NCBI GenBank assembly: GCA_020850355.1
Contig: JADZEX010000020.1
Coordinates: forward strand, 186,001 to 250,000
Direction: 5' to 3'
Source: Fimbriimonadaceae bacterium
GTDB taxonomy: Bacteria > Armatimonadota > UBA10988
Length of the DNA: 64,000 nt
Positions 1 to 64,000 of this stretch are shown here, piece after piece. The notes beneath the pieces were generated by a model that ran no database searches, had not been told where the DNA came from, and saw nothing but the letters and a program-made list of their open reading frames with translations. The translations under genes and the position numbers were made by a program. How positions within the stretch are numbered: position 1 is the stretch's first letter; every line of letters begins with the position of its first letter.

Positions 1-1
1 A

Positions 2-79
2 CGCACCTTGACCGGCCAGGTTGACGGCCGGTTGCAGGTCGAGTGGGTCGGCAAGCCCGATCCCGGCCTGAAGGACTGA
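2..79 (+). CDS. 3' end of a CDS truncated by the window start
   Basis: Open frame from base 2 reads RTLTGQVDGRLQVEWVGKPDPGLKD* with stop TGA at 77-79; convergent with the next gene. Confidence 0.5.
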   Translation, partial: RTLTGQVDGRLQVEWVGKPDPGLKD

Positions 80-91
80 CCGGGCTCCGCG

Positions 92-1432
92 TCAGCGCTG
101 CGCCAGGAGCCAGTCAGCCGCGGCCGGCAGGTCATCCACCACGGCCGTGCCCGCCAGATCGGGCCGCTGCGCCAGGCGCGCCTCACTGGCGGCGCCGTGT
201 CCGCTGCGCACCAGGATCGGCTGCAGACCGGCCAGCACGGCGGTCTCCAGATCGCCCAGCGTGTCGCCGATGTAGCAGCCGCCGGCGCTCTCCAGGTGCA
301 GCTCGGACGCCGCGTCGAGCAGCAGTTGCGGGTTCGGCTTGGCGTTCTCAGTCGGCTCCAGGCTAGGATGCACCGCCCGCTCGCCCGCTCCGGTGCTGTA
401 GCAGAAGGCGTCGAAGCAGGCGCCCTCTTGCTGCAGGAACCAGGCCAGCCGATCGAAAACGCTGTCGACCACGCTGGAGGTCACGTAGCCTGCGCCGACA
501 GCGCTCTGCGAACTCAGCACGACGCTGGCCCAACCGGCCTCGTGCAGCCGCCGCAGGGCGCGTCCGGCGCCGGGGATCGGCTGCAGCAGCTCCGGCCCGC
601 TGCGCCACGACGGCGCCACGTTGAGCACGCCGTCGCGGTCCAGACCGAGCAGCCGTCGCCCCGCTTCAGTCGGTTCCGGCAGCAGCGCCACGGTCTGCGG
701 CGCAACCTCCTGCCGCCGCAGGTCGTAGAGCCGGTAGCGGTGCGGAAACTCGCCAAAGGCCGGCGCCGTCGTGAAGCAGGTGTCGCCGAGGTCGATTCGC
801 TCGGTGCCGGGATGGTAGTGCCCCGAGAGACTCAGCACCACCTTGTTGGAGCCGACGATCTGCTGCACCAGGTGCTCGCCCTCGAAGTAAGTGTGCGGCC
901 AGCCCTCGTTCAGCGCTGGCGTCACCACGAAGTGCTGCAGATGAACCTGCGGCGGGCTGTCAGCCGCGGCCAGGACCTGCTCCAGCAGCACCCGCTCGCG
1001 GTCCAGCCGCCGTGGCACGTTGGCCTGCGCGTCGCGGTCCCAGAAGCTGACGAAGCGGTAGCCGCCCAGATCAACCACCGGCTGCGGTGGGAAGATCCGC
1101 GCCAGGGCCCGATGGTCGTCGTGGTTGCCCGGCAGCACCAGGTAAGGCACCCCGCTGCGCTGCAGGATCTGTCGCAGCAGCTCGTAGTCGGCCAGCACCG
1201 CGGCGTCCCAGAGCGGTCGCTGATAGTCGTAGTAGTCGTCACCATCCAGCAGATAGCCTGGCACATCGAGCAGGTCGCCGGTCACCAGCAGCACCTGCGC
1301 CCCGGCGGCGACGGCCTGGCTGACGGCCTGCTCGAAGAGCGCCGGCATCAGCCGGCACCGCCGCTTGACACTGCGGCTGGTCCCTGGCTGGTGCCACCGC
1401 AGGTGCAGGTCGGAGAACTGCGCAAGACGCAT
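92..1432 (-). CDS. Fusion of calcineurin-like metallophosphoesterase (N-term) and HAD-family phosphatase (histidinol-P/GmhB-like, C-term)
   Basis: N-term FSDLHL...GDLLD...GNHDDH motifs; C-term DRDGVLN (HAD motif I), SSQS, AKPNPQLL and GDTLGDLETA. Confidence 0.85.
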   Translation of the reverse strand: MRLAQFSDLHLRWHQPGTSRSVKRRCRLMPALFEQAVSQAVAAGAQVLLVTGDLLDVPGYLLDGDDYYDYQRPLWDAAVLADYELLRQILQRSGVPYLVLPGNHDDHRALARIFPPQPVVDLGGYRFVSFWDRDAQANVPRRLDRERVLLEQVLAAADSPPQVHLQHFVVTPALNEGWPHTYFEGEHLVQQIVGSNKVVLSLSGHYHPGTERIDLGDTCFTTAPAFGEFPHRYRLYDLRRQEVAPQTVALLPEPTEAGRRLLGLDRDGVLNVAPSWRSGPELLQPIPGAGRALRRLHEAGWASVVLSSQSAVGAGYVTSSVVDSVFDRLAWFLQQEGACFDAFCYSTGAGERAVHPSLEPTENAKPNPQLLLDAASELHLESAGGCYIGDTLGDLETAVLAGLQPILVRSGHGAASEARLAQRPDLAGTAVVDDLPAAADWLLAQR

Positions 1433-1491
1433 CGGACGCTCCGCCCGCGAGCGTACCCGCCCACCGTGGCGGCGTCAACGGCGAGGCCCTC

Positions 1492-1509
1492 CGGCCGCCA
1501 CTGCACGGC
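1492..1509 (+). repeat. Left copy of 18-bp direct repeat CGGCCGCCACTGCACGGC flanking the ATPase/nuclease cassette
   Basis: Exact 18-bp match to 3500-3517, same orientation, read directly from the sequence. Confidence 0.9.
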
Positions 1510-1524
1510 GAAGCCTGATGCTGT

Positions 1525-1530
1525 TACAAT
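1525..1530 (+). promoter_or_regulatory. Candidate -10 element TACAAT upstream of the cassette
   Basis: TACAAT 18 nt before ATG 1549, with AGGAA Shine-Dalgarno-like sequence at 1538-1542; the -35 region is poor (TGCACG, inside the repeat). Confidence 0.4.
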
Positions 1531-1548
1531 GGACCGCAGGAAACGACG

Positions 1549-2943
1549 ATGCGTATCCTGCTCTCCAATCTCGGGTTGCTGCCCCACGCCGAGCTCCGCT
1601 TGGCTCCATTGACCATCATCTGCGGCGACAACAACAGCGGAAAGACCTACGCCACGTACGCAATCCACGGCCTCTTCAGCTACCTGCATGAGACCCATGA
1701 GCTCCCTGTCGACGACCTCGTGATCGACACACTGCTACGGGCCGGGACCGCGCACGTACCGCTGGGTCCCTATCTGGAAAAGGCCCAGGCTCACATGACC
1801 GCCGCCTGCGCTTCCTTCAGTCGGCGCCTGGCCGCGGTGTTTGCTGCTCGTGAGGAGCACTTTCGGGGTGCGGCTGTCGAGGTTCTGCTCGAAGATGGCG
1901 ACCTCCAGATCCCACCTTCCTACCGCCGCGGCCTCTCCTCGGCCTCGGCGGAGGTCTTCACAATCTCCAAGGAGCCAGCCGATGACCATCTTGTGCTGAC
2001 GCTGCTCGGCGAGGGAGACCGCCCGCCACTGCCTCGCGAGGTGCTGCAACACCTGATCGGCGAGGGACTTTGCCAAGTCCTCTTCGGGGCACTCTTCCCG
2101 CGGCCCTTTGTGGTGACTGCCGAGCGCACCGGGATCGCCGTCTTCCGTAAGGAGCTCAACTTCCCGCGCAACCGACTGATAGAAGAACTCGCCGACACTA
2201 ATAAGGAGGTCGATATGTTCGACCTCCTCACTAAGGTCTACACAGACTACGCCATGCCGGTCAAGCACAATGTTGAGTTCACCCGAAACCTGGCTGCTGT
2301 CTCAAAGGACTCCAGCTTCATCGCCACGCAGCACAGCGGGATTCTCGATGCCTTCTCGACCATCATCGGTGGCAGGTACCAGGTGACGCCGGACGACCAG
2401 GTCGTCTTCCGTCCGGCAGCCCAGCCCAAGCTGCTGCTGACGATGGACGAAAGCTCCAGTGCGGTCCGCTCTTGCCTGGCGCTACGGTTCTACTTGCATC
2501 ACGTGGCGCGGGTCGGCGACCTGCTGATCCTCGACGAGCCGGAGCTGAGTCTGCACCCGCGCAACCAGGTCCTGATGGCCCGCCTGCTGGTACGATTGCT
2601 GCATGTCGGCCTGCGGATCATGATCACGACGCACAGCGACTACCTGATCCGCGAGCTGAACACGATGATCCTAATCCAGTCGGGCGGGGATCGCGGCGAG
2701 GCCATTGCGACGCAGCACGGCTACCAGCCGGAGGAGCGTCTACGGCCGGAGGAGGTCGCGCTCTATTCGGCCAGGCAGTCGCAAGTGAAGCGGCCCGGCT
2801 ACAAGAACCGAAGGTCGGTACCCACTTTGGTCCGGGCGCCGATTACCGCCGACCGCGGCATCGCAGCCGACACCTTTGACGACACGATTGAGGGCCTGAA
2901 CAACATCCAGGACGAACTGATCTGGGAGGGGTTCGGTGGATGA
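1549..2943 (+). CDS. ABC/OLD-type AAA family ATPase (AAA_15-like, no TOPRIM domain seen)
   Basis: Walker A GDNNSGKT; signature-like DESSSAVRSCLALRFY; Walker B/D-loop LLILDEPELSLHPRNQ; switch His TTHSDYLIREL. Confidence 0.85.
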   Translation: MRILLSNLGLLPHAELRLAPLTIICGDNNSGKTYATYAIHGLFSYLHETHELPVDDLVIDTLLRAGTAHVPLGPYLEKAQAHMTAACASFSRRLAAVFAAREEHFRGAAVEVLLEDGDLQIPPSYRRGLSSASAEVFTISKEPADDHLVLTLLGEGDRPPLPREVLQHLIGEGLCQVLFGALFPRPFVVTAERTGIAVFRKELNFPRNRLIEELADTNKEVDMFDLLTKVYTDYAMPVKHNVEFTRNLAAVSKDSSFIATQHSGILDAFSTIIGGRYQVTPDDQVVFRPAAQPKLLLTMDESSSAVRSCLALRFYLHHVARVGDLLILDEPELSLHPRNQVLMARLLVRLLHVGLRIMITTHSDYLIRELNTMILIQSGGDRGEAIATQHGYQPEERLRPEEVALYSARQSQVKRPGYKNRRSVPTLVRAPITADRGIAADTFDDTIEGLNNIQDELIWEGFGG

Positions 2944-3481
2944 CCTCGAGGTTCTCGACGAGCTGATCCGATCCACTGCGGTGGTCACAGTGTCTTCGGC
3001 CACGCGGCGACTCACTCTGTCAGAGCCGTCGCAGCCAGGCTGCACCATCGAGGTGCTTGGCGTGGACGACGGCGCAGTCTGTTTTCGCGCGGATGCCTTC
3101 CCCGATCCTGGTGCCATCTTCTCAGGCGCGAACGGCTGCTGCTGCCGCAGCGACTTCATTCTGTTTGTTGCCCACAAAGACCAGCTCTATGTGGTCTGCA
3201 TCGAGATCAAGAGCACCTCTGACAAGGCTGAGCACATCCAGCAGCAGCTTCGCGGCGCAGCTTGCCTGGTGGAGTACACCCAAGCCGTTGGACGACACTT
3301 CTGGTCACAGCCGGACTTCCTCAAGGGCATCCGAATGCGGTTTGTATGCATCGCCCAAACGAGCCTTAACCAGCGCCGACCAGTCATCGACCGGCCGAAG
3401 GGGAGGCATGACCGGCCCGACCGTCCGCTGCGGGTTTCCGCCGCGAAGGAGGTCGAACTGAAGAGGCTCCTGCACGGCTGA
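2936..3481 (+). CDS. Small protein with PD-(D/E)xK nuclease-like motif, translationally coupled to the ATPase
   Basis: GTG start overlaps the 3' end of the ATPase gene; CCCRSD73-x16-E90-I-K92 followed by a Q-rich helix (AEHIQQQLRGAACLVEY). Confidence 0.6.
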   Translation: MDDLEVLDELIRSTAVVTVSSATRRLTLSEPSQPGCTIEVLGVDDGAVCFRADAFPDPGAIFSGANGCCCRSDFILFVAHKDQLYVVCIEIKSTSDKAEHIQQQLRGAACLVEYTQAVGRHFWSQPDFLKGIRMRFVCIAQTSLNQRRPVIDRPKGRHDRPDRPLRVSAAKEVELKRLLHG

Positions 3482-3496
3482 CCTCGCGCCGGCCCG

Positions 3497-5383
3497 CTAC
3501 GGCCGCCACTGCACGGCCACCGCTTCGCCTGCCGGCAGGTTCAGGCCGGTCGGATCGCAGCGGGTCGCCGGGCCGAAGAGCAGCTTCGGCGCGGCGAGTT
3601 GCCAGGGCAGCTCAACCGGCTGGGTGGTGCCGTTGGCGAGCAGCATCAACGCCTCGTCGCCGCGGCGCCAGGCGCGGGCGGCGACGCCGGGCGGGAGTTG
3701 GCCGAGACCGGTGGGCGGCGCCGGCTCGACCGACAGCAGCAGCGGGGTGAGTGCCTTGACCTCGCCGATCACGGCGGTGACGTCGGGCCAGCGGCGGTCG
3801 AAGCCGAGCGGGTCGCGGCGGAGGTCGCCGAAGCTGTAGCAGATCAGCCCCTGGGCCCCGGCGGCCAGGCAGGCGTAGAGCATCGTACGCATCTCGCCGC
3901 GGGTCGGCGCGCGGCCTTGGGCCTTCTCGGCTGCGGTCGTCTTGTAGACCGCCCAGTCGAAGACCTGCGGCACCTGCCAGACACTGCCCTGCCCAGCCAT
4001 CGCCGCGACCGTCTGGCTGGTCCAGTCCTGGGCCATCGACAGCGGCCTGGTCGGCACCGGGTACGGGTCGGTGCCCAGGATGTCGGTTGTGTCGACGTAG
4101 CCGGCCAGCTCGCCGACCTGGTAGAGCACGACCCAGGCTGGGTGGTTGGGGTCGCCGTCGACCACCTGGCGGTACCGCTTGACCAGCTCGGCGTGGTACT
4201 CCAGCGACAGCTCATCGTTGACGTACCAGGCCAGCAGCGCCGGATGCTCGCGGAACTCGCGCACCACGCCGGCGGTGATGTCAGCGACGTCGGTCCACGG
4301 GCCGACCTGCTTCGGGCGCCAGGTGGTGCCGTCGTAGAGGTCCTTGACCGAAGCGATCACCCGCAGCCCGGCCGCCTGGGCGGCGTCGAGGTAGCCCCGA
4401 GTGCGCTGCAGGTCGGGACCGAGCAGGCCGTAAGGCATCAAGCAGTTGAAGCCGGCGGCGGCGATCAGCTTGAGGTCGGCGGGCGAGGCGAAGCCGTCGT
4501 AGATCCCCAGCGGCAGCACCGGTTCGCCGTTGACGATCGTCCGGCCATGCTCGTCGAGGTAGACCGACGGCCGCGGCGCGGCGGGATCGACGATGGTCAG
4601 GTCGGCGCTGCTGCTGGCCAGCTCCCGCTCGCCCTGGCGCAGGCTGGTGCGGACCTGGTAGGGGCCGGCGGCCAGGCCGGTCGTCGGCACCGCCAGCCGC
4701 CCCCGGCGCTGGTTGAGGCTCAGCGGACGCTGCCAGACTTCCCGCTCGCCCTGCCGCAGTGCGACGGTGACGGCCAGCTCGGCCAACGGCGGGTCGCCGG
4801 CCAGGCGGTCGGCCACTACCGCCTCGGCGGTAGCAGGCTGCCCGGCGGTCAGGCGGCCGCGGTAACGGGGACCGTGCAGCGCCGTGCGCAGCGGTGGGTC
4901 CAGCAGTTCGGCCACCTCCAGGTCGTCGAACCAGGCCACGCCGGTCATCTCGCGCCGCAGGTAGAGCGCGATGCTGGTGCGCTGGGCGTCGGGTCGGATG
5001 CCGACGCTGCCGCGGATCTGCTGCCAGTCGTGAGTGCCCTTGACCCCCGCCGGGTAGTGGCCGCCGAGGTAGCGGGTGCCCTCGTACAGCTCCAGGCAGA
5101 TGGTCGCCCCGGTGTCGCTGCCGGCGACGTCGGCGGTCTTGACCCAGACGCTGAAACCGTAGCGCCGGCCCGGCTGCAACGGCAGGTTGAGGGTCGCCAG
5201 CGGATAGGCCGCGGCGTCCCGGTTCTCGAGGCGCAGGCAGCCGGGTGAGGTGCGGCCACCCGTGGCGACCCAGCGCACCTGGGTCGGCAGACTCCAGCCG
5301 GCGGCGCCAGCGTCGAAGCCTGGGTTCGGCACCAGGTTATCAGGCGCGCCGAGGGTCAGCAGGCAGAGCATCCAGAGCATCAT
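3497..5383 (-). CDS. Secreted TIM-barrel glycoside-hydrolase-like protein with N-terminal CBM-like domain
   Basis: Signal-like N-terminus; NLVPNPGFDAGAAGWSL (CBM_4_9-like start); later VNGEPVLPLGIYDGF...AAGFNCLMPYG barrel-type sequence. Confidence 0.65.
   Translation of the reverse strand: MMLWMLCLLTLGAPDNLVPNPGFDAGAAGWSLPTQVRWVATGGRTSPGCLRLENRDAAAYPLATLNLPLQPGRRYGFSVWVKTADVAGSDTGATICLELYEGTRYLGGHYPAGVKGTHDWQQIRGSVGIRPDAQRTSIALYLRREMTGVAWFDDLEVAELLDPPLRTALHGPRYRGRLTAGQPATAEAVVADRLAGDPPLAELAVTVALRQGEREVWQRPLSLNQRRGRLAVPTTGLAAGPYQVRTSLRQGERELASSSADLTIVDPAAPRPSVYLDEHGRTIVNGEPVLPLGIYDGFASPADLKLIAAAGFNCLMPYGLLGPDLQRTRGYLDAAQAAGLRVIASVKDLYDGTTWRPKQVGPWTDVADITAGVVREFREHPALLAWYVNDELSLEYHAELVKRYRQVVDGDPNHPAWVVLYQVGELAGYVDTTDILGTDPYPVPTRPLSMAQDWTSQTVAAMAGQGSVWQVPQVFDWAVYKTTAAEKAQGRAPTRGEMRTMLYACLAAGAQGLICYSFGDLRRDPLGFDRRWPDVTAVIGEVKALTPLLLSVEPAPPTGLGQLPPGVAARAWRRGDEALMLLANGTTQPVELPWQLAAPKLLFGPATRCDPTGLNLPAGEAVAVQWRP
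3500..3517 (+). repeat. Right copy of 18-bp direct repeat CGGCCGCCACTGCACGGC
   Basis: Exact match to 1492-1509; lies within the last codons (AVQWRP) of the minus-strand gene 3497-5383. Confidence 0.9.
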
Positions 5384-6320
5384 CGGGTCTCCCGCGTCCG
5401 CTGGTCAGATAGTACGCCAGCAGCGCCGCCAGCACGAGCGCCAACAGCAGCTTCAACGGCGCTGGCGCCGGCCAGGGCGTCAGCAGTCCCTCGACCAGCG
5501 CCGCCAGGACGAAGCCGCCCAGCCCGCCGCCCAGCAGCGTGAAGGCCTGCGGCCCGGTCTGGGCAAGCGCCCGCAGCCGCGAGCGGCGCCCCCCGTGGAG
5601 GACCGCCCAGCCGAGTTGCAGGCCGGCCGCCGCCACCGTCAGCAGCGCCGGTAGCTCCAGCACGCCATGCGGCGCGACCGCTGCCAGGAAGTCCAGCCCG
5701 CCGCCCTGGGCCGTCGCCAGACCGGCCAGGCCGCCGAGTAGGAACCCGTTGCGCAGCAGGGCCGCCAGGCTGCCGAGGCCAAGGAAGATGCCGCCGGCGA
5801 AGGCGACCAACGCGGCGGTCAGGTTGTTGGTCAACAGGAACCCGGTCAGCGCCACGAAGACGCCCGGCGGGATCTGGCCGCTCGGGTCGACGGCCAGGTC
5901 GGCCGTCAGCGCGCCGGGCACAAACAGCCGGGCGGCGGTCGGCTCGCGGTAGACCGTGACAAAGGCCAGCAGCGTGGCCGCGGCGAAGAGGGCCGTGCTG
6001 ACCAGCAGGAACGGCGCCGCGGCCCGCCAGCGCGCGGGGTAGGCCGTCAGCCAGTCCGCGCGGCGGCGGGGTGCCCGGCGCGGGGCAGCGTAGAGCAGGC
6101 TATGGGCCCGGGCACAAAGCCGGTTGAGCCAGGCCAGCAGCTCGGGATCGGGGAGGTGCACCGCGGCGTAGGCCAGGTCGCCGGTGGTCTGGCGATAGAG
6201 CGGCCCGAACTGCCGCAGGCCCGGGCCAGCCAGGGATCCGGCGGTCTGCAACTGGTCGCAGCAGGCGCTCAACTGTTGCCAGCGCTGCTGTCGCGCCGCG
6301 ACAAACTGCTCGACCGTCAC
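5340..6320 (-). CDS. Stage II sporulation protein M-like integral membrane protein (SpoIIM/DUF95)
   Basis: VTVEQFVAARQQRWQQL N-term, multi-TM with NNLTAALVAFAGGIFLGLGSL and APHGVLELPALL. GTG start at 6320 preferred over the Ala-rich ORF extension that overlaps the next gene. Confidence 0.75.
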   Translation of the reverse strand: MTVEQFVAARQQRWQQLSACCDQLQTAGSLAGPGLRQFGPLYRQTTGDLAYAAVHLPDPELLAWLNRLCARAHSLLYAAPRRAPRRRADWLTAYPARWRAAAPFLLVSTALFAAATLLAFVTVYREPTAARLFVPGALTADLAVDPSGQIPPGVFVALTGFLLTNNLTAALVAFAGGIFLGLGSLAALLRNGFLLGGLAGLATAQGGGLDFLAAVAPHGVLELPALLTVAAAGLQLGWAVLHGGRRSRLRALAQTGPQAFTLLGGGLGGFVLAALVEGLLTPWPAPAPLKLLLALVLAALLAYYLTSGRGRPDDALDALPADPRRA

Positions 6321-6372
6321 CGGGCGGACCTCCGCCGCGACGTTCCGCGCCGCCGCGACGGCTCCTGCCGGC

Positions 6373-6744
6373 TCAGCTCTTGGCGGGCGCTGCGGTGGTG
6401 GCGGTCGACGCGCTGCTGCTGCTGCCGCTGCCGCTGCTGCTGCTGTCCGACGCACTGCTGCTGCTGGCCGTGCTGCTGCTCGCACTGCTCTCGCTGCTGG
6501 CGGCCGGGGTCGGGCTGCTGGTGGACTCGCCGTCCTTGGCTTTGGCCGAGCCGCCGTTGGGTCCCGACTTGCTGTAGTCGTTGACGTGCCAGCCGCTGCC
6601 CTTGAAGACCAGCGCCGCGGCGTGGTAGACCTTGCGCACCTCGGCGCTGCCGCAAGCGGCGCACGCCGGCAGCGGCGCCTTCCACTCCTGGCGCACTTCG
6701 AAGGTGTGCTCGCATTCCCGGCACTTGAACTCGTAGAGCGGCAT
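6373..6744 (-). CDS. FmdB-family zinc ribbon protein with Ser-rich C-terminal tail
   Basis: MPLYEFKCRECEHTFEVRQ...CAACGSAEVRKVYHA; poly-Ser tail. Confidence 0.9.
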   Translation of the reverse strand: MPLYEFKCRECEHTFEVRQEWKAPLPACAACGSAEVRKVYHAAALVFKGSGWHVNDYSKSGPNGGSAKAKDGESTSSPTPAASSESSASSSTASSSSASDSSSSGSGSSSSASTATTAAPAKS

Positions 6745-6903
6745 CGTCGAACACCTCGCGCCTGTGGCGTCGCGCTCCAGTATACGGCCGAGATCCGCCG
6801 CGGCTGGCGGAGTTTACAGGATGCTTACCGCCGGACGTGGCGCGGCAGGCCCCGCGCCGCCAGCCGCGAATGAGCCGACGACAGCGGGGACGGAGGTCAC
6901 GAG

Positions 6904-9084
6904 TTGCGACGAACAGGCCCGTCGGGCGTCGGCGGATGGTGGCGTGGGCTGGCCCTGCTGGGGCTGCGGGCCCTGCCGGCGGCGGTCCCGGCACCGGCCG
7001 AGACCCCGGCCCGGGTGGTGGTCTCGGGCCGCACTGCCACGGCAGTTGACATCCCGATCGTCAAGGTCGGCCAGGAGCTGCCCCGGACGTATGCCGAGCG
7101 ACCGATCGGCAACACACCGGGCTACGAGTGGTACGTCAGCGAGCACTACGCGCTGAAGTCGCAGATGGACGAGCCCTTCTCGCGGCTGGTGCTGGAGGTC
7201 TCTGAGCTGGCGTTGCCGCTGTGGGAGGCGATCACCGGACTGACGCCGCCAGACCCGGAGGCCACCCGGATGGGGATCGTCTACGCCAAATCGGCCGAGG
7301 AGGTGGTCAAGGTGATCCGTAGCGATCTCGGGTTCACCTGGCAGGTCAACGGCGGCGGGGTCTCCTGGTGGGGAGCCTGGACCGCCTACAACTACCCCAG
7401 CGGGTCGCTACAGTATCACCTCCGCGACCTGGTGATCCACGAGAACCTGCACCTGCTGCAGGGCGTCGCGCTACGCAACACGATGGGCATCGAGGCCTTC
7501 ACGTACGGGGCAGCGCAGCACGTCTACGATTCGCAGCGCAAGCAGTTGACGGTGCAGTGCTTCGACCGCGCGCCGCTCAACAACCACACCGCGCGGGGGC
7601 TGGCCGAGTTGCAGCGGCAACCGCGTACGTTGCGGGAGATGGTCACCGGGCATTGGACCGACGGCGGGGGGCTCGGCGCGCTCTACGCGCACTTCTTCTG
7701 GAGTGACCCCGACCGCTGGCAGAAGCTCAACCTGTGGCGCGACGAGTACTACGCCGGACGTGTCAACAATGAGACCAACGCCGCGGTGATGGAATCGGTC
7801 TACGGCCCGTTGGAGCGCCTGGAGCCGGTCTGGGAGCAGTGGTGGCGCCAACGGCAGCCGACGTTCCGGCACGTTGATTGGGGGTGGGAGCAGTCGGCCG
7901 ACACGCTGCTGGCCTACGGCTGGCCGTGGGAGCCGGCGTTCTGGTCGCAGATGGACTTGCAGGCGATCCCCCAGGCGGCCGCGGTCTACGACCCGTTGCG
8001 GATGGACTACCCGCGCCAGCCGCCCGCGGCGACGGTCGGGCCGGTGCAGCGTGGTGGGCCGGAACCGGTAGTCGGCTACCAGGCCGACCTCAGCGGCGGG
8101 GGCTGGGTGGGGATGGGGCTCGGCGTCCGCGGGCGGGCGATGGTGCAGGTGCTGCTGCAGTCCGACGGCAAGCTGGTGGTGGTCGGCCAGGAGTTGCCGG
8201 TGGCCCGCCAGGAGTTCGCCCTGCCTCCGGAGCTAACCGCCGCGGCGCAAGCCGACGGGCAGCGCTACGGCGTGACCATCGCGCTGCGGGCCGCGGCGCT
8301 GGACGTGACGGTACGCGCCGGCTCGCGGCCGCCGTATGCGGCGCTGCTGGCCCGTCTGCCGCTCGACGCAGCGACCCGCGAGCTGCTCGTCAGCCGGCCC
8401 CTGGCGCTGGTCTCCAAGGGTGGCCGACCGCAGATCACACCCTACTTGGACGACGCGCGGCGCCCGGAGCCTGACCTTCGCATACCGGCGCCGGCGAATC
8501 GGTGGCGCTACCCAGGCGAGGCCGAGCTGGCTGGCCTCTATCGCGCGGCGTTCCGGCTGGGCGACCGCACCCCGCCGGTGGTCCGCCAATGGCAGAGCCG
8601 GCTGCTGGCGACCGTCGAACTTGACGCGCGGGAGCAGCAGGCCGAGTTGGCGCGCTACGAGGCCCAGCTCCCGACGGTGATCGCCGCGGTCTCCGCGGCC
8701 GCTGGCCAGCAACGCGACATCCTGCTGGCGGCGCTGCTGGGGCTCAGCCTGGAAGCCGAGCTCGACCGTGGCAGCACCGCCACCGAGCTGGCGGTGGTCG
8801 CGCGGCTGCGCTCCCGGCGGGCCGCGCGGGCCAACGCCACCGTGGCGCTGCAGGCCGGGCCGACCGGCGGCCTGGGCGACCTGCCCGCGGCAACCAGCGC
8901 AACGCTGCCGCCGGGCCGGCTGCGCCGCCTGGCCTGGCGCTGGGCGGTGCCGACCACACAACCGGGCCCGGCCACGGTGACGGTCCGCGCCGACCTCCGC
9001 ACCGCGGGGGTGACGGTGCGGCTCAGCCAGCCGCTGACGGTGCGGCCGGTGGCCGTGCCCGGCGCGCCGGGCACGGCTGACTGA
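6904..9084 (+). CDS. Secreted protein with putative HExxH (HENLH) zinc-peptidase motif
   Basis: Signal-like N-term from a TTG start; LVIHENLHLLQGVALRNTMGIEAFTYG. Confidence 0.55.
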   Translation: MRRTGPSGVGGWWRGLALLGLRALPAAVPAPAETPARVVVSGRTATAVDIPIVKVGQELPRTYAERPIGNTPGYEWYVSEHYALKSQMDEPFSRLVLEVSELALPLWEAITGLTPPDPEATRMGIVYAKSAEEVVKVIRSDLGFTWQVNGGGVSWWGAWTAYNYPSGSLQYHLRDLVIHENLHLLQGVALRNTMGIEAFTYGAAQHVYDSQRKQLTVQCFDRAPLNNHTARGLAELQRQPRTLREMVTGHWTDGGGLGALYAHFFWSDPDRWQKLNLWRDEYYAGRVNNETNAAVMESVYGPLERLEPVWEQWWRQRQPTFRHVDWGWEQSADTLLAYGWPWEPAFWSQMDLQAIPQAAAVYDPLRMDYPRQPPAATVGPVQRGGPEPVVGYQADLSGGGWVGMGLGVRGRAMVQVLLQSDGKLVVVGQELPVARQEFALPPELTAAAQADGQRYGVTIALRAAALDVTVRAGSRPPYAALLARLPLDAATRELLVSRPLALVSKGGRPQITPYLDDARRPEPDLRIPAPANRWRYPGEAELAGLYRAAFRLGDRTPPVVRQWQSRLLATVELDAREQQAELARYEAQLPTVIAAVSAAAGQQRDILLAALLGLSLEAELDRGSTATELAVVARLRSRRAARANATVALQAGPTGGLGDLPAATSATLPPGRLRRLAWRWAVPTTQPGPATVTVRADLRTAGVTVRLSQPLTVRPVAVPGAPGTAD
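9052..9077 (+). terminator. 26-bp perfect palindrome at gene 3' end (terminator-like hairpin, no U-tract)
   Basis: GCCGTGCCCGGCGCGCCGGGCACGGC just before stop TGA 9082-9084. Confidence 0.35.
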
Positions 9085-9266
9085 CCACCGCCCACCGGCA
9101 CCCGCGCAGCCCGGCGAGACGGTGACGGCAGCAGGTCAGCGGCCCGCGCGTCCGCCGGCGTGTTCACGCAAATGCAACGTGGCCACTGGAGGAGCGCCCA
9201 CCGAGCTGGCACACTGGCAGGCAGGACGGTCGCCGACTGGGGGACCGAGCGAGAGGGCGGTGAGCG

Positions 9267-10220
9267 ATGCGGGTAGTGACACCGCGACGGAGTCCCGTAG
9301 CACTGCGGATCGTCGTCGTCTACCTGGCGGCGGGCACGGCCTGGATTCTGTTCTCCGACCAAATCGTCCTGTTGGCCCTCGGCTACACGCCCTCCTCGGC
9401 ACTGGCGCAGACTGCCAAGGGGCTGTTCTACGTCGGGGTCACCGGGGTGCTCTTGGGCTGGCTGATCCACCAGCATCGTGACGAGTTGGGCCGGCAGGCT
9501 TTTCAGGCGCAGAGCGTCGACCTGGTCGGGCGGCTGGCGGCCGGCGTGGCGCACGACTTCAACAACATCCTGACCGCTGCCCTGGGCCTGACGCGGCTGC
9601 TACGTGACGAGGTGGCCGCGAGCGGGAGCGGCGCGGCCGACTTGACCGAGCTGCAGGAAACGCTGCAACGAGGCTCCCAACTGGCGGCGAGGCTGATGCA
9701 GTTAGGGCGTCCGCCGAGCGTCGAGCCGCCGCCGCTCTCGGTCAACGAGCTACTCCAAACGGCGGAGCGCCTGCTGCAGCGCGCGGCCGGGCCCCAGGCC
9801 CGCCTGCGGCTGGAGCTGGCCAGCGACCTGCCGCTGGTGGCCGCCGATGCCGGGCAGATCGAGCAGGTCGTGCTCAACCTGGTACTGAACGCCGGGGAGG
9901 CGATGCCGGAGGGCGGCACGGTGGAGGTGACCACGGCCCGCGCGAGTTTGACCGGCGCCGAGGCGGCGGCGCTGCTGCTGCCGGCAGGCGGGTACCTCCG
10001 CTTGCAGGTCGCCGACACCGGCCGGGGGATGAGCGACGAGGAACTGTCGCGGATCTTCGAGCTCTTCTACAGCAGCAAGACCGGCGGCGGCAACCACGGG
10101 GTCGGACTGGCCAGTACCGACGCCATCGTCACCGCGCTGCGCGGTCGGATCACGGTCGAGTCCAAGGTTGGCGAAGGGACGACCTTCAGCGTTTGGTTGC
10201 CGGCGCTGCCGGAGCGCTGA
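9267..10220 (+). CDS. Membrane sensor histidine kinase
   Basis: Two N-terminal hydrophobic segments, H-box GVAHDFNNILTAALGL, N box LNLVLNAGEAMPEGG, G boxes VADTGRGMSDEEL and GGGNHGVGLA. Confidence 0.9.
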   Translation: MRVVTPRRSPVALRIVVVYLAAGTAWILFSDQIVLLALGYTPSSALAQTAKGLFYVGVTGVLLGWLIHQHRDELGRQAFQAQSVDLVGRLAAGVAHDFNNILTAALGLTRLLRDEVAASGSGAADLTELQETLQRGSQLAARLMQLGRPPSVEPPPLSVNELLQTAERLLQRAAGPQARLRLELASDLPLVAADAGQIEQVVLNLVLNAGEAMPEGGTVEVTTARASLTGAEAAALLLPAGGYLRLQVADTGRGMSDEELSRIFELFYSSKTGGGNHGVGLASTDAIVTALRGRITVESKVGEGTTFSVWLPALPER

Positions 10221-13185
10221 GCGCGCCCAGGGCTGCCCGCAACTGCTCCCGCGCCGCCTCGTATCCCGCCCAGTCGCCGCGCCGCAGGGCGGCCTCGCTG
10301 GCTTCGAGTGCGGCGGTGGCGCGGGCCAGCAAAGCCGGGTCGGCCTGCCCTGCGCTGGGTCGGGCCGCTTGGCGCGGCAGCGGGGCCAGGGCGTCGGGTG
10401 TCGCCGCTGGCTGGGCCGGGAGGTCACCGAAGAGCCGTTGCAGCGCCCCGGCGAGGGTCGGCTCCATCACCACCCGGTCGCCGTGCGCAAGGATCACCCG
10501 CTTCAGTTCGGGCAGGCCCCGCTTCTCGCTTTCGAGGTAGAGCGGCTGCACATAGAGCAGGGCCGAGCCGACGGGGATCACCAGCAGATTGCCCCGCTGC
10601 ACCTGGCTGCCGCCGCGGTCCCAGAGCGTGATCTGCTGCGAAATGGCGTCGTCCTGGTCGATCCGCGCCTCGACCTGCAGCGGACCGTAGACGTTGGTGT
10701 CTTTCGGGAAGCGGTACACCTGCAGCCGGCCGTAGTCGTCGGGGTCACACCCGGCGCTCATCCAGGCGATCAGGTTGTCGCGCTGGGGACCGTCCTTCGA
10801 CCCGTTGCCGGCCGGGGTGAAGCTGGTCATCAACTGGAACCGGCTGCGCTCGGTGCCGGGCAGTTGCAGCGTGATGTAGTAAGGCTCCATCTCGCGGTAC
10901 AGCTCGTCCTTCTTCGGATCGAGCCGCTGCAACCGTGCCAGGCGTTCCAGCTCGCGGTCGACCTCGCGCGCCACGGCCCAGAGGTCCTCACCGTTGTAGA
11001 ACACCCGCGGGTCGGTCATGTGGTACTTGCGGTACATGTCGGCCTGCGTCTTGAACAGCAGCACCGGGTACCGGAAGTGCTCCCGCAGCGCGGCCGGCGC
11101 GTCGCTGGCGGGACGTAGCAGGCCGGGATAGACGCGGTTCCAGGTCGCCGCCAGCGGGTCGCTGGGGTCGACCAGGTAGAGCTGCACCCGCCCGTCGTAG
11201 GCGTCGACCACGGCCTTGACCGGGTTGCGCAGATAGTTCCAGGTCGGCACGAAGCTGATCCCGCGCATCGTCGCCTGCCGCTCGTAGTGCGTCTCGCTGT
11301 AGGGGTAGGTGGTGGCGAAGGTGTAGCCCTCGCAGATCCACTGGACGCGACCGTCGATCACCACCGGATAGGGGTTGGTATCCCAGACCAGGAACGGCGC
11401 TGCCTTGTTGCAGCGACGGGTGACCTGCCGGTGCAGCAGCAGCTTGGTCCGCGGCTCGACCAGGTCGCTGAACAGCAGCTCCAGGCTGTGCAGCCGCAGG
11501 CTCAGCGCCAGGCGGCGCAGCAGGCCGCCAACCGGGATGCCCGCCGGTCCGTCGTAGCGCGTGCGGTGCTTGATTTCCTGGCCGGCCCGGTTCTCGGCGT
11601 AGTCGAACTCGTCGCGGGTGCCCACCAGCAGGTAGTCCAGCTCGTCCGGCTCCCGCCGGCTGTTCAGCCGCTCGCGCTGCCGCGCCGCGATCTGCTCCGG
11701 CCGCAGCGTCGCCCGCTGCTGCTGCGTCTGCGGCAACAGCCCGCGTTGTTGCGGCACTTCTTCGGTGGGCAACTGGATCAGCTCACCGAAGTAGATCCGC
11801 GGCTGCGTCACGCCGAGCCCGGGCACCGCCCGCGGGGGGATGTCTTGCACCAGAAACTGCGGCTGGCCTTCGCGACCGGCGCGGCTGGCGCTGCTGACCA
11901 CCACGCCGTAGCCGTGGGTGTAGTCCAGGTGCAGGTTGATCCAACTCCGCGCCTTGCTGTCAAGTTGCTGGTGGTTCAGCTCACGCGCGGCGATCAGCAC
12001 CTGCTGCTGCCGCCCGTTGACGACGTAGCGGTCGCTGTCGACATCGATGATGTCGTAATACTGGCGAATCTCCTGCAACTGCCCGAAGGTCCGCAGCAGC
12101 GGCCGGTGGTCCCAGATCCGGATGTCTTCCAGGGTCGCCCGCTGCGCCGCCAGGTCGGACGTGCTAAGCTTGCCGGCCGCCGGCAGTGCGCGCTCGGCGA
12201 TGGTCGCTTCGTCGATGGCGAAGGCCTCCCGCGTGGCGGCGATGGCCCGCTCCAGGTAGGGCGTCTCCAGCTCGAACTCGTTCGGCGTGACGCGCACCTT
12301 CTGGAGCAGGATCGGCACCAGCCCAGCCCCCACCACCGTCGCCGCGACATGCAGCCCGACCGCCCAGTAGGCCGGCCGCGCCCGCCGGCCGGGGCGGATC
12401 GCCCAGAGGCAGCACCCCGCCGCAACCACCGCCAGCAGCGCGCTGAGCGCCAGCGCCGGCAACGTGACGTGGACGGCGGTCCAGCCGGCCCCGGTGAACA
12501 GCCGGTTCGGTGCAATCAGCAGGCTGTACCGCCCAACCCACTGCGAGACCGCGCGTAGCAAGAGCAGCAGCGCGCCCAGCACCAGCAGGTGGCTGCGGGC
12601 CGGCCGCCGGAAGGTCAGCTCCTGATCGCGCAGCCGGATCTGCTCGGCCATGCCGTAGGCCGCCACGGTCGCCAGCAGGGTCAGCACCAGGAGCGTCGAG
12701 GCGTTGCCAATCAGTTGGCGCAGCACGCCGAGGCGGTAGACCCAGAACCCGACATCGAGGCCGAACTGCGGGTCGGTGGTGCCGAACGGGACCCCGTAGA
12801 TCGCTGGCAGCCATTGCTGCCACGACTCCGCCAAGGCCAGGCCGGCGACCAGCCCGCCGAGCGGTGGCAGCCAGGTCACCAGCAACGGCAACATGCCGCG
12901 CAGCCAGGCGCGCAGTTCGGCGTCGCCGGTGGCGTCGTCGACCACCATCAGCGGCTGGCGATAGCGGAGCGGGTAGCGCAGGTTGACCGCCAGGAACGCG
13001 TAGACCGCGCTGGTGGTCACCACGAACAGTGCCGCCTTGGTCAGCAGACGGCGCCAGAAGACGACGGTCCAGGCGTCGTGGTGGTACCACAGCCAATCGG
13101 TGTAGAGTTCACAGACCCAGAAGGTGGTGACTAGCAGCAGTGCCAGCCCGGCCACCAGGAGCACGATGCGACGATGGGACGACAC
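10186..13185 (-). CDS. UPF0182 family membrane protein
   Basis: 999 aa, seven N-terminal TM segments then a large domain (NEFELETPYLERAIAATREAF, LEDIRIWDHRPL, YYDIIDVDSDRY). Confidence 0.9.
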   Translation of the reverse strand: MSSHRRIVLLVAGLALLLVTTFWVCELYTDWLWYHHDAWTVVFWRRLLTKAALFVVTTSAVYAFLAVNLRYPLRYRQPLMVVDDATGDAELRAWLRGMLPLLVTWLPPLGGLVAGLALAESWQQWLPAIYGVPFGTTDPQFGLDVGFWVYRLGVLRQLIGNASTLLVLTLLATVAAYGMAEQIRLRDQELTFRRPARSHLLVLGALLLLLRAVSQWVGRYSLLIAPNRLFTGAGWTAVHVTLPALALSALLAVVAAGCCLWAIRPGRRARPAYWAVGLHVAATVVGAGLVPILLQKVRVTPNEFELETPYLERAIAATREAFAIDEATIAERALPAAGKLSTSDLAAQRATLEDIRIWDHRPLLRTFGQLQEIRQYYDIIDVDSDRYVVNGRQQQVLIAARELNHQQLDSKARSWINLHLDYTHGYGVVVSSASRAGREGQPQFLVQDIPPRAVPGLGVTQPRIYFGELIQLPTEEVPQQRGLLPQTQQQRATLRPEQIAARQRERLNSRREPDELDYLLVGTRDEFDYAENRAGQEIKHRTRYDGPAGIPVGGLLRRLALSLRLHSLELLFSDLVEPRTKLLLHRQVTRRCNKAAPFLVWDTNPYPVVIDGRVQWICEGYTFATTYPYSETHYERQATMRGISFVPTWNYLRNPVKAVVDAYDGRVQLYLVDPSDPLAATWNRVYPGLLRPASDAPAALREHFRYPVLLFKTQADMYRKYHMTDPRVFYNGEDLWAVAREVDRELERLARLQRLDPKKDELYREMEPYYITLQLPGTERSRFQLMTSFTPAGNGSKDGPQRDNLIAWMSAGCDPDDYGRLQVYRFPKDTNVYGPLQVEARIDQDDAISQQITLWDRGGSQVQRGNLLVIPVGSALLYVQPLYLESEKRGLPELKRVILAHGDRVVMEPTLAGALQRLFGDLPAQPAATPDALAPLPRQAARPSAGQADPALLARATAALEASEAALRRGDWAGYEAAREQLRAALGALSAPAAPATKR

Positions 13186-13334
13186 CTACGCCCTCCGCGA
13201 GCGGCCGTTGCCCTCTCGATCGTGTGGCGTGTCAACGCCCGGTGGCCCAGGGGGGTAACGGGTAACGACAAGGCCGGATGGTAGCACAGGCGAGGGGCGC
13301 TGTAAAGCCGCCCCCGGCCGGCCTGGAGGGATCG

Positions 13335-15656
13335 ATGCGAAGCCATTTGCTGCTCGCCGGGCCGTGCTTGCTGCTGCTGACGGCCGGCGTCTTGGCCCAG
13401 GGTGTGCTGCTCCCCGAGCGTGAGATCGCCGGCACGCCGTGGGTCGTCCCGCCGGGCACCCTGCCGCTGGCCTGCTCGCGACAGCAGGTCACCGCCAGCC
13501 TGCGCGACGGCGCGGCCACCGTGGTGGTCGAGCAGACCTTCCACAACCAGTTCAACCACCGGCTCGAAGGGACGTTCCTCTTCCCACTGCCCGAGGGCGC
13601 CGCCGTCAGTGACTTCGCGATGTCGATCAACGGCCAGTTGATCAGCGCCGAGCTGCTCGACGCCGCCAAGGCCAAGGCGGTCTACGAGGAGATCGTCCGC
13701 CGGCAGAAGGACCCCGGGTTGCTGGAATACCTCGGCCGCAACTGCTTCCGGGCGCGGATCTTCCCGATCGAGCCGGGCGAGGCCAAGAAGATCAAGCTGG
13801 AGTACACCCAGGCCATCGGCCTCGACAACGGCCTGGCGCAGTTCGTCTTCCCGCTGCGCAGCCGGGCCTTCGACCAGCAGCCGGTCCGTCCGATGCCGCT
13901 GCCCCACCCCGTGCGCGACCCGCGGCTGCAACTTGAGCTGCGCCCCGATGCCCCTGTTCCAGGCCGCGTCGGCCAGCTTGGCGTCGAGGTCAACATCGAG
14001 AGCAGCACGGCCATCAAGTCGGTCTACTCACCGACCTTCGACATCGACGTCAAGCGTGACGGTGAGAAGCGGGTGAAGGTCGGCTACGAGGCCAGCAACG
14101 TCGTCCCGGACGAGGACTTCCAGCTTTACTACCAGCTCAGCGATGCCTCGTTCGGGCTGAACCTGCTGACCTGGCGCGGCACCGCCGAGGACGGCTACTT
14201 CATGGCCCTGCTGGCCCCGAAGTCGGAGCTTCGCGAGAGCGAAGTGCAGCCGAAGGACATTGTCTTCGTCTGCGACACCTCGGGCTCGATGAGCGGCCCG
14301 AAGATCCAGCAGGCCCGCAACGCGCTGACCTACTGCCTGCAGAACCTCAACCCCAGCGACCGCTTCAACGTGATCGCCTTCAGCACCGCGGTCGAGGCCT
14401 TCGCCGAGCAGCTTGTCCCGGCCGATGCCGCGCAGCGCGGAGCGGCCGCGAAGTTCGTCGCCGCGCTGCCCGCTCGCGGCGGCACCAACATCGACGAGGC
14501 CCTGAAGGCCGCCGCCGGCCTGCTGCGCAAAGACCCGCAACGGCCGCAGATGATCCTCTTCTTGACCGACGGCCAGCCGACCGTAGGGGTGACCGACGCG
14601 CTGCGGATCCTGGAGAACTGCAGCAAGGCCAACGTCGCCGACGCGCGGATGTTCGTCTTCGGCGTCGGCGACGACCTCAACGCGATGCTGCTGGACCGGC
14701 TCAGCAACGACAACCGCGGGACCCGCACCTACGTCAAGCCGCAGGAGGACATCGAGGTCGCCGTCAGCAACCTCTACGCCAAGATCACCAGCCCGGTGCT
14801 GAGCGATCTGAAGCTGCAGTTCGACGGGGTCAAGGTCAGCGAGCTCTACCCGCTGGCGCTGCCCGACCTGTTCCGCGGCTCGCAGATCACGTTGCTCGGT
14901 CGCTACAGCGGCGACGGGCCGGTCAAGGTCAGCCTGTCGGGCACTGCCAACGGCCAGGAGCAGCGGTTCGACTACTCCGCCGACTTCCCCCGCCGGAACC
15001 GCGAGAACAGCTTCATCCCGCGGCTCTGGGCGACCCGCCGGATCGGCTACCTGCTTGACCAGATCCGCCTGCACGGGCAGGACAAGGAGCTGGTCGAGGA
15101 AGTGGTGCGCCTGGCGACGCGCCACGGCATCCTGACCCCGTACACCTCGTACCTGGTGTTGGAGCCTGGCCAGACCGCTGACACCGCCGCCCTGGATGCC
15201 CTGCAACGCGGTCGCGCCCAGGTGCAGATGGGCGGCGCGGGCGGAGCGATGGGCGCGCCCGGGAGCCCGGCCCCGGCCAGCCGACCGACCGACCTGGCCG
15301 CCGGCGCCGAAGCGGTCCGCCGCAGCGACGGCGAGACGAAGCTGCGCGACGCCTCGCAGGCGGCCCGCTCCGACGCCTACCAGACCCGCCAGGCCGGCGC
15401 GCGGACCTTCTACCAGGTCGACCAGACCTGGATCGAGTCGACCTACCCGAAGGAGCCCGGGAAGCAACTGCTCGTGAAGGTCAAGTACGGCAGCGCAGCG
15501 TGGTCCGAGCTGCTCACCCTGCGCCGTGAGATGCGCGAGATCCTGAGCGTCGGCTCGCGGGTACAGGCCGTCGTCGGCACCACGCTGCTGGTAGTCGACG
15601 AGGAGAGCGGCGACGAGAAACTGAGCGACTCGCAGCGCACGGCGCTTCGCGAGTAG
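13335..15656 (+). CDS. VIT domain and von Willebrand factor A domain protein
   Basis: VIT-type VVVEQTFHNQFNHRLEGTFLFPLPEGAAVSDF; vWA MIDAS FVCDTSGSMSG. Start at the internal Met before the signal peptide. Confidence 0.9.
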   Translation: MRSHLLLAGPCLLLLTAGVLAQGVLLPEREIAGTPWVVPPGTLPLACSRQQVTASLRDGAATVVVEQTFHNQFNHRLEGTFLFPLPEGAAVSDFAMSINGQLISAELLDAAKAKAVYEEIVRRQKDPGLLEYLGRNCFRARIFPIEPGEAKKIKLEYTQAIGLDNGLAQFVFPLRSRAFDQQPVRPMPLPHPVRDPRLQLELRPDAPVPGRVGQLGVEVNIESSTAIKSVYSPTFDIDVKRDGEKRVKVGYEASNVVPDEDFQLYYQLSDASFGLNLLTWRGTAEDGYFMALLAPKSELRESEVQPKDIVFVCDTSGSMSGPKIQQARNALTYCLQNLNPSDRFNVIAFSTAVEAFAEQLVPADAAQRGAAAKFVAALPARGGTNIDEALKAAAGLLRKDPQRPQMILFLTDGQPTVGVTDALRILENCSKANVADARMFVFGVGDDLNAMLLDRLSNDNRGTRTYVKPQEDIEVAVSNLYAKITSPVLSDLKLQFDGVKVSELYPLALPDLFRGSQITLLGRYSGDGPVKVSLSGTANGQEQRFDYSADFPRRNRENSFIPRLWATRRIGYLLDQIRLHGQDKELVEEVVRLATRHGILTPYTSYLVLEPGQTADTAALDALQRGRAQVQMGGAGGAMGAPGSPAPASRPTDLAAGAEAVRRSDGETKLRDASQAARSDAYQTRQAGARTFYQVDQTWIESTYPKEPGKQLLVKVKYGSAAWSELLTLRREMREILSVGSRVQAVVGTTLLVVDEESGDEKLSDSQRTALRE

Positions 15657-15681
15657 CTCGCCCGACGGGACCTCCCCCGAC

Positions 15682-15714
15682 CCCGCGCCGCCGGCCCACC
15701 CCCGGCGGCGCGGG
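15682..15714 (+). terminator. Strong GC hairpin (13-bp perfect stem) between VIT/vWA and DUF4350-like genes
   Basis: CCCGCGCCGCCGG-CCCACCC-CCGGCGGCGCGGG, no clear U-tract. Confidence 0.45.
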
Positions 15715-15759
15715 CTGTTGGGAGGTTGCCGCGCGGCCGCGCCGAAGCCTGAAGGGCCG

Positions 15760-17025
15760 ATGAGACGCTCACTCGACGCGCTGGTGCTGGGGGCGGTGCT
15801 GGTCGCCTTTGTGGTGGTCAACCTGCTCCTGTTCAGCCGCGCGGCCCGCCTGGCGCGGCGGACCGAAATCGATCCCGTCGCCTCGACCTGGCGCACGACG
15901 CCCGCCGGCAGCCGCGCCGCCTACGAGCTGCTGCAGCGCCTCGGCCTGCCGGTGGCGCGGTGGAGCAGCTCCCTCACCCTGCCGCTGCCGGCGGACTGCA
16001 CCGTCTATGTGCTGCTGGAGCCGCGCCTCTACGTGCGGCCGATCGAGGCTCTCGAACTGCGCCGCTTCGCCGACCGGGGCGGTACTGTGGTGGTCGCCTG
16101 TGGCCCGCCCGACGGCCCGAACGCCCCAGGGCGCGCCCTCGCCGCGCAGCTCTTCCTCCGCGACCCGCTGCAGGGCGCGGCCGATCTGGCGGCGGCCGAC
16201 CGGACCGCCTGGCCCTTCGCCGGCGCCGGCCTGGCCTGGCAGCCAGGGGCCGCGGCGGCGGCGCGCTACTTCACCGGAGTGCGGCGGATCAGCCTGGATC
16301 CGGCGGCCTCCAGCCTGCCCCCGCCGGCCGCCCTGCAACGGGCCGCCGCCACATTGCTTGACCGACGCCGTGCGCAGGTGCTGGCCGGTCCGCCGACGCT
16401 GCCGTTGCTGACCGTCAGCGGGCTGGGCCGGGGGCGAATCCTCTGGCTACCGTCGGCCGGCTGGTTCGCCAATGGGCAGTTGGCGCGGGACGACAACGCC
16501 CGCTTCGTGGTCAACCTGCTGACCGCCCACCGCGGCGACGGGCGGATCTACTTCGACGAGTTCCACCTCGGCAGCTTCGGCGCCGAGAGCCTCTGGGCGC
16601 TGCTCGGCCGCCCGCCACAGGGCTGGCTGCTGGCGCAACTGGCGGTCGCCGCGGCGCTGCTGCTGTGGCGGACCGCCGTCCGCTGCGGGCCGCCGCTGCC
16701 GGAACCACGGGAGCCGGCCGGGCGTTCTGCCTCGGAGTATGTCCGCGCCCTGGCCGCGCTCTACCGGCGCAGCGGCGCCCGGGCCGAGGTCGCTGCGCTG
16801 TGGCGCCAGCAGGCCCGCGCGGCCTGGGCACGGCAGCTCGCGGCGCCGCCGAGTGCCCCGCTCGAAGTGCTCCTGCGCCGCTCCGCCGCCAACGGTGCGG
16901 CGGAGCGCGGGGCACAGCTCGCGGCTTTGCTGACCGCGCCGGACCCCGGCGACGACGGGACGTTGACGCGTTGGGCGCAGGAGCTCGACAGCGCCCTGGC
17001 TGCCGGGCAAGGGGAAACCGCATGA
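15760..17025 (+). CDS. DUF4350-like membrane protein
   Basis: N-term TM; TTPAGSRAAYELLQRLGLPVARW; FDEFHLG; adjacent to moxR-type gene. Confidence 0.75.
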   Translation: MRRSLDALVLGAVLVAFVVVNLLLFSRAARLARRTEIDPVASTWRTTPAGSRAAYELLQRLGLPVARWSSSLTLPLPADCTVYVLLEPRLYVRPIEALELRRFADRGGTVVVACGPPDGPNAPGRALAAQLFLRDPLQGAADLAAADRTAWPFAGAGLAWQPGAAAAARYFTGVRRISLDPAASSLPPPAALQRAAATLLDRRRAQVLAGPPTLPLLTVSGLGRGRILWLPSAGWFANGQLARDDNARFVVNLLTAHRGDGRIYFDEFHLGSFGAESLWALLGRPPQGWLLAQLAVAAALLLWRTAVRCGPPLPEPREPAGRSASEYVRALAALYRRSGARAEVAALWRQQARAAWARQLAAPPSAPLEVLLRRSAANGAAERGAQLAALLTAPDPGDDGTLTRWAQELDSALAAGQGETA

Positions 17026-17990
17026 GCAGCGCTGCCGTCCAGAGCCTCGCCGCCGAGGTCCGCGCCGAGTTTGCGAAGGTCGTGGTCGGGCAGCAAGAGG
17101 TGGTCGACCACCTCCTGATCGCGCTGCTGCTGGAAGGTCATGTGCTGCTGCAGGGCGTCCCCGGCGTCGCCAAGACGCTGCTCGTGCGGACCCTCGCCGA
17201 AGTGCTCGGCGTGTCGTTCAAGCGGCTGCAGTTCACGCCCGACATGATGCCCTCCGACATCGTCGGGACGCAGGTCTTCGATGTCGGCAGCAGCAGCTTC
17301 CACCTGCGCCGCGGCCCGGTCTTCTGCCACCTGCTGCTGGCCGACGAGATCAATCGCACGCCACCGAAGACGCAGGCCGCGCTGCTGGAGGTGATGGAAG
17401 AGCGGCAGGCCAGCATCGACGGCACCGCGCACGCCCTGCCGCAGCCGTTCCTGGTCTGTGCGACGGTCAACCCGGTCGAGTTCGAGGGGACCTACCCGCT
17501 GCCCGAGGCGCAGCTCGACCGCTTCCTGTTCCAGCTCAACCTTGACTACCCCACCCCGGCCGACGAACGCGAGCTGTTGCGGCGGGTGCTGGCCGGCTTC
17601 GACGCCCGCCACCTGCACACCGCCGGCCTGCGGCCGGTGGCGCCGCCGGAGCGACTCAAAGCGGCGGCGGTGGTGGTCGCGGCCGTGCAGGTCAGTGAGG
17701 CCGTGCTCGACTACCTGCAGGCGCTGCTGGCGGCCAGCCGCGAGTCGCGCGACCTACAACTGGGCGCCAGCCCCCGTGCGGGGATTGCGCTGCTGCGAGC
17801 CGCCCGGGCGCGCGCCGCACTGGACGGCCGCGACTACGCGCTGCCCGACGACCTCAAAGCGCTCGCGCCGGCCACCTGGCGGCATCGCCTGCTGCTGCGG
17901 CCGGAGGCCGAGATCGAGGGCCGCACCGCCGACGACGTGATCGCCGACCTGCTCGACGGCGCGGAGGTGCCGCTTGCTGCCAGCACCTGA
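17022..17990 (+). CDS. MoxR family AAA ATPase (copy 1)
   Basis: VVVGQQEVVDHLLIALLLEGHVLLQGVPGVAKTLL; ADEINRTPPKTQAALLEVMEE; ATG overlaps the upstream stop (ATGA). Confidence 0.93.
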   Translation: MSSAAVQSLAAEVRAEFAKVVVGQQEVVDHLLIALLLEGHVLLQGVPGVAKTLLVRTLAEVLGVSFKRLQFTPDMMPSDIVGTQVFDVGSSSFHLRRGPVFCHLLLADEINRTPPKTQAALLEVMEERQASIDGTAHALPQPFLVCATVNPVEFEGTYPLPEAQLDRFLFQLNLDYPTPADERELLRRVLAGFDARHLHTAGLRPVAPPERLKAAAVVVAAVQVSEAVLDYLQALLAASRESRDLQLGASPRAGIALLRAARARAALDGRDYALPDDLKALAPATWRHRLLLRPEAEIEGRTADDVIADLLDGAEVPLAAST

Positions 17991-18609
17991 GGCCGCCGAC
18001 CGCCGCGCCTACCGGCTCACCAAACGGCTGCTCGACGTGCTGCTGGGCACCTTGGCGTTGGCGCTGCTGCTGCCCTGGATGCTCGTCTTCGGCCTCCTGA
18101 TCGTGCTCGATTCGCCGGGCGCACCGCTCTTCGTGCAGCCGCGGGTCGGCCTGCACGGACGGCGGATCCGGGTCCTCAAGCTGCGCACGATGAGCCACGA
18201 TGCCGAGTCCCGGCTGGCCGCGCTACGCGCCACGGTCGGCGCCAGTGGGCCGGTCTTCAAGCTGCGCGACGACCCGCGGGTGACCCGCGTCGGGCGCTGG
18301 CTGCGACGCAGCAGCCTCGACGAGGCGCCGCAACTGCTGAACGTCCTGCGCGGCGACATGAGCCTGGTCGGCCCGCGGCCACTGCCGCCGGACCAGACCG
18401 ACCCCGCCGATCCGCGCTTCGCGCAACGGGTCAGCGTGCCGCCCGGCCTGACCGGGCAGTGGCAAATCACCGGGCGAGTGATGCACGTCAACTACGACAA
18501 GTGGCTGGCCCAGGACTGCTGGTACGTCGAGCACTGCTCGCTGGGCCTTGATCTGGTGATCCTGGCGCGCACCCTGCCGGCCGTGATTCGCGGCGAGGGG
18601 GCCTACTGA
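17974..18609 (+). CDS. Sugar transferase (polyprenyl-phosphate glycosylphosphotransferase C-terminal type)
   Basis: LTKRLLDVLLGTLALALLLPWML, LKLRTM, RRSSLDEAPQLLNVLRGDMSLVGPRP. Confidence 0.92.
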   Translation: MLPAPEAADRRAYRLTKRLLDVLLGTLALALLLPWMLVFGLLIVLDSPGAPLFVQPRVGLHGRRIRVLKLRTMSHDAESRLAALRATVGASGPVFKLRDDPRVTRVGRWLRRSSLDEAPQLLNVLRGDMSLVGPRPLPPDQTDPADPRFAQRVSVPPGLTGQWQITGRVMHVNYDKWLAQDCWYVEHCSLGLDLVILARTLPAVIRGEGAY

Positions 18610-18661
18610 AGCGGCACCATTTGGCGCCCGTCGTGGCATCCTAGAAGGGCGAAGGTGCGCC

Positions 18662-20149
18662 ATGAGCTTTGCGACGTTTCCGGACTTCCTGCACGAACTT
18701 GAACGCCTCGGCGAACTCCGCCGGATCCGGGCCGAGGTCGATCCGGTCCTGGAGATCACCGCCATCGCCGATCGCTGCGTCAAGCGGCACGGACCGGCGC
18801 TGCTCTTCGAGAACGTCAAGGGCAGCCGGCTGCCAGTCGCTATCAACACCTTCGCCTCGCTGCGGCGGATCTGCCTGGCGCTGGGGGTCGAGTCCCTCGA
18901 CAGCATCGGCGCCGAGATCGAGCGGCTGGTGACGCTGCCGCAGACCGTCGGCAAACTCGGCCTGGGCGACAAGCTCCGGCTGGGCTTCGAGGCGTTGGGG
19001 CTGCTGCCGAAGCTGAAGCCGCGGATCGTCGGCAAGGGACGCTGCCAGGAGGTGGTCCGGCTCGGCAGCGACGCGCGGCTCAGCGAGTTGCCGGTGCTGC
19101 AGTGCTGGCCACAGGACGGCGGGCGGTTCATCACCCTGCCGCTGGTCTTCACCCGCGACCGCCGCAGCGGCGCACGGAACTGCGGAATGTACCGCATGCA
19201 GGTCTACGACGACCAGACCACCGGCATGCATTGGCACCTCCACAAGGGCTCGTCGCGGAGCTACCAAGACTACGAGGCGAGCGGCGAGAAGATGGAAGTG
19301 GCGGTCGCCCTGGGCGGCGACCCGGTGCTCACCTACTGCGCCACGGCCCCGCTGCCCGACGGCTTCGACGAGATGATGCTGGCCGGCTTCCTGCGCAAGC
19401 AGGCCGTCGAGATGGTGCCGTGCAAGACCGTCGACCTGCAGGTCCCGGCCTCGGCGGAGATCATCCTGGAGGGCTACGTCGCCCCCGGCGAGCGCCGCCG
19501 GGAGGGCCCGTTCGGCGATCACACCGGCTTCTACAGCCTGGCCGACGACTACCCGGTGTTCCATCTCACGGCCCTGACCCACACCGCGCAGCCGCTCTAT
19601 CCGACCATCGTGGTGGGCAAGCCGCCGATGGAGGACACCTGGCTGGGCCGCGCCACGGAGCGGATCTTCCTGCCGTTGCTGAAGCTCACGATGCCGGAGG
19701 TGGTCGACTACGCGATGCCCCTGGCCGGCGTCTTCCACAACTGCGTGGTGGTCAGCATCGACAAGCGCTACCCGCAGCACGCCCGCAAGATCTGCTATGC
19801 CATCTGGGGCACCGGCCAGATGATGTTCACGAAGTTCATCGTGGTGGTCGACCAGCATGTCAATGTCCACGACGAGCAGGAAGTGATGTGGCACGTCTGG
19901 AACTCGGTCGACCCGCGCCGCGACACGTTCGTGGTCGACGGGCCGCTGGATGTGCTGGACCACACCTGCCCGCAACCGGCGTGGGGCTCCAAGATGGGGA
20001 TCGACGCCACCACCAAGTGGGCCTCGGAGGGCTTTGCGCGGGAGTGGCCCGCCGAGATCGCGATGAGCCCGGAGGTCGAGGCGCGGGTCCAGGCACTCTG
20101 GCCGCAGCTCGGCCTGGACCTCGCCCCGGCACCGTGGGAGCTACACTGA
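18662..20149 (+). CDS. ubiD: UbiD family (prenylated-FMN) decarboxylase
   Basis: LRRIRAEVDPVLEITAIADRCVKRHGPALLFENVKG; EGPFGDHTGFYS; PPMEDTWLG; 495 aa. Confidence 0.92.
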   Translation: MSFATFPDFLHELERLGELRRIRAEVDPVLEITAIADRCVKRHGPALLFENVKGSRLPVAINTFASLRRICLALGVESLDSIGAEIERLVTLPQTVGKLGLGDKLRLGFEALGLLPKLKPRIVGKGRCQEVVRLGSDARLSELPVLQCWPQDGGRFITLPLVFTRDRRSGARNCGMYRMQVYDDQTTGMHWHLHKGSSRSYQDYEASGEKMEVAVALGGDPVLTYCATAPLPDGFDEMMLAGFLRKQAVEMVPCKTVDLQVPASAEIILEGYVAPGERRREGPFGDHTGFYSLADDYPVFHLTALTHTAQPLYPTIVVGKPPMEDTWLGRATERIFLPLLKLTMPEVVDYAMPLAGVFHNCVVVSIDKRYPQHARKICYAIWGTGQMMFTKFIVVVDQHVNVHDEQEVMWHVWNSVDPRRDTFVVDGPLDVLDHTCPQPAWGSKMGIDATTKWASEGFAREWPAEIAMSPEVEARVQALWPQLGLDLAPAPWELH

Positions 20150-20895
20150 TGCGATGGCCACTCTTGGCGCTGACCCTCGCGCTGCCCCTGGCGGCTGCCG
20201 AGCCGGCGCGGCAACTGGTCGTGCTGAAAGCCGACGACTTCCGCGCCGACGGGCGCTGGCAGGCCTTCACCGGCTACGTGGTTGCCCAGGACGTGCGGGC
20301 CAGCCTGGGGATCATCGGCAATGTGCTGGAGGGAGACACCAGCCGGATCGAGGCCTACGTCAAGGCCCTGCAGGCGACCGGGCGGTTCGACTTCTGGCAT
20401 CACGGTTACGACCACAAGCTGAACTACCAGGAGGACGGCCAGACGGTCTGCGAGTTCCGCGGCCGCTCGCGTGAGGCGCAGGCGGCGTCGTACCAGCGGG
20501 CCTTCGAGCTGGCCGAGCGCAAGCTGGGGATTCGCTTCAGCATCTTCGGCGCGCCCGGCAACGCCGTCGACGCCGCCACCGCCGAGGTGCTGGCGGCCCG
20601 GCCGGAGCTCGACGCGACCTTCTTCGGGCCGGCCAACGTCCCCGGCAAGCTGACCCTGGAACGCTGGATCAACGCCGAGCAACCGACCCTGGTGCCGAAC
20701 TTCGACGCCTTCAGCAAGGCCTTTCCGACCCGCGCTGAGAAGCCCTACCTGGTGCTGCAGTTCCACCCCGGCAACTGGGATGAGACGCGCTTCGAGCAGT
20801 TCCGCCGGATCCTGGCCTTTCTGAAGGCGCAACCGACGGTCGAGATCGTCACCGCTGGCGAGCTGGTGCAGCGGCTGCGGGCGGCGGCGCAATGA
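20149..20895 (+). CDS. Secreted polysaccharide deacetylase-like protein
   Basis: Signal-like MRWPLLALTLALPLAAA; VLKADDFRADG; FDFWHHGYDHK; start overlaps the ubiD stop. Confidence 0.7.
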   Translation: MRWPLLALTLALPLAAAEPARQLVVLKADDFRADGRWQAFTGYVVAQDVRASLGIIGNVLEGDTSRIEAYVKALQATGRFDFWHHGYDHKLNYQEDGQTVCEFRGRSREAQAASYQRAFELAERKLGIRFSIFGAPGNAVDAATAEVLAARPELDATFFGPANVPGKLTLERWINAEQPTLVPNFDAFSKAFPTRAEKPYLVLQFHPGNWDETRFEQFRRILAFLKAQPTVEIVTAGELVQRLRAAAQ

Positions 20896-20937
20896 CGGCG
20901 CTCCGACGATTCGCGGCGCGCTTCGACTGAGGTGCCC

Positions 20938-21555
20938 ATGCTCCCTCCGCAACGCCTGATCGTCGCCATCTCCGGCGCCTCCGGCAGCCGTTACGCGGCG
21001 CTGCTGTTGCAGCAGGTCGTGCCGCGTGTGCCGCAGGTGGCCGTCGTTTACAGTCGGGTCGCGCCGCGGGTGATCACCCACGAGCTGGACCTCCCGGCCG
21101 GTCGCGGCACCGACCCGCTGGCCCTGCTCGATGACATCGTCGTGCCGGCTGGGCATCGGGTGCAGCGCTATGGCCTGAACGACTACAGCGCACCGTTCGC
21201 CAGCGGCTCCAACGCCTACGACGCGATGGTGATCATCCCGTGCAGCCAGGGCCTGATCGGCCGGATCGCCGCCGGCCTGGCGGAGACCCTGATCGAGCGC
21301 GCCGCCGATGTCTGCCTTAAGGAGCGCCGCCCGCTGCTGCTGGTGCCGCGCGAGACGCCGCTGAGTCAGATCCACCTGCGCAACTGGCTGAGCCTGACCG
21401 AGGCCGGCGCCATCATCCTGCCAGCGTGCCCGAGCTTCTACCACCGCCCGCAGACCGTCGACGCCGTGCTGCTGTCGGTGGTTGACCGGGTGCTGGCCCA
21501 CCTCGACCTGCCGCGGCCGGAAGCCTACCAATGGACCGGCGAAGGGGAGACCTGA
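20938..21555 (+). CDS. ubiX: UbiX family flavin prenyltransferase
   Basis: RLIVAISGASGSRYAALLL; LVPRETPLSQIHLRN; ILPACPSFYHRPQTVD. Confidence 0.93.
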   Translation: MLPPQRLIVAISGASGSRYAALLLQQVVPRVPQVAVVYSRVAPRVITHELDLPAGRGTDPLALLDDIVVPAGHRVQRYGLNDYSAPFASGSNAYDAMVIIPCSQGLIGRIAAGLAETLIERAADVCLKERRPLLLVPRETPLSQIHLRNWLSLTEAGAIILPACPSFYHRPQTVDAVLLSVVDRVLAHLDLPRPEAYQWTGEGET

Positions 21556-21556
21556 C

Positions 21557-22468
21557 ATGAGCCGCCCGCGCCTGCTCGACCTGGCGCTGTTCGTGAAGGA
21601 CATCCGCCTGGAGCACAGCGTCTTTGCCCTGCCCTTCGCCCTGCTTGGCATGTTGCTGGCCGGGGCCCACGAAGTGGCCGCCGGGCGGCGGGCCCAGCTC
21701 TGGCCGAGCGGCCACGAGCTGCTCTGGATCCTGGTGGCGATGGTCGCCGCACGCAGCGCGGCGATGGGCTTCAACCGGTGGTTGGACCGCGAACTCGACG
21801 CCCGCAACCCACGCACTGCGCAGCGTCCGCTGGCCGCGCAGCGGGCCAGCGCCACGGCCTACCTCGGCCTGATCGCGGCCGGCTCGGCGCTGCTGCTGTG
21901 GGCCGCCAGCCGGCTGAATCCGTTGGCGTTGCGGCTGGCGCCGCTGGCGCTGGTGGTGCTCTTCGGCTACAGCCACACCAAGCGCTGCACGGTGTGCTGT
22001 CACTTCTTCGTCGGCCTGGCCCTCGGCATCGCGCCGCTGGCCGCCTGGGTCGGCGTCGCCGGGGCCAGGCCGGCCGGCCTGGCACCCTACGCGCTGGCGC
22101 TGGCGGTGCTGCTCTGGGTGGGCGGCTTTGACATCCTCTACGCCACCCTGGACGTCGACTTCGACCGGTCCGCGGGGCTCTACTCCCTACCCTCCCGCTG
22201 GGGGCTCGAACCGGCCTTGCGGACCGCGCGTTGGGCTCACGCCGGCATGGTGCTCTGTCTCTGGCTGACCGCCCGCAGCGGTCTCGGCCTGGGCCCCTGG
22301 TTTACCGTCGGGGTCGCCGCGGCCGCCGGCCTGCTGGTCTACGAGCACGCCATCGTCCGTCCCGACGACCTGCGGCGGGTCAACACGGCGTTCTTCACCC
22401 TCAACGGCGTGGTAGGCGTCATGCTTCTGGCAGCAGCGCTGTTGGACTTCTGGCGCTGGCAGCCCTAG
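21557..22468 (+). CDS. ubiA: UbiA family prenyltransferase
   Basis: FVKDIRLEHSVFALPFALLGMLLA; GFNRWLDRELDARNPRTAQRPL; DILYATLDVDFDRSAGLYSLPSRWG. Confidence 0.92.
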   Translation: MSRPRLLDLALFVKDIRLEHSVFALPFALLGMLLAGAHEVAAGRRAQLWPSGHELLWILVAMVAARSAAMGFNRWLDRELDARNPRTAQRPLAAQRASATAYLGLIAAGSALLLWAASRLNPLALRLAPLALVVLFGYSHTKRCTVCCHFFVGLALGIAPLAAWVGVAGARPAGLAPYALALAVLLWVGGFDILYATLDVDFDRSAGLYSLPSRWGLEPALRTARWAHAGMVLCLWLTARSGLGLGPWFTVGVAAAAGLLVYEHAIVRPDDLRRVNTAFFTLNGVVGVMLLAAALLDFWRWQP

Positions 22469-22541
22469 AGTCAGCGGAGTTTCACACGCCACGCGTTCGG
22501 CGCGCTGGCGTCGCGGGTAGGCTAAGGCTGACAGGAGCGGC

Positions 22542-23555
22542 ATGAGCACGCTGGCCGACGCGCTGCGATTGTACCAAGATGGCAAGTGGGAGGAAGCCTC
22601 CCGCCTGCTGCGGATTCTCGTCGAGTTCGACCGCACCAACCCGCAGGCCTGGGTCTACTACGGCGCCTGCCTCGGCCAACTTGGACGTTGGGGTCCGGCG
22701 GTCGACGCCTACCGCCAGGCCACGGGCCTCCTGCCTGAAGAAGCTTCGGCGCACTGCGATCTGGCCAGCGCGCTGATCGAGGTCGGTCGCCTGGAGCAGG
22801 CCGACGACAGCGTCACCACGGCGCTCCTGCTGGAACCTCAACACCCCGTGGCCCTCGAGCTGCGCCGGCGCATCGAAGCCTTGCGACCGGCCGAGCACAA
22901 GCCGTTGCCCAGCCCGCCCGGTACAGCCGCACCACGAAGCGCGGCGGCGACGCCGCGGCGGGTCGAACGGCGGTTGCAGTTCTTGCTCATCCTGTTGGCG
23001 CTGCTGCTGGTGATCAGCGCGGTGGTGGTGGCCCGCAAGCCGGGCGAGAAGTGGCGCCTGCTGCGACAGGGCGCCAGCCTGATGGACCAGGCCAGCCGCG
23101 AGCGGCTGCGCCTGCAACGCGCCAGCACCGAGGACTTCGCCGGCCGGTCGCAGGTTGAGCAGTTGCAGGACCGCGCCGGCGCGGTGATCAAGGCGGCTCG
23201 CCGGCGCGGACCTGAGCTGCCCGAGGTCTACCTGCTCCAGGCCAGGCTGACCTGGGAGCGCGACCAGGACGGGCTGGGCGCCAAGAACGACTTGCAGACC
23301 GCTCTCGGCCTGCTGCAGCAACTGCCCGCCCAGCGTCGGCGTCCGCTCGGCTACTCCGCCCAGCAGTTGCGCGCGCTAGTCTTCCAGGTGCTCTGCGACA
23401 TCGAGCTGTCCGCCGCCTATGGCGCCAACCGTACCGTCGCCCTGCGCCGGGCCGAGGCCCACCTGCATCAGGCTCGCGCCGCCGATCCAGGCCTGGATGT
23501 CGCGCTGCAGCAGCGCGCGCTGGAGACCGCCCGGCGACTCTCGCCGGGGCGCTGA
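22542..23555 (+). CDS. TPR-repeat membrane protein
   Basis: N-term TPR-like helices (DALRLYQDGKWEEASRLLRILVEFD), central TM FLLILLALLLVISAVVV. Confidence 0.7.
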   Translation: MSTLADALRLYQDGKWEEASRLLRILVEFDRTNPQAWVYYGACLGQLGRWGPAVDAYRQATGLLPEEASAHCDLASALIEVGRLEQADDSVTTALLLEPQHPVALELRRRIEALRPAEHKPLPSPPGTAAPRSAAATPRRVERRLQFLLILLALLLVISAVVVARKPGEKWRLLRQGASLMDQASRERLRLQRASTEDFAGRSQVEQLQDRAGAVIKAARRRGPELPEVYLLQARLTWERDQDGLGAKNDLQTALGLLQQLPAQRRRPLGYSAQQLRALVFQVLCDIELSAAYGANRTVALRRAEAHLHQARAADPGLDVALQQRALETARRLSPGR

Positions 23556-23558
23556 GCG

Positions 23559-24548
23559 CTACCAGACCAGGTCCACCCGCTCGCCGCTGGCGGCCGACTC
23601 GTAGGCCGCCTCAACCACTCGTTGCAGCCGCAGCGCCGCGTCGATGCTGACGCGAGGCGTCGCCCCGTGGCGCACCACATCGACGAAGTGCTCGAACTGC
23701 GCGGCCATCACGTTACTGCCATCGTCCTCCACCACCGTCGGCTCACCGCCCGCGCGGGGACTGATGGTCAGCCGGTCGGCGCCAATCTCGAAGGTCGCGC
23801 GAGTGCCGTGCAGGCTCAGACCGAAGCGGCTGGGCACCGTCAGGAAGCAGGCCGTGATAGTCCCCACGGCGCCGTCGGCGAAGTCGACCGCCAGGACGGC
23901 CTTGTCGTCGACGTCGTAATCGCCCGCCGCGGCGCGCAGCCCGCCGACGCGGCAGTAGACCGAGCTGGGCAACCCCTTCAGCCAGGCCACCGCATCGAGG
24001 ATGTGCCAGCCACTGTCGACCACGGCAATCCCGCCGCTGCGGGCCTGGTGTCCCCGCCACCCCCAGTCGCCATCGACGCGCCAGGGGTAGGTGATCTGGC
24101 CCTGCACCAGAAACACCTCGCCGGCCTCGCCCGCCGCCAGCCGCGCCGCCGCTTCGCGGAACGGCCGGGCGTACTGCCGCTGCGCGGCGCACAGGAAGGG
24201 CACCCCGGCCACGGTCACGGCATGGTGCATCTGCTGCGCGTCCGCCAGGCAGCGCGCGAACGGCTTCTCCTTCAGGATGGCCAGCCCGCGGTCGGCGCAG
24301 AGCGCCACCGCCTCCGGATAGAGGTCGTGCGGCAACACCAGGATCACCGCCTCGCAGGCCACCGCGTCGAGCATCGCCCGGAGGTCGTGAAAGGTCGGCA
24401 CCTGACCCTGCGACGCAGCCTCCAGCGCACTGGCCGAAACGTCGCAGACCGCGACCAGCTCGGCCCGCGGCGAGGCCTGCACAGCCCGCACGTGCGCCAG
24501 GCCCATCCCGCCGACCCCGATCTGTGCCACCCGCAAGCGCTCGCCCAT
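23559..24548 (-). CDS. Gfo/Idh/MocA family oxidoreductase
   Basis: RVAQIGVGGMGLAHVRAVQASPRAELVAVCD; ILKEKPFARCLADAQQM. Confidence 0.93.
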   Translation of the reverse strand: MGERLRVAQIGVGGMGLAHVRAVQASPRAELVAVCDVSASALEAASQGQVPTFHDLRAMLDAVACEAVILVLPHDLYPEAVALCADRGLAILKEKPFARCLADAQQMHHAVTVAGVPFLCAAQRQYARPFREAAARLAAGEAGEVFLVQGQITYPWRVDGDWGWRGHQARSGGIAVVDSGWHILDAVAWLKGLPSSVYCRVGGLRAAAGDYDVDDKAVLAVDFADGAVGTITACFLTVPSRFGLSLHGTRATFEIGADRLTISPRAGGEPTVVEDDGSNVMAAQFEHFVDVVRHGATPRVSIDAALRLQRVVEAAYESAASGERVDLVW

Positions 24549-24559
24549 CGGACCCTCCC

Positions 24560-24591
24560 AAAAACCAGCGGCGAGCCGTGGCTCGCCGCTG
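24560..24591 (-). terminator. Intrinsic terminator downstream of the OPT/DUF6785-like gene
   Basis: CAGCGGCGAGCC-GT-GGCTCGCCGCTG hairpin (24566-24591) followed on the minus strand by GGTTTTTGGG. Confidence 0.7.
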
Positions 24592-24615
24592 ACTACTCCA
24601 CTGCGCAGCCGCCCC

Positions 24616-26595
24616 TCAGAAGGGCAACTGCGACACACTCCGTTGGATCATCGCGATGGCCACGCAGAACATGCCGACCAGACCCATGCCACAGGAGAAG
24701 CCGGCGGTGATCACCGTGGCGTATAGCTTCCACTGCTTCGCGCCGTAGCGCGGGATCAGGTAGAACTGCGCCACCAAGGCACCGATGATCTCCGGGAAGA
24801 TGTTCATCGGCAAGCTGCCCAGCCCTCGGATGAACCCGTAGATAGCCGTGATCGGCAGCTTGAAGAAGGTGAACACCCAGTACAGCACCGCGGCTGTCCC
24901 GAACGACGTCAAGATGATGTCCTGGCGCAGCGCTTTCAGCAGGAAGGCGTTGCCTTCGGCCGTGGCGGTGAACCAGAGCGACTGGTTGAGCGCCTGCAAC
25001 TGCCAGAACTTCTGCGCGTAGGGGTACTGCACACTGGGGATTTCGGCCAGCTTCCAGAGGAACTGCCAGTAGATGAAGCTGGCGATCAACACGATTGGGA
25101 ACATCCAGACCTCGGCCCAGATGATCGACGTGAAGCGCGTCCCGGTCAGCTCGACGATCCGGAACTGCTCTGCCAGACCGGCGTAGTTCTTCACCGGAAT
25201 CGGCGCGAACCAGATGTCGACGCCCTTGTACCCCGACAGGATGAACATCGCCTCCCGCTCGTACGGAATGCCGATGTACTGGCCAGCGATGCCGCGCACG
25301 CGGGCGCTGACGTAGCTCTCCAGCGGCGTCCAGATGAAGCCGAAGAAGACGAAGTACCAGACCGGGAAGCCGGGGATCAGGATCCGACAGAGCGCAATGT
25401 AGAAGCTCGTGGCGACCACGAACATGCCGATGCCCAGGGCGACCGGCATGTCGCCGCGCCCCTCAGGCACCCGCCAACTGACTTCCTTGCGCCCTTCCGC
25501 CTTGCGCCGGCGGGACTCCCGCAGCCAGTCCCAGCCGACGTCGATGATGGACACCAGCGCAATCGCCAGCGCGATGCCGAGCCCCCACGAGAGGTAGAAG
25601 TCGACGCTCGTCGCGAACGAGGTCTGGATGGCGTCCATGCCGTACCGCCAGGTCGGCAGCCGGCCGCTGTAGTACAGGTAGGGGTTCAGGAAGAGCGTAC
25701 CCGCGGCCGCACAGAACGAGCCGATCACGGCGTAGAACGGGACCACCGTGCCGTACAGCACGCTGCCCAGGTTCATCGTGATACCGGTCGCGGTGGCGGG
25801 TAAGAAGCTCTCCGTTTTCTGCGTCAAGTCCAAGAACGGGATGGGAATCAGCTTCAGCGGCTTGCTCAGGATGGCGCCGGTGATCGACGGGATCCCGACG
25901 TAGACGATGCCGAAGCAGATGCCGACCATCGCGCCGACCGAGAACAGCCGCCAGCGCCAGGTCTCGCTCTTGGAGGTGACCTCGGCCAGGGCGGTGATCC
26001 CCTGCGCCGCGATCGGCGCCATTGGGAACGGCAGGTTTTCGATGTCGGAGGTGATCCGGAACAGGCTGTACCCGAAGCCGTACCAAGAGATCCGCTCGAC
26101 CAGGCTGGTCGTGATCGCCAGGATGATCGGAATCTTCCAGTCGGCGTGCAGGAAGGTCCGCTCGACCAGGGCCATCGAGTTTTCGGGAGGCACCACCCAG
26201 CGGGGAATCTGGTCCGAAATGCCGAAGCCCTTGGCCGCCTGCGAGTAGGCGAAGTACTGGTTGTAGATCATCCAACCGAAGTACCCGCCGGCGATGTGCA
26301 GGTTGCCCTGCGCTCGGACCAGGTGGCTGGCGACATAGAAGAGGACGTAGATCTCCTGTCGCGTGAGCTTCTGGAACGAGCGGCGAGCCAGCTCGGCGAA
26401 CAGGATGATGGTCGTCCACTCGGCTGCCGACCCCAGGTCCGAGCCCATCACCAGGCCGAGGTAGATCGACCCGGGGAGGACGCAGAACCCGAGGAACAGC
26501 ATCCCGATGATCGTCTTGAAGTCGAAGCCGTCCTCGAATTCGGTCGGCCGCTCCATCAAGTCGCGGTAGATTTGGAGTTCAGGGTCGAGTCTCAA
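24616..26595 (-). CDS. Large polytopic membrane protein, OPT-transporter-like (DUF6785/6784-type)
   Basis: 659 aa with about 12 hydrophobic segments; N-term LDPELQIYRDLMERPTEFEDGFDFKTIIGMLFLGF. Confidence 0.6.
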   Translation of the reverse strand: MRLDPELQIYRDLMERPTEFEDGFDFKTIIGMLFLGFCVLPGSIYLGLVMGSDLGSAAEWTTIILFAELARRSFQKLTRQEIYVLFYVASHLVRAQGNLHIAGGYFGWMIYNQYFAYSQAAKGFGISDQIPRWVVPPENSMALVERTFLHADWKIPIILAITTSLVERISWYGFGYSLFRITSDIENLPFPMAPIAAQGITALAEVTSKSETWRWRLFSVGAMVGICFGIVYVGIPSITGAILSKPLKLIPIPFLDLTQKTESFLPATATGITMNLGSVLYGTVVPFYAVIGSFCAAAGTLFLNPYLYYSGRLPTWRYGMDAIQTSFATSVDFYLSWGLGIALAIALVSIIDVGWDWLRESRRRKAEGRKEVSWRVPEGRGDMPVALGIGMFVVATSFYIALCRILIPGFPVWYFVFFGFIWTPLESYVSARVRGIAGQYIGIPYEREAMFILSGYKGVDIWFAPIPVKNYAGLAEQFRIVELTGTRFTSIIWAEVWMFPIVLIASFIYWQFLWKLAEIPSVQYPYAQKFWQLQALNQSLWFTATAEGNAFLLKALRQDIILTSFGTAAVLYWVFTFFKLPITAIYGFIRGLGSLPMNIFPEIIGALVAQFYLIPRYGAKQWKLYATVITAGFSCGMGLVGMFCVAIAMIQRSVSQLPF

Positions 26596-26644
26596 CCGTA
26601 CTGCCTCCCGCCGAGCACTTCACGCGCTGCGGCCCGCGGAATCC

Positions 26645-29600
26645 CTACTTCGGCTCGCCTTCGTCGTCAGCGGCCTCCGGCAGCACCTCGGCCTCGGCCG
26701 GGGTCTGACCCGACATCATCAGCTTGCGCTGCGCGATGCGCTCTTCCTCCTCCAGCAGGTACAGCTCCTTCTCCTCGGCGCCGATGGTGCGCCAGATCAG
26801 GAACTGCTTGCGGAGCGTGTTCAGGAAGCGGCGGTTGACGCGCATCCAACTGCTGACGTCGCCGCTCTCGCGCCGCAGCACGATGTCGATCTCGTAGACG
26901 TCCTTCATGTCAATCGCCCGCGTGCGCAGGTTGACATGCTGCGAGACGCCCAGGTCGAACGGCGCCAGCCACGCCATCAGGCTGATCTCGTACCCCAGCC
27001 CGTGCTGCCCCGGCACCTCGGCCAGCTTCGTGCTCTCGGTCACGAAGTCGCCGATGCTGTACTCCTCGTAGGCGTTGAACCACTCCGCCATGAACTTGTT
27101 CATCGCCACGGCCTGCTTGCCGGTGACGCTGAACGGCAGCGGAATGGTCCAAATGTCGCCCTCCGGGTCGGGCACCTGCCAGCGCCGCTCGACACCCGGC
27201 GTGGCCACCTCGCCAGCCTTCTTGGCCGGATACAGCGTACTCAAGAAGACCACGCTGATCACGATGAAGGTCGACCAGATCGCCGCCAACGACGAGTAGT
27301 TCAGCGACAGTCCGGCCAACAGCCCGGTCGCCGCCAGGAAGAACGACAGCACCTGCCCGATCAGGTACCCCAGGATGGCGCCCAGGATCGAGTAGACCAG
27401 CGCCTCCGCCAGGAACAGGATCGCGACGTGCGAGGGCGCCAGGCCGATGCTCGAGAAGATCCCGATTTCGGTGAACCGCTCGTAGACTGCGCCGAGCATC
27501 GTATTGAGGACGATCAGCGCGGCGATCAGCACCGGGATCAGCAGGTCGGCCATGCCCGAGACGGAGGTCGAGTTGACCGAGCTGTAGCGCACGATCTCCT
27601 CGCCCTTACCGGCGTAGAGGTTGAACCCCAGCCGCGGCATCAGCGCGTCCAGCTTCTCCTGCACCATCTTGGCGTTGGTGAAGTTGGTGGCGATCGACCG
27701 CAACGAGCCGCCCATGTTGATCAGCGTCTCGAACGGAATGAAGACCGTCGCGTCGGGCGTCAGGTGGAGGTACTCCTGGAAGCCCTGCTCGCCTTCGCCG
27801 CTCTTGCTCCCGCCGCCGCCCTGCTGCCCCTGCATCTGCTGCATCATGATGAAGTCGACCGGGGTCAGCATCTCGCTGTCGAGGTCCTCCAGTTTCTTCA
27901 ACCGGGCGTTCTCGAAGATCCCGATCAGCTCAAACTCGATGCCGTTGATGCGGATCTTGGTCGACCCGATGTCCTTGGCGTCCAGGTTGAAGGCGTCGGC
28001 GATGCCCTCAGGCAGGATCACCGCGTAGCGGTCGGTGTCGTTGAACCACCGACTGCCCGGCAACAGGCTCCGCCCGATTCCCGAGACCGGATCCTCGTCG
28101 GGTGTCAGCCCCGCGATGGCCTTGGCGTCGTAGTCGGCATTCGACTTGTTCGAGGTGACGTTGACGAAGCTCTGCTCGCCGAGCTCGCTGGTGTAGTACC
28201 AAGCCCGGCCGGCGACCGCGTGGTCCTTGCCAAACTCGTCGTCAAGCAGCCGATAGGCCTGCTCCTCGAGCGGCTTCCAGACCGCGCTGCGGACCATGAT
28301 GCCCTGGTACTTGGGCTTGCCCGGGGCCTTCACGGTGTTGAACTTCAGCCGGTTCACGACCGAGGTGAACGAGAGCACCGTGAAGGTCAGCAGGACCAGC
28401 GTGACACAGGTCAGCGCGGTGCGCAGCGGGCGCCGCCGCATGTTGGAGATGCCAAGGTTGAAGGCCGCCTGGGCCACCCCCATGCGGCCGATGTCGGCGC
28501 TGTGGGTGCCGCCCATCTGACGCTGCAGCTCCTTGAGCTGCTCCTCGAACTTGCTGTAGATGATGAACATCACCAGCGAGCTGAGCGCCAGCATGATGAA
28601 GGCCAGCAAGATGATCACCGGGTTGATGGTGATCTTGAAGGCCGGGTGGACCTGACTGAAGATCAGGAAGACGCCCAGGAAGATCCCCAGGAAGTCGCGC
28701 ACCTGGCGGGCGATCTGCGGCCGCGCGAAGAGCAGGCGCTCGCTGAAGAAGGCGAACGGCAGCAGCAGCGCGAGGTAGAACACGACACCCTTGACGACGT
28801 CGTCGGCGGTCTTCTGAACATCCGGGTAGGCCCGCGACTCCAGCCCGTGGGCCGCCCGCGCGAGCGCCGAGAAGTCCTGGTAACGCCGCTCCCGCAGCGC
28901 CTTCAACGCCGAGTCCTTGCCGCCCGCGGTGAGGCCCAGCAGCTTGCCGGCCTCCTGGTGCAGGGCGTTGATCTTCTCGTTGATGATGCGGTAGCGGGCC
29001 AGCCGTTGGATCCGGAACTCGTTGAGATTCCACATGTCGGAGGCCACGATGTAGGGCGTGTAGTAGATCGCCGGGGTGACCTTGCTGTCCTTGACCTGCT
29101 CCAGCCCGATCTTGGCGGCCGGCAGGTAGACCCCCAGGGCCTGCACCTCATACCCGAAGCCCTCGGCCGCATCGCGGTCGTCGGCGACCTTCGGGAAGTG
29201 CTGGGCGTCGTTCGGCACGGCGGCCTTGGAGGGGTACGAGTTCAGCAGCACGAACCGCTTGGCGGCCAGCCCGGCGCCCATCACCACCTTGAAGCGCGAC
29301 CCGGGCCGGGCAAAGACTACGGCGCTGGTCTCGACGTGCGACTGCCACGGCTCGGGCTTCACCAGGGTGTAGCCGTACATCTGCGGCTCACCATCGGTGC
29401 GGCCGTCGTAGAGGCTGATGGTCTTCAGCACTTCCATCGTCTGCGGATCGACCAGCTCGTACATCGCCACCGAGACACACTCGAAGACGACGATGGTCAG
29501 CTCCCGCCGGGCGATGTCGACGGTGATGTCAATCGGATAGATCGCCGCGCCGTTCTGCCCGCGATCCGGGGCGTAGCGGATCTGCCCGTTCTGCGGGTCC

Positions 29601-31360
29601 AGCGCGTAGGCCTCCAGCGAGCACTTCCCGCCGCCGGAGTTCCAGCCCGAACTGGTCGGCGGCACACCGCGGAACTCGAACTTCGCCTCGGTGCCCTGGA
29701 CCATCTCAATCAGGTTGCCGCGGACCCCCATGTACGACTTGGACGGCGTCCGCAAGACGGCCAGCGCCTGCGGCACCGGCTTGTCCGGAATGAAGCTCTC
29801 GCGCGGGTCGAACTGGGCGACCCGACCGCCGACCGTGGCGAAGCCGCCCTGGCCGTGGATCCGATTGAGACTGGCCCGCTCGGGCAGCGGCACGGCCTCT
29901 TCGTTGAGCACGACATCGTACAGACAGGCCAAGAACCGCGCCTGCTTGAAGACCTTGTCGAAGTCGACGTTCTCGACGGTGTCGAACGGCGTGTCGACCA
30001 GCGGCCGGGAATCGTCGACCGTGCAGAAGGCCACCCCGAGGCCGCCGGCCGAGGTGTAAAACTCACTGCCGAAGGCGGCCTTGCCCGGAATGAAGTTGGA
30101 CCAGACCTTGCCCTGCACCGGGTTGATGCCGTCGGCGAAGGCCTTTTCGGGGTTCTCGCCGAGGCTCTCGGCGATCACCTCGGCCCGCTCGCGGCAGACC
30201 CGGCCGAGGTCGGCGAACTGCTGCCGGACCTGCTCCTTCTGGTTGATGAAGGAGCCCTTGTAGAACATCCCGACGCCCGAGGTCTTCGACCCCACGTCGA
30301 GGCTGCTGTACATCGAGATCGAGTCCGACCCATCGCTGAGCGCCTGGAAGTTCTTGTCGAGGTACTCGCGGGTACCGGCGAGGCCCTGGAAGTGGCCCGC
30401 TGTCAGCAACAGCCGGACCGTCCGGCCGGGCGGGTTGGCGACCAGCAGGCGGGCCAGCTCCAGCAGCGTCGCCACGCCCAGCGCCGACTCGGCCCCCGGC
30501 GCCAGGCTCGGTACCACCGAAATGGAATCGTAGAAGGCCTCCAGCAAGACGGTCTGGCCGGCCAACTGCGGGTTGGTGCCCGGAATCGTGGCAATCAGGT
30601 TGCGCGCGGGGCGCAGCATCCAAGGCATCCGGCAGGTCAGCCGCACCTGCAGCCCCGGCTGCGTGTCGAGCAGCGTGCGCAGGAAGTCGGCGTCGCCACG
30701 CTTCAAATAGAAGCGCGGCATGTCACATGGAATCGAGCTGAACTTGGCTTCGACCTCGCCGCGGACGGTCTCGTTGGGCTCGATGAAGACCACCGCCTGG
30801 GCCCCCAGCCGCGGGGCGTTGAACCATTGCGAGCCGGAGTTGAACTCAACCAGGGCGACGCTGCGTTCGACCTGCTGCCCATCGTAATCTTTGAGGTCGC
30901 TCAGCCCGCCGTAGATCAACTGCCCTTGGATGCCGTTGGGCGGCAACTGGCTGGTGCGCACGAGGTTCGGCCAGAGCGGCCAGAGCGGCACCTTCTGCCC
31001 GAGCGGCGTGCCGTCGGCGCGGAGCACCTGCAACTGCGCCCCGTTGTCGACCGGAATCGGCACCGTGAACTGCTGCACCTGCACATCGCGCACGCCGAGC
31101 CGTTCAAGTTGCTCGCGGAGGTAGGTGGCGGCCTGGTCACAGCCGGGGTAGCCGGTGACCCGCGAGCCAAGCGCGACCAGCTCTTCGACGTAGGTGCGCA
31201 GTTGCTGCTCGTCGACGCTGCTGGCGATCTCGGCGAAGCGCGCCCGGTCGCCGGCGCTCACCACGACCTGCGCCGGCAGGCGGCCAAGGAGCGCCGGCAG
31301 CAGCGCCAGCGCGAGCCACAGACGCAGGCACGAACCGTTGGTGGGACGCGTCGCCGTCAT
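26645..31360 (-). CDS. M28-like peptidase/PA-type N-terminal half fused to FtsX/MacB-like ABC permease C-terminal half
   Basis: About 1571 aa; N-term VEELVALGSRVTGYPGCDQAATYLREQLERLG (M28); C-term SNMRRRPLRTALTCVTLVLLTFTVLSF and EIGIFSSIGLAPSHVAILFLAEALVYSILGAILGYLIGQ (FtsX). Confidence 0.85.
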   Translation of the reverse strand: MTATRPTNGSCLRLWLALALLPALLGRLPAQVVVSAGDRARFAEIASSVDEQQLRTYVEELVALGSRVTGYPGCDQAATYLREQLERLGVRDVQVQQFTVPIPVDNGAQLQVLRADGTPLGQKVPLWPLWPNLVRTSQLPPNGIQGQLIYGGLSDLKDYDGQQVERSVALVEFNSGSQWFNAPRLGAQAVVFIEPNETVRGEVEAKFSSIPCDMPRFYLKRGDADFLRTLLDTQPGLQVRLTCRMPWMLRPARNLIATIPGTNPQLAGQTVLLEAFYDSISVVPSLAPGAESALGVATLLELARLLVANPPGRTVRLLLTAGHFQGLAGTREYLDKNFQALSDGSDSISMYSSLDVGSKTSGVGMFYKGSFINQKEQVRQQFADLGRVCRERAEVIAESLGENPEKAFADGINPVQGKVWSNFIPGKAAFGSEFYTSAGGLGVAFCTVDDSRPLVDTPFDTVENVDFDKVFKQARFLACLYDVVLNEEAVPLPERASLNRIHGQGGFATVGGRVAQFDPRESFIPDKPVPQALAVLRTPSKSYMGVRGNLIEMVQGTEAKFEFRGVPPTSSGWNSGGGKCSLEAYALDPQNGQIRYAPDRGQNGAAIYPIDITVDIARRELTIVVFECVSVAMYELVDPQTMEVLKTISLYDGRTDGEPQMYGYTLVKPEPWQSHVETSAVVFARPGSRFKVVMGAGLAAKRFVLLNSYPSKAAVPNDAQHFPKVADDRDAAEGFGYEVQALGVYLPAAKIGLEQVKDSKVTPAIYYTPYIVASDMWNLNEFRIQRLARYRIINEKINALHQEAGKLLGLTAGGKDSALKALRERRYQDFSALARAAHGLESRAYPDVQKTADDVVKGVVFYLALLLPFAFFSERLLFARPQIARQVRDFLGIFLGVFLIFSQVHPAFKITINPVIILLAFIMLALSSLVMFIIYSKFEEQLKELQRQMGGTHSADIGRMGVAQAAFNLGISNMRRRPLRTALTCVTLVLLTFTVLSFTSVVNRLKFNTVKAPGKPKYQGIMVRSAVWKPLEEQAYRLLDDEFGKDHAVAGRAWYYTSELGEQSFVNVTSNKSNADYDAKAIAGLTPDEDPVSGIGRSLLPGSRWFNDTDRYAVILPEGIADAFNLDAKDIGSTKIRINGIEFELIGIFENARLKKLEDLDSEMLTPVDFIMMQQMQGQQGGGGSKSGEGEQGFQEYLHLTPDATVFIPFETLINMGGSLRSIATNFTNAKMVQEKLDALMPRLGFNLYAGKGEEIVRYSSVNSTSVSGMADLLIPVLIAALIVLNTMLGAVYERFTEIGIFSSIGLAPSHVAILFLAEALVYSILGAILGYLIGQVLSFFLAATGLLAGLSLNYSSLAAIWSTFIVISVVFLSTLYPAKKAGEVATPGVERRWQVPDPEGDIWTIPLPFSVTGKQAVAMNKFMAEWFNAYEEYSIGDFVTESTKLAEVPGQHGLGYEISLMAWLAPFDLGVSQHVNLRTRAIDMKDVYEIDIVLRRESGDVSSWMRVNRRFLNTLRKQFLIWRTIGAEEKELYLLEEEERIAQRKLMMSGQTPAEAEVLPEAADDEGEPK

Positions 31361-31453
31361 CCGGGGACCCTTTCCTGTCACGGGGGAAGCCGCTTCGCCG
31401 GGCCGCGCGGCAGCCGCGCACGAAGTGCCTCGGCGGCCAGCGTCGACCGCCGG

Positions 31454-31482
31454 ACTATAGCACAAAGCCGATCCATCGTCAA
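31454..31482 (-). promoter_or_regulatory. Sigma70-like promoter for the M28-FtsX gene
   Basis: Minus strand TTGACG-17 bp-TATAGT. Confidence 0.65.
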
Positions 31483-31606
31483 CTTTGCCCAGCCGCTGCC
31501 AACCAGCCATGGAAGCCGCTTCCCGGGCGCCTTCGCGAGGGCTGTCGCGAGCGCCGCACGGTGGCTTCTTCGGCGGCCGGCGGGCTCCTCCTTCTGACGC
31601 GATGAA

Positions 31607-31635
31607 TTGACAACGCGGGCGGCATCTTGCAGACT
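31607..31635 (+). promoter_or_regulatory. Possible promoter for the divergent TPR gene
   Basis: TTGACA-17 bp-CAGACT (consensus -35, weak -10). Confidence 0.4.
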
Positions 31636-31672
31636 CGCTAACGTCGGCTGAACCGCGATCGGGAGTGGGACG

Positions 31673-32122
31673 ATGGGTGACGATCCACGCTGGGACGAGG
31701 CGCGCGCGGCGCTCAAGGAAAAGCGCTGGCTGGATGCGGTGGCGGCGTTGCAGGCGATCTGCGACGACGACGAGGACGACGCCGAAGCGGCCTGCTTCCT
31801 GGGGGCCTGTTTCGGACAGATCCACGACTTCGTGGCGGCGGAGTTCTACCTCTCGCGGGCCTGCGAAGTGGCGCCCCAGATGCCGCAGGCGCACTTCAAC
31901 CTGGGCCGCTGCTTCGAGCAGCGCCACCGCCTGGAAGAGGCCATTCGCAGTTACGAGAATGCCCTCCGGGCGCAGCGCGACTATGCGCCGGCCCGGGCCC
32001 GCCTGCAGGCGCTGCACGCGGTCACTTCGCCGGATGTCCGGACGGCCGAGGAGGAGGCCGCCCTGGCCGCCGAACACAAGGCCGATGCGGTGCATGTCCG
32101 CGAAGGCCCGACCGAGGCCTGA
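31673..32122 (+). CDS. Small TPR-repeat protein
   Basis: LKEKRWLDAVAALQAICDDDEDDAEAACFLGACFGQ...PQAHFNLGRCFEQRHRLEEAIRSYENAL. Confidence 0.75.
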   Translation: MGDDPRWDEARAALKEKRWLDAVAALQAICDDDEDDAEAACFLGACFGQIHDFVAAEFYLSRACEVAPQMPQAHFNLGRCFEQRHRLEEAIRSYENALRAQRDYAPARARLQALHAVTSPDVRTAEEEAALAAEHKADAVHVREGPTEA

Positions 32123-32146
32123 CCGGGCGCCGCCCGAGCGCCTGCG

Positions 32147-33352
32147 ATGCAGCCTGCGGAGCAACTGGAACTGGGGCGCGAGGCCCTGCGCCGCCGCGAC
32201 TGGCGGCGGGCGGCCGAGCTGTTGCAGCCGCTCTGCGCGCACTGGCCCGACTCTGCCGACCTGCACCTCTGGTGCGGCCTGGCGTGGCTCCGTCGGCGGC
32301 GCCCGGCGACGGCCTGGCCACTCCTCCAGCGGGCCGTCGAGCTGCGGCCCGACGACCCGGCCGGGCAGTACAACCTCGGTCGCTGCCTGCTCGATCTGCG
32401 CCGCCGCCGCGAGGCGGAGCCGTGTCTGCGGCAGGCGCTGCAGCTCGATCCGTGGCACGAGCCGAGTCGGCTGCTGTTGCGCCGGTTGCGGATCCGCGTG
32501 CCGCGGCCGACGCCCGCCGGCCCACCGCTCGGCGACCGGGCGCTGCGCTCCTGCGAGCTGGCGCCGCTGCTCCGGCACAGCCTGCTGCTCGGCGGGCTGC
32601 TGACGCTGGGGCTGCTGTTACTGGCCGGCACGGCGGCGCTGGCGGGGGCGCCGGAGCGGGTCTGGCAGACCGGGTTGGCGCTGAGCTTCGCGGCCGGCGG
32701 GTTGGTCTGCGCGGCCGGCTTCGGCGGCGGTGTGGTCGCCAACCTGGTGCTGCGGCAGCGGGGGGGCTGGCTGGTTTGCGTCGACGCCGCCACGCCGGCG
32801 TTGCGGCTCAGTGCGGTCGACCCGTTGGTGCCGGCCGAGACCCTGACCTGGCTGGCCTTGCTGTTGTTGCTGGGCCACCTGCTGATCGGCCCGAGCGCCG
32901 CGGCGATGCTGGCGATCTTGCTGGAAGAGTTCCTCGGCTGGGGCGGCGCCGACGCGGTCGGGCTGCTCTGGATGGGCGTGGCGATCGGCGAACTGCTGCT
33001 CCTGGGCGGCGGTTACGTCGCGGCGGCGACGCTGGTGGGGCAGTTCAACACCGCCGCGGCGCGCCGTGGCGGGCTGCGCTTCGGACACCGCTACGACGGC
33101 CCGGTCAGCGAAGTGCTGTGGTTCGATCGGGCCGACGCCAGCCGCCTGGGCCGGTCCATGCTGGCGCTGCCGCTGCTGGCTCTGCTGCTCCCGCTGGTCG
33201 TGCTCCAGGCGACCATCTGGTGGCCGCCGGCGCTGGCGCTGCTGCTGCTGGCACTCTTGCTGTGGTACCTGCTGCCGCCGCTGGCGGTGGCTCTGTATAA
33301 TGGTCTCGCCCGTCGCTGGGGCGGCTGGCAGTTCGAGCTGGCGGCCGACTGA
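32147..33352 (+). CDS. TPR protein with C-terminal multi-TM domain
   Basis: LLQRAVELRPDDPAGQYNLGRCLLDLRRRREAEPCLRQALQLDPW then several hydrophobic segments. Confidence 0.7.
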   Translation: MQPAEQLELGREALRRRDWRRAAELLQPLCAHWPDSADLHLWCGLAWLRRRRPATAWPLLQRAVELRPDDPAGQYNLGRCLLDLRRRREAEPCLRQALQLDPWHEPSRLLLRRLRIRVPRPTPAGPPLGDRALRSCELAPLLRHSLLLGGLLTLGLLLLAGTAALAGAPERVWQTGLALSFAAGGLVCAAGFGGGVVANLVLRQRGGWLVCVDAATPALRLSAVDPLVPAETLTWLALLLLLGHLLIGPSAAAMLAILLEEFLGWGGADAVGLLWMGVAIGELLLLGGGYVAAATLVGQFNTAAARRGGLRFGHRYDGPVSEVLWFDRADASRLGRSMLALPLLALLLPLVVLQATIWWPPALALLLLALLLWYLLPPLAVALYNGLARRWGGWQFELAAD

Positions 33353-33376
33353 GGCCGTCGCACTGAGGTAAGTCGC

Positions 33377-34822
33377 ATGCATCTGCTGTGCCGTGAAGGA
33401 CTCGCTGCTGCTCTCGCCGCCGGGGCCGGTTATGCCGACGCTCGGGGGCTGCTGACGCGCTGGGAGTACCTCGGCGCGAAACACGGTCGGCCCAGCGACG
33501 TGACGCAGACCGAGGATCTGGGGATCAGCCTGCGGGTGCTGGTGGACGGCGCCTGGGGCTTCGCCGCGACGGCGCGCCCGACCCGCGAGGCGGTGCTCGC
33601 GACCGCGCAGCGCGCCGTTGCCAACGCCCGCGAGGCGGCCCGCTTCCGGCGCCAGCCGGTGCAGTTGGCCCCCGAGCCGGTGGTGACGGCCCGCTACGAG
33701 ACGCCGCGGCAGCAGGACCCTTGGACGGTCTCGCTGAGCAGCAAGCTGGATTTGCTGGTGCGGGTCAGCGAGCTGTTGGAGCAGGAGCCGGCGGTGCGCG
33801 TCGGGGAGGCCCGGATGGGCTTCCGGACCGAGGAACAGGTCTTCCTGACCAGTGAGGGCAGCGTGATCGACCAAACGCTGCACTGGGCCGGCTGCGGGAT
33901 CGCCGCGACGACCACCGGGCCGGGCGGGATCCAGCGGCGCAGCTACCCGTCGAGCTGGCTACAGTGGATCAGCGGCGGCTACGAACTGCTCGACCGTTAC
34001 GACCTGCTGTCCCATGCGGCGCAATGCGCGGCCGAGGCGGCGGCGCTGCAGCAGGCCGATCCGTGCCCGGCCGGCGAGTTTGACCTGATTCTGGACCCTC
34101 AGCAGTTGACGCTGCAGATTCACGAGAGCGTGGGTCATCCGCTGGAGCTCGACCGCGTGCTGGGCGGCGAGGCCAACTACGCGGGCACCTCCTTCGCGAC
34201 GCCCGACCTGTGCGGCTCGTTGCAGTACGGCAGCCCGCTGGTCACGCTGACCGCCGATGCGACGTTGCCGGAGGGTGTCGCGACCTTCGGCTTCGACGAC
34301 GAGGGCGTCGCCGCGCAGAAGTGGTCGCTGGTCGAAGACGGCGTGCTGCGTAGCTACCTGACCAGTCGCGAGTACGCCGGCGTCGTCGGGGAGCAGCGCA
34401 GCCGGGGCACGATGCGGGCCGACGGCTGGCGCCACGTGCCGATCGTCCGGATGGTCAACATCAGCCTCGAACCCGGTCGCGAGCCACTCAGTCTGGAGGA
34501 GCTGATCGCCGACACGAAGCACGGGCTGCTGATGTCCACCAACCGCTCCTGGAGCATCGACCAGCGCCGGGTGAACTTCCAGTTCGGCTGTGAGCTGGCC
34601 TACGAGATTCGCCACGGCAAGCTCGGCCGGCTGCTGCGCAACCCGACCTACCAGGGTTACACGACGGGCTTCTGGAACCGTTGCGACGCCATTTGCGACG
34701 CCCGCGAGTGGTCCCACTGGGGCATCTTCAACTGCGGCAAGGGACAACCCCCGCAGACCGCCGAGATGAGCCACGGCTCGTCGCCGGCGCGCTTCCGGCA
34801 GGTCAACTGCGGCGTCTCCTGA
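33377..34822 (+). CDS. tldD: TldD/PmbA family metallopeptidase (TldD type)
   Basis: LQIHESVGHPLELDRVLGGEANYAGTSF (HExxxH) and NCGKGQPPQTAEMSHGSSPARF. Confidence 0.92.
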   Translation: MHLLCREGLAAALAAGAGYADARGLLTRWEYLGAKHGRPSDVTQTEDLGISLRVLVDGAWGFAATARPTREAVLATAQRAVANAREAARFRRQPVQLAPEPVVTARYETPRQQDPWTVSLSSKLDLLVRVSELLEQEPAVRVGEARMGFRTEEQVFLTSEGSVIDQTLHWAGCGIAATTTGPGGIQRRSYPSSWLQWISGGYELLDRYDLLSHAAQCAAEAAALQQADPCPAGEFDLILDPQQLTLQIHESVGHPLELDRVLGGEANYAGTSFATPDLCGSLQYGSPLVTLTADATLPEGVATFGFDDEGVAAQKWSLVEDGVLRSYLTSREYAGVVGEQRSRGTMRADGWRHVPIVRMVNISLEPGREPLSLEELIADTKHGLLMSTNRSWSIDQRRVNFQFGCELAYEIRHGKLGRLLRNPTYQGYTTGFWNRCDAICDAREWSHWGIFNCGKGQPPQTAEMSHGSSPARFRQVNCGVS

Positions 34823-34835
34823 GCCTGCTCAACGC

Positions 34836-34865
34836 CGCGGGCCGGGCGGCAGCGCCCGGCCCGCG
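34836..34865. terminator. Bidirectional hairpin between convergent tldD and tlpA-like genes
   Basis: CGCGGGCCGGGC-GGCAGC-GCCCGGCCCGCG, 12-bp perfect stem. Confidence 0.55.
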
Positions 34866-34889
34866 AAAGGTCGATCCAGGTGGTGGCGT

Positions 34890-35417
34890 TCAGTTCGCCG
34901 GGGCCGGCGCCTTCAGGGCGGCCTCGACCGCCTGGTGGATCTCCTCGCCGGTGTTGTCGTCGAAGCCGACAGTCTTCCAGGCGACCTTGCCGTCCTTACC
35001 GATCAGGTAGAAGGCCGGGATGCCCTGCACCTTGTAAGCGTCGCCGGCCTTGCCGTCGGGGTCCATCGGCACGCGGAAGTCGTACTTGTTGGTCTTCAGG
35101 AAGCTCTTCACCCGCGCCGCCTCTTCGCCGCAGTTGACCGCCAGCACGACCAGCTTGCCTTCCTTGGCGGCCGGCGTCTCGCTGAGCTTCTGGGTGTGCG
35201 GCAGCGCAGCGCGACAGGGCGGGCACCAGGTGGCCCAGAAGTCAAGGTAGACCACCTTGCCCTTCAGGTCGCTGAGCTTCACTTCCTGGCCATCGAGGTC
35301 CTTGAGCTGGATCTGCGGCGCCGTGGTGCCGACCGCCAGGCCGTCTTCGTCGGCCGACATCGGGGCCACCAGCAGGCCAACCAGCAGCAGTCCCAGCAAC
35401 CAGCCATACTTGCGCAT
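34890..35417 (-). CDS. TlpA/ResA-like thioredoxin-family protein
   Basis: Signal peptide; LKGKVVYLDFWATWCPPCRAALPHTQ; VQGIPAFYLIGKDG. Confidence 0.92.
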   Translation of the reverse strand: MRKYGWLLGLLLVGLLVAPMSADEDGLAVGTTAPQIQLKDLDGQEVKLSDLKGKVVYLDFWATWCPPCRAALPHTQKLSETPAAKEGKLVVLAVNCGEEAARVKSFLKTNKYDFRVPMDPDGKAGDAYKVQGIPAFYLIGKDGKVAWKTVGFDDNTGEEIHQAVEAALKAPAPAN

Positions 35418-38400
35418 CGTGCTCTCCCGTCGTAGTTCCGCTGCCATTGGAACGTCGCCCGGCGGAGCGCGGTTCCCGGCGGCGAGCGGCAGGCGTTTGC
35501 GGCGACGTAACGGCAAGCGGCGCCGGCCGCCGTCAGCATGGCGCAGCACCGCCAGCCGCGCAGGAGCGCCCCGCGGGGCGGTGTACCTGTCGCCGGGAGC
35601 TCGTCATGGCGACTGCCTGGCTGCTGGCGCTGGCGCTCGGCGCACCGCTGCGGTGGGACTTCGGCAGCCCGCCGGAGGGGCTGCGGCTGCCGCCGGAAGC
35701 CGCCCTGGGCGGGCTGGTCGCCGGCGGCCAGCCGGCCGTGCTGGAGGTGCGGGCGACCGCACCGCACCACACCCGGGTGCTGCTGCCGCCGCTCGGCGGC
35801 GACGGCCTGCTGCGAGTCCGGGTGCGCTTCACGGCGCGGCAGGGCGCCACGGCGCTCTATCTCTACAGCCGCAGCGGGCCGAACGGTTTTCGGTTCGTCA
35901 ACTGGGACGGTCAGCGCCTCGGCGCGGCGCACTACCGCGGCGCCGAGCAGCCCAGTCAGGCCCTGGGCAGCGTCGCCTTGAACGTGCCGGACGGCACTTG
36001 GGTCGAGCTGGCCCTGGCCTGTCTGGGTGACCGGCTGCTGGCCAAGGGCTGGCCGGCGGGCGAGCCGGAACCGCGTTGGGGCATCGACGGCGAAGCCAGT
36101 GGCGCGGCCGCCGGGGACTGGGCCGCGGGGGTCTGGACCTCACCGCGCACGCCCTCGACGGCGACCGTGCAGTTCGACGAGCTCTCCTGGAGCGCTCTGG
36201 CGGCCGGCGATCCGGCGCTGCCGGCGGGGCCGCGGCAGTATCCCCCGCTGCAGCTCGCCGCTGACGCGCAGGGCAGCTTCGAGTTGCCGGCGCTGGTCGG
36301 GCTGGCCGGTCCGGAGCTGATCCTCGCCCTGGACCGGCACGATGGCGCGCTGGCCCAACTGCTCGACCGCCGCACCGGCCGCGACTGGCTGGCGGGCCAG
36401 GCGGGCGAGCCGCTCTTCGAGGTCACGCTGACCGGTCCGCCGGGTCGCGTTGCCCGGCAACTGACGGCCGCCGACTTTCCAGACCTGCAGATCCGGGTCG
36501 GGCCGGCCGACCTGGAGCTGCGCTATGGCGGGTTGGCGGCGCCGGCCCTGCGGCCCGTGGTGCGGCTGCATCGCGGGCCGGACGGCGAGCCGCGGCTGCG
36601 GCTGCTGCTGGGCAACGCCAGCAACCTGGCGGTCGCCCGGGTGCGCTTCCCGTGTTTCACGCTGCCGGCCGCGCTGCCCGGTGGCGACCCTCAGCGCGAC
36701 GAGCTGATTCTGCCGTGGGAGGATGGCTGCCTGCTGCCGCAGCCAGGCTCCACCAGCCAGCGGCGGCAGGCGCTCTACCCGGAACACGCCAGCCTGCAGT
36801 TCAGTGCCCGTTGCGACGACCTGGCGGGGCTCTACTGGGCGGCAGAGGACGGCGCCGGGGAGATCAAAGAGTGGCAACTCGACATCGCCGCCGGGCGTCG
36901 GGTGCGGCTGACGCTGGACCACCTGCGCCCGGAGACCGCCGGCGAGGCGGGCGACCTGCCCTACGACTGCGTCTTCCGCGCGGTGCCCGGCGGCTGGCGG
37001 AGCGCTGCCGCGCTGTACCGTCAGTGGGCCGTCAACCAGCCGTTCTGCGCCCCGCCGCTGGCCCAGCGCGCGGACCTGCCGGCGTTTCTGACCGCCGGCA
37101 GTGCGGTGCTGATCGCCGGGATCCAGAACGCTCAGGGCTACCAACCGGCGCTGCTGGGTGCCGACCTGGAGAAGCTGCCCGCGCTGCTGGCGACGTACCG
37201 CCAGGCGACCGGGCTGCGCCACCTGATCTTCGTGCCCTACGGCTGGGAGCAGCGCGGCACCTGGGCCGGGATCAACTACCTGCCGGCGGTCCCTCGCAAC
37301 GACGCCTGGCGCCAGGCCGCCGACCGGCTGCGGGCGCAGGGCGACCGGCTGGCATTCCTGCTGTCGGGCTACTGGTGGGTGCTGCGGCGGCAGGCCAACA
37401 GCAACGGCCCGGCGTTTGACGACAGCGCGCAGTTGGCGCAGCGGGGCGGATGGCTGGTGCGCGGTCCGGACGGCCAGCCCGCCGCCGTCGATGCCTTCGC
37501 CGAGCCAACCGGCCGGCAATCCTGGCGTGGCTACTCGGTGCAGCTCTGCCACGGCAGCCGCCCGGCCGCGGCGTACCTCGCCGAGCAGTTTGCCGGGGTC
37601 GCTGAGCTGGGTGTGGCGTTGGCCAGCTTCGATCAAGAGATCGGCGGTGGCCAGCGGCAGCCCTGCTACGACCCGGCGCACGGCCATCCCCCGGGCTACG
37701 GCGCCTGGATGACCGCCGACTTCCGGGCGCTCTGTCACCAGATCCGGGAGGCCCGCCGCGGCGCGGGACGGGAGTGGGGGCTGCTCATCGAAAACGTCAG
37801 CGAGGCGGCGATGCCGGAGCTGGCGACCTACTGGTCGCGGCAGTTCGGGGAGGTCAACGTCGGGGCAACCGGCGGGCGGGGGCTCGGGTTGTTCAGCTAC
37901 CTTTACCACGACCGCGTGACCGCCATCGGCGCCGCCTGCGTGCAGGGCCAGGGCACCCTCGGGCGACGGCCGGACGCCCTGCTGCGGGTGCGCATCTTGG
38001 CCAACAACCTGACCCGCGGCCTGATCCCCGGTCCGTTCCTGAACGACGTCGCCCTGGAGGCCAGCGATCCCTGGCGGCGGCTGGTAAGCCGGGCCTTCGT
38101 GGCCTTCTGCCGGCCCTACGCGCCGTTCGCGGAGTACCTCTTGCGCGGCCGCTGCGTCCCGCCGCCCGAGCTGGCGGGCGAGTCGCTGGAGACCTGGTAC
38201 CTCGACGGCGAGCAGCGCCGCACGGTGCGCCTGGCGGCGGTCACGGCTGGCAGTTTCGCCACGCCCGACGGCCGCGTCGGCACCGTGCTCGTCAACGCCA
38301 GCGACCAGCCGCAGGCGGTCACCGTGACCCGCCGCGGGCGCGGCGCGGTGGCCCTCTGCCAGGCCGACGGCAGCCCGGCCGGGGCGCTGCCGGTGACCGG

Positions 38401-38432
38401 CCCGCTGAGGCTGCAGCTCGAGCCGCTGGGAG

Positions 38433-41178
<2,746 letters not shown>

Positions 41179-41186
<8 letters not shown>

Positions 41187-41757
41187 GGTGGACGTCTTCT
41201 CCGGCGGGCAGCCTGCCGTGGTCGGCGGTGTGCCCCGCCTTGTGGTGGCTCAAGAACAGAGCTAGCCCCACCAGGGCCATCCCCCCGGCGAAGGCCAGCA
41301 GGTCCAGCGTGGTGCTGTACTTCAGCCGCAGAGCCTGCTGGAAGAACTTCACCACCAGCATCAGCAGGACCACATTGGCGAGCCGGTTCTTGAGGTCGTC
41401 GAGGCTGCGGATCAGCAGCAGCCGTTCGGCCACGTCGCTGCCCTCGGCGAGGTCGATCTTGTTGATGAACAGCTCGTAGAGCCCCAGCGAGAAGATCAGC
41501 ATGATCACCGCCAGGAGGTAGACGTCGAGCACTTTGATGGTCTCGCCGATAATCCCCTGCCGGAGCGTCTCGCGAACCTCGTGGCTGGCGCTGGTGGTCG
41601 CGTACGCGCCGATCTCGGCCAGCAGATGCAGCACATCGACCGTCGCCAGGAAGAAGATGCCGATCGCCACCAGCAGGCTCGCCACGACCGCCACCAGGGC
41701 GAGCAGGCGGCTATGCCAGAGGACCGCCTCGAAGGCCAGCTCGATGCGCTTGATCAT
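41179..41757 (-). CDS. UPF0114/YqhA family membrane protein
   Basis: IELAFEAVLWHSRLLALVAVVASLLVAIGIFFLATVDV; LIFSLGLYELFINKID; overlaps the ATPase start by 8 nt. Confidence 0.85.
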
Positions 41758-42407
41758 CTTCCGACGTCACCTTCCGTGGCTGCCCGGTCGGCGCCTGGCT
41801 GCAGCGCGGCCCAGGCCGTGTGGTAGCCGGCGGCGGCCGCCGCGGCGGCCGGCTCGTCGCCGCGCAGACCCTCGGCCAGCCAGGCGCGCTGCGCCTCGGC
41901 GAGCTGCTCGAAGTGGGCGGCCAGGCGCGCCAGGGCGGCCTCGTCCAGTGTAGGGGCGGTCAGCGTTGCCGTCAGGAGCGCCTCGGCCCGTGCAGCGAGC
42001 TCCTCGTGGGGCTCGGCGGAGAGCCGCTCCCAAGCCGCGTGGTTGCCAACCGCCGCCAGGCTGCGCAAGGCCCGCAGCGCCCGGTCCAGCAGCGGTCCCG
42101 CCGGCGATGCGGGCGGCACGGCCGCGACGGCGTCGAGCAGCGCCTGGTCCAAGCCGAACTTGCGCCACAGCTCGGCCTCGAACGAGGCACGACGGACGGC
42201 TTGCGAGACGAAGCGCGACGCCAGCCAGCCAGCGCCGGCCAGGACGAGCGTGCTGCCGGCCAGCCCGGGCCACCCGGCGCCGCTGGCGAGCAGCCGGCGG
42301 ACGGTCTCGCAGATCACCAGGAAGGTCACCCCCAGGCCGATCACCTCGACCCACAGAGTCCGCGGGGTGGCATACTCGCGGCGCACGTTGGCGCAGGTGA
42401 CGTCCAA
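41754..42407 (-). CDS. Hypothetical membrane protein
   Basis: 217 aa with two N-terminal hydrophobic segments; start overlaps the next gene's region (ATGA-type coupling with 41757). Confidence 0.6.
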   Translation of the reverse strand: MDVTCANVRREYATPRTLWVEVIGLGVTFLVICETVRRLLASGAGWPGLAGSTLVLAGAGWLASRFVSQAVRRASFEAELWRKFGLDQALLDAVAAVPPASPAGPLLDRALRALRSLAAVGNHAAWERLSAEPHEELAARAEALLTATLTAPTLDEAALARLAAHFEQLAEAQRAWLAEGLRGDEPAAAAAAAGYHTAWAALQPGADRAATEGDVGR

Positions 42408-42414
42408 GGTTACC

Positions 42415-43260
42415 TCACAGCAGCAGGTCGCCCTCGCGCCGCTCGCTCGACGTTGCGACGCTCTGCGGCCGGTCTTGCTCGGCGGCCAGCGCGTCGTGGG
42501 CCGCCAGCAGCCGGTCGAAGGTGGCCTCCTCGGTCAACTCCTCGAACAACTCGGTGGCATCGGAAGACTCGTCGATATTCTGCGCCAGCCGTCGCATCCC
42601 TGCGGCAAACTCGTCGAGTTGGCTGGTCAGCCGCGGATCGTCGGCCGTGCCCAGCGCCGCGGCGAGCGCTTCGCTGTAGTCGAGCAGCGCCCGCTCGAAG
42701 GCGTCGGCAAACCCTTCGAGTTGCTTGTACTCCCGATCGACTCGCGCCTGCATCGCCGCCAGGCGGCCCGGCTGGCGCATCGACTCGGCGCAGCGGTCGT
42801 ACAGCTTGCGCAGTTCATCGACCTTCAGCACGCGCTGGAAGAACGCCAGCAGCGCCTCGCGGACCACCTGCAACTGCTCGTCGATCTGCCGCGGGTACTG
42901 GTACCAGGCGCTGTGCCTGCTGAGGTCGACCATCGTGGTGTAGACCCCCAGCACGCTGTCGACCTGTTCGTCGAGCGACCAGTCGACCCTCGTCAGGGCC
43001 TCGCTATAGCGCAGCAGCTCGGCATCCAGGCCGACCTCCTGCCAGCGTTCGCGGAGCCGGCGGCGCTGCCACAAACTGCCGACCGGCACCCACAGAAAGG
43101 CGAAGTTGACGAACGACACCAGGGCCAGAATCTCGTTCTGGGTCAACTGCGCCAGCAACATCAGCGCGCCGGCCAGGCCGGCGACCCCCAGCGCCGACAC
43201 GGTATCGCCGTGGCGGTCGCTGAAGTAGAGTCGCAGGTCTTCCAGCGTGATGCGTGGCAA
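42415..43260 (-). CDS. Hypothetical membrane protein with long helical C-terminal domain
   Basis: TTG start giving LPRITLEDLRLYFSDRHGDTVSALG; two TM segments. The upstream 485-aa ORF extension overlaps a real phosphoesterase gene and is not used. Confidence 0.6.
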   Translation of the reverse strand: MPRITLEDLRLYFSDRHGDTVSALGVAGLAGALMLLAQLTQNEILALVSFVNFAFLWVPVGSLWQRRRLRERWQEVGLDAELLRYSEALTRVDWSLDEQVDSVLGVYTTMVDLSRHSAWYQYPRQIDEQLQVVREALLAFFQRVLKVDELRKLYDRCAESMRQPGRLAAMQARVDREYKQLEGFADAFERALLDYSEALAAALGTADDPRLTSQLDEFAAGMRRLAQNIDESSDATELFEELTEEATFDRLLAAHDALAAEQDRPQSVATSSERREGDLLL

Positions 43261-43307
43261 GGTCGCGTCCTTCGGAACAGACCGCGGCAACGGGCGGCGC
43301 AGTTCCC

Positions 43308-43793
43308 CTACCACTGAATCAACTCCGCCGCTGCTTCGCCGTGCTGCACGGTAAGTATGGCGCAACTGTACCGCGGCAGGCCACGTTTGTCGGTCGGCGA
43401 GCCGGGATTCAGCAGCAGTTGGGCGCCGTTCCACTCGACCAGCGGACGGTGACTGTGCCCGAAGACGACCACCTGGGCCGCCGGGAACCAGCTCGCCGCG
43501 CGTTGGGCGGTCGACCGGCCGAGCCCGCTGTGGCCATGCGTCAGGCCGATCAGGACGCCCTCCCAGCGCAGCTCGATCCGTTCGGGCAGCGCCTGGCAGA
43601 CCTCCCAGGGGTCGGTGTTGCCGGCCACCGCGGTGACTGGCGCCAGCACCCGCAGCGGGTCCAGCACCGCCAGGTCGTTGAGGTCGCCAGCGTGCAGGAT
43701 CTGGTCGACCCCGGCGAAGGCGACGAACAACTCGTCTGGCAGACCGCCGCCATAGCGCGGCAGATGGGTGTCCGACAGAACCCCGATTCTCAT
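43308..43793 (-). CDS. YfcE/MJ0936-type metallophosphoesterase
   Basis: MRIGVLSDTHLPRYG; ILHAGDLND; VAGNTDPWE; THGHSG; FGHSHRP. Confidence 0.93.
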   Translation of the reverse strand: MRIGVLSDTHLPRYGGGLPDELFVAFAGVDQILHAGDLNDLAVLDPLRVLAPVTAVAGNTDPWEVCQALPERIELRWEGVLIGLTHGHSGLGRSTAQRAASWFPAAQVVVFGHSHRPLVEWNGAQLLLNPGSPTDKRGLPRYSCAILTVQHGEAAAELIQW

Positions 43794-45274
43794 GGTCGGC
43801 GCTCCTCCAGCCGCAACAGCTCCAGCCGCGCCGCAGCCGCCTGGCGCAGCAACTCTGCGCGGTCGGGATCAATCCCTTGCAGCGCCGGCTCCAGCGCCGC
43901 CGCGGCGAGGTCGGAGACCGGCTCCAGCGCGAGCCGCCGCCGGCTGGCCCAGCGCCGGGTCAGCCGGGCGACCTGCTCCCAGCCCTGCGCCCCCGGCAGA
44001 TCATCGAGCGCCTGGAGGCGCCAGAGCCTTTGGTAGACCAGCCGCAGGAAATCGTTCACCTCCGGCGCCCCAGAGTCCGGGGCCAGCCCGGCAGTCGACA
44101 CCAGCAGGTCCTCCCAGCCGCCCTGCCGCTGTTCTGGCGGCAGCGCCTCGAAACGCGCCGCGGCGGCGGCCTGGTCGCCATCCAGCCAGAGCACGAAGAC
44201 ACCGTCGGCGGCCAGGTTGGCAGCCGCCGCACGCAGCCCGTCGTCGGCCGGAAGGGCTGCGCGAAGCGTCGCCAACTCGCGCTCGACGACCGGCAGCAGC
44301 GGTCCCAACGGCGTTCGCTCGAAGGCTGTGCAGCCCGGCCGGGTGACGATCCGGCCGCGCTGGAAGGCGCTCCAGAGGGCCTGGTAGAGCAGCCGCTCGG
44401 CCTGCGGCTGACGCCCAGCGCCGCCGGCCAGCTCGCGAGCGGTCAGGGCCCAGTAGACCGCGTGGGCCTCGGTCGAGCGCCAGTCGAGGGGGCCGTACTG
44501 GTGGTCGACCCGCTGCAGCCGGCGGAGGTCGTAGCGCCAGACCTGCTGCAGCCGGGCCAGGCGCGCCCGCGCCCGCAGCTTGGCCAGACCGGTCTCGCAA
44601 TCGCGTTGCGCCAGCAACCGGCGAGTCGCCGCCGACGGCTGCGCCAGCGGCCCGTCGAGCTGCCAGCAGTCGCGCTCCAACCGCAGACCCAGCCGGGCCG
44701 CCGCCTGCCCGGCGCGCTGCTCGTCAGGCTCGAAGCGGGTGCTCGCGCCGGCCGCCGCGAGCAGTTCAAACTGCGGCCGGGGCCCGCCCAGGATCCAGGT
44801 CCACTCCTGCGCCCAGGCCAGTTGCCAGGGCGTCGCAGCCAGGTTCTCGGGGTCGCCGATGCGCTGGCTGATCGTCGCCGCCAGCGCGGTGGCCAGGCCG
44901 GCGCTGTGCGGCGCCGCGGCCAGGCCGTCGCTGAGCAGGCGCAGCCCGGCCAGGATCCAGTGGTACTGCTCGGCGGGATCCGCGAACTGGTTGGCAATGT
45001 TGTAGGAGAGGTTCCAGGCCTGGAACTCAGCCAACCCGTCGAGCTGCGGTTGCAGTGCGGCCATCGCCGCGGCGGTCTGCTGCAGCTCGAAGTAGTCGGC
45101 TTCGTCCTGTTGCCGGCTGGCGCGCAGCCAAAGCAGATCGACCAGCAAGCCGTTGAGCCCGCCGAAGGCGACCGGCGACAGCGCCGCGCCAGCCGGCACC
45201 GGCCGTGGTGCCGGGCGGACCACCGCCGCCACGGCCAGCAGCACCAACGCCACGACCAGCCGGGAGGTCCTCAT
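43790..45274 (-). CDS. Hypothetical membrane-anchored helical-repeat protein of the ABC export locus
   Basis: Signal/TM N-term MRTSRLVVALVLLAVAAVV; GLNGLLVDLLWLRASRQQDEADYFEL; 4-nt overlaps with both neighbours. Confidence 0.65.
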   Translation of the reverse strand: MRTSRLVVALVLLAVAAVVRPAPRPVPAGAALSPVAFGGLNGLLVDLLWLRASRQQDEADYFELQQTAAAMAALQPQLDGLAEFQAWNLSYNIANQFADPAEQYHWILAGLRLLSDGLAAAPHSAGLATALAATISQRIGDPENLAATPWQLAWAQEWTWILGGPRPQFELLAAAGASTRFEPDEQRAGQAAARLGLRLERDCWQLDGPLAQPSAATRRLLAQRDCETGLAKLRARARLARLQQVWRYDLRRLQRVDHQYGPLDWRSTEAHAVYWALTARELAGGAGRQPQAERLLYQALWSAFQRGRIVTRPGCTAFERTPLGPLLPVVERELATLRAALPADDGLRAAAANLAADGVFVLWLDGDQAAAAARFEALPPEQRQGGWEDLLVSTAGLAPDSGAPEVNDFLRLVYQRLWRLQALDDLPGAQGWEQVARLTRRWASRRRLALEPVSDLAAAALEPALQGIDPDRAELLRQAAAARLELLRLEERRP

Positions 45275-46428
45275 ACGGGCTCCCCCCCGGCCGCCTCGCG
45301 CCGGCCCGCCAGCAGGCTTGCCAGCAGCAGGCAGAGCAGCGTTTGGCCAGCCAGCAGCGCGGCCGCGGGTGACGCGGCGAGCCTCCAGCCGGCCGCCAGG
45401 TCGGGCACCGGCCAGGTCTGCACAAGCGGCGCGACGGCACTCACCGCCAGCGCCGCCAGCCCGGCGCGGGGGCTCGCCGGCAGCCAGGGCACGTGCACCG
45501 CCAGCAGCAGGTACCCGCCCACCACACAGGCCGCCGTGGCAAACTCCCAAAGGTGGCCGGCCAGCAGACCCAGCGCCGCGAGTAGCCCGCCCTGCAGCCA
45601 GCAGAGCAGCAACGCCCGCAGCAGGTTGGCGGCGAACCCACCCGCCGGTTGCAGCAGCGTTGGTCGGTCGCGCCCGCTCCACACCACTTCCCGCGGCGAG
45701 CGGTTGGTCACTGTGAGGACACCGTCGGTGTCTGCCGGCAGCGGGCAGGTGACGACGCCGTTGGAGGCCGTCACGGCACCGCTCAATCGGCTGCCGGCTG
45801 CCTGCCAGTCGAGCTGCGGGCCGGCCCCGGCCGCTCGCGGGCGGTAGCGCAGGCGCAGCTCGGACGGTTGCCTGGAGCTGCCGTCGACCCGCCGCGGGGC
45901 GGCGGCGAGGTTGTCGAAACGCCAGGTCTGCTGCCCCCCCGGCGGCAGCCGGGGCGGGTCGGGCTGACCGGGGTAGCGCCGCCACGCCGCCAGAGTCTGG
46001 AGCGCCGTTGGGCCCGGCGCGCGGTCGGTCGGCGCAGCGCCGGCGCGCCAGGTGAGGTTGCCGGCCAGCCCCAACCCAACCAGCAGCAGCAGCGTGGCGT
46101 CGAGGACCTGCAGTCCGACCCAGCGACCGACCAGCCGACTCGCCAGACTGGCTGGCCGGGTCTGCAACAAGTGGATCTGCCGGTCGCTGCGCTCGCGGGC
46201 CGGCAGGTCGGCGGCCAGCCAGCCGAGGTAGACCAGCAGCAGGCTCTGCGACAGCGTTAGGCTGAGCCGTACCAGCAGCGTCGCACGGCCGGCGACGGTG
46301 CCATCGTCGCGCAGTACCAGCGGCAGGGTCAGCGCCAGGGCCAGCAGCAGGGCGGCCACCAGCCGGGCGCTGCCGCCCCGCCAGGCGGCGCGCAGAGTCA
46401 ACTGCGCCAGCGCGGCGGCGCTACGCAT
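45271..46428 (-). CDS. ABC-2-type permease-like membrane protein
   Basis: Multi-TM; overlaps the adjacent ATPase gene by 8 nt. Confidence 0.65.
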   Translation of the reverse strand: MRSAAALAQLTLRAAWRGGSARLVAALLLALALTLPLVLRDDGTVAGRATLLVRLSLTLSQSLLLVYLGWLAADLPARERSDRQIHLLQTRPASLASRLVGRWVGLQVLDATLLLLVGLGLAGNLTWRAGAAPTDRAPGPTALQTLAAWRRYPGQPDPPRLPPGGQQTWRFDNLAAAPRRVDGSSRQPSELRLRYRPRAAGAGPQLDWQAAGSRLSGAVTASNGVVTCPLPADTDGVLTVTNRSPREVVWSGRDRPTLLQPAGGFAANLLRALLLCWLQGGLLAALGLLAGHLWEFATAACVVGGYLLLAVHVPWLPASPRAGLAALAVSAVAPLVQTWPVPDLAAGWRLAASPAAALLAGQTLLCLLLASLLAGRREAAGGEPV

Positions 46429-47287
46429 CGCGACCCTCCGCGCCGGCCGCCGCGACGACCGCCAGGAAGTAGGCCTCCAGGCGGCTGATCAACGGCTCGG
46501 TGGTGGCGGCTTCGTCGAGCGGACGGATCGCTGCCAGCAGTTCCGCGGCCCGCTCTGGCGCCAACTGCGGCAAGGTCGCCCGCAGACCCTGCGGCTGGCG
46601 CAACAAATCGCCCACCGCGCCACTGGCCAGGGTTCGCCCGCGGTGCAAGATCAGCAACCGGTCGCAGACGTCCTCGACCTCCGCCAGCAGATGGCTGCTC
46701 AAGAGCACGGCGCTGCCAGCCGCTGCCAGCCGGCGGATCAGCGCCTTGACGTCGCGCCGGCCGAGCGGGTCCAGGCCCGAGGTTGGCTCGTCCAAGAGCA
46801 GCAGCGCCGGCTGCCCGAGCAGCGCCTGGGCCAGCCCGAGGCGTCGCTGCATGCCCTTGCTGTACTGCCCCACCCGCCGCTCGCGGCCGGCGCGCAAGCC
46901 CACCTCATCGAGCACCGTGGCGACCCGCGCCGTCAGCCGGCTGCCGTCGAGCCCCTGCAGCCGGCCGTAGAAGTGCAGCGTCTCGAGGCCGGTCAGGTAG
47001 GGGTAGCCGCAGGACTCTTCGGGCAGGTACCCCAACCGGGCTTTGACCAGCGGATCGCGCGGCGAGCGGCCGAACAGGCGGATGCTGCCGCGGCTGGGAC
47101 GTAGCAGGTCGACCAGCATCTTGACGGTGGTGGACTTGCCGGAGCCGTTCGGACCGAGCAGTCCGACCACCTCGCCGGGGGCCACGACCAGGTCGAGGGC
47201 CTCGACGGCCAGCACCGTCGGCCGGCCCCAGAAGTCGGTGTACTGCTTGCTGACGCCGGTTGCTTCGAGACAGCGCTCCACGGCCAT
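46421..47287 (-). CDS. ABC transporter ATP-binding protein (ABC-2/CcmA type)
   Basis: GLLGPNGSGKSTTVKMLVDLL; YSKGMQRRLGLAQALLGQPALLLLDEPTSGLDPLGR. Confidence 0.95.
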   Translation of the reverse strand: MAVERCLEATGVSKQYTDFWGRPTVLAVEALDLVVAPGEVVGLLGPNGSGKSTTVKMLVDLLRPSRGSIRLFGRSPRDPLVKARLGYLPEESCGYPYLTGLETLHFYGRLQGLDGSRLTARVATVLDEVGLRAGRERRVGQYSKGMQRRLGLAQALLGQPALLLLDEPTSGLDPLGRRDVKALIRRLAAAGSAVLLSSHLLAEVEDVCDRLLILHRGRTLASGAVGDLLRQPQGLRATLPQLAPERAAELLAAIRPLDEAATTEPLISRLEAYFLAVVAAAGAEGRDA

Positions 47288-47290
47288 CCC

Positions 47291-48229
47291 CTACCCCAAC
47301 TCGTGCTCGGCCCAGGCCGCCACGGTCAGTTGCCAGAGCGCCGCGGTCTGCGCCAGGCCCGCCAACCAGGCCCGCTGCACCAGCCCCCAACTGGCGCCGC
47401 CGCGGACCCACTGGTCACCCACCTGGAACGGCTGCCAGTTCGGCAACAACCACCCTATGCTGCGGCCAACCGGTCCGCTGAGCAGCGCATCGGCGGTCAG
47501 GCCCAGCGCCAGCACCACCGCGCCAGCCAGCAGCGTCGGCACGGCGTCGCCGACCAGGGCCAACGGCAACGCCACCGCCGCGCCGAGCAGCCACTGTGGG
47601 TAGTACAGCGCCACGGCCGGCAGTTGCCGCCAGTCGAGCAACTGCCCGCCGCTCCAGGCGCCGCGCGGCAGCAGGCCGAGGGCCAGCAACCCGAGCGGCA
47701 GCAGCAGGCTGACCGCCGCCGTCAGGCTGGCCGCGAAGCTGTGCCCGCGCCAGGCGCGCCAGGTCGCCAGCAGCACCGCCAGCAGCAGCAACGCCCAGTA
47801 CAGCCGGGCCGCCGGCCAGTCGACGCGGTAGTCGTCGAAGGCCAGCCGGCTGCCCCAAAGCTGGGTCACCGCCGCGGCCAGCCACCAGGGCAGAAGCAGC
47901 AGCGCGAGGCCCGCCAGCTTGCCGCTGAGCCAGCTCGTGCGGCTCAGGCGGGTCGCCACGAGCAACCCGCAGACCCCACTCCGGAGCTCGTCACCAACGG
48001 TGCGGCAGGCGCCCAGGCCGACCGCGGCGAGACCGCTCAGCAGCCAGAGGGCTTGCAGACTGTCGGCCACCAGACGCCGCTTTTCGAGGAAGCTGAGGTA
48101 GTCGGCCAGCGGCAGCAGCCCCGCCAGGCCCAGCGCGAGCAGCAACAGCACCCCGTGGACCGGCGCGCGCCACGCACTGCGGGCGGCGGCGAGGGCAACC
48201 TCTCGAACTGGCCGTAGCGCGGCGAGCAT
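47291..48229 (-). CDS. ABC-2-type permease-like membrane protein
   Basis: Multi-TM; RTVGDELRSGVCGLLVATRLSRTSWLSGKLAGLALLLLP, typical ABC-2 permease sequence. Confidence 0.75.
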   Translation of the reverse strand: MLAALRPVREVALAAARSAWRAPVHGVLLLLALGLAGLLPLADYLSFLEKRRLVADSLQALWLLSGLAAVGLGACRTVGDELRSGVCGLLVATRLSRTSWLSGKLAGLALLLLPWWLAAAVTQLWGSRLAFDDYRVDWPAARLYWALLLLAVLLATWRAWRGHSFAASLTAAVSLLLPLGLLALGLLPRGAWSGGQLLDWRQLPAVALYYPQWLLGAAVALPLALVGDAVPTLLAGAVVLALGLTADALLSGPVGRSIGWLLPNWQPFQVGDQWVRGGASWGLVQRAWLAGLAQTAALWQLTVAAWAEHELG

Positions 48230-48275
48230 GCTGTGCGGTACCCCGAGCAGCGCCAACGGTTACCGGGGTCGCCGC

Positions 48276-49106
48276 TCAGGCGATGAACTCGGGCTCCACG
48301 GAGTGCGGGATCAGGCCCTGTTCGTAGCCTTCGCGCAGCAGCAGCCGGACCGCTTCACGGCCCTCACTGCCCCAGTCGACGGTGCGCTGATTGACATACA
48401 TACCCACAAACGTGTCGGCGTCATGCCGGCCCAGGTCGCCCGCGTACTGCAGCGCGTGATCGAGCGCCTCGGCGCGATGCTCCAGGGCATAGACGATCGA
48501 CGCCCGCAGGTCACTGGCGATGGCGGCACACAGCTCCGGCCCGAGGTCGCGCCGGACGACGTTGCCGCCCAGCGGCAGCGGCAGCCCGCAGCGGGCGTGC
48601 CACCAGGCGCCATAGTCCACCAGCAGCTCCAGCTTGAGGTCCTGGAAGGTCAACTGCGCCTCATGGATCAGCAGCCCGGCGTCGACCTCCCCACTGGCGA
48701 CCGCCTCGGGGATCCGGTCGAACGGCAGCACCACGGTCTCGGCCTGCGGCAGGTGCAGCTTCAGCACCAGGTAGCTGCTGGTGAGGTTGCCCGGCACCGC
48801 AATGCGCACCTGCGCCAGCTCGGCCTCGCTGAGCCGGCGGCGCGCCACCAGCCGCGGGCCGTAGGTCGCTTCGCCCATGCTGGCGCCACTCGGCAGCAGG
48901 GCATACTTGTCGGCCAGGTAAGCGTAGGCGTGAATGCTAACGGCGCTGACTTCGTAGCGACCTTCGAGCGCCCAGCGGTTGAGCGTCTCGATGTCGCGCA
49001 GATCGTGCTCGTAGCGTCGGTCGGCGGTGTCGACCCGGCCAGCGGCCAGGCCGTAGAACATGAACGCGTCGTCCGCGTCCGGACTGTGCGCGACGCGCAG
49101 CAACAT
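48276..49106 (-). CDS. mqnD: 1,4-dihydroxy-6-naphthoate synthase (MqnD), futalosine menaquinone pathway
   Basis: AHSPDADDAFMFYGLAAG; DIETLNRWALEGRYEVSAVSIHAYAYL; LPSGASMGEATYGPRLVAR; LPLPLGGNVVRRDLG. Confidence 0.92.
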   Translation of the reverse strand: MLLRVAHSPDADDAFMFYGLAAGRVDTADRRYEHDLRDIETLNRWALEGRYEVSAVSIHAYAYLADKYALLPSGASMGEATYGPRLVARRRLSEAELAQVRIAVPGNLTSSYLVLKLHLPQAETVVLPFDRIPEAVASGEVDAGLLIHEAQLTFQDLKLELLVDYGAWWHARCGLPLPLGGNVVRRDLGPELCAAIASDLRASIVYALEHRAEALDHALQYAGDLGRHDADTFVGMYVNQRTVDWGSEGREAVRLLLREGYEQGLIPHSVEPEFIA

Positions 49107-49118
49107 CAGGCGTTTCTC

Positions 49119-50504
49119 CTACGAGGCGCGCGCGGTGTAGACCACCGTGCGGCTTTGGTTGGCGGGCACCGCAATCTCGGCGGCCTCGACGCCGCCGCCG
49201 ACCGTGGTGCGGGCGAGATTGCCGCCGGCCCGCGGGTCGAGCAGTTCGACGACGACATCCTCCGGCCGCAGGTTGCGCAGCAAAACCTGCCGACGCAGCG
49301 TGCCATCGCCCAGCGGCGTGTCGGTGACCGTCACCGTCAGGTCGTCGGCCGGGCCGAGCAGGAAGCGCATCGTAGCATCCAGCGGCGTCGCCGCGAGGGT
49401 TTGTTGACCGGCCAGGTCGAGCCGGCCGGCCGTGTCGGGAGCGTACAGCCGCACCGGCCCGGGCGGCAGCGGCAGGCCGAGGCCGTTGGCGGCGCTATTG
49501 GCCAGCTCGGCGACCACCTGCGGCGCCGGCTGCCGGCCGGGCCGCAGCTCGACCGCGCGGCGCAGGCCCGAACGCAGGGCGCTGACCTGCGCCAGACAGA
49601 GCCGCCTGGCCTGGCCTTGCGGCAGATCGGCGCGGCGCGGCAGGTAGAAGCGCTGCCCCGACCCGGCCTTGGCGCCGGCCACCGTGCCGCTGGCCGCGTC
49701 GGCCAGGATCAGGCCCACCTCGGGCAGGTCGACCCCGGCCTGGTTGGTGACCTGGACCCAGCTCTCGAACGCCAGTTGCCGGCGGTCGTCGCTGACCGTC
49801 AGGGCATGGTCGACGGCCCAGGTGAAGCCGTCGCTGAGGTAGCTCACCTCAAACTCGCCCTGGCCGCTGCCCGGCGTTTCGACCAGCCAGCTCACCTCGG
49901 GGGCAAAGTCGGGCAGGTCGCGGCCCCGCGGCAAGACCAGCTCGCCGGCCGGGTGAACGTGAATCTCGCCCTCCGAGGCAACCACCACACCGCTCTCTTC
50001 GACCGCCAGCAGCGTGCCCTCGACGCTGTACCGGCCGTCGCGCACCCGCACCTGCTGGCCGACCGCCGCCGCCACCAGATCGGCCGACGAGGTCGCTCCG
50101 GCGGGGCCCTGCTGCTCCAGCAGCCGGAACCCCTCGAGCGGACGCAGCGGCCGCAGGCGGAGGGTGCTGCCGTCGGCCCGGCGGGCCAGTGGCCCAAAGG
50201 TGAGGGTGGTTCGCCCGGTCTCCAGCGGCCAGGTCTGCACCGCGCGCAGCAGCGCCCGGCCGTCGTTGAATAGGGTCACCTGCCGTGGTCCCAGGTCGGG
50301 CGGCGTCTCGCCCCCACGGCGGACCGGCGGCAGCGCCGCGGGGCTGGCCGCGGGCGGCACATAGAGCGGTTCCGGCGCGGCGTCGGCGGCCGCCTGCGGC
50401 TCGTCCCGCAGGTCGCCCGCGGACGGGGTCTGCGCCAGGGCCAACGGCAGCAACAGCAGCCCGCCGGCTCCCAGGGCGACGACGCTCCACCGGATGCGCT
50501 TCAT
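49119..50504 (-). CDS. Secreted DUF4139-like protein
   Basis: Signal peptide; VTLFNDGRALLRAVQTWPLETGRTTLTFGPL; QVLLRNLRPEDVVVELLDPR. Confidence 0.75.
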   Translation of the reverse strand: MKRIRWSVVALGAGGLLLLPLALAQTPSAGDLRDEPQAAADAAPEPLYVPPAASPAALPPVRRGGETPPDLGPRQVTLFNDGRALLRAVQTWPLETGRTTLTFGPLARRADGSTLRLRPLRPLEGFRLLEQQGPAGATSSADLVAAAVGQQVRVRDGRYSVEGTLLAVEESGVVVASEGEIHVHPAGELVLPRGRDLPDFAPEVSWLVETPGSGQGEFEVSYLSDGFTWAVDHALTVSDDRRQLAFESWVQVTNQAGVDLPEVGLILADAASGTVAGAKAGSGQRFYLPRRADLPQGQARRLCLAQVSALRSGLRRAVELRPGRQPAPQVVAELANSAANGLGLPLPPGPVRLYAPDTAGRLDLAGQQTLAATPLDATMRFLLGPADDLTVTVTDTPLGDGTLRRQVLLRNLRPEDVVVELLDPRAGGNLARTTVGGGVEAAEIAVPANQSRTVVYTARAS

Positions 50505-50594
50505 GCTCGTCACCATCGCTTCCCCGCAGCGCAGGAAGTATAGCACACTGCCGCTGCGGCGACCGCCCCTGGCGCTGGCCGGCCCGGATCCGGT

Positions 50595-50623
50595 TTGACA
50601 GTCCGCCGGCCCCGCCTTACACT
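50595..50623 (+). promoter_or_regulatory. Sigma70-like promoter for rpoZ-dnaJ
   Basis: TTGACA-17 bp-TACACT. Confidence 0.7.
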
Positions 50624-50667
50624 ATGAGCTTGCGGCCGTGGCCAGGCCGTGGTTTGGGGAGACTTTC

Positions 50668-50913
50668 TTGCGTAAGAAGTCCGACTACGAACTGATCGCC
50701 GAGAACGGCGGGAAGTACGCCCTGGTGATGGGTGTCACCCGGCGCGCCCGTGAGCTGAACAACGGCGGTCGCGCGCTGGTGGAGGCGCCGTCCCTGAACT
50801 CCGTCGCCACCGCGCTCGAAGAGGTGGCCCAGGACCGCATCCGGATCCTGGCGCCGGCCGCCCCGAAGAAGGCTTCACCGCTGCGGCCGATTCCGGAGCT
50901 GAAGCGCGACTGA
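50668..50913 (+). CDS. rpoZ: DNA-directed RNA polymerase omega subunit
   Basis: KSDYELIAENGGKYALVMGVTRRARELN; TTG 50668 with GGGGAGA upstream preferred over the ORF start at 50638. Confidence 0.85.
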   Translation: MRKKSDYELIAENGGKYALVMGVTRRARELNNGGRALVEAPSLNSVATALEEVAQDRIRILAPAAPKKASPLRPIPELKRD

Positions 50914-50914
50914 C

Positions 50915-52042
50915 ATGCCCGACGCGGTCGACTACTACGAAGCGCTGGGGGTCCCTCGCGACGCGGATCAGGCGGCCATCAAGAAGGCCTTCCGCAAGTT
51001 GGCGCGGGAGCACCATCCCGACGCCAACCCCGACGATCCCCACGCCACCGAGCGCTTCAAGCGCATCGGTGAGGCCTACGCCGTGCTGGGCGATCCCGAG
51101 AAGCGCGCCCAGTATGACCGCTACGGCCAGGTCAACAACGGCGGCGGGCCGCAGTTCGACAGCGACCTGTTTGGCGACCTCGGCGGCATCTTCCAGTCTT
51201 TCTTCGGCATGGGCGGCTTCGAGCAGCAACGACCGGGCGGTCCACGTTCCGGCGATTCGCTCGTGATGCCGCTGGATCTGACCCTCGAGGAAGTCGCCCA
51301 CGGGGTCGAACGGGACGTCAACTACCGCCGCCAGACGACCTGCCCGGAGTGCTTCGGCACGGGGGCCGCCGAGGGCAGCAGCCCGGAGCGCTGCCACACC
51401 TGCGACGGGCATGGCCAGGTCCGTCAGCAGCGGCGCACGATGTTTGGACTGACCACGGTGCTGGCCGTCTGCCCGACCTGCCACGGCAACGGGCAGGTGA
51501 TCCAGAACCCCTGCCGGCGCTGCCGCGGCGAGGGTCGCGTGCAGGAGACCGTCAACCGCACCGTGAAGGTCCCGCCCGGCCTCGAAGAGGGCGTCCGGGT
51601 GAAGGTCAGCGGCGGCGGCGACACCGGGCAGCAGGGCGGTCCGCCGGGTGACCTGTACCTGCAAGTCCGCGTCAAGCGCCACCCGACCTTCCAACGCGAC
51701 GGCAGCGACCTGTTCTGCGAACTGCCCATCAGCTTCGCGCAGGCCGCACTGGGCGATACGCTGCTGGTCCCGGGGATCGACCATCCGCACACCCTGCAAC
51801 TGCCGGCCGGGACCCAGACCGGCGCGCAGTTCCGGATTCCCGGTGGCGGCCTGCCAGCGGCCCGCAGCCCCCAGCACCGCGGCAACCTTTACGTGCAGGT
51901 GCTGCTGGTGACGCCGACCAGCCTGACCGAGGAACAGAAAGAGCTGCTCTTCAAGTTCGCCCACGCGGGCGGTGAGCACGAACTGGAGCCCGAAGAGAAG
52001 TCCTTCTTCGAGCGCCTGGTCGACGCCTTCAAGCGGAAGTAG
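50915..52042 (+). CDS. dnaJ: Chaperone DnaJ
   Basis: J domain YYEALGVPRDADQAAIKKAFRKLAREHHPDANP; four CxxCxGxG-type zinc motifs; C-terminal domain. Confidence 0.96.
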   Translation: MPDAVDYYEALGVPRDADQAAIKKAFRKLAREHHPDANPDDPHATERFKRIGEAYAVLGDPEKRAQYDRYGQVNNGGGPQFDSDLFGDLGGIFQSFFGMGGFEQQRPGGPRSGDSLVMPLDLTLEEVAHGVERDVNYRRQTTCPECFGTGAAEGSSPERCHTCDGHGQVRQQRRTMFGLTTVLAVCPTCHGNGQVIQNPCRRCRGEGRVQETVNRTVKVPPGLEEGVRVKVSGGGDTGQQGGPPGDLYLQVRVKRHPTFQRDGSDLFCELPISFAQAALGDTLLVPGIDHPHTLQLPAGTQTGAQFRIPGGGLPAARSPQHRGNLYVQVLLVTPTSLTEEQKELLFKFAHAGGEHELEPEEKSFFERLVDAFKRK

Positions 52043-52045
52043 CCG

Positions 52046-52360
52046 ATGTCCAGCAACTACAAACTGGTGCGGCTGATTCGCACGCCCAGCAGCGAAGTCT
52101 ACATGATTTGGGAGGCCGACGAGCGGGTCGGACAGGCCGACATCCATTACGCCGAGGGCCTCGTACACTGCACCATCTTGCTGGAGCAGACCCTCGAGCG
52201 GCAGCCGATCGAGGCGCTGATCGCCCAGCTTGACGACGATGTCGTCAGCAGCTACCTGCCCGACTTCGATCGCGAGGACTTCTTCGTCAACGTCTTCAGC
52301 GGCGAGGAGATCCTCAGCTACTCCGACTCCGACGACGACGACGACACGCAGGACGACTGA
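52046..52360 (+). CDS. Small hypothetical protein with acidic tail
   Basis: 104 aa, starts 3 nt after the dnaJ stop; ends YSDSDDDDDTQDD. Confidence 0.65.
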   Translation: MSSNYKLVRLIRTPSSEVYMIWEADERVGQADIHYAEGLVHCTILLEQTLERQPIEALIAQLDDDVVSSYLPDFDREDFFVNVFSGEEILSYSDSDDDDDTQDD

Positions 52361-52374
52361 CGCTCCGCGCCACC

Positions 52375-52404
52375 TTGCAGCCGGTCGTCACCGCGGGTTA
52401 CACT
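52375..52404 (+). promoter_or_regulatory. Possible promoter for MoxR copy 2
   Basis: TTGCAG-18 bp-TACACT. Confidence 0.4.
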
Positions 52405-52423
52405 GTCGCGGCGGGAGGTGCGG

Positions 52424-53422
52424 ATGGACGCCGAGCAACAGGCTGCGCGCTTTCGAGAGCTCCACCAGCAGGTCTGCGCCGAGATCGGCAAGGTCCTGGT
52501 TGGTCAGCAAGCGGTGGTCGACGGCGCGCTCTGCGGGCTGCTGACCGGTGGCCACATCCTGTTGGAAGGCGTCCCCGGCCTGGGCAAGACCTTGCTGGTC
52601 CGCACCCTGGGGCAGGTCACCCAACTCAGCTTCTCGCGGGTGCAGTTCACGCCGGACCTGATGCCCGCCGACATCGTCGGCACCAACTTGCTGCAGCAAG
52701 ATGAGCATGGCGGGCGCCGCTTCGCCTTCAGCCGCGGGCCGGTCTTCGCGCAGATTCTGCTGGCCGACGAGATCAACCGCGCCACCCCGAAGACGCAGTC
52801 GGCGCTGTTGGAGGCGATGCAGGAGCAGCAGGTCACCGTCGGGGGCACCGCCTATCCCTTGCCCGAGCCGTATGTCGTGCTGGCGACCCAGAACCCGATT
52901 GACCTGGAAGGGACCTATCCGTTGCCGGAGGCGCAGCTCGACCGCTTCTTGCTGAAGCTGCAAGTGCCCTTCCCGCCGGCGGCGGATCTGGCCCAGATTC
53001 TGGACCGCACCACCGGCGCCGTGCCGGAGCCGCCGCAGGCGGTGCTCGACGGCCCGACCATTCTGAGTCTGCGGCAGACTGTTCGCGAGGCGGTCTATGT
53101 GCAGCCGGCGGTGCGTGACTACGCCATCCGCCTGATCGTCAACAGCCACCCCGAGCTCGACACGCCCTCGGCGCAGGTCAAGGAGTTCGTCCGCTTCGGC
53201 GCCAGCCCCCGCGGTGGGCAGGCGCTGCTGCTGGCGGCGAAGGTCCGCGCCCTGCTGGCCGGTCGCTTCAACGTGGCGGTCGACGACCTCCGCGCCGTCG
53301 CCCCCGACGCGCTGCGCCACCGGCTGATCCTGAACTTCGAGGGTGACGCCGCCGGGGTCAGCAGCGACCAGGTGATCGACGATCTGCTGGCGGTCACGCC
53401 GACCCCGGCGCAGGTCGGCTAG
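52424..53422 (+). CDS. MoxR family AAA ATPase (copy 2)
   Basis: VLVGQQAVVDGALCGLLTGGHILLEGVPGLGKTLLVRTL; ADEINRATPKTQSALLEAMQEQQVTV. Confidence 0.95.
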   Translation: MDAEQQAARFRELHQQVCAEIGKVLVGQQAVVDGALCGLLTGGHILLEGVPGLGKTLLVRTLGQVTQLSFSRVQFTPDLMPADIVGTNLLQQDEHGGRRFAFSRGPVFAQILLADEINRATPKTQSALLEAMQEQQVTVGGTAYPLPEPYVVLATQNPIDLEGTYPLPEAQLDRFLLKLQVPFPPAADLAQILDRTTGAVPEPPQAVLDGPTILSLRQTVREAVYVQPAVRDYAIRLIVNSHPELDTPSAQVKEFVRFGASPRGGQALLLAAKVRALLAGRFNVAVDDLRAVAPDALRHRLILNFEGDAAGVSSDQVIDDLLAVTPTPAQVG

Positions 53423-54384
53423 CCCACCAGATTGCACGGCGTGCCGGCCAGGAAGGCCCGCACGTTGGCCACCGTGGCGGCCATCAGGCGCTGGCGAGCG
53501 GCCGCGCTGGCCCAGGCGTGGTGCGGCGTGATCCGACAGCGCGGGGCGCTCAGCAGCGGATTGTCCGGCCGGATCGGCTCGCTGCTGACCACGTCGACCG
53601 CGGCTGCGGCCAGCGTACCGTGGTGCAGCGCCGCTGCCAGGTCGGCCTCGTTGACCAGCCCGCCGCGGGCGGTGTTGATCAGCCAGGCGCTCGGCTTCAT
53701 GCGAGCCAGCAGCGCCGCATTCACGAACCCGGCGTTGTCGGCGCGCTGCGGGCAGTGCAGGCTGACCACATCGGCCAGCGCGAAGACCTCATCGAGCTCG
53801 ACGAACGCGAACGGCTCCCAGGACGGCGGGTCGTCGGGCGAGGGGTCCACCGCGATCACCGCCATGCCAAAGGCGTGCGCCAGCTCGCCGACCCGCTTGC
53901 CGATCCGCCCCCAGCCGACGACGCCGAGCGTCAGCCCGGCGAGCTCGACCAGCGGCCCGGCGCTGAAGCTGAAGTCAGGGCAGCGCTGCCAATCGCCGCC
54001 CTGCACCAGCCGGTCATGGTGCCCCACGCGCAGCGCCAGGTCCAGCAGCAGCGCCATCACAAACTGTGCCACGGAGTCGGTCGAGTAGGTCGGCACGTTG
54101 CAGACGACCACCCCGCGCGCCGCGGCGGCGGCGGTGTCGATGATGTTGTAGCCGGTCGCCGTGACCGCGATGCAGCGCAGCTCCGGCAGCGCCGCCAAAG
54201 TCGCCGCGTCGAAGGCGACCTTGTTGGTGACAGCCACCCGCGCGCCGGCCAGGCGCGGCACGGTGTCCGCTGGCGCGGTGCGCGGGTAGACGGCCAGGTC
54301 GCCGAGCTGCGCCAGATCGTCCCAGGGGCAGTCCCCCGGGTTGAGCGTCTGACCGTCCAAGACCACGATTCGCGGGCCGGCCAT
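53419..54384 (-). CDS. D-2-hydroxyacid dehydrogenase
   Basis: LGVVGWGRIGKRVGELAHAFGM; ALLARMKPSAWLINTARGGLVNEADLAAAL; PHHAWAS. Confidence 0.93.
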   Translation of the reverse strand: MAGPRIVVLDGQTLNPGDCPWDDLAQLGDLAVYPRTAPADTVPRLAGARVAVTNKVAFDAATLAALPELRCIAVTATGYNIIDTAAAAARGVVVCNVPTYSTDSVAQFVMALLLDLALRVGHHDRLVQGGDWQRCPDFSFSAGPLVELAGLTLGVVGWGRIGKRVGELAHAFGMAVIAVDPSPDDPPSWEPFAFVELDEVFALADVVSLHCPQRADNAGFVNAALLARMKPSAWLINTARGGLVNEADLAAALHHGTLAAAAVDVVSSEPIRPDNPLLSAPRCRITPHHAWASAAARQRLMAATVANVRAFLAGTPCNLVG

Positions 54385-54387
54385 GGT

Positions 54388-56850
54388 TCACTTCTCCCAG
54401 CGCAGGAACAGCGCATCGCGCGCCGCGACGCTCACCGCAGCCTCCACCAACTGGCCGTTGTTGTGGCCCGGGTCCTGCTCCGGCCGGCCCTGGAAGCGTC
54501 GGAAGCGGGCCCCCGGGGCGAGCTGTGCCAGGTCAAAGACGACCGGCTGCAATGACGGGTTGGCCAGCACGGCGCCCCGCTCGTAACGCCGGAACCAGGC
54601 ATCCGGTGCGGCGTACAGCGCCAGGTCGCGCAACTCCAACGGGCCGTCCCCCTCGGCGGTCACGGTCAGCTCCACGCGGTTCGGCCCAAGGTCGCGGAAG
54701 TAGGCGCCAGCCGCGAACCACTGGTCGCCCGCCCAGCTCATCACTTCGCCCGGCGTGAAGGGCCCCCGCGGTCGCGGCGGGCGGTCAGCCGCGACCACCT
54801 GGAGGTCACCCCAGTAAGCCTGATCCGCGGTGGGCTGGCCGGCCGGTCCTGCGTCGACACTGCCCCGGAGGGTCACCCGCTGACCGCTCCAGGCGCTCAG
54901 ATCGACCTCCCACGGCTGCCAGGCGTAGCCCTGGTGGTGCCGCTCCCAGACCAGCTTGGCAGGACCGTCGGCCAGGCGCACGTGGACTCGGCAGCCGACT
55001 CCATCGGATCGGCTGGGCGCCTGCCGCAGGCCGGTCCAGCCGCGGAGCGTGGCGCGGGGCGGCAGGTCGATGGTGGTCTCCCACCAGGTCTGCCCGCTGG
55101 TGCCCTGGTAGGGCGGATGCACGAACAGCGCGCGATGCCGTTCGTCCTGCAACGCGACGAGGCCGACCGGTCGCAGGAAGGCCCCGGTGCGGGCGTCCAG
55201 CGGCCTGTCCTGACCGGCTGGATCGGTCCAGCCGACCGTGCGCCGGGCCGCCAGCAGGTCACCGGCCGGCCGCAGCGCCAGCTCGACCAACCGCGGCACG
55301 TCGGCCGGGAATCCCGCCGGCGGGCCACTGCGCAGCGCGACCTGCAGCGTCGCATCGCCCGCTGGCAGGTCCAGGTTGGCCAGGGTCACTTGCAGGTCGG
55401 CCCCGGGCTCCGGCGTGATCGTCAGCCGGCCCTCCTGCTGCTGCAGCCGGCCGCCGGCCAGTTGCGTCGGCCAGGGGTGACCGGCCAGCAGATTCGGCGT
55501 CCGCGCCGCCAGCGAGACGGCCGGGCCGCTGGCCTGACCTAGCCAGCCCCGCTCCTGGGCCATCCCGGCGACCAGCTCGTCGAACACCCCGGCCTGCCCG
55601 TCGGACTGCCGCGGCGCCGCCATCGCGGCCGTGAAGGTGCTGTCGGTGAGCAGCGCCGCGGCCAGCACCAGGCGGGTCTGCGACAGCGGCACCTGCAGGT
55701 TGCGCTCGACTCCCGGCACGCCCGGTTCGATCTGCTTGTGGTTGAAGTAGCTCAGCCGGGGCGGTGCCGCGAACTGGGTCCAGTAGCGGTGCCTGTTCAG
55801 TCCGGCCGACCAGTCGACCGCGTCTTTGTCGTGCAGGTCGGGCCAGCCCTCGGACTCGATCCCGTTGAGGGCCGCGACCGCCCGCTGGTGGTGTGCGCTA
55901 TGGCCGTCGGCCAGCCAGAGCTTCTCTGGCCGCGCGGCCCGCAGGCGGCGGCAGAGGTCGTAGACACCCAGGCCGTAGACGTTGCGGCCTTCGCGCAGCC
56001 CGTCGTCAACGCGGTGGTCACCATCGGTGTCGCAGCCGGTCTTGGACCAGCCGAGCACGTCGAACTCGACCCCGTCGCAGGCAGCCAGCCTGCCGCCCGG
56101 GCCGAGCAGCGCCGCGAACTCGGACACGAAGACGTCGGCCGCGGTCCGGCCGGCGGGGTCGCGCGGGCAGGTGGTCGCCCAGTTGTAGTGCCACAGCAGG
56201 TTGTTGGGCTTGCCCCACGGTCCCTCGGTGACGTGGTGTTCGACCACGGCGCCGGCCGGGAAGTCGCGCGTGGCGGTCCCGAACTGGCCGCGGCGCACCG
56301 TGATCGTCTTCGCGGCAAGATCGACGGCCTCCAGCACCACATGCTCCGCGGTCACGAAGTCGAGCCGGCCGTCGCGCAGCTCCGCCAGCAGCAACTCCTC
56401 GGGCCGGCCATCCTCCCGGCCGACCTTGAGCTGGTACGACCTCGCGTCGGCCACCGGCAGCACGGTCGCGGCGGCGCTCACCGCCGCGGTCAGCGGCTCG
56501 CCGGGACGGTACAGGAAGTGGCCGGGATAGAAGCCGGCGGCGTTGCGCGGGTCGCGGGCGTTGCCGTTGTAGTGCAGCAGGACCAGGTGGCTGGGATAGG
56601 CCGCCTTGTAGCGGCTGAAGTAGCCGATGTTGCTGGCGGCGGTGTTGGGGATTTCCTCGTCGAGACACTTCCCGATGATCCCAGAGAGTCGCCCGAAGGC
56701 CGCCAGCCAGTCGTCGAAGGGGGTGCGCCCGCCGCGCGCGGCACCCTCGCTACCGCGGAAGAAGACGGCCCGCGGCCAGGGGTCCTCGGTCAGCGGCACG
56801 GCGCCAGCGACGGTGCCGGCCCACAGCAACAGCAGCCCCGCGTAGCGCAT
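54388..56850 (-). CDS. Secreted glycosidase-like hypothetical protein
   Basis: Signal-like N-term; DGVEFDVLGWSK...LWLADGHSAHHQRAVAALNGIESEG barrel-like segment; C-terminal beta-rich region. Confidence 0.55.
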   Translation of the reverse strand: MRYAGLLLLWAGTVAGAVPLTEDPWPRAVFFRGSEGAARGGRTPFDDWLAAFGRLSGIIGKCLDEEIPNTAASNIGYFSRYKAAYPSHLVLLHYNGNARDPRNAAGFYPGHFLYRPGEPLTAAVSAAATVLPVADARSYQLKVGREDGRPEELLLAELRDGRLDFVTAEHVVLEAVDLAAKTITVRRGQFGTATRDFPAGAVVEHHVTEGPWGKPNNLLWHYNWATTCPRDPAGRTAADVFVSEFAALLGPGGRLAACDGVEFDVLGWSKTGCDTDGDHRVDDGLREGRNVYGLGVYDLCRRLRAARPEKLWLADGHSAHHQRAVAALNGIESEGWPDLHDKDAVDWSAGLNRHRYWTQFAAPPRLSYFNHKQIEPGVPGVERNLQVPLSQTRLVLAAALLTDSTFTAAMAAPRQSDGQAGVFDELVAGMAQERGWLGQASGPAVSLAARTPNLLAGHPWPTQLAGGRLQQQEGRLTITPEPGADLQVTLANLDLPAGDATLQVALRSGPPAGFPADVPRLVELALRPAGDLLAARRTVGWTDPAGQDRPLDARTGAFLRPVGLVALQDERHRALFVHPPYQGTSGQTWWETTIDLPPRATLRGWTGLRQAPSRSDGVGCRVHVRLADGPAKLVWERHHQGYAWQPWEVDLSAWSGQRVTLRGSVDAGPAGQPTADQAYWGDLQVVAADRPPRPRGPFTPGEVMSWAGDQWFAAGAYFRDLGPNRVELTVTAEGDGPLELRDLALYAAPDAWFRRYERGAVLANPSLQPVVFDLAQLAPGARFRRFQGRPEQDPGHNNGQLVEAAVSVAARDALFLRWEK

Positions 56851-56869
56851 CGTGGCCCTCCCGCGGCCG

Positions 56870-57652
56870 TCAGGTCAGGAGCGTGTCCAACCCGACGGTC
56901 AGCCCCGGCGGAAGTCCGAGCACCCGCCGCGCCGCCAGCACCACACCAGGCATGAAGCAGCCCCGGTCGATGCTGCGGTGCGCCAGCCGCAGCGTCTCCC
57001 CGGGCCCGCCCAGCAGGACATCCTGGTCGGCCACCACGCCGGGCATCCGGACGCTGTGCACATGGACGAAGCCGCGGGTCCCACCGCGGGCGCCGGGCAG
57101 CAGCTCGGTCTCGTCGACCGGCGTGTCGCGGAAGGCCTTGCCGCGGGCAGTCAGCATCCCCTCGACGGTCCGCAACGCCGTGCCGCTGGGAGCGTCCTGC
57201 TTGTTCTCGTGGTGGTACTCAATCACCTCGGCATACTCGAAGTACTTCGCCGCCTCGGCCGCGAAGCGCATCAGCAAGACCGCCCCGATCGCGAAGTTGG
57301 GGGCCATGAAGAGCGGCACGCCGTGCTGCTTGCCCTGCCCGTCGAGCTGCCGCAACTCACTCTCGCTGAGGCCGGTGGTACCGATCACCGGAGCTACCCC
57401 GAGGTCGACCAGTTGCGGCAGATTGACCCGCGCCGCGGCGGCCACCGTGAAGTCGATGGCGACCTGCGCCGCGGTCTCCCGCACGGCAGCGGCGAGGTTG
57501 CTGAAGATCGGCAGCCCGGCCTCGCCAACGGCCCCTTCGAGGTCCACCCCACCAACCGCCCGGAGCCCTTCGCTGGCGCGCACCGCCGCGGTGACCATCC
57601 GGCCCATGCGCCCCGCGGCGCCTAACACCAGCACGTTGAGAGGCCTGCTCAC
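56870..57652 (-). CDS. dapB: 4-hydroxy-tetrahydrodipicolinate reductase
   Basis: NVLVLGAAGRMGRMVTAAVRAS; VIGTTGLSESELRQL; APNFAIGAVLLMRFA; YHHENKQDAPSGTAL. GTG start at 57652. Confidence 0.95.
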   Translation of the reverse strand: MSRPLNVLVLGAAGRMGRMVTAAVRASEGLRAVGGVDLEGAVGEAGLPIFSNLAAAVRETAAQVAIDFTVAAAARVNLPQLVDLGVAPVIGTTGLSESELRQLDGQGKQHGVPLFMAPNFAIGAVLLMRFAAEAAKYFEYAEVIEYHHENKQDAPSGTALRTVEGMLTARGKAFRDTPVDETELLPGARGGTRGFVHVHSVRMPGVVADQDVLLGGPGETLRLAHRSIDRGCFMPGVVLAARRVLGLPPGLTVGLDTLLT

Positions 57653-58920
57653 GACTGCACCTCTTTCCACCACGCCGCCGCGCGCCGGTCGGTGACCGGG
57701 CCGACCGCACTCAAGACCCATTCGCCGCGACCCAGCACCCGCTGCGCCACGCGCTGCAGGTCGTCCAAGGTGACTGCCTCCAACGCCGCCAAAGTCTCGG
57801 CGATGCTGACTTGCCGTTGCTCGAACAGCCACCCGCGCGCCAACCGTCCCAGCCGGGCCCCGAGCGACTCGGCGGCCAGCCGGACGGTGGTCAGGGAGTA
57901 CGCCCGCGCCCAGTCGAGCTCCTCCTGCTGCACCGCCCCGGCGACGACCTGCGCCGCTTGCTGGCGCACCACCGCCAACAGCTCGGGCACCTGCTTCGGG
58001 TGGGCCGCCGCTTCGATGCAGAGCATCCCGACATCCCACTGTCCCTGCCAGGAGCTGGCGATGTGGTAGCACAGCCCGCGCTGCTCGCGCACTTCTTGAA
58101 ACAGCCGGCTGCCCATCGTGACGCCGAACAGGCTGTCGAGCAGCCACAATGCCCAGCGGTCGGGATCGGTCGCCGCGAGGGCGGGCGCCGCCAGACAGAG
58201 GTGGACCTGGTCCACCTCCAACCGTTGCGTCGTCAAGCCGCTCTCGAAGCGCGGCGGGCTGGGCGGGTCGGGCGGTGAGCTGACCGGCAGGTCGGCCAGC
58301 GCGGCGGCTGCCAGGTCGTGCAGCCGCGCCGGCTCGACCGCTCCGACCGCGGCCAGCACCAGCCGGTCGGCGGTGTACCAGTGGCGCCGCCGCTGGTCGA
58401 CCGCCGCCGCCGTGAAGGCGCCCACCGTGGCGCTGCTCCCGAGCACCGGCCGGCCGAGGGCGTGTTCACCCCAGGCCTGCCGCGCGGCACGCTCGGAGGC
58501 CACCTCCGACGGCGAGTCCTCGGCCTCCAGGATTTCCTCGAGGACGACCTGCCGCTCGGTCCGGACGTGCTCCTCGTGGGCGGCCCCCCCAATCACCAGC
58601 TCCGCCAGCAGTTCGAGTGCCAGCGGCAAGTGTTCGGGCAGGACCTGCAGCGTGTAGCAGGTCAGGTCGTGGGTGGTGTAGGCGTCGAACTGCCCGCCGA
58701 TGGTCTCCAGGTCGCGCGCCAGCCGCTTGGCGTCGCGGGTGCGCCCGGACTTGAAGGCCATGTGCTCCAGGAAGTGCGCCAGGCCGCTTTCGGCCGGCTC
58801 TTCCTGCCGCGCGCCGCAGCGCAGCCAGACACCCAGATGCACCGACGCCGCGCCGGGCACCGGTTCGCTGACCACCGTGAAGCCCGGCGGCAGCGTGGTT
58901 GTGGTCAGCGGATAGTCCAT
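57649..58920 (-). CDS. M16 family zinc peptidase (mitochondrial processing peptidase-like)
   Basis: SGLAHFLEHMAFKSGRTRD (HxxEH); QFDAYTTHDLTCYTLQVL. Confidence 0.95.
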   Translation of the reverse strand: MDYPLTTTTLPPGFTVVSEPVPGAASVHLGVWLRCGARQEEPAESGLAHFLEHMAFKSGRTRDAKRLARDLETIGGQFDAYTTHDLTCYTLQVLPEHLPLALELLAELVIGGAAHEEHVRTERQVVLEEILEAEDSPSEVASERAARQAWGEHALGRPVLGSSATVGAFTAAAVDQRRRHWYTADRLVLAAVGAVEPARLHDLAAAALADLPVSSPPDPPSPPRFESGLTTQRLEVDQVHLCLAAPALAATDPDRWALWLLDSLFGVTMGSRLFQEVREQRGLCYHIASSWQGQWDVGMLCIEAAAHPKQVPELLAVVRQQAAQVVAGAVQQEELDWARAYSLTTVRLAAESLGARLGRLARGWLFEQRQVSIAETLAALEAVTLDDLQRVAQRVLGRGEWVLSAVGPVTDRRAAAWWKEVQS

Positions 58921-58931
58921 CGCGAGATCCA

Positions 58932-58962
58932 CGACGGCCCGGCCACTGGGGCCGGGCCGTCG
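58932..58962 (-). terminator. 13-bp perfect hairpin between pnp and M16 peptidase
   Basis: CGACGGCCCGGCC-ACTGG-GGCCGGGCCGTCG; no long U-tract. Confidence 0.4.
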
Positions 58963-58987
58963 CCAACGTCAGGAGCCCTTGCGGGCC

Positions 58988-61441
58988 TTACTCGTCGCCG
59001 CCCTCGGGGCTCGGCTCGGTGCCGCCATCCTCGCGCCGACCCCGCGGGGCCGGGCGATCGCGGTCGGCGTCGCCGTAACCGTAGCCTTGCCCGCCGGCCT
59101 CGCGCGGCGCCGGCCGGGCCTCGCGCGGGCTGTTGTCGCGGTCGTCGCGCCGCGGGCCACGGTCACCGCCGCCGCCCCCAGCGCCACCGCCACCACCGCC
59201 GCCGGAGCCGCGGCCGCCACCACCGCCGCCGCCACCACGCCCGCCGCGATCGCCGCCGCGGCCACCGTCGCGCGGACGCGGGTTGCGTCCGCCACGGTCG
59301 CCCCCACGGTCGCCCCCACGGTCGCCGCCGCGCTCGCCGTCGCGGTCACCGCCCAGATTGACGATGATCGGGATGTCGGTCCGCTCGAGGTTGATGCGGC
59401 CCTGGTCGTCGATCTCGGTGACCCGCACCGGCAGCCGGTCGCCCAGGCTGACGACGTCCTCGACGCGGCCGATCCGCTCGGCCGCCAGCTTGCTGATGTG
59501 GACCAGGCCTTCCTTGCCGGGCAGCACCTCGACCATCGCGCCGAAGCCGAAGATCCGGGTGACCGGCCCTTCGAACTCCTCGCCGCGCTTGATCTCACGG
59601 GTCAGCCCGCGGATCGTGTCGCAGGCCTGCTTCGCCGCCGCGCCATCGGGCGCCGCCACGAAGACCCGGCCGTCCTGCTCGATGTCGATCCGCGCGCCGG
59701 TCTCTTCCTGGATCTTCTTGATGGTCTTGCCACCCGGCCCGACCACCACGCCGATCTTCTCGGGATCGATCAAAACCACTTCGATCCGCGGCGCGAACGG
59801 CGAGATCTCCTCACGCGGCGCGGCGATGGACTCGACCAGCTTGCCGCGGATGTGCGCGAGCGCTTCCTCGGCCTGCGCCAGCGCGGACTCCAGGATCTCG
59901 CGGGTGATCCCGGTGACCTTGATGTCCATCTGCAGCGCGGTGATACCCTTCTCGGTACCGCAGACCTTGAAGTCCATGTCGCCGCAGTGGTCTTCGAGGC
60001 CGAGGATGTCGGTCAACACGATGTTGCGGTCGCCATCCTGCAAGAGCCCCATCGCCACACCGGAGACCGGCGCGGTGATCGGCACGCCGGCGTCCATCAG
60101 GCTGAGGGTGCTGCCGCAGACGCTGGCCATCGACGAGCTGCCGTTGCTTTCGAGCACTTCGCTGACGATCCGCATCGTGTAGGGGAAGTCCTCTTCGCTC
60201 GGCAGCACCGCCAGCAGGGCCCGCTCGGCGAGGTTGCCATGGCCGATCTCGCGGCGGCCCGGGCTGCCCATGCGCTTCACTTCGCCGACGCTGTAGGGCG
60301 GGAAGTTGTACTGGTGGTAGTACCGCTTCTGCCCCTGCTCGTGCAGCCAGTCGACCGTCTGGCGGTCGCCGAAAGTGCCGAGGGTGGTGACCGTCAGCAC
60401 CTGGGTCTCACCGCGCGTGAACAGTCCCGTGCCATGGACCCGCGGCACACAGCCGACTTCGCAGCAGATCGGCCGCACCGTGCGGGTGTCGCGACCATCG
60501 GCGCGGATGCCCTCCTGGAGGATCATCCCACGCACGACCTCGGCCTCGACATCGTGGATGTAGCCCTTGATCTCTTTCTCACGCCCCTCGTAGCCGGCGT
60601 CGACCAGCTCGCTGACGATCTCGGCGGTCAGCCGTTCGAGGGTGCCGTAATGCTCGGCCTTGCCCGGCTTGCCGAGCACCTCGCGCCAGGCCGGCGCCAG
60701 CCGCCCGCGGACGCGCTCCTTGAGCTCTTCGTCCACCGTCGGCAGCGGCACGCTGACCTTGTCCTTGCCGACCAGCGCGCGCAGCTCTTCCTGGATCCGG
60801 CAGAGGTCGCGGATCGCCTCGTGGGCCGCCTCGAGCGCCGTCAAGAGGTCGCCCGCCGGCAGCTCCTGGGCGCCGGCCTCGACCATCATCAGAGCGTCGG
60901 CGGTGCCGGCCACCATCAGGTCAAGCGACGACTCCTCCATCTGGGTGACGGTAGGATTGATCACCGGCGCGCCATCGAGCCAGCCGACGCGCACCGAACC
61001 GACCGGGCCGGCGAACGGGATCTCGCTGAGATGCAGCGCCGCCGAGGCGCACAGGCCGGCCAGCGCGTCGGGGTGGAAATCGGGGTCGACCGACAACGGG
61101 TTGACGACGATCTGAACCTCGTTGCGCATGCCCTCGGGGAACAGCGGCCGCAACGGGCGGTCGGTCATGCGGGCGGCCAGGATGGACTTCTCGCCGGGCC
61201 GGCCCTCGCGGCGGAAGAAGGTCACCGGGATCTTCCCGGCGGCGTAGGACTTCGCCTCAAACTCGACGGACAGCGGGAAGAAGTCGGTCCCCTCCCGCAT
61301 TCCCCCCATCGTGGCGCAGGCCAGTACGGTGGTCTCGCCATAGGTCACGAGCACGCTGCCGCCCGCCTGCTTGGCGAGCCGGCCCGTCTCGATGCTGAGT
61401 TCGCGCCCACCCAGGGTGGTGCTGACTGTGGTTGCTTTCAT
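58988..61441 (-). CDS. pnp: Polyribonucleotide nucleotidyltransferase (PNPase)
   Basis: Two RNase PH domains, KH (IGVVVGPGGKTIKKIQEETGA), S1 (VTRIFGFGAMVEVLPGKEGLVHIS), Gly/Arg-rich tail. Confidence 0.97.
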   Translation of the reverse strand: MKATTVSTTLGGRELSIETGRLAKQAGGSVLVTYGETTVLACATMGGMREGTDFFPLSVEFEAKSYAAGKIPVTFFRREGRPGEKSILAARMTDRPLRPLFPEGMRNEVQIVVNPLSVDPDFHPDALAGLCASAALHLSEIPFAGPVGSVRVGWLDGAPVINPTVTQMEESSLDLMVAGTADALMMVEAGAQELPAGDLLTALEAAHEAIRDLCRIQEELRALVGKDKVSVPLPTVDEELKERVRGRLAPAWREVLGKPGKAEHYGTLERLTAEIVSELVDAGYEGREKEIKGYIHDVEAEVVRGMILQEGIRADGRDTRTVRPICCEVGCVPRVHGTGLFTRGETQVLTVTTLGTFGDRQTVDWLHEQGQKRYYHQYNFPPYSVGEVKRMGSPGRREIGHGNLAERALLAVLPSEEDFPYTMRIVSEVLESNGSSSMASVCGSTLSLMDAGVPITAPVSGVAMGLLQDGDRNIVLTDILGLEDHCGDMDFKVCGTEKGITALQMDIKVTGITREILESALAQAEEALAHIRGKLVESIAAPREEISPFAPRIEVVLIDPEKIGVVVGPGGKTIKKIQEETGARIDIEQDGRVFVAAPDGAAAKQACDTIRGLTREIKRGEEFEGPVTRIFGFGAMVEVLPGKEGLVHISKLAAERIGRVEDVVSLGDRLPVRVTEIDDQGRINLERTDIPIIVNLGGDRDGERGGDRGGDRGGDRGGRNPRPRDGGRGGDRGGRGGGGGGGGRGSGGGGGGGAGGGGGDRGPRRDDRDNSPREARPAPREAGGQGYGYGDADRDRPAPRGRREDGGTEPSPEGGDE
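59292..59327 (-). repeat. Three 12-bp tandem units in the pnp tail encoding GGDR repeats
   Basis: ccacggtcgccc, ccacggtcgccc, ccacggtcgccg on the plus strand. Confidence 0.8.
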
Positions 61442-61547
61442 CGCCCTCGTCTCTCTTCATGCAAAGAGCGCAGGGGCGATCTCCATAAGCGGCACCTGCT
61501 AACGGCTGCCGGAGGATGGTCTTGTTACGGCTGACGATCCCCGCGCA

Positions 61548-61574
61548 GCCCGGCCACCTTGCGGGTAGCCGGGC
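61548..61574 (-). promoter_or_regulatory. Hairpin in rpsO-pnp intergenic leader, candidate pnp autoregulatory or processing stem-loop
   Basis: Minus strand GCCCGGC-T-ACC-CGCAA-GGT-G-GCCGGGC; no U-tract follows. Confidence 0.5.
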
Positions 61575-61632
61575 ATGGGCCGCCGTCGGCGGCCAACCTG
61601 TAGCGATCGCCCAGCGCTCGACGCGCCGTCGA

Positions 61633-61899
61633 TCAGCCGCGGAGGCCCAGCTCCGCCACCAGGTTGCGCGCCACCGCGGGCTTGGTGCGGCGCAGGTAGC
61701 TCAGCAGCTTGCGCCGCCGGGCCACCAGACCGTACAAGCCGCGCCGGGCGTGGAAGTCCTTCGGCAGGGCCTTGAGGTGCTCGGTCAACTGCGCAATGCG
61801 CGTCGTCAGCAACGCGATCTGGACTTCGGGCGAACCCGTGTCGCTCTCAGCGCGCTGAAACCGTCCCATGATGGCCGTCTTGTCGGCCGGATCGAGCAT
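61633..61899 (-). CDS. rpsO: 30S ribosomal protein S15
   Basis: RAESDTGSPEVQIALLTTRIAQLTEHLKALPKDFHARRGLYGLVARRRKLLSYL. Confidence 0.97.
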   Translation of the reverse strand: MLDPADKTAIMGRFQRAESDTGSPEVQIALLTTRIAQLTEHLKALPKDFHARRGLYGLVARRRKLLSYLRRTKPAVARNLVAELGLRG

Positions 61900-61932
61900 G
61901 CTCGACGCTCCTCTGATCTTCGGTATGGGCTC

Positions 61933-61961
61933 AGCATACCACGAGCCGCGCGGCCGGTAAA
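61933..61961 (-). promoter_or_regulatory. rpsO: Sigma70-like promoter for rpsO
   Basis: Minus strand TTTACC-17 bp-TATGCT. Confidence 0.6.
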
Positions 61962-62008
61962 GCCCGTTTCCGGCCACGCCGCGCCGACTCGGTGGCGGGA
62001 CCGCCGCG

Positions 62009-62365
62009 TCAGGTGAACAGGGCCACGACCGCGGCCAGGGCCCGAATGGCCAGGAACAGGGCCACCGCCACGGCGCCGCTGGTGACCCCGGAGGTGGCCG
62101 CCTGCGGATACCGGGTGCCCTGCTTGAGTGCCTTGTAGCCCGCCACCACGGCGCCGATGCCGCAAGGCAGCGTCAGCCAGTGCAGCCAGGTGGAGAACCC
62201 CAGCAGCGCGAACACGGCGGCCGCCGCGCCCGCGCCGAGGCTCAGAATGGCGCGGTCATCGGCATCGATCTCAACATTCAGCTCGGCGCCACAGCAACTG
62301 CCGCAGCAGCCCTCCGGCGGCTCGTCGGCCGCGCTCGTACCGGGATCCTGGATCTCGTCGCTCAT
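62009..62365 (-). CDS. Small hypothetical membrane protein
   Basis: 118 aa, Cys-rich N-term (EGCCGSCCGAEL) and two or three hydrophobic segments. Confidence 0.6.
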   Translation of the reverse strand: MSDEIQDPGTSAADEPPEGCCGSCCGAELNVEIDADDRAILSLGAGAAAAVFALLGFSTWLHWLTLPCGIGAVVAGYKALKQGTRYPQAATSGVTSGAVAVALFLAIRALAAVVALFT

Positions 62366-62437
62366 GCTGCCCTCCCGCCGGATTCCGCCGGCGCGCTGCC
62401 GGACTCGAACCGCCGCCGACCGCGGCGAGTTCCGCGC

Positions 62438-63676
62438 TCAGCTCCGGTGGGCGCGCGCCACCGTCACCTCGCGCCCGCCGCCCGTGCCGGGCTCCTGGCC
62501 CGCTTCGTAAACCAGCTCGCCGCGCCGCCAGACCGCCTCCACGCGGCCGCGGCAGGTCCAACCGTCGAACGGCGTCCAGCCTGGCCAGGTGTACTGCGTG
62601 GCGTGCTCGATCACCGTGGCCGCGGTCGGATCGACCGCCACCAGATCGGCGTCGCTGCCGACCGCCACGGCGCCCTTGCCGCACAGCCCGAAGATCGCCG
62701 CGGGCTGCGCCGCCGTCAGGCGCACCACCTGGGCCAGCGTCAGGCGCCCGGCGGCGACCTGCTCCAGCAGCAGCGGCAGCAAGGTCTGCAGGCCCGGGAC
62801 GCCCGGCGGCGGGCTGCCCGACTCTTTCTCCTCCCGCAGGTGCGGTGCATGGTCGGTCGCGATGGTGTCGATGGTGCCGTCGGCCAGGCCCGCCCAGAGC
62901 GCCGCCTGGTCGGCCGCGGTCTTGAGCGTCGGGCGCATGTCGCCGTACGGTCCCAGCCGGGCGGCGTCCTGGTCGGTCAACAACAGATGGTGCGTCGTCG
63001 CTTCGGCATAGACCCATTGCCCCCGCGCCTTGGCCGCCCGCAGTGCGGCCACCTCGCGGGCCAGCGCGACGTGGACCACGTACAGCGGCCCGGTCCCCCA
63101 CCGAGCGTGCAGCCCCAGCAGCCAGTCCAGCGTGTCGCCCTCGGCATGGGCACTGAGCGGCAGGCCGAGCGCCAGGACCCGCCGCAACACGGCGTCGTCG
63201 GCCAACGGGCTGGTGATGCCAGTGGTTTCGTTGAGGTACAGTTTGGCCACCGGCAGATCAGCCGCCGCGGCGACTTCCGCCAGATTGTCGGCGGTCACGC
63301 CGAAGTGGAAGCCGTAGTCGATCAGGCTACGCTGCGCGCACTCCCGCGCCGCCGCCAGCACCGCCGCGCTGCCACAGAACGGCACCGTGTTGGGCATCGT
63401 CAGCATCGTCGTGACCCCGCCCGCGGCGGCCGCACGGCTCTCGCTGGCGTAGGTCCCCTTGTGGGCGTGCCCACCGGGCTCGCGACAGTGCACGTGGCAA
63501 TCGATCAGCCCCGGCAACAGCAGCAGGCCGTCCAGGTCGCGGACCTCGCGGCCGGCCAGGGACTCGGCGGCGTCCAAGATCAGCACGACCCGGCCCGCGG
63601 CGAGGCCGATGGTCACCGGCCGCGTGGCCTGCGGCGAGACCAGGGTGCCGCCACGCAGCACCAGGTCCAACGTCAT
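62438..63676 (-). CDS. pyrC: Dihydroorotase
   Basis: LLLLPGLIDCHVHCREPGGHAHKGTYASESRAAAAGGVTTMLTMPNT; DTIATDHAPHLREEK. Confidence 0.92.
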   Translation of the reverse strand: MTLDLVLRGGTLVSPQATRPVTIGLAAGRVVLILDAAESLAGREVRDLDGLLLLPGLIDCHVHCREPGGHAHKGTYASESRAAAAGGVTTMLTMPNTVPFCGSAAVLAAARECAQRSLIDYGFHFGVTADNLAEVAAAADLPVAKLYLNETTGITSPLADDAVLRRVLALGLPLSAHAEGDTLDWLLGLHARWGTGPLYVVHVALAREVAALRAAKARGQWVYAEATTHHLLLTDQDAARLGPYGDMRPTLKTAADQAALWAGLADGTIDTIATDHAPHLREEKESGSPPPGVPGLQTLLPLLLEQVAAGRLTLAQVVRLTAAQPAAIFGLCGKGAVAVGSDADLVAVDPTAATVIEHATQYTWPGWTPFDGWTCRGRVEAVWRRGELVYEAGQEPGTGGGREVTVARAHRS

Positions 63677-64000
63677 GTCGTCCTCCCGGTCAGCGGGTCG
63701 TAGTCGAAGTCGCGGTCCAACGGCCAGATCGGCCGGCGCACGTGCTGGTAGTCGTAGGCCCCGAAGTCGGGCCGGTGGACACCGGGCGTGTCGGCGTCGA
63801 AAATCTGCTCGGCCAGCGGCGCGAAGGCGGCCCGGAAGTGGACCGCCGACTTCAGCGCCAGCAGCCGGCAGGTGGCCGGCTCGATGCCCACGGAGCGCAG
63901 CACCTCGGGGTCCCAGACCTGCACCCGGCGCTCGGTCACGATCACGCTGACGCGGCCGATCTGCAGCACCGCGACCAGCCCGAGGTCGCCGGCCACACCG
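63673..64000 (-). CDS. M81/MlrC-like metallopeptidase, C-terminal part (gene truncated by the window end)
   Basis: RVSVIVTERRVQVWDPEVLRSVGIEPATCRLLALKSAVHFRAAF...RRPIWPLDRDFDY; overlaps the pyrC start. Confidence 0.75.
   Translation of the reverse strand, partial: GVAGDLGLVAVLQIGRVSVIVTERRVQVWDPEVLRSVGIEPATCRLLALKSAVHFRAAFAPLAEQIFDADTPGVHRPDFGAYDYQHVRRPIWPLDRDFDYDPLTGRTT

Follow-up and report, generated by a model that had tools for sequence, protein, structure and literature searches.

We propose that the predicted two-gene defence cassette found in the analysed window (a 64,000-nucleotide stretch of DNA from a Fimbriimonadaceae bacterium) entered its present locus as one unit, by an insertion with a long, variable target duplication at the 3′ end of the convergent gene at 3497-5383. 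We assign this reading a probability of about 0.6. The features of the locus are listed below (positions are those of the window).

92-1432, minus strand: left neighbour, encoding a calcineurin-like phosphoesterase plus a HAD hydrolase.
1492-1509, plus strand: left, orphan repeat copy; an exact match, the pair being unique in the genome.
1510-3499, no strand assigned: putative inserted unit of 1990 bp, bounded by the repeats and containing two overlapping genes only.
1549-2943, plus strand: predicted ATPase of 464 aa (PADLOC PDC-M47A; AAA_15/OLD-like ABC ATPase).
2936-3481, plus strand: predicted nuclease of 181 aa (PADLOC PDC-M47B); the gene overlaps that of the ATPase.
3500-3517, plus strand: right repeat copy, equal to the last six codons (AVQWRP) of the convergent gene.
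3497-5383, minus strand: putative target gene, intact, encoding a glycoside-hydrolase-like (GH) protein of 628 aa; its orthologues end at the same place.

The sequence CGGCCGCCACTGCACGGC is present in two exact copies (1492-1509 and 3500-3517), on the same strand and 2008 bp apart. This agrees with the original prediction, as do the distances of 39 nt between the repeat and the start of the ATPase gene, and of 18 nt between the stop of the nuclease gene and the repeat. No third exact copy was found in the whole genome containing the window (G000; 6.67 Mb); the 18-mer is thus a unique pair and not a motif common at unrelated sites, an outcome named beforehand as one that would speak against the idea. 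The right copy falls within the minus-strand gene and not in an intergenic region, and the TAG stop follows directly. Orthologues of this gene in G001 and G002 (two genomes of the same family) end at approximately the same position, which indicates that the gene is intact and that the left copy is the orphan. The two copies differ at the next base (TAG in the gene vs GAG at the orphan copy). Either the orphan copy was altered after the insertion, or the duplication ended one codon before the stop; we infer decay of the orphan copy. After strict excision of the insert, the gene would have no stop for about 50 codons, unless this base mutated later.

The gene order GH-FmdB is kept in G001, and GH-SpoIIM-FmdB in G002; the adjacency of the GH and phosphoesterase genes was seen in neither. 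The nearest genomes compared with that of the window represent other genera, and a search of genome contigs for the window's empty site returned one distant match (36%) only. Prepilin-like proteins point to Armatimonadota as the phylum. The other adverse outcome named beforehand, i.e. the presence of the cassette in all relatives, was not observed, as relatives without it were found.

Neither an integrase nor a transposase gene is located within the insert (1510-3499), which has no space for further genes; in this respect the original prediction was correct. The product of the first gene matches the PADLOC models PDC-M47A (E = 1.3e-161, over residues 1-460) and PD-T4-4_A (E = 6.5e-134), as well as the Pfam families PF13175 (1.3e-18) and PF13304 (4.7e-13) (AAA_15/AAA_21), and its Walker A, Walker B and signature motifs are conserved. 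The product of the second gene matches PDC-M47B (E = 4.7e-46, over residues 1-179) and contains a PD-(D/E)xK-like arrangement (D...ExK), in which D73 and K92 are invariant in six aligned proteins. Adjacent genes that match both family models, with intact catalytic residues, place the operon in the PDC-M47/PD-T4-4 group. Its two genes have a G+C content of approximately 0.62, against values of 0.705 and 0.727 for the genes on either side, and PDC-M47A is present in only 5 of the 292 genomes of the phylum. Taken together, the model matches, the retained nuclease residues, the low G+C content and the rarity in the phylum make it most likely that the region 1510-3499 is a foreign, laterally acquired operon with a predicted anti-phage function. 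A search for promoter and terminator patterns gave nothing above the level of shuffled sequences.

A sister case was identified in G080, another of the five genomes of the phylum that contain PDC-M47, where the layout is the same as in the window. The cassette of G080 (L116, 3306-5390; 2085 bp) carries the same two genes and is flanked by 38-bp repeats with one mismatch (3268-3305 and 5391-5428), which were found only there in G080. Copy 1 extends from the 3′ end of a convergent host gene through the stop codon to 16 nt beyond it. In both G080 and the window, the nuclease end of the cassette faces the duplicated gene end, and the orphan copy lies upstream of the ATPase gene. Despite this common layout, the ATPases are only 35% identical, which suggests that the two acquisitions were independent.

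Two congeners without the cassette, G079 and G081, also have the orthologous gene, with identities of 87 and 89%. In these genomes the end of the gene runs straight into the sequence located 3′ of copy 2 in G080 (92.6 and 91.2% identity over about 228 bp), and there is a single repeat copy. This is the empty site: G080 gained the 2085-bp unit together with a duplication of 38 bp. Some bases common to the two G080 copies are absent from the congeners, as expected from duplication of the host's own sequence. The spacers between repeats and genes are 72 and 44 bp long, with no remnant of an integrase. The suggestion that the repeat marks an insertion duplication around a minimal cargo cassette has thus been well supported by G080 and its observed empty site. 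By analogy, the window repeat presumably arose in the same way, and the site in the window would previously have resembled that of the congeners.

The recurrence of this architecture with the same cassette family also bears on whether the match around the operon is a mere coincidence in a GC-rich genome. We scanned 2.06 Mb (about 1.8 Mb of G000, the remainder from G080) for pairs of repeats located outside gene interiors, 0.6-8 kb apart and bracketing a whole gene. A composition model predicts 0.16 direct pairs of at least 18 bp in 2.06 Mb (approximately 0.005 per 64 kb), and the inverted-orientation control gave no pair of at least 18 bp. The other bracketing repeats of at least 18 bp were (i) parS sites, (ii) a tandem gene duplication in G080 (L155), (iii) prepilin-like N-termini on contig C62 and (iv) other paralogous stretches; the remaining matches in the scan were of 17 bp or less. 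Isolated direct 18-mers approximately 2 kb apart do occur within coding sequence (on C52, at 38558/40500, 65097/67024 and 92162/94337), which favours coincidence, and the shortness of the 18-bp copy in the window weakens the preferred reading. On balance, we consider it improbable that the pair arose by chance. The statement that such a match is very unlikely by chance stands as regards its placement around a foreign operon; the length of the match is less remarkable, since other 18-mers of this kind exist in coding sequence.

The duplication in L155 (10940-13513) is tandem-like; its 3′ ends are nearly identical over 50 bp and lie 2524 bp from each other. The parS sequence (TGTTTCACGTGAAACA) occurs in G000 in 112 exact copies (159 when up to one mismatch is allowed), and 0-2 times in each of 20 relatives. 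Many of the G000 sites form close pairs in intergenic gaps, and they are dense on a few contigs (C22, C46, C96 and C19 among others). To our knowledge, this count far exceeds the usual numbers of chromosomal parS sites.

A third case was found on contig C38 of G000, where a direct repeat of 526 bp (95.8% identity; 201013-201538 and 203110-203635), sharp at both ends, spans the final 510 bp of the gene at 203126-204763, including its stop, plus 16 nt past the stop. The 1571-bp insert encodes a protein with a PIN domain (PF01850) and a partner of 80 aa, which are likely to constitute a VapBC-like toxin-antitoxin pair, as judged from their sequences. Next to it (198904-201007), in convergent orientation to the orphan gene end of 526 bp, is a two-gene operon encoding an AAA ATPase (best PADLOC match, PtuA/AriA-type) and a second protein with no Pfam or PADLOC match, which is possibly another defence operon.

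The differences between the C38 copies are mostly silent: 14 of the 20 coding differences are at third codon positions, compared with about 10 of 20 predicted for a mixture of silent change in the gene and unconstrained decay of the orphan copy. This is a hint that the two copies are alleles joined by recombination. Homology-assisted illegitimate recombination would produce such alleles, if a donor cassette lying beside its own allele of the gene were joined by homology on one side and illegitimately on the other. Alleles cannot be told from duplicates in pairs as short as those of 18 and 38 bp; moreover, the two G080 copies have bases in common that the congeners lack, and the model only shifts the first insertion to the donor. 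We therefore regard it as improbable for these loci.

At all three loci (the window, G080 and C38) the module is flanked by direct repeats of target sequence. The duplicated sequences (18, 38 and 526 bp) have no common core, each being the 3′ end of a different host gene, and neither terminal inverted repeats nor common insert ends were found across the three loci. These lengths suggest that the extent of the duplication was determined by each event rather than by an enzyme. No Ku gene was detected in G000 or G080, which argues against Ku-dependent (classical) end joining. The variable lengths, together with the lack of a core, of terminal repeats, of an integrase in or at the inserts and of Ku, speak against classical end joining and against a transposase. 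They also render it unlikely that the loci have a site-specific recombinase in common, and we infer that the insertions probably took place without an enzyme of this kind, a recombinase acting in trans being the less likely alternative.

Action of a DDE transposase in trans, with the repeats as its target-site duplication, would explain why target DNA is duplicated. Known transposases yield fixed, short duplications. The lengths of 18, 38 and 526 bp and the missing terminal inverted repeats render this explanation extremely improbable.

The original prediction also considered the repeats as attL/attR cores, i.e. the traces of a tyrosine-recombinase element that has lost its integrase, or of a satellite mobilized in trans (CIME-like). 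Tyrosine recombinases often use the 3′ ends of genes, and the integrating element restores the gene end. Both PDC-M47 loci are located at gene 3′ ends, the gene is restored, and the empty site related to G080 is clean; in addition, the 38-bp repeat of G080 spans a hairpin located at the end of the gene and contains inverted arms of 7 bp (GGCGCTG/CAGCGCC). Insertions at gene 3′ ends are to be expected whatever the mechanism, because a gene whose end is included in the duplication stays whole. The sites lack a common core, the 526-bp duplication of C38 is not an att core, and the spacers (72 and 44 bp in G080, 39 and 18 bp in the window) contain no remnant of an integrase, the loss of which would require equally extensive deletions to have occurred twice, independently. 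The att cores were thus not borne out (repeats of 18-526 bp, each the 3′ end of a local gene), and we judge such an origin unlikely.

Under the preferred reading, insertion with target duplication, the incoming module would consist of an OLD-type ABC ATPase, acting as a sensor, and a PD-(D/E)xK-type nuclease, in a unit that carries no recombinase. Joining may involve a broken or nicked target copied on both strands (by fill-in or template switch); alternatively, one end may be anchored by homology and the other joined illegitimately. In duplicating the target, it would leave the host gene with its intact 3′ end (3500-3517), and the orphan copy at 1492-1509. The insertion might then be retained, as it spares the host gene and brings in a useful or addictive module.

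Direct repeats were not found at seven other PDC-M47 loci from the two phyla sampled (G345, G610, G629, G460, G089, G092 and G116), although for G345 this is a weak test, as the contig includes just 120 bp upstream of the ATPase gene. The PDC-M47 loci examined on viral contigs also had no comparable repeat, with matches of 12-15 bp only. Repeat-flanked insertion is therefore not the sole route of the operon. In two related species (L218 and L219, of G610 and G629, respectively) the cassette is flanked by the 3′ end of a polA-like gene and by an lpd-like gene, and the G629 copy has a stop within the ATPase gene. A broader proposal would be that PDC-M47-type cassettes, and some toxin-antitoxin pairs, are minimal mobile units that insert at convergent gene 3′ ends with a copied end, through their own nuclease or a host process that it triggers, and so spread without a recombinase of their own. 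This is a speculative and rather unlikely generalization.

The route by which small integrase-less defence operons enter chromosomes is usually unknown. Two apparently independent PDC-M47 insertions and a toxin-antitoxin case have a common signature, consisting of a duplicated gene 3′ end of variable length and an intact gene. The duplicated gene end is a searchable mark for lone defence cassettes, and the mechanism proposed for restriction-modification systems may be widened to other nuclease-based defences.

PDC-M47, PD-T4-4, "OLD-ABC ATPase + novel REase" and WonAB are related defence operons (PMC9519451, PMC12137116), and PD-(D/E)xK nucleases have been described for PD-T4-4 and WonAB (PMC12137116). 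Like these systems, the window contains adjacent genes for an OLD-like ABC ATPase and a nuclease with a restriction fold, which match the PADLOC models end to end. A PD-T4-4 example resides in an ICE-like element and WonAB in a prophage-like element (PMC9519451, PMC12137116), whereas the window operon stands alone between chromosomal genes. The cassette resembles a cis-mobilizable element (CIME; PMC5704250) in having cargo between direct repeats at a gene 3′ end and no integrase, but it bears no trace of a former ICE or IME, lacks a common att core and is just 2 kb in size.

Insertion with long, variable target duplication has been described for restriction-modification systems (Nobusato 2000 and Furuta 2010, as quoted in PMC3031569, PMC3874152 and PMC1643837). 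As far as the quoted accounts go, the similarities include a nuclease-bearing defence module without a transposase or integrase, direct repeats of target sequence of variable length, and detection by comparison of close genomes. In contrast to those insertions, the cargo analysed here is an ATPase and a nuclease with no methyltransferase, the phylum is a different one, and in all three cases the host gene is hit at its 3′ end and left whole; the duplications of 18 and 38 bp also fall below the order of 100 bp quoted for restriction-modification systems. Nevertheless, an insertion of the restriction-modification type fits the three loci better than att sites or a transposon.

Follow-up and report, generated by a model that had tools for sequence, protein, structure and literature searches.

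The two overlapping genes described here, from a contig of a Fimbriimonadaceae bacterium, most likely belong to the PDC-M47 branch of two-gene systems, which is sister to PD-T4-4 and related to WonAB, and their relatives suggest that they probably form a defence pair. They lie within a stretch of 64,000 nucleotides that was analysed as a whole and is called the window below. A sequence-only reading of this DNA had proposed an OLD/ABC-type ATPase with a small PD-(D/E)xK-like protein in trans, and the family matches agree with that description; the probable defence role that it proposed is likewise backed by the PDC-M47 match and by the relatives PD-T4-4 and WonAB. The novelty that it claimed fails, because both proteins match PDC-M47A and PDC-M47B from end to end, so that the module is a catalogued one and not "undescribed" (a match to a named system is what the reading itself had listed as a refutation), and because the supposedly "different combination" of an ATPase with a short PD-(D/E)xK effector in trans is already known from a prediction of 2020, from PD-T4-4 in 2022 and from WonAB in 2025. 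The pair adds no new kind of system and is an ordinary further member of a catalogued family. What it does is to extend a recently recognised defence class, an ATPase sensor with a small nuclease effector, to a phylum where this class is rare.

The family assignment comes from comparison with the PADLOC profiles. Gene 1 matched PDC-M47A over positions 1 to 459 of 461 (E 1.3e-161, 536.6 bits) and gene 2 matched PDC-M47B over positions 1 to 183 of 186 (E 4.7e-46, 154.8 bits), and the genes are adjacent and in A-B order, as in PDC-M47, with the same order in nine homologous loci. The second-best match of gene 1 was PD-T4-4_A (E 6.5e-134, 445.6 bits), while gene 2 gave a weak partial match to PD-T4-4_B (best 26 bits). 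Comparing the gene 2 family with PD-T4-4_B by hhalign gave a probability of 95.8 and an E of 7e-9, and the D...[ED]xK...Q cores of the two were matched to each other. In a tree of 27 ATPase sequences, gene 1 was placed inside a clade of 13 rows (support 100/99) whose other members come from Desulfobacterota, Pseudomonadota, a cyanobacterial plasmid and Bacteroidota, and this clade stands apart from the one that holds the PD-T4-4-scoring copies on E. coli and Klebsiella plasmids. The ATPase is about 40-45% and the effector about 25-34% identical to its closest homologues. The PDC systems are unpublished candidates of Payne et al. (PMC11811056; PMC12988326), and in a literature search we found no paper that names PDC-M47 and no published test of it.

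The coordinates of the genes, of their motifs and of a repeat that brackets them are collected in Table 1. Both genes are on the plus strand, and the overlap that the earlier reading had noted is 8 nt long. The scans for promoters and terminators gave nothing exceeding chance. The Walker A, Walker B and switch histidine motifs of gene 1 are intact, each was located at its residues, and they are invariant or nearly so among the 13-17 homologues aligned. Pfam matched AAA_15/AAA_21 and found no TOPRIM in gene 1, in agreement with what had been claimed; where a TOPRIM would be, there is a conserved C-terminal extension with G437, F443, D444 and N451. A fold search with the model of gene 1 gave PtuA as the best PDB match, with resemblance also to SMC1 and Rad50.

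Table 1. Features of the gene pair and its borders; positions are those of the window.
Feature	Position	Strand	Description
Gene 1	1549-2943	+	ATG start, 464 aa; OLD-type ABC ATPase, PDC-M47A
Walker A, gene 1			GDNNSGKT, residues 26-33, K32
Walker B, gene 1			LLILDEPELSLHP, D329, E330
Switch His (H-loop), gene 1			H362, within TTHSDY
Gene 2	2936-3481	+	GTG start, 181 aa; predicted PD-(D/E)xK-like effector, PDC-M47B
D73 codon, gene 2	3152..3154	+	Putative first acid of the active site, where strand 74-80 starts; from sequence, alignment and model
E90-I91-K92 codons, gene 2	3203..3211	+	End of strand 83-91; from sequence, alignment and model
Key residues, gene 2			D73, E90, K92, Q104; also E30, D53
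Direct repeat, left copy	1492..1509	+	18 bp, CGGCCGCCACTGCACGGC
Direct repeat, right copy	3500..3517	+	18 bp, within the final codons (VQWRP) of minus-strand gene 3497-5383

In gene 2 the acids and the lysine of the proposed active site do sit at residues 73, 90 and 92, but their spacing, on which the PD-(D/E)xK claim had relied, is by itself weak: D-x(10-20)-[DE]-x-K was present in 39% of shuffled copies of the gene and in 85 of the 284 ORFs that are comparable to it in length. The motif becomes meaningful because it is conserved across homologues. In an alignment of 18 homologues with a mean column identity of 27%, no columns other than D73 and K92 are invariant; position 90 holds E or D in 18 of 18, and Q104 and D53 come close to invariance. 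The alignment pinpoints the residues to mutate. An AF2 model of gene 2, predicted from alignment rows of the window and the related loci only, had a mean pLDDT of 86.6 and a pTM of 0.85. Its topology, taken from the DSSP string, shows two strands, 74-80 and 83-91, which a tight turn joins and which helix 98-122 follows. Gene 2 therefore has the PD-(D/E)xK feature of a conserved D and an (E/D)xK on neighbouring strands with a helix after them, and in the model D73 would face E90 and K92 across a single hairpin and Q104 would lie on the next helix, in what appears to be the layout of a PD-(D/E)xK core.

Searches for a known fold or family gave less. The best Foldseek match of gene 2 to the PDB had an E of 0.03 and a TM of about 0.25, and none was significant; BsmI, FokI, BsaWI, AddB and Holliday resolvases were near the top, interspersed with unrelated proteins. 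A viral fold search was weak as well, its non-significant matches including several PD-(D/E)XK and VRR-NUC proteins. No family for gene 2 was found in Pfam, NCBIfam or PHROGs, and a profile of the 18 homologues had no match among PDB sequences. Because the motif geometry fits and the Foldseek matches are non-significant, we consider a restriction-endonuclease-like fold of gene 2 to be probable from the model, though not proved.

That the pair is of a PDC-M47-type family and works by a sensor-plus-nuclease logic is, in our judgement, very probable. Genes 1 and 2 would form a translationally coupled anti-phage module, in which gene 1 would dimerise on ATP and act as sensor and gate, and the nuclease would dock on the C-terminal extension of gene 1. 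An infection cue may then shift the state of the ATPase, so that gene 2 would be released or licensed, and gene 2, as a putative metal-dependent nuclease acting via D73, E90 and K92, would abort the infection, most likely by cutting RNA needed for translation and less likely by cutting DNA. We propose that gene 1 would sense and gene 2 would cut RNA from what is published on WonAB and from the conserved C-terminal extension of gene 1. In the WonAB system of V. cholerae (Adams et al. 2025) both genes are needed for defence, and protection is lost in WonA ATPase-site mutants and in a WonB K71 mutant; the toxicity of WonB leaves genomic DNA intact and stops translation, rRNA or tRNA is the target suggested by the authors, and in their model WonB sits where the C-terminal extensions of WonA dimerise (PMC12137116). 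By analogy, the C-terminal extension of gene 1 could be a WonA-like docking site, and for RNA as the substrate of gene 2 we see about an even chance.

Cleavage of DNA by gene 2 is a serious rival, which we hold possible but tentative. Here the ATPase would load on foreign or replicating DNA and license its PD-(D/E)xK partner to cut phage DNA, or all DNA, in a restriction-like manner. DNA nucleases commonly have a PD-(D/E)xK core in which ExK is followed by a conserved Q, and gene 2 appears to have such a core; many DNA enzymes, the five kinds named above, are also among its weak fold matches, and the model of the ATPase has a likeness to PtuA, SMC1 and Rad50. However, those fold matches of gene 2 are non-significant and do not tell DNA from RNA targets, and it was translation that WonB blocked, not the integrity of the genome (PMC12137116).

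The two genes proved to be co-conserved. The pool consisted of 17 loci with gene 1 relatives from a scan of a genome collection, of plasmid loci and of same-phylum loci. At nine independent loci besides the window a gene 2 homologue (single-sequence phmmer, E 2e-17 or better) lies directly downstream with an overlap of 1-19 nt, and these loci span four phyla, Desulfobacterota, Pseudomonadota, Cyanobacteriota and Bacteroidota. Nearly all the remaining gene 1 homologues are followed by a small ORF in which D...[ED]xK can be aligned; none was found at loci L019, L043, L045, L047 and L052, and at L021 the ORF downstream is cut short. At two of the nine loci, from Bacteroidetes and Limnothrix (L022:325-1721 and L023:3970-5366), the ATPase is split at a similar place into two slightly overlapping ORFs with gene 2 intact; frameshift errors or decay could explain this, as could a genuine split. 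In viral contigs, single-sequence scans with either protein and a search with the gene 2 alignment found nothing, and a search with the gene 1 alignment found 17 loci. In E. coli and Klebsiella (L031, L033 and L034), plasmids of 4.3-4.8 kb with a Rop-family gene have a PD-T4-4-like pair as their main cargo.

Carriage of relatives as the main cargo of such small plasmids, together with the coupled two-gene operon, would also fit a toxin-antitoxin or plasmid-stabilisation system, in which gene 1 restrains gene 2 and the loss of gene 1 kills the cell. We think this quite unlikely: gene 1 is first in order and encodes much the larger protein, and the toxicity of WonB requires WonA, by which the authors exclude simple sequestration (PMC12137116).

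In the window the pair is a low-GC insert of 2 kb with a signature of horizontal transfer. Its GC content is 62% against 71-72% in the flanks, and in 20 of 23 loci the GC content of the pair is under that of both flanks. Of 291 genomes of the phylum, 4 have the gene, the window genome among them, and it was found in none of three genomes of the same family, two of which are incomplete. The 18-bp direct repeat has two exact copies only in the 6.67-Mb genome, bracketing the pair, and this suggests an insertion scar. As a general feature of the family the repeat was rejected: none of the other 22 loci has a comparable one, and we therefore read it as the mark of one insertion and not as a family trait. 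An empty insertion site was not recovered; in the genomes of the same family, the best homologues of the flanking genes are on different contigs. Because a direct repeat unique to this locus hints at it, one may also imagine a mobile bare 2-kb cassette without a recombinase of its own, moving by site-specific or homology-driven insertion, and a PDC-M47 that is a functionally distinct branch with an effector target unlike that of WonB and PD-T4-4, but we consider this combined idea rather unlikely.

The defence role had also been argued from accessory context, and no such context was seen among the neighbours tested in the window. These encode a phosphoesterase/HAD protein, SpoIIM, a zinc ribbon, a histidine kinase and a VIT/VWA protein; they are not defence genes, and a defence island around the pair was rejected. 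The defence reading therefore rests on family membership, that is on relatives, PD-T4-4 and WonAB, that protect bacteria from phages (PMC9519451; PMC12137116), and from these we infer a defence phenotype in the Fimbriimonadaceae bacterium. Around the homologues the picture is mixed. At L014:75-6153 the pair follows an SNF2-type helicase and a type IIG restriction-methyltransferase, in what is a probable defence island, while several further pairs have housekeeping genes around them. In Candidatus Thiosymbion oneisti (L015:6604-11380) the pair, low in GC, is inserted into a housekeeping cluster, with a TonB/TolA-like gene on one side and tolB on the other. A neighbour of the pair of a Mariprofundaceae member (L018:2023-3597) matches the PADLOC candidate PDC-M51A (E 8e-36).

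A neighbourhood that is not one of defence, and ATPase motifs common to UvrA, Rad50 and SMC proteins, might instead indicate a housekeeping pair for nucleic-acid repair, a RecF/Rad50-like ATPase with a nuclease and no defence role. This is highly improbable given the patchy spread in the phylum and the family described above, the low GC content of the pair relative to both flanks at most loci, the occurrence of relatives on plasmids and viral contigs, and the selection of PD-T4-4 for phage resistance (PMC9519451).

Among known systems, the pair is closest to PDC-M47 (PADLOC-DB v2), which both proteins match over their full length and in the same order; we found no defining difference, and the close homologue at L015 likewise scores as PDC-M47B over its full length. 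PD-T4-4 was obtained by Vassallo et al. (2022) from an anti-T4 selection in E. coli (PMC9519451), and its PD-(D/E)xK domain is listed in PMC10952713. It shares the two-gene order of an AAA_15 ATPase and a PD-(D/E)xK-type partner, but the window ATPase is in a separate clade and scores higher with PDC-M47A (536.6 versus 445.6), the ATPase of a plasmid PD-T4-4 copy is about 25% identical to gene 1, and gene 2 is not in the PD-T4-4_B family by score (26 bits versus 154.8 bits for PDC-M47B); its homology to PD-T4-4_B is remote. WonAB, like the pair, has an OLD-type ABC ATPase with a C-terminal extension and no TOPRIM, and directly downstream it has a small PD-(D/E)xK-variant nuclease, which gene 2 is predicted to be as well. 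WonB is about 16 kDa with K71, whereas gene 2 encodes 181 aa with K92, and WonA has K34/E300/H333 where gene 1 has K32/E330/H362. The kinship rests on what that paper states about the family, and the likeness is one of description and not of alignment (PMC12137116); a candidate for an essential lysine in gene 2 is K92, which is invariant and suitably placed in the model. An OLD-ABC ATPase with a novel REase was predicted in silico by Krishnan et al. (2020), and as later papers describe it (PMC12137116, PMC12409358) the architecture is that found here.

Septu PtuAB, PARIS AriAB and Gabija GajAB, against which the sequence-only reading had set the pair, have a related OLD/ABC ATPase domain. Their effectors are an HNH protein in Septu (PtuB), a TOPRIM protein in PARIS (AriB), and a TOPRIM within GajA together with the helicase GajB in Gabija. 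Neither HNH, TOPRIM or helicase in gene 2 nor TOPRIM in gene 1 gave a match in Pfam or the PADLOC profiles, and the models of these three systems match gene 1 chiefly along its ATPase core and give no match to gene 2.
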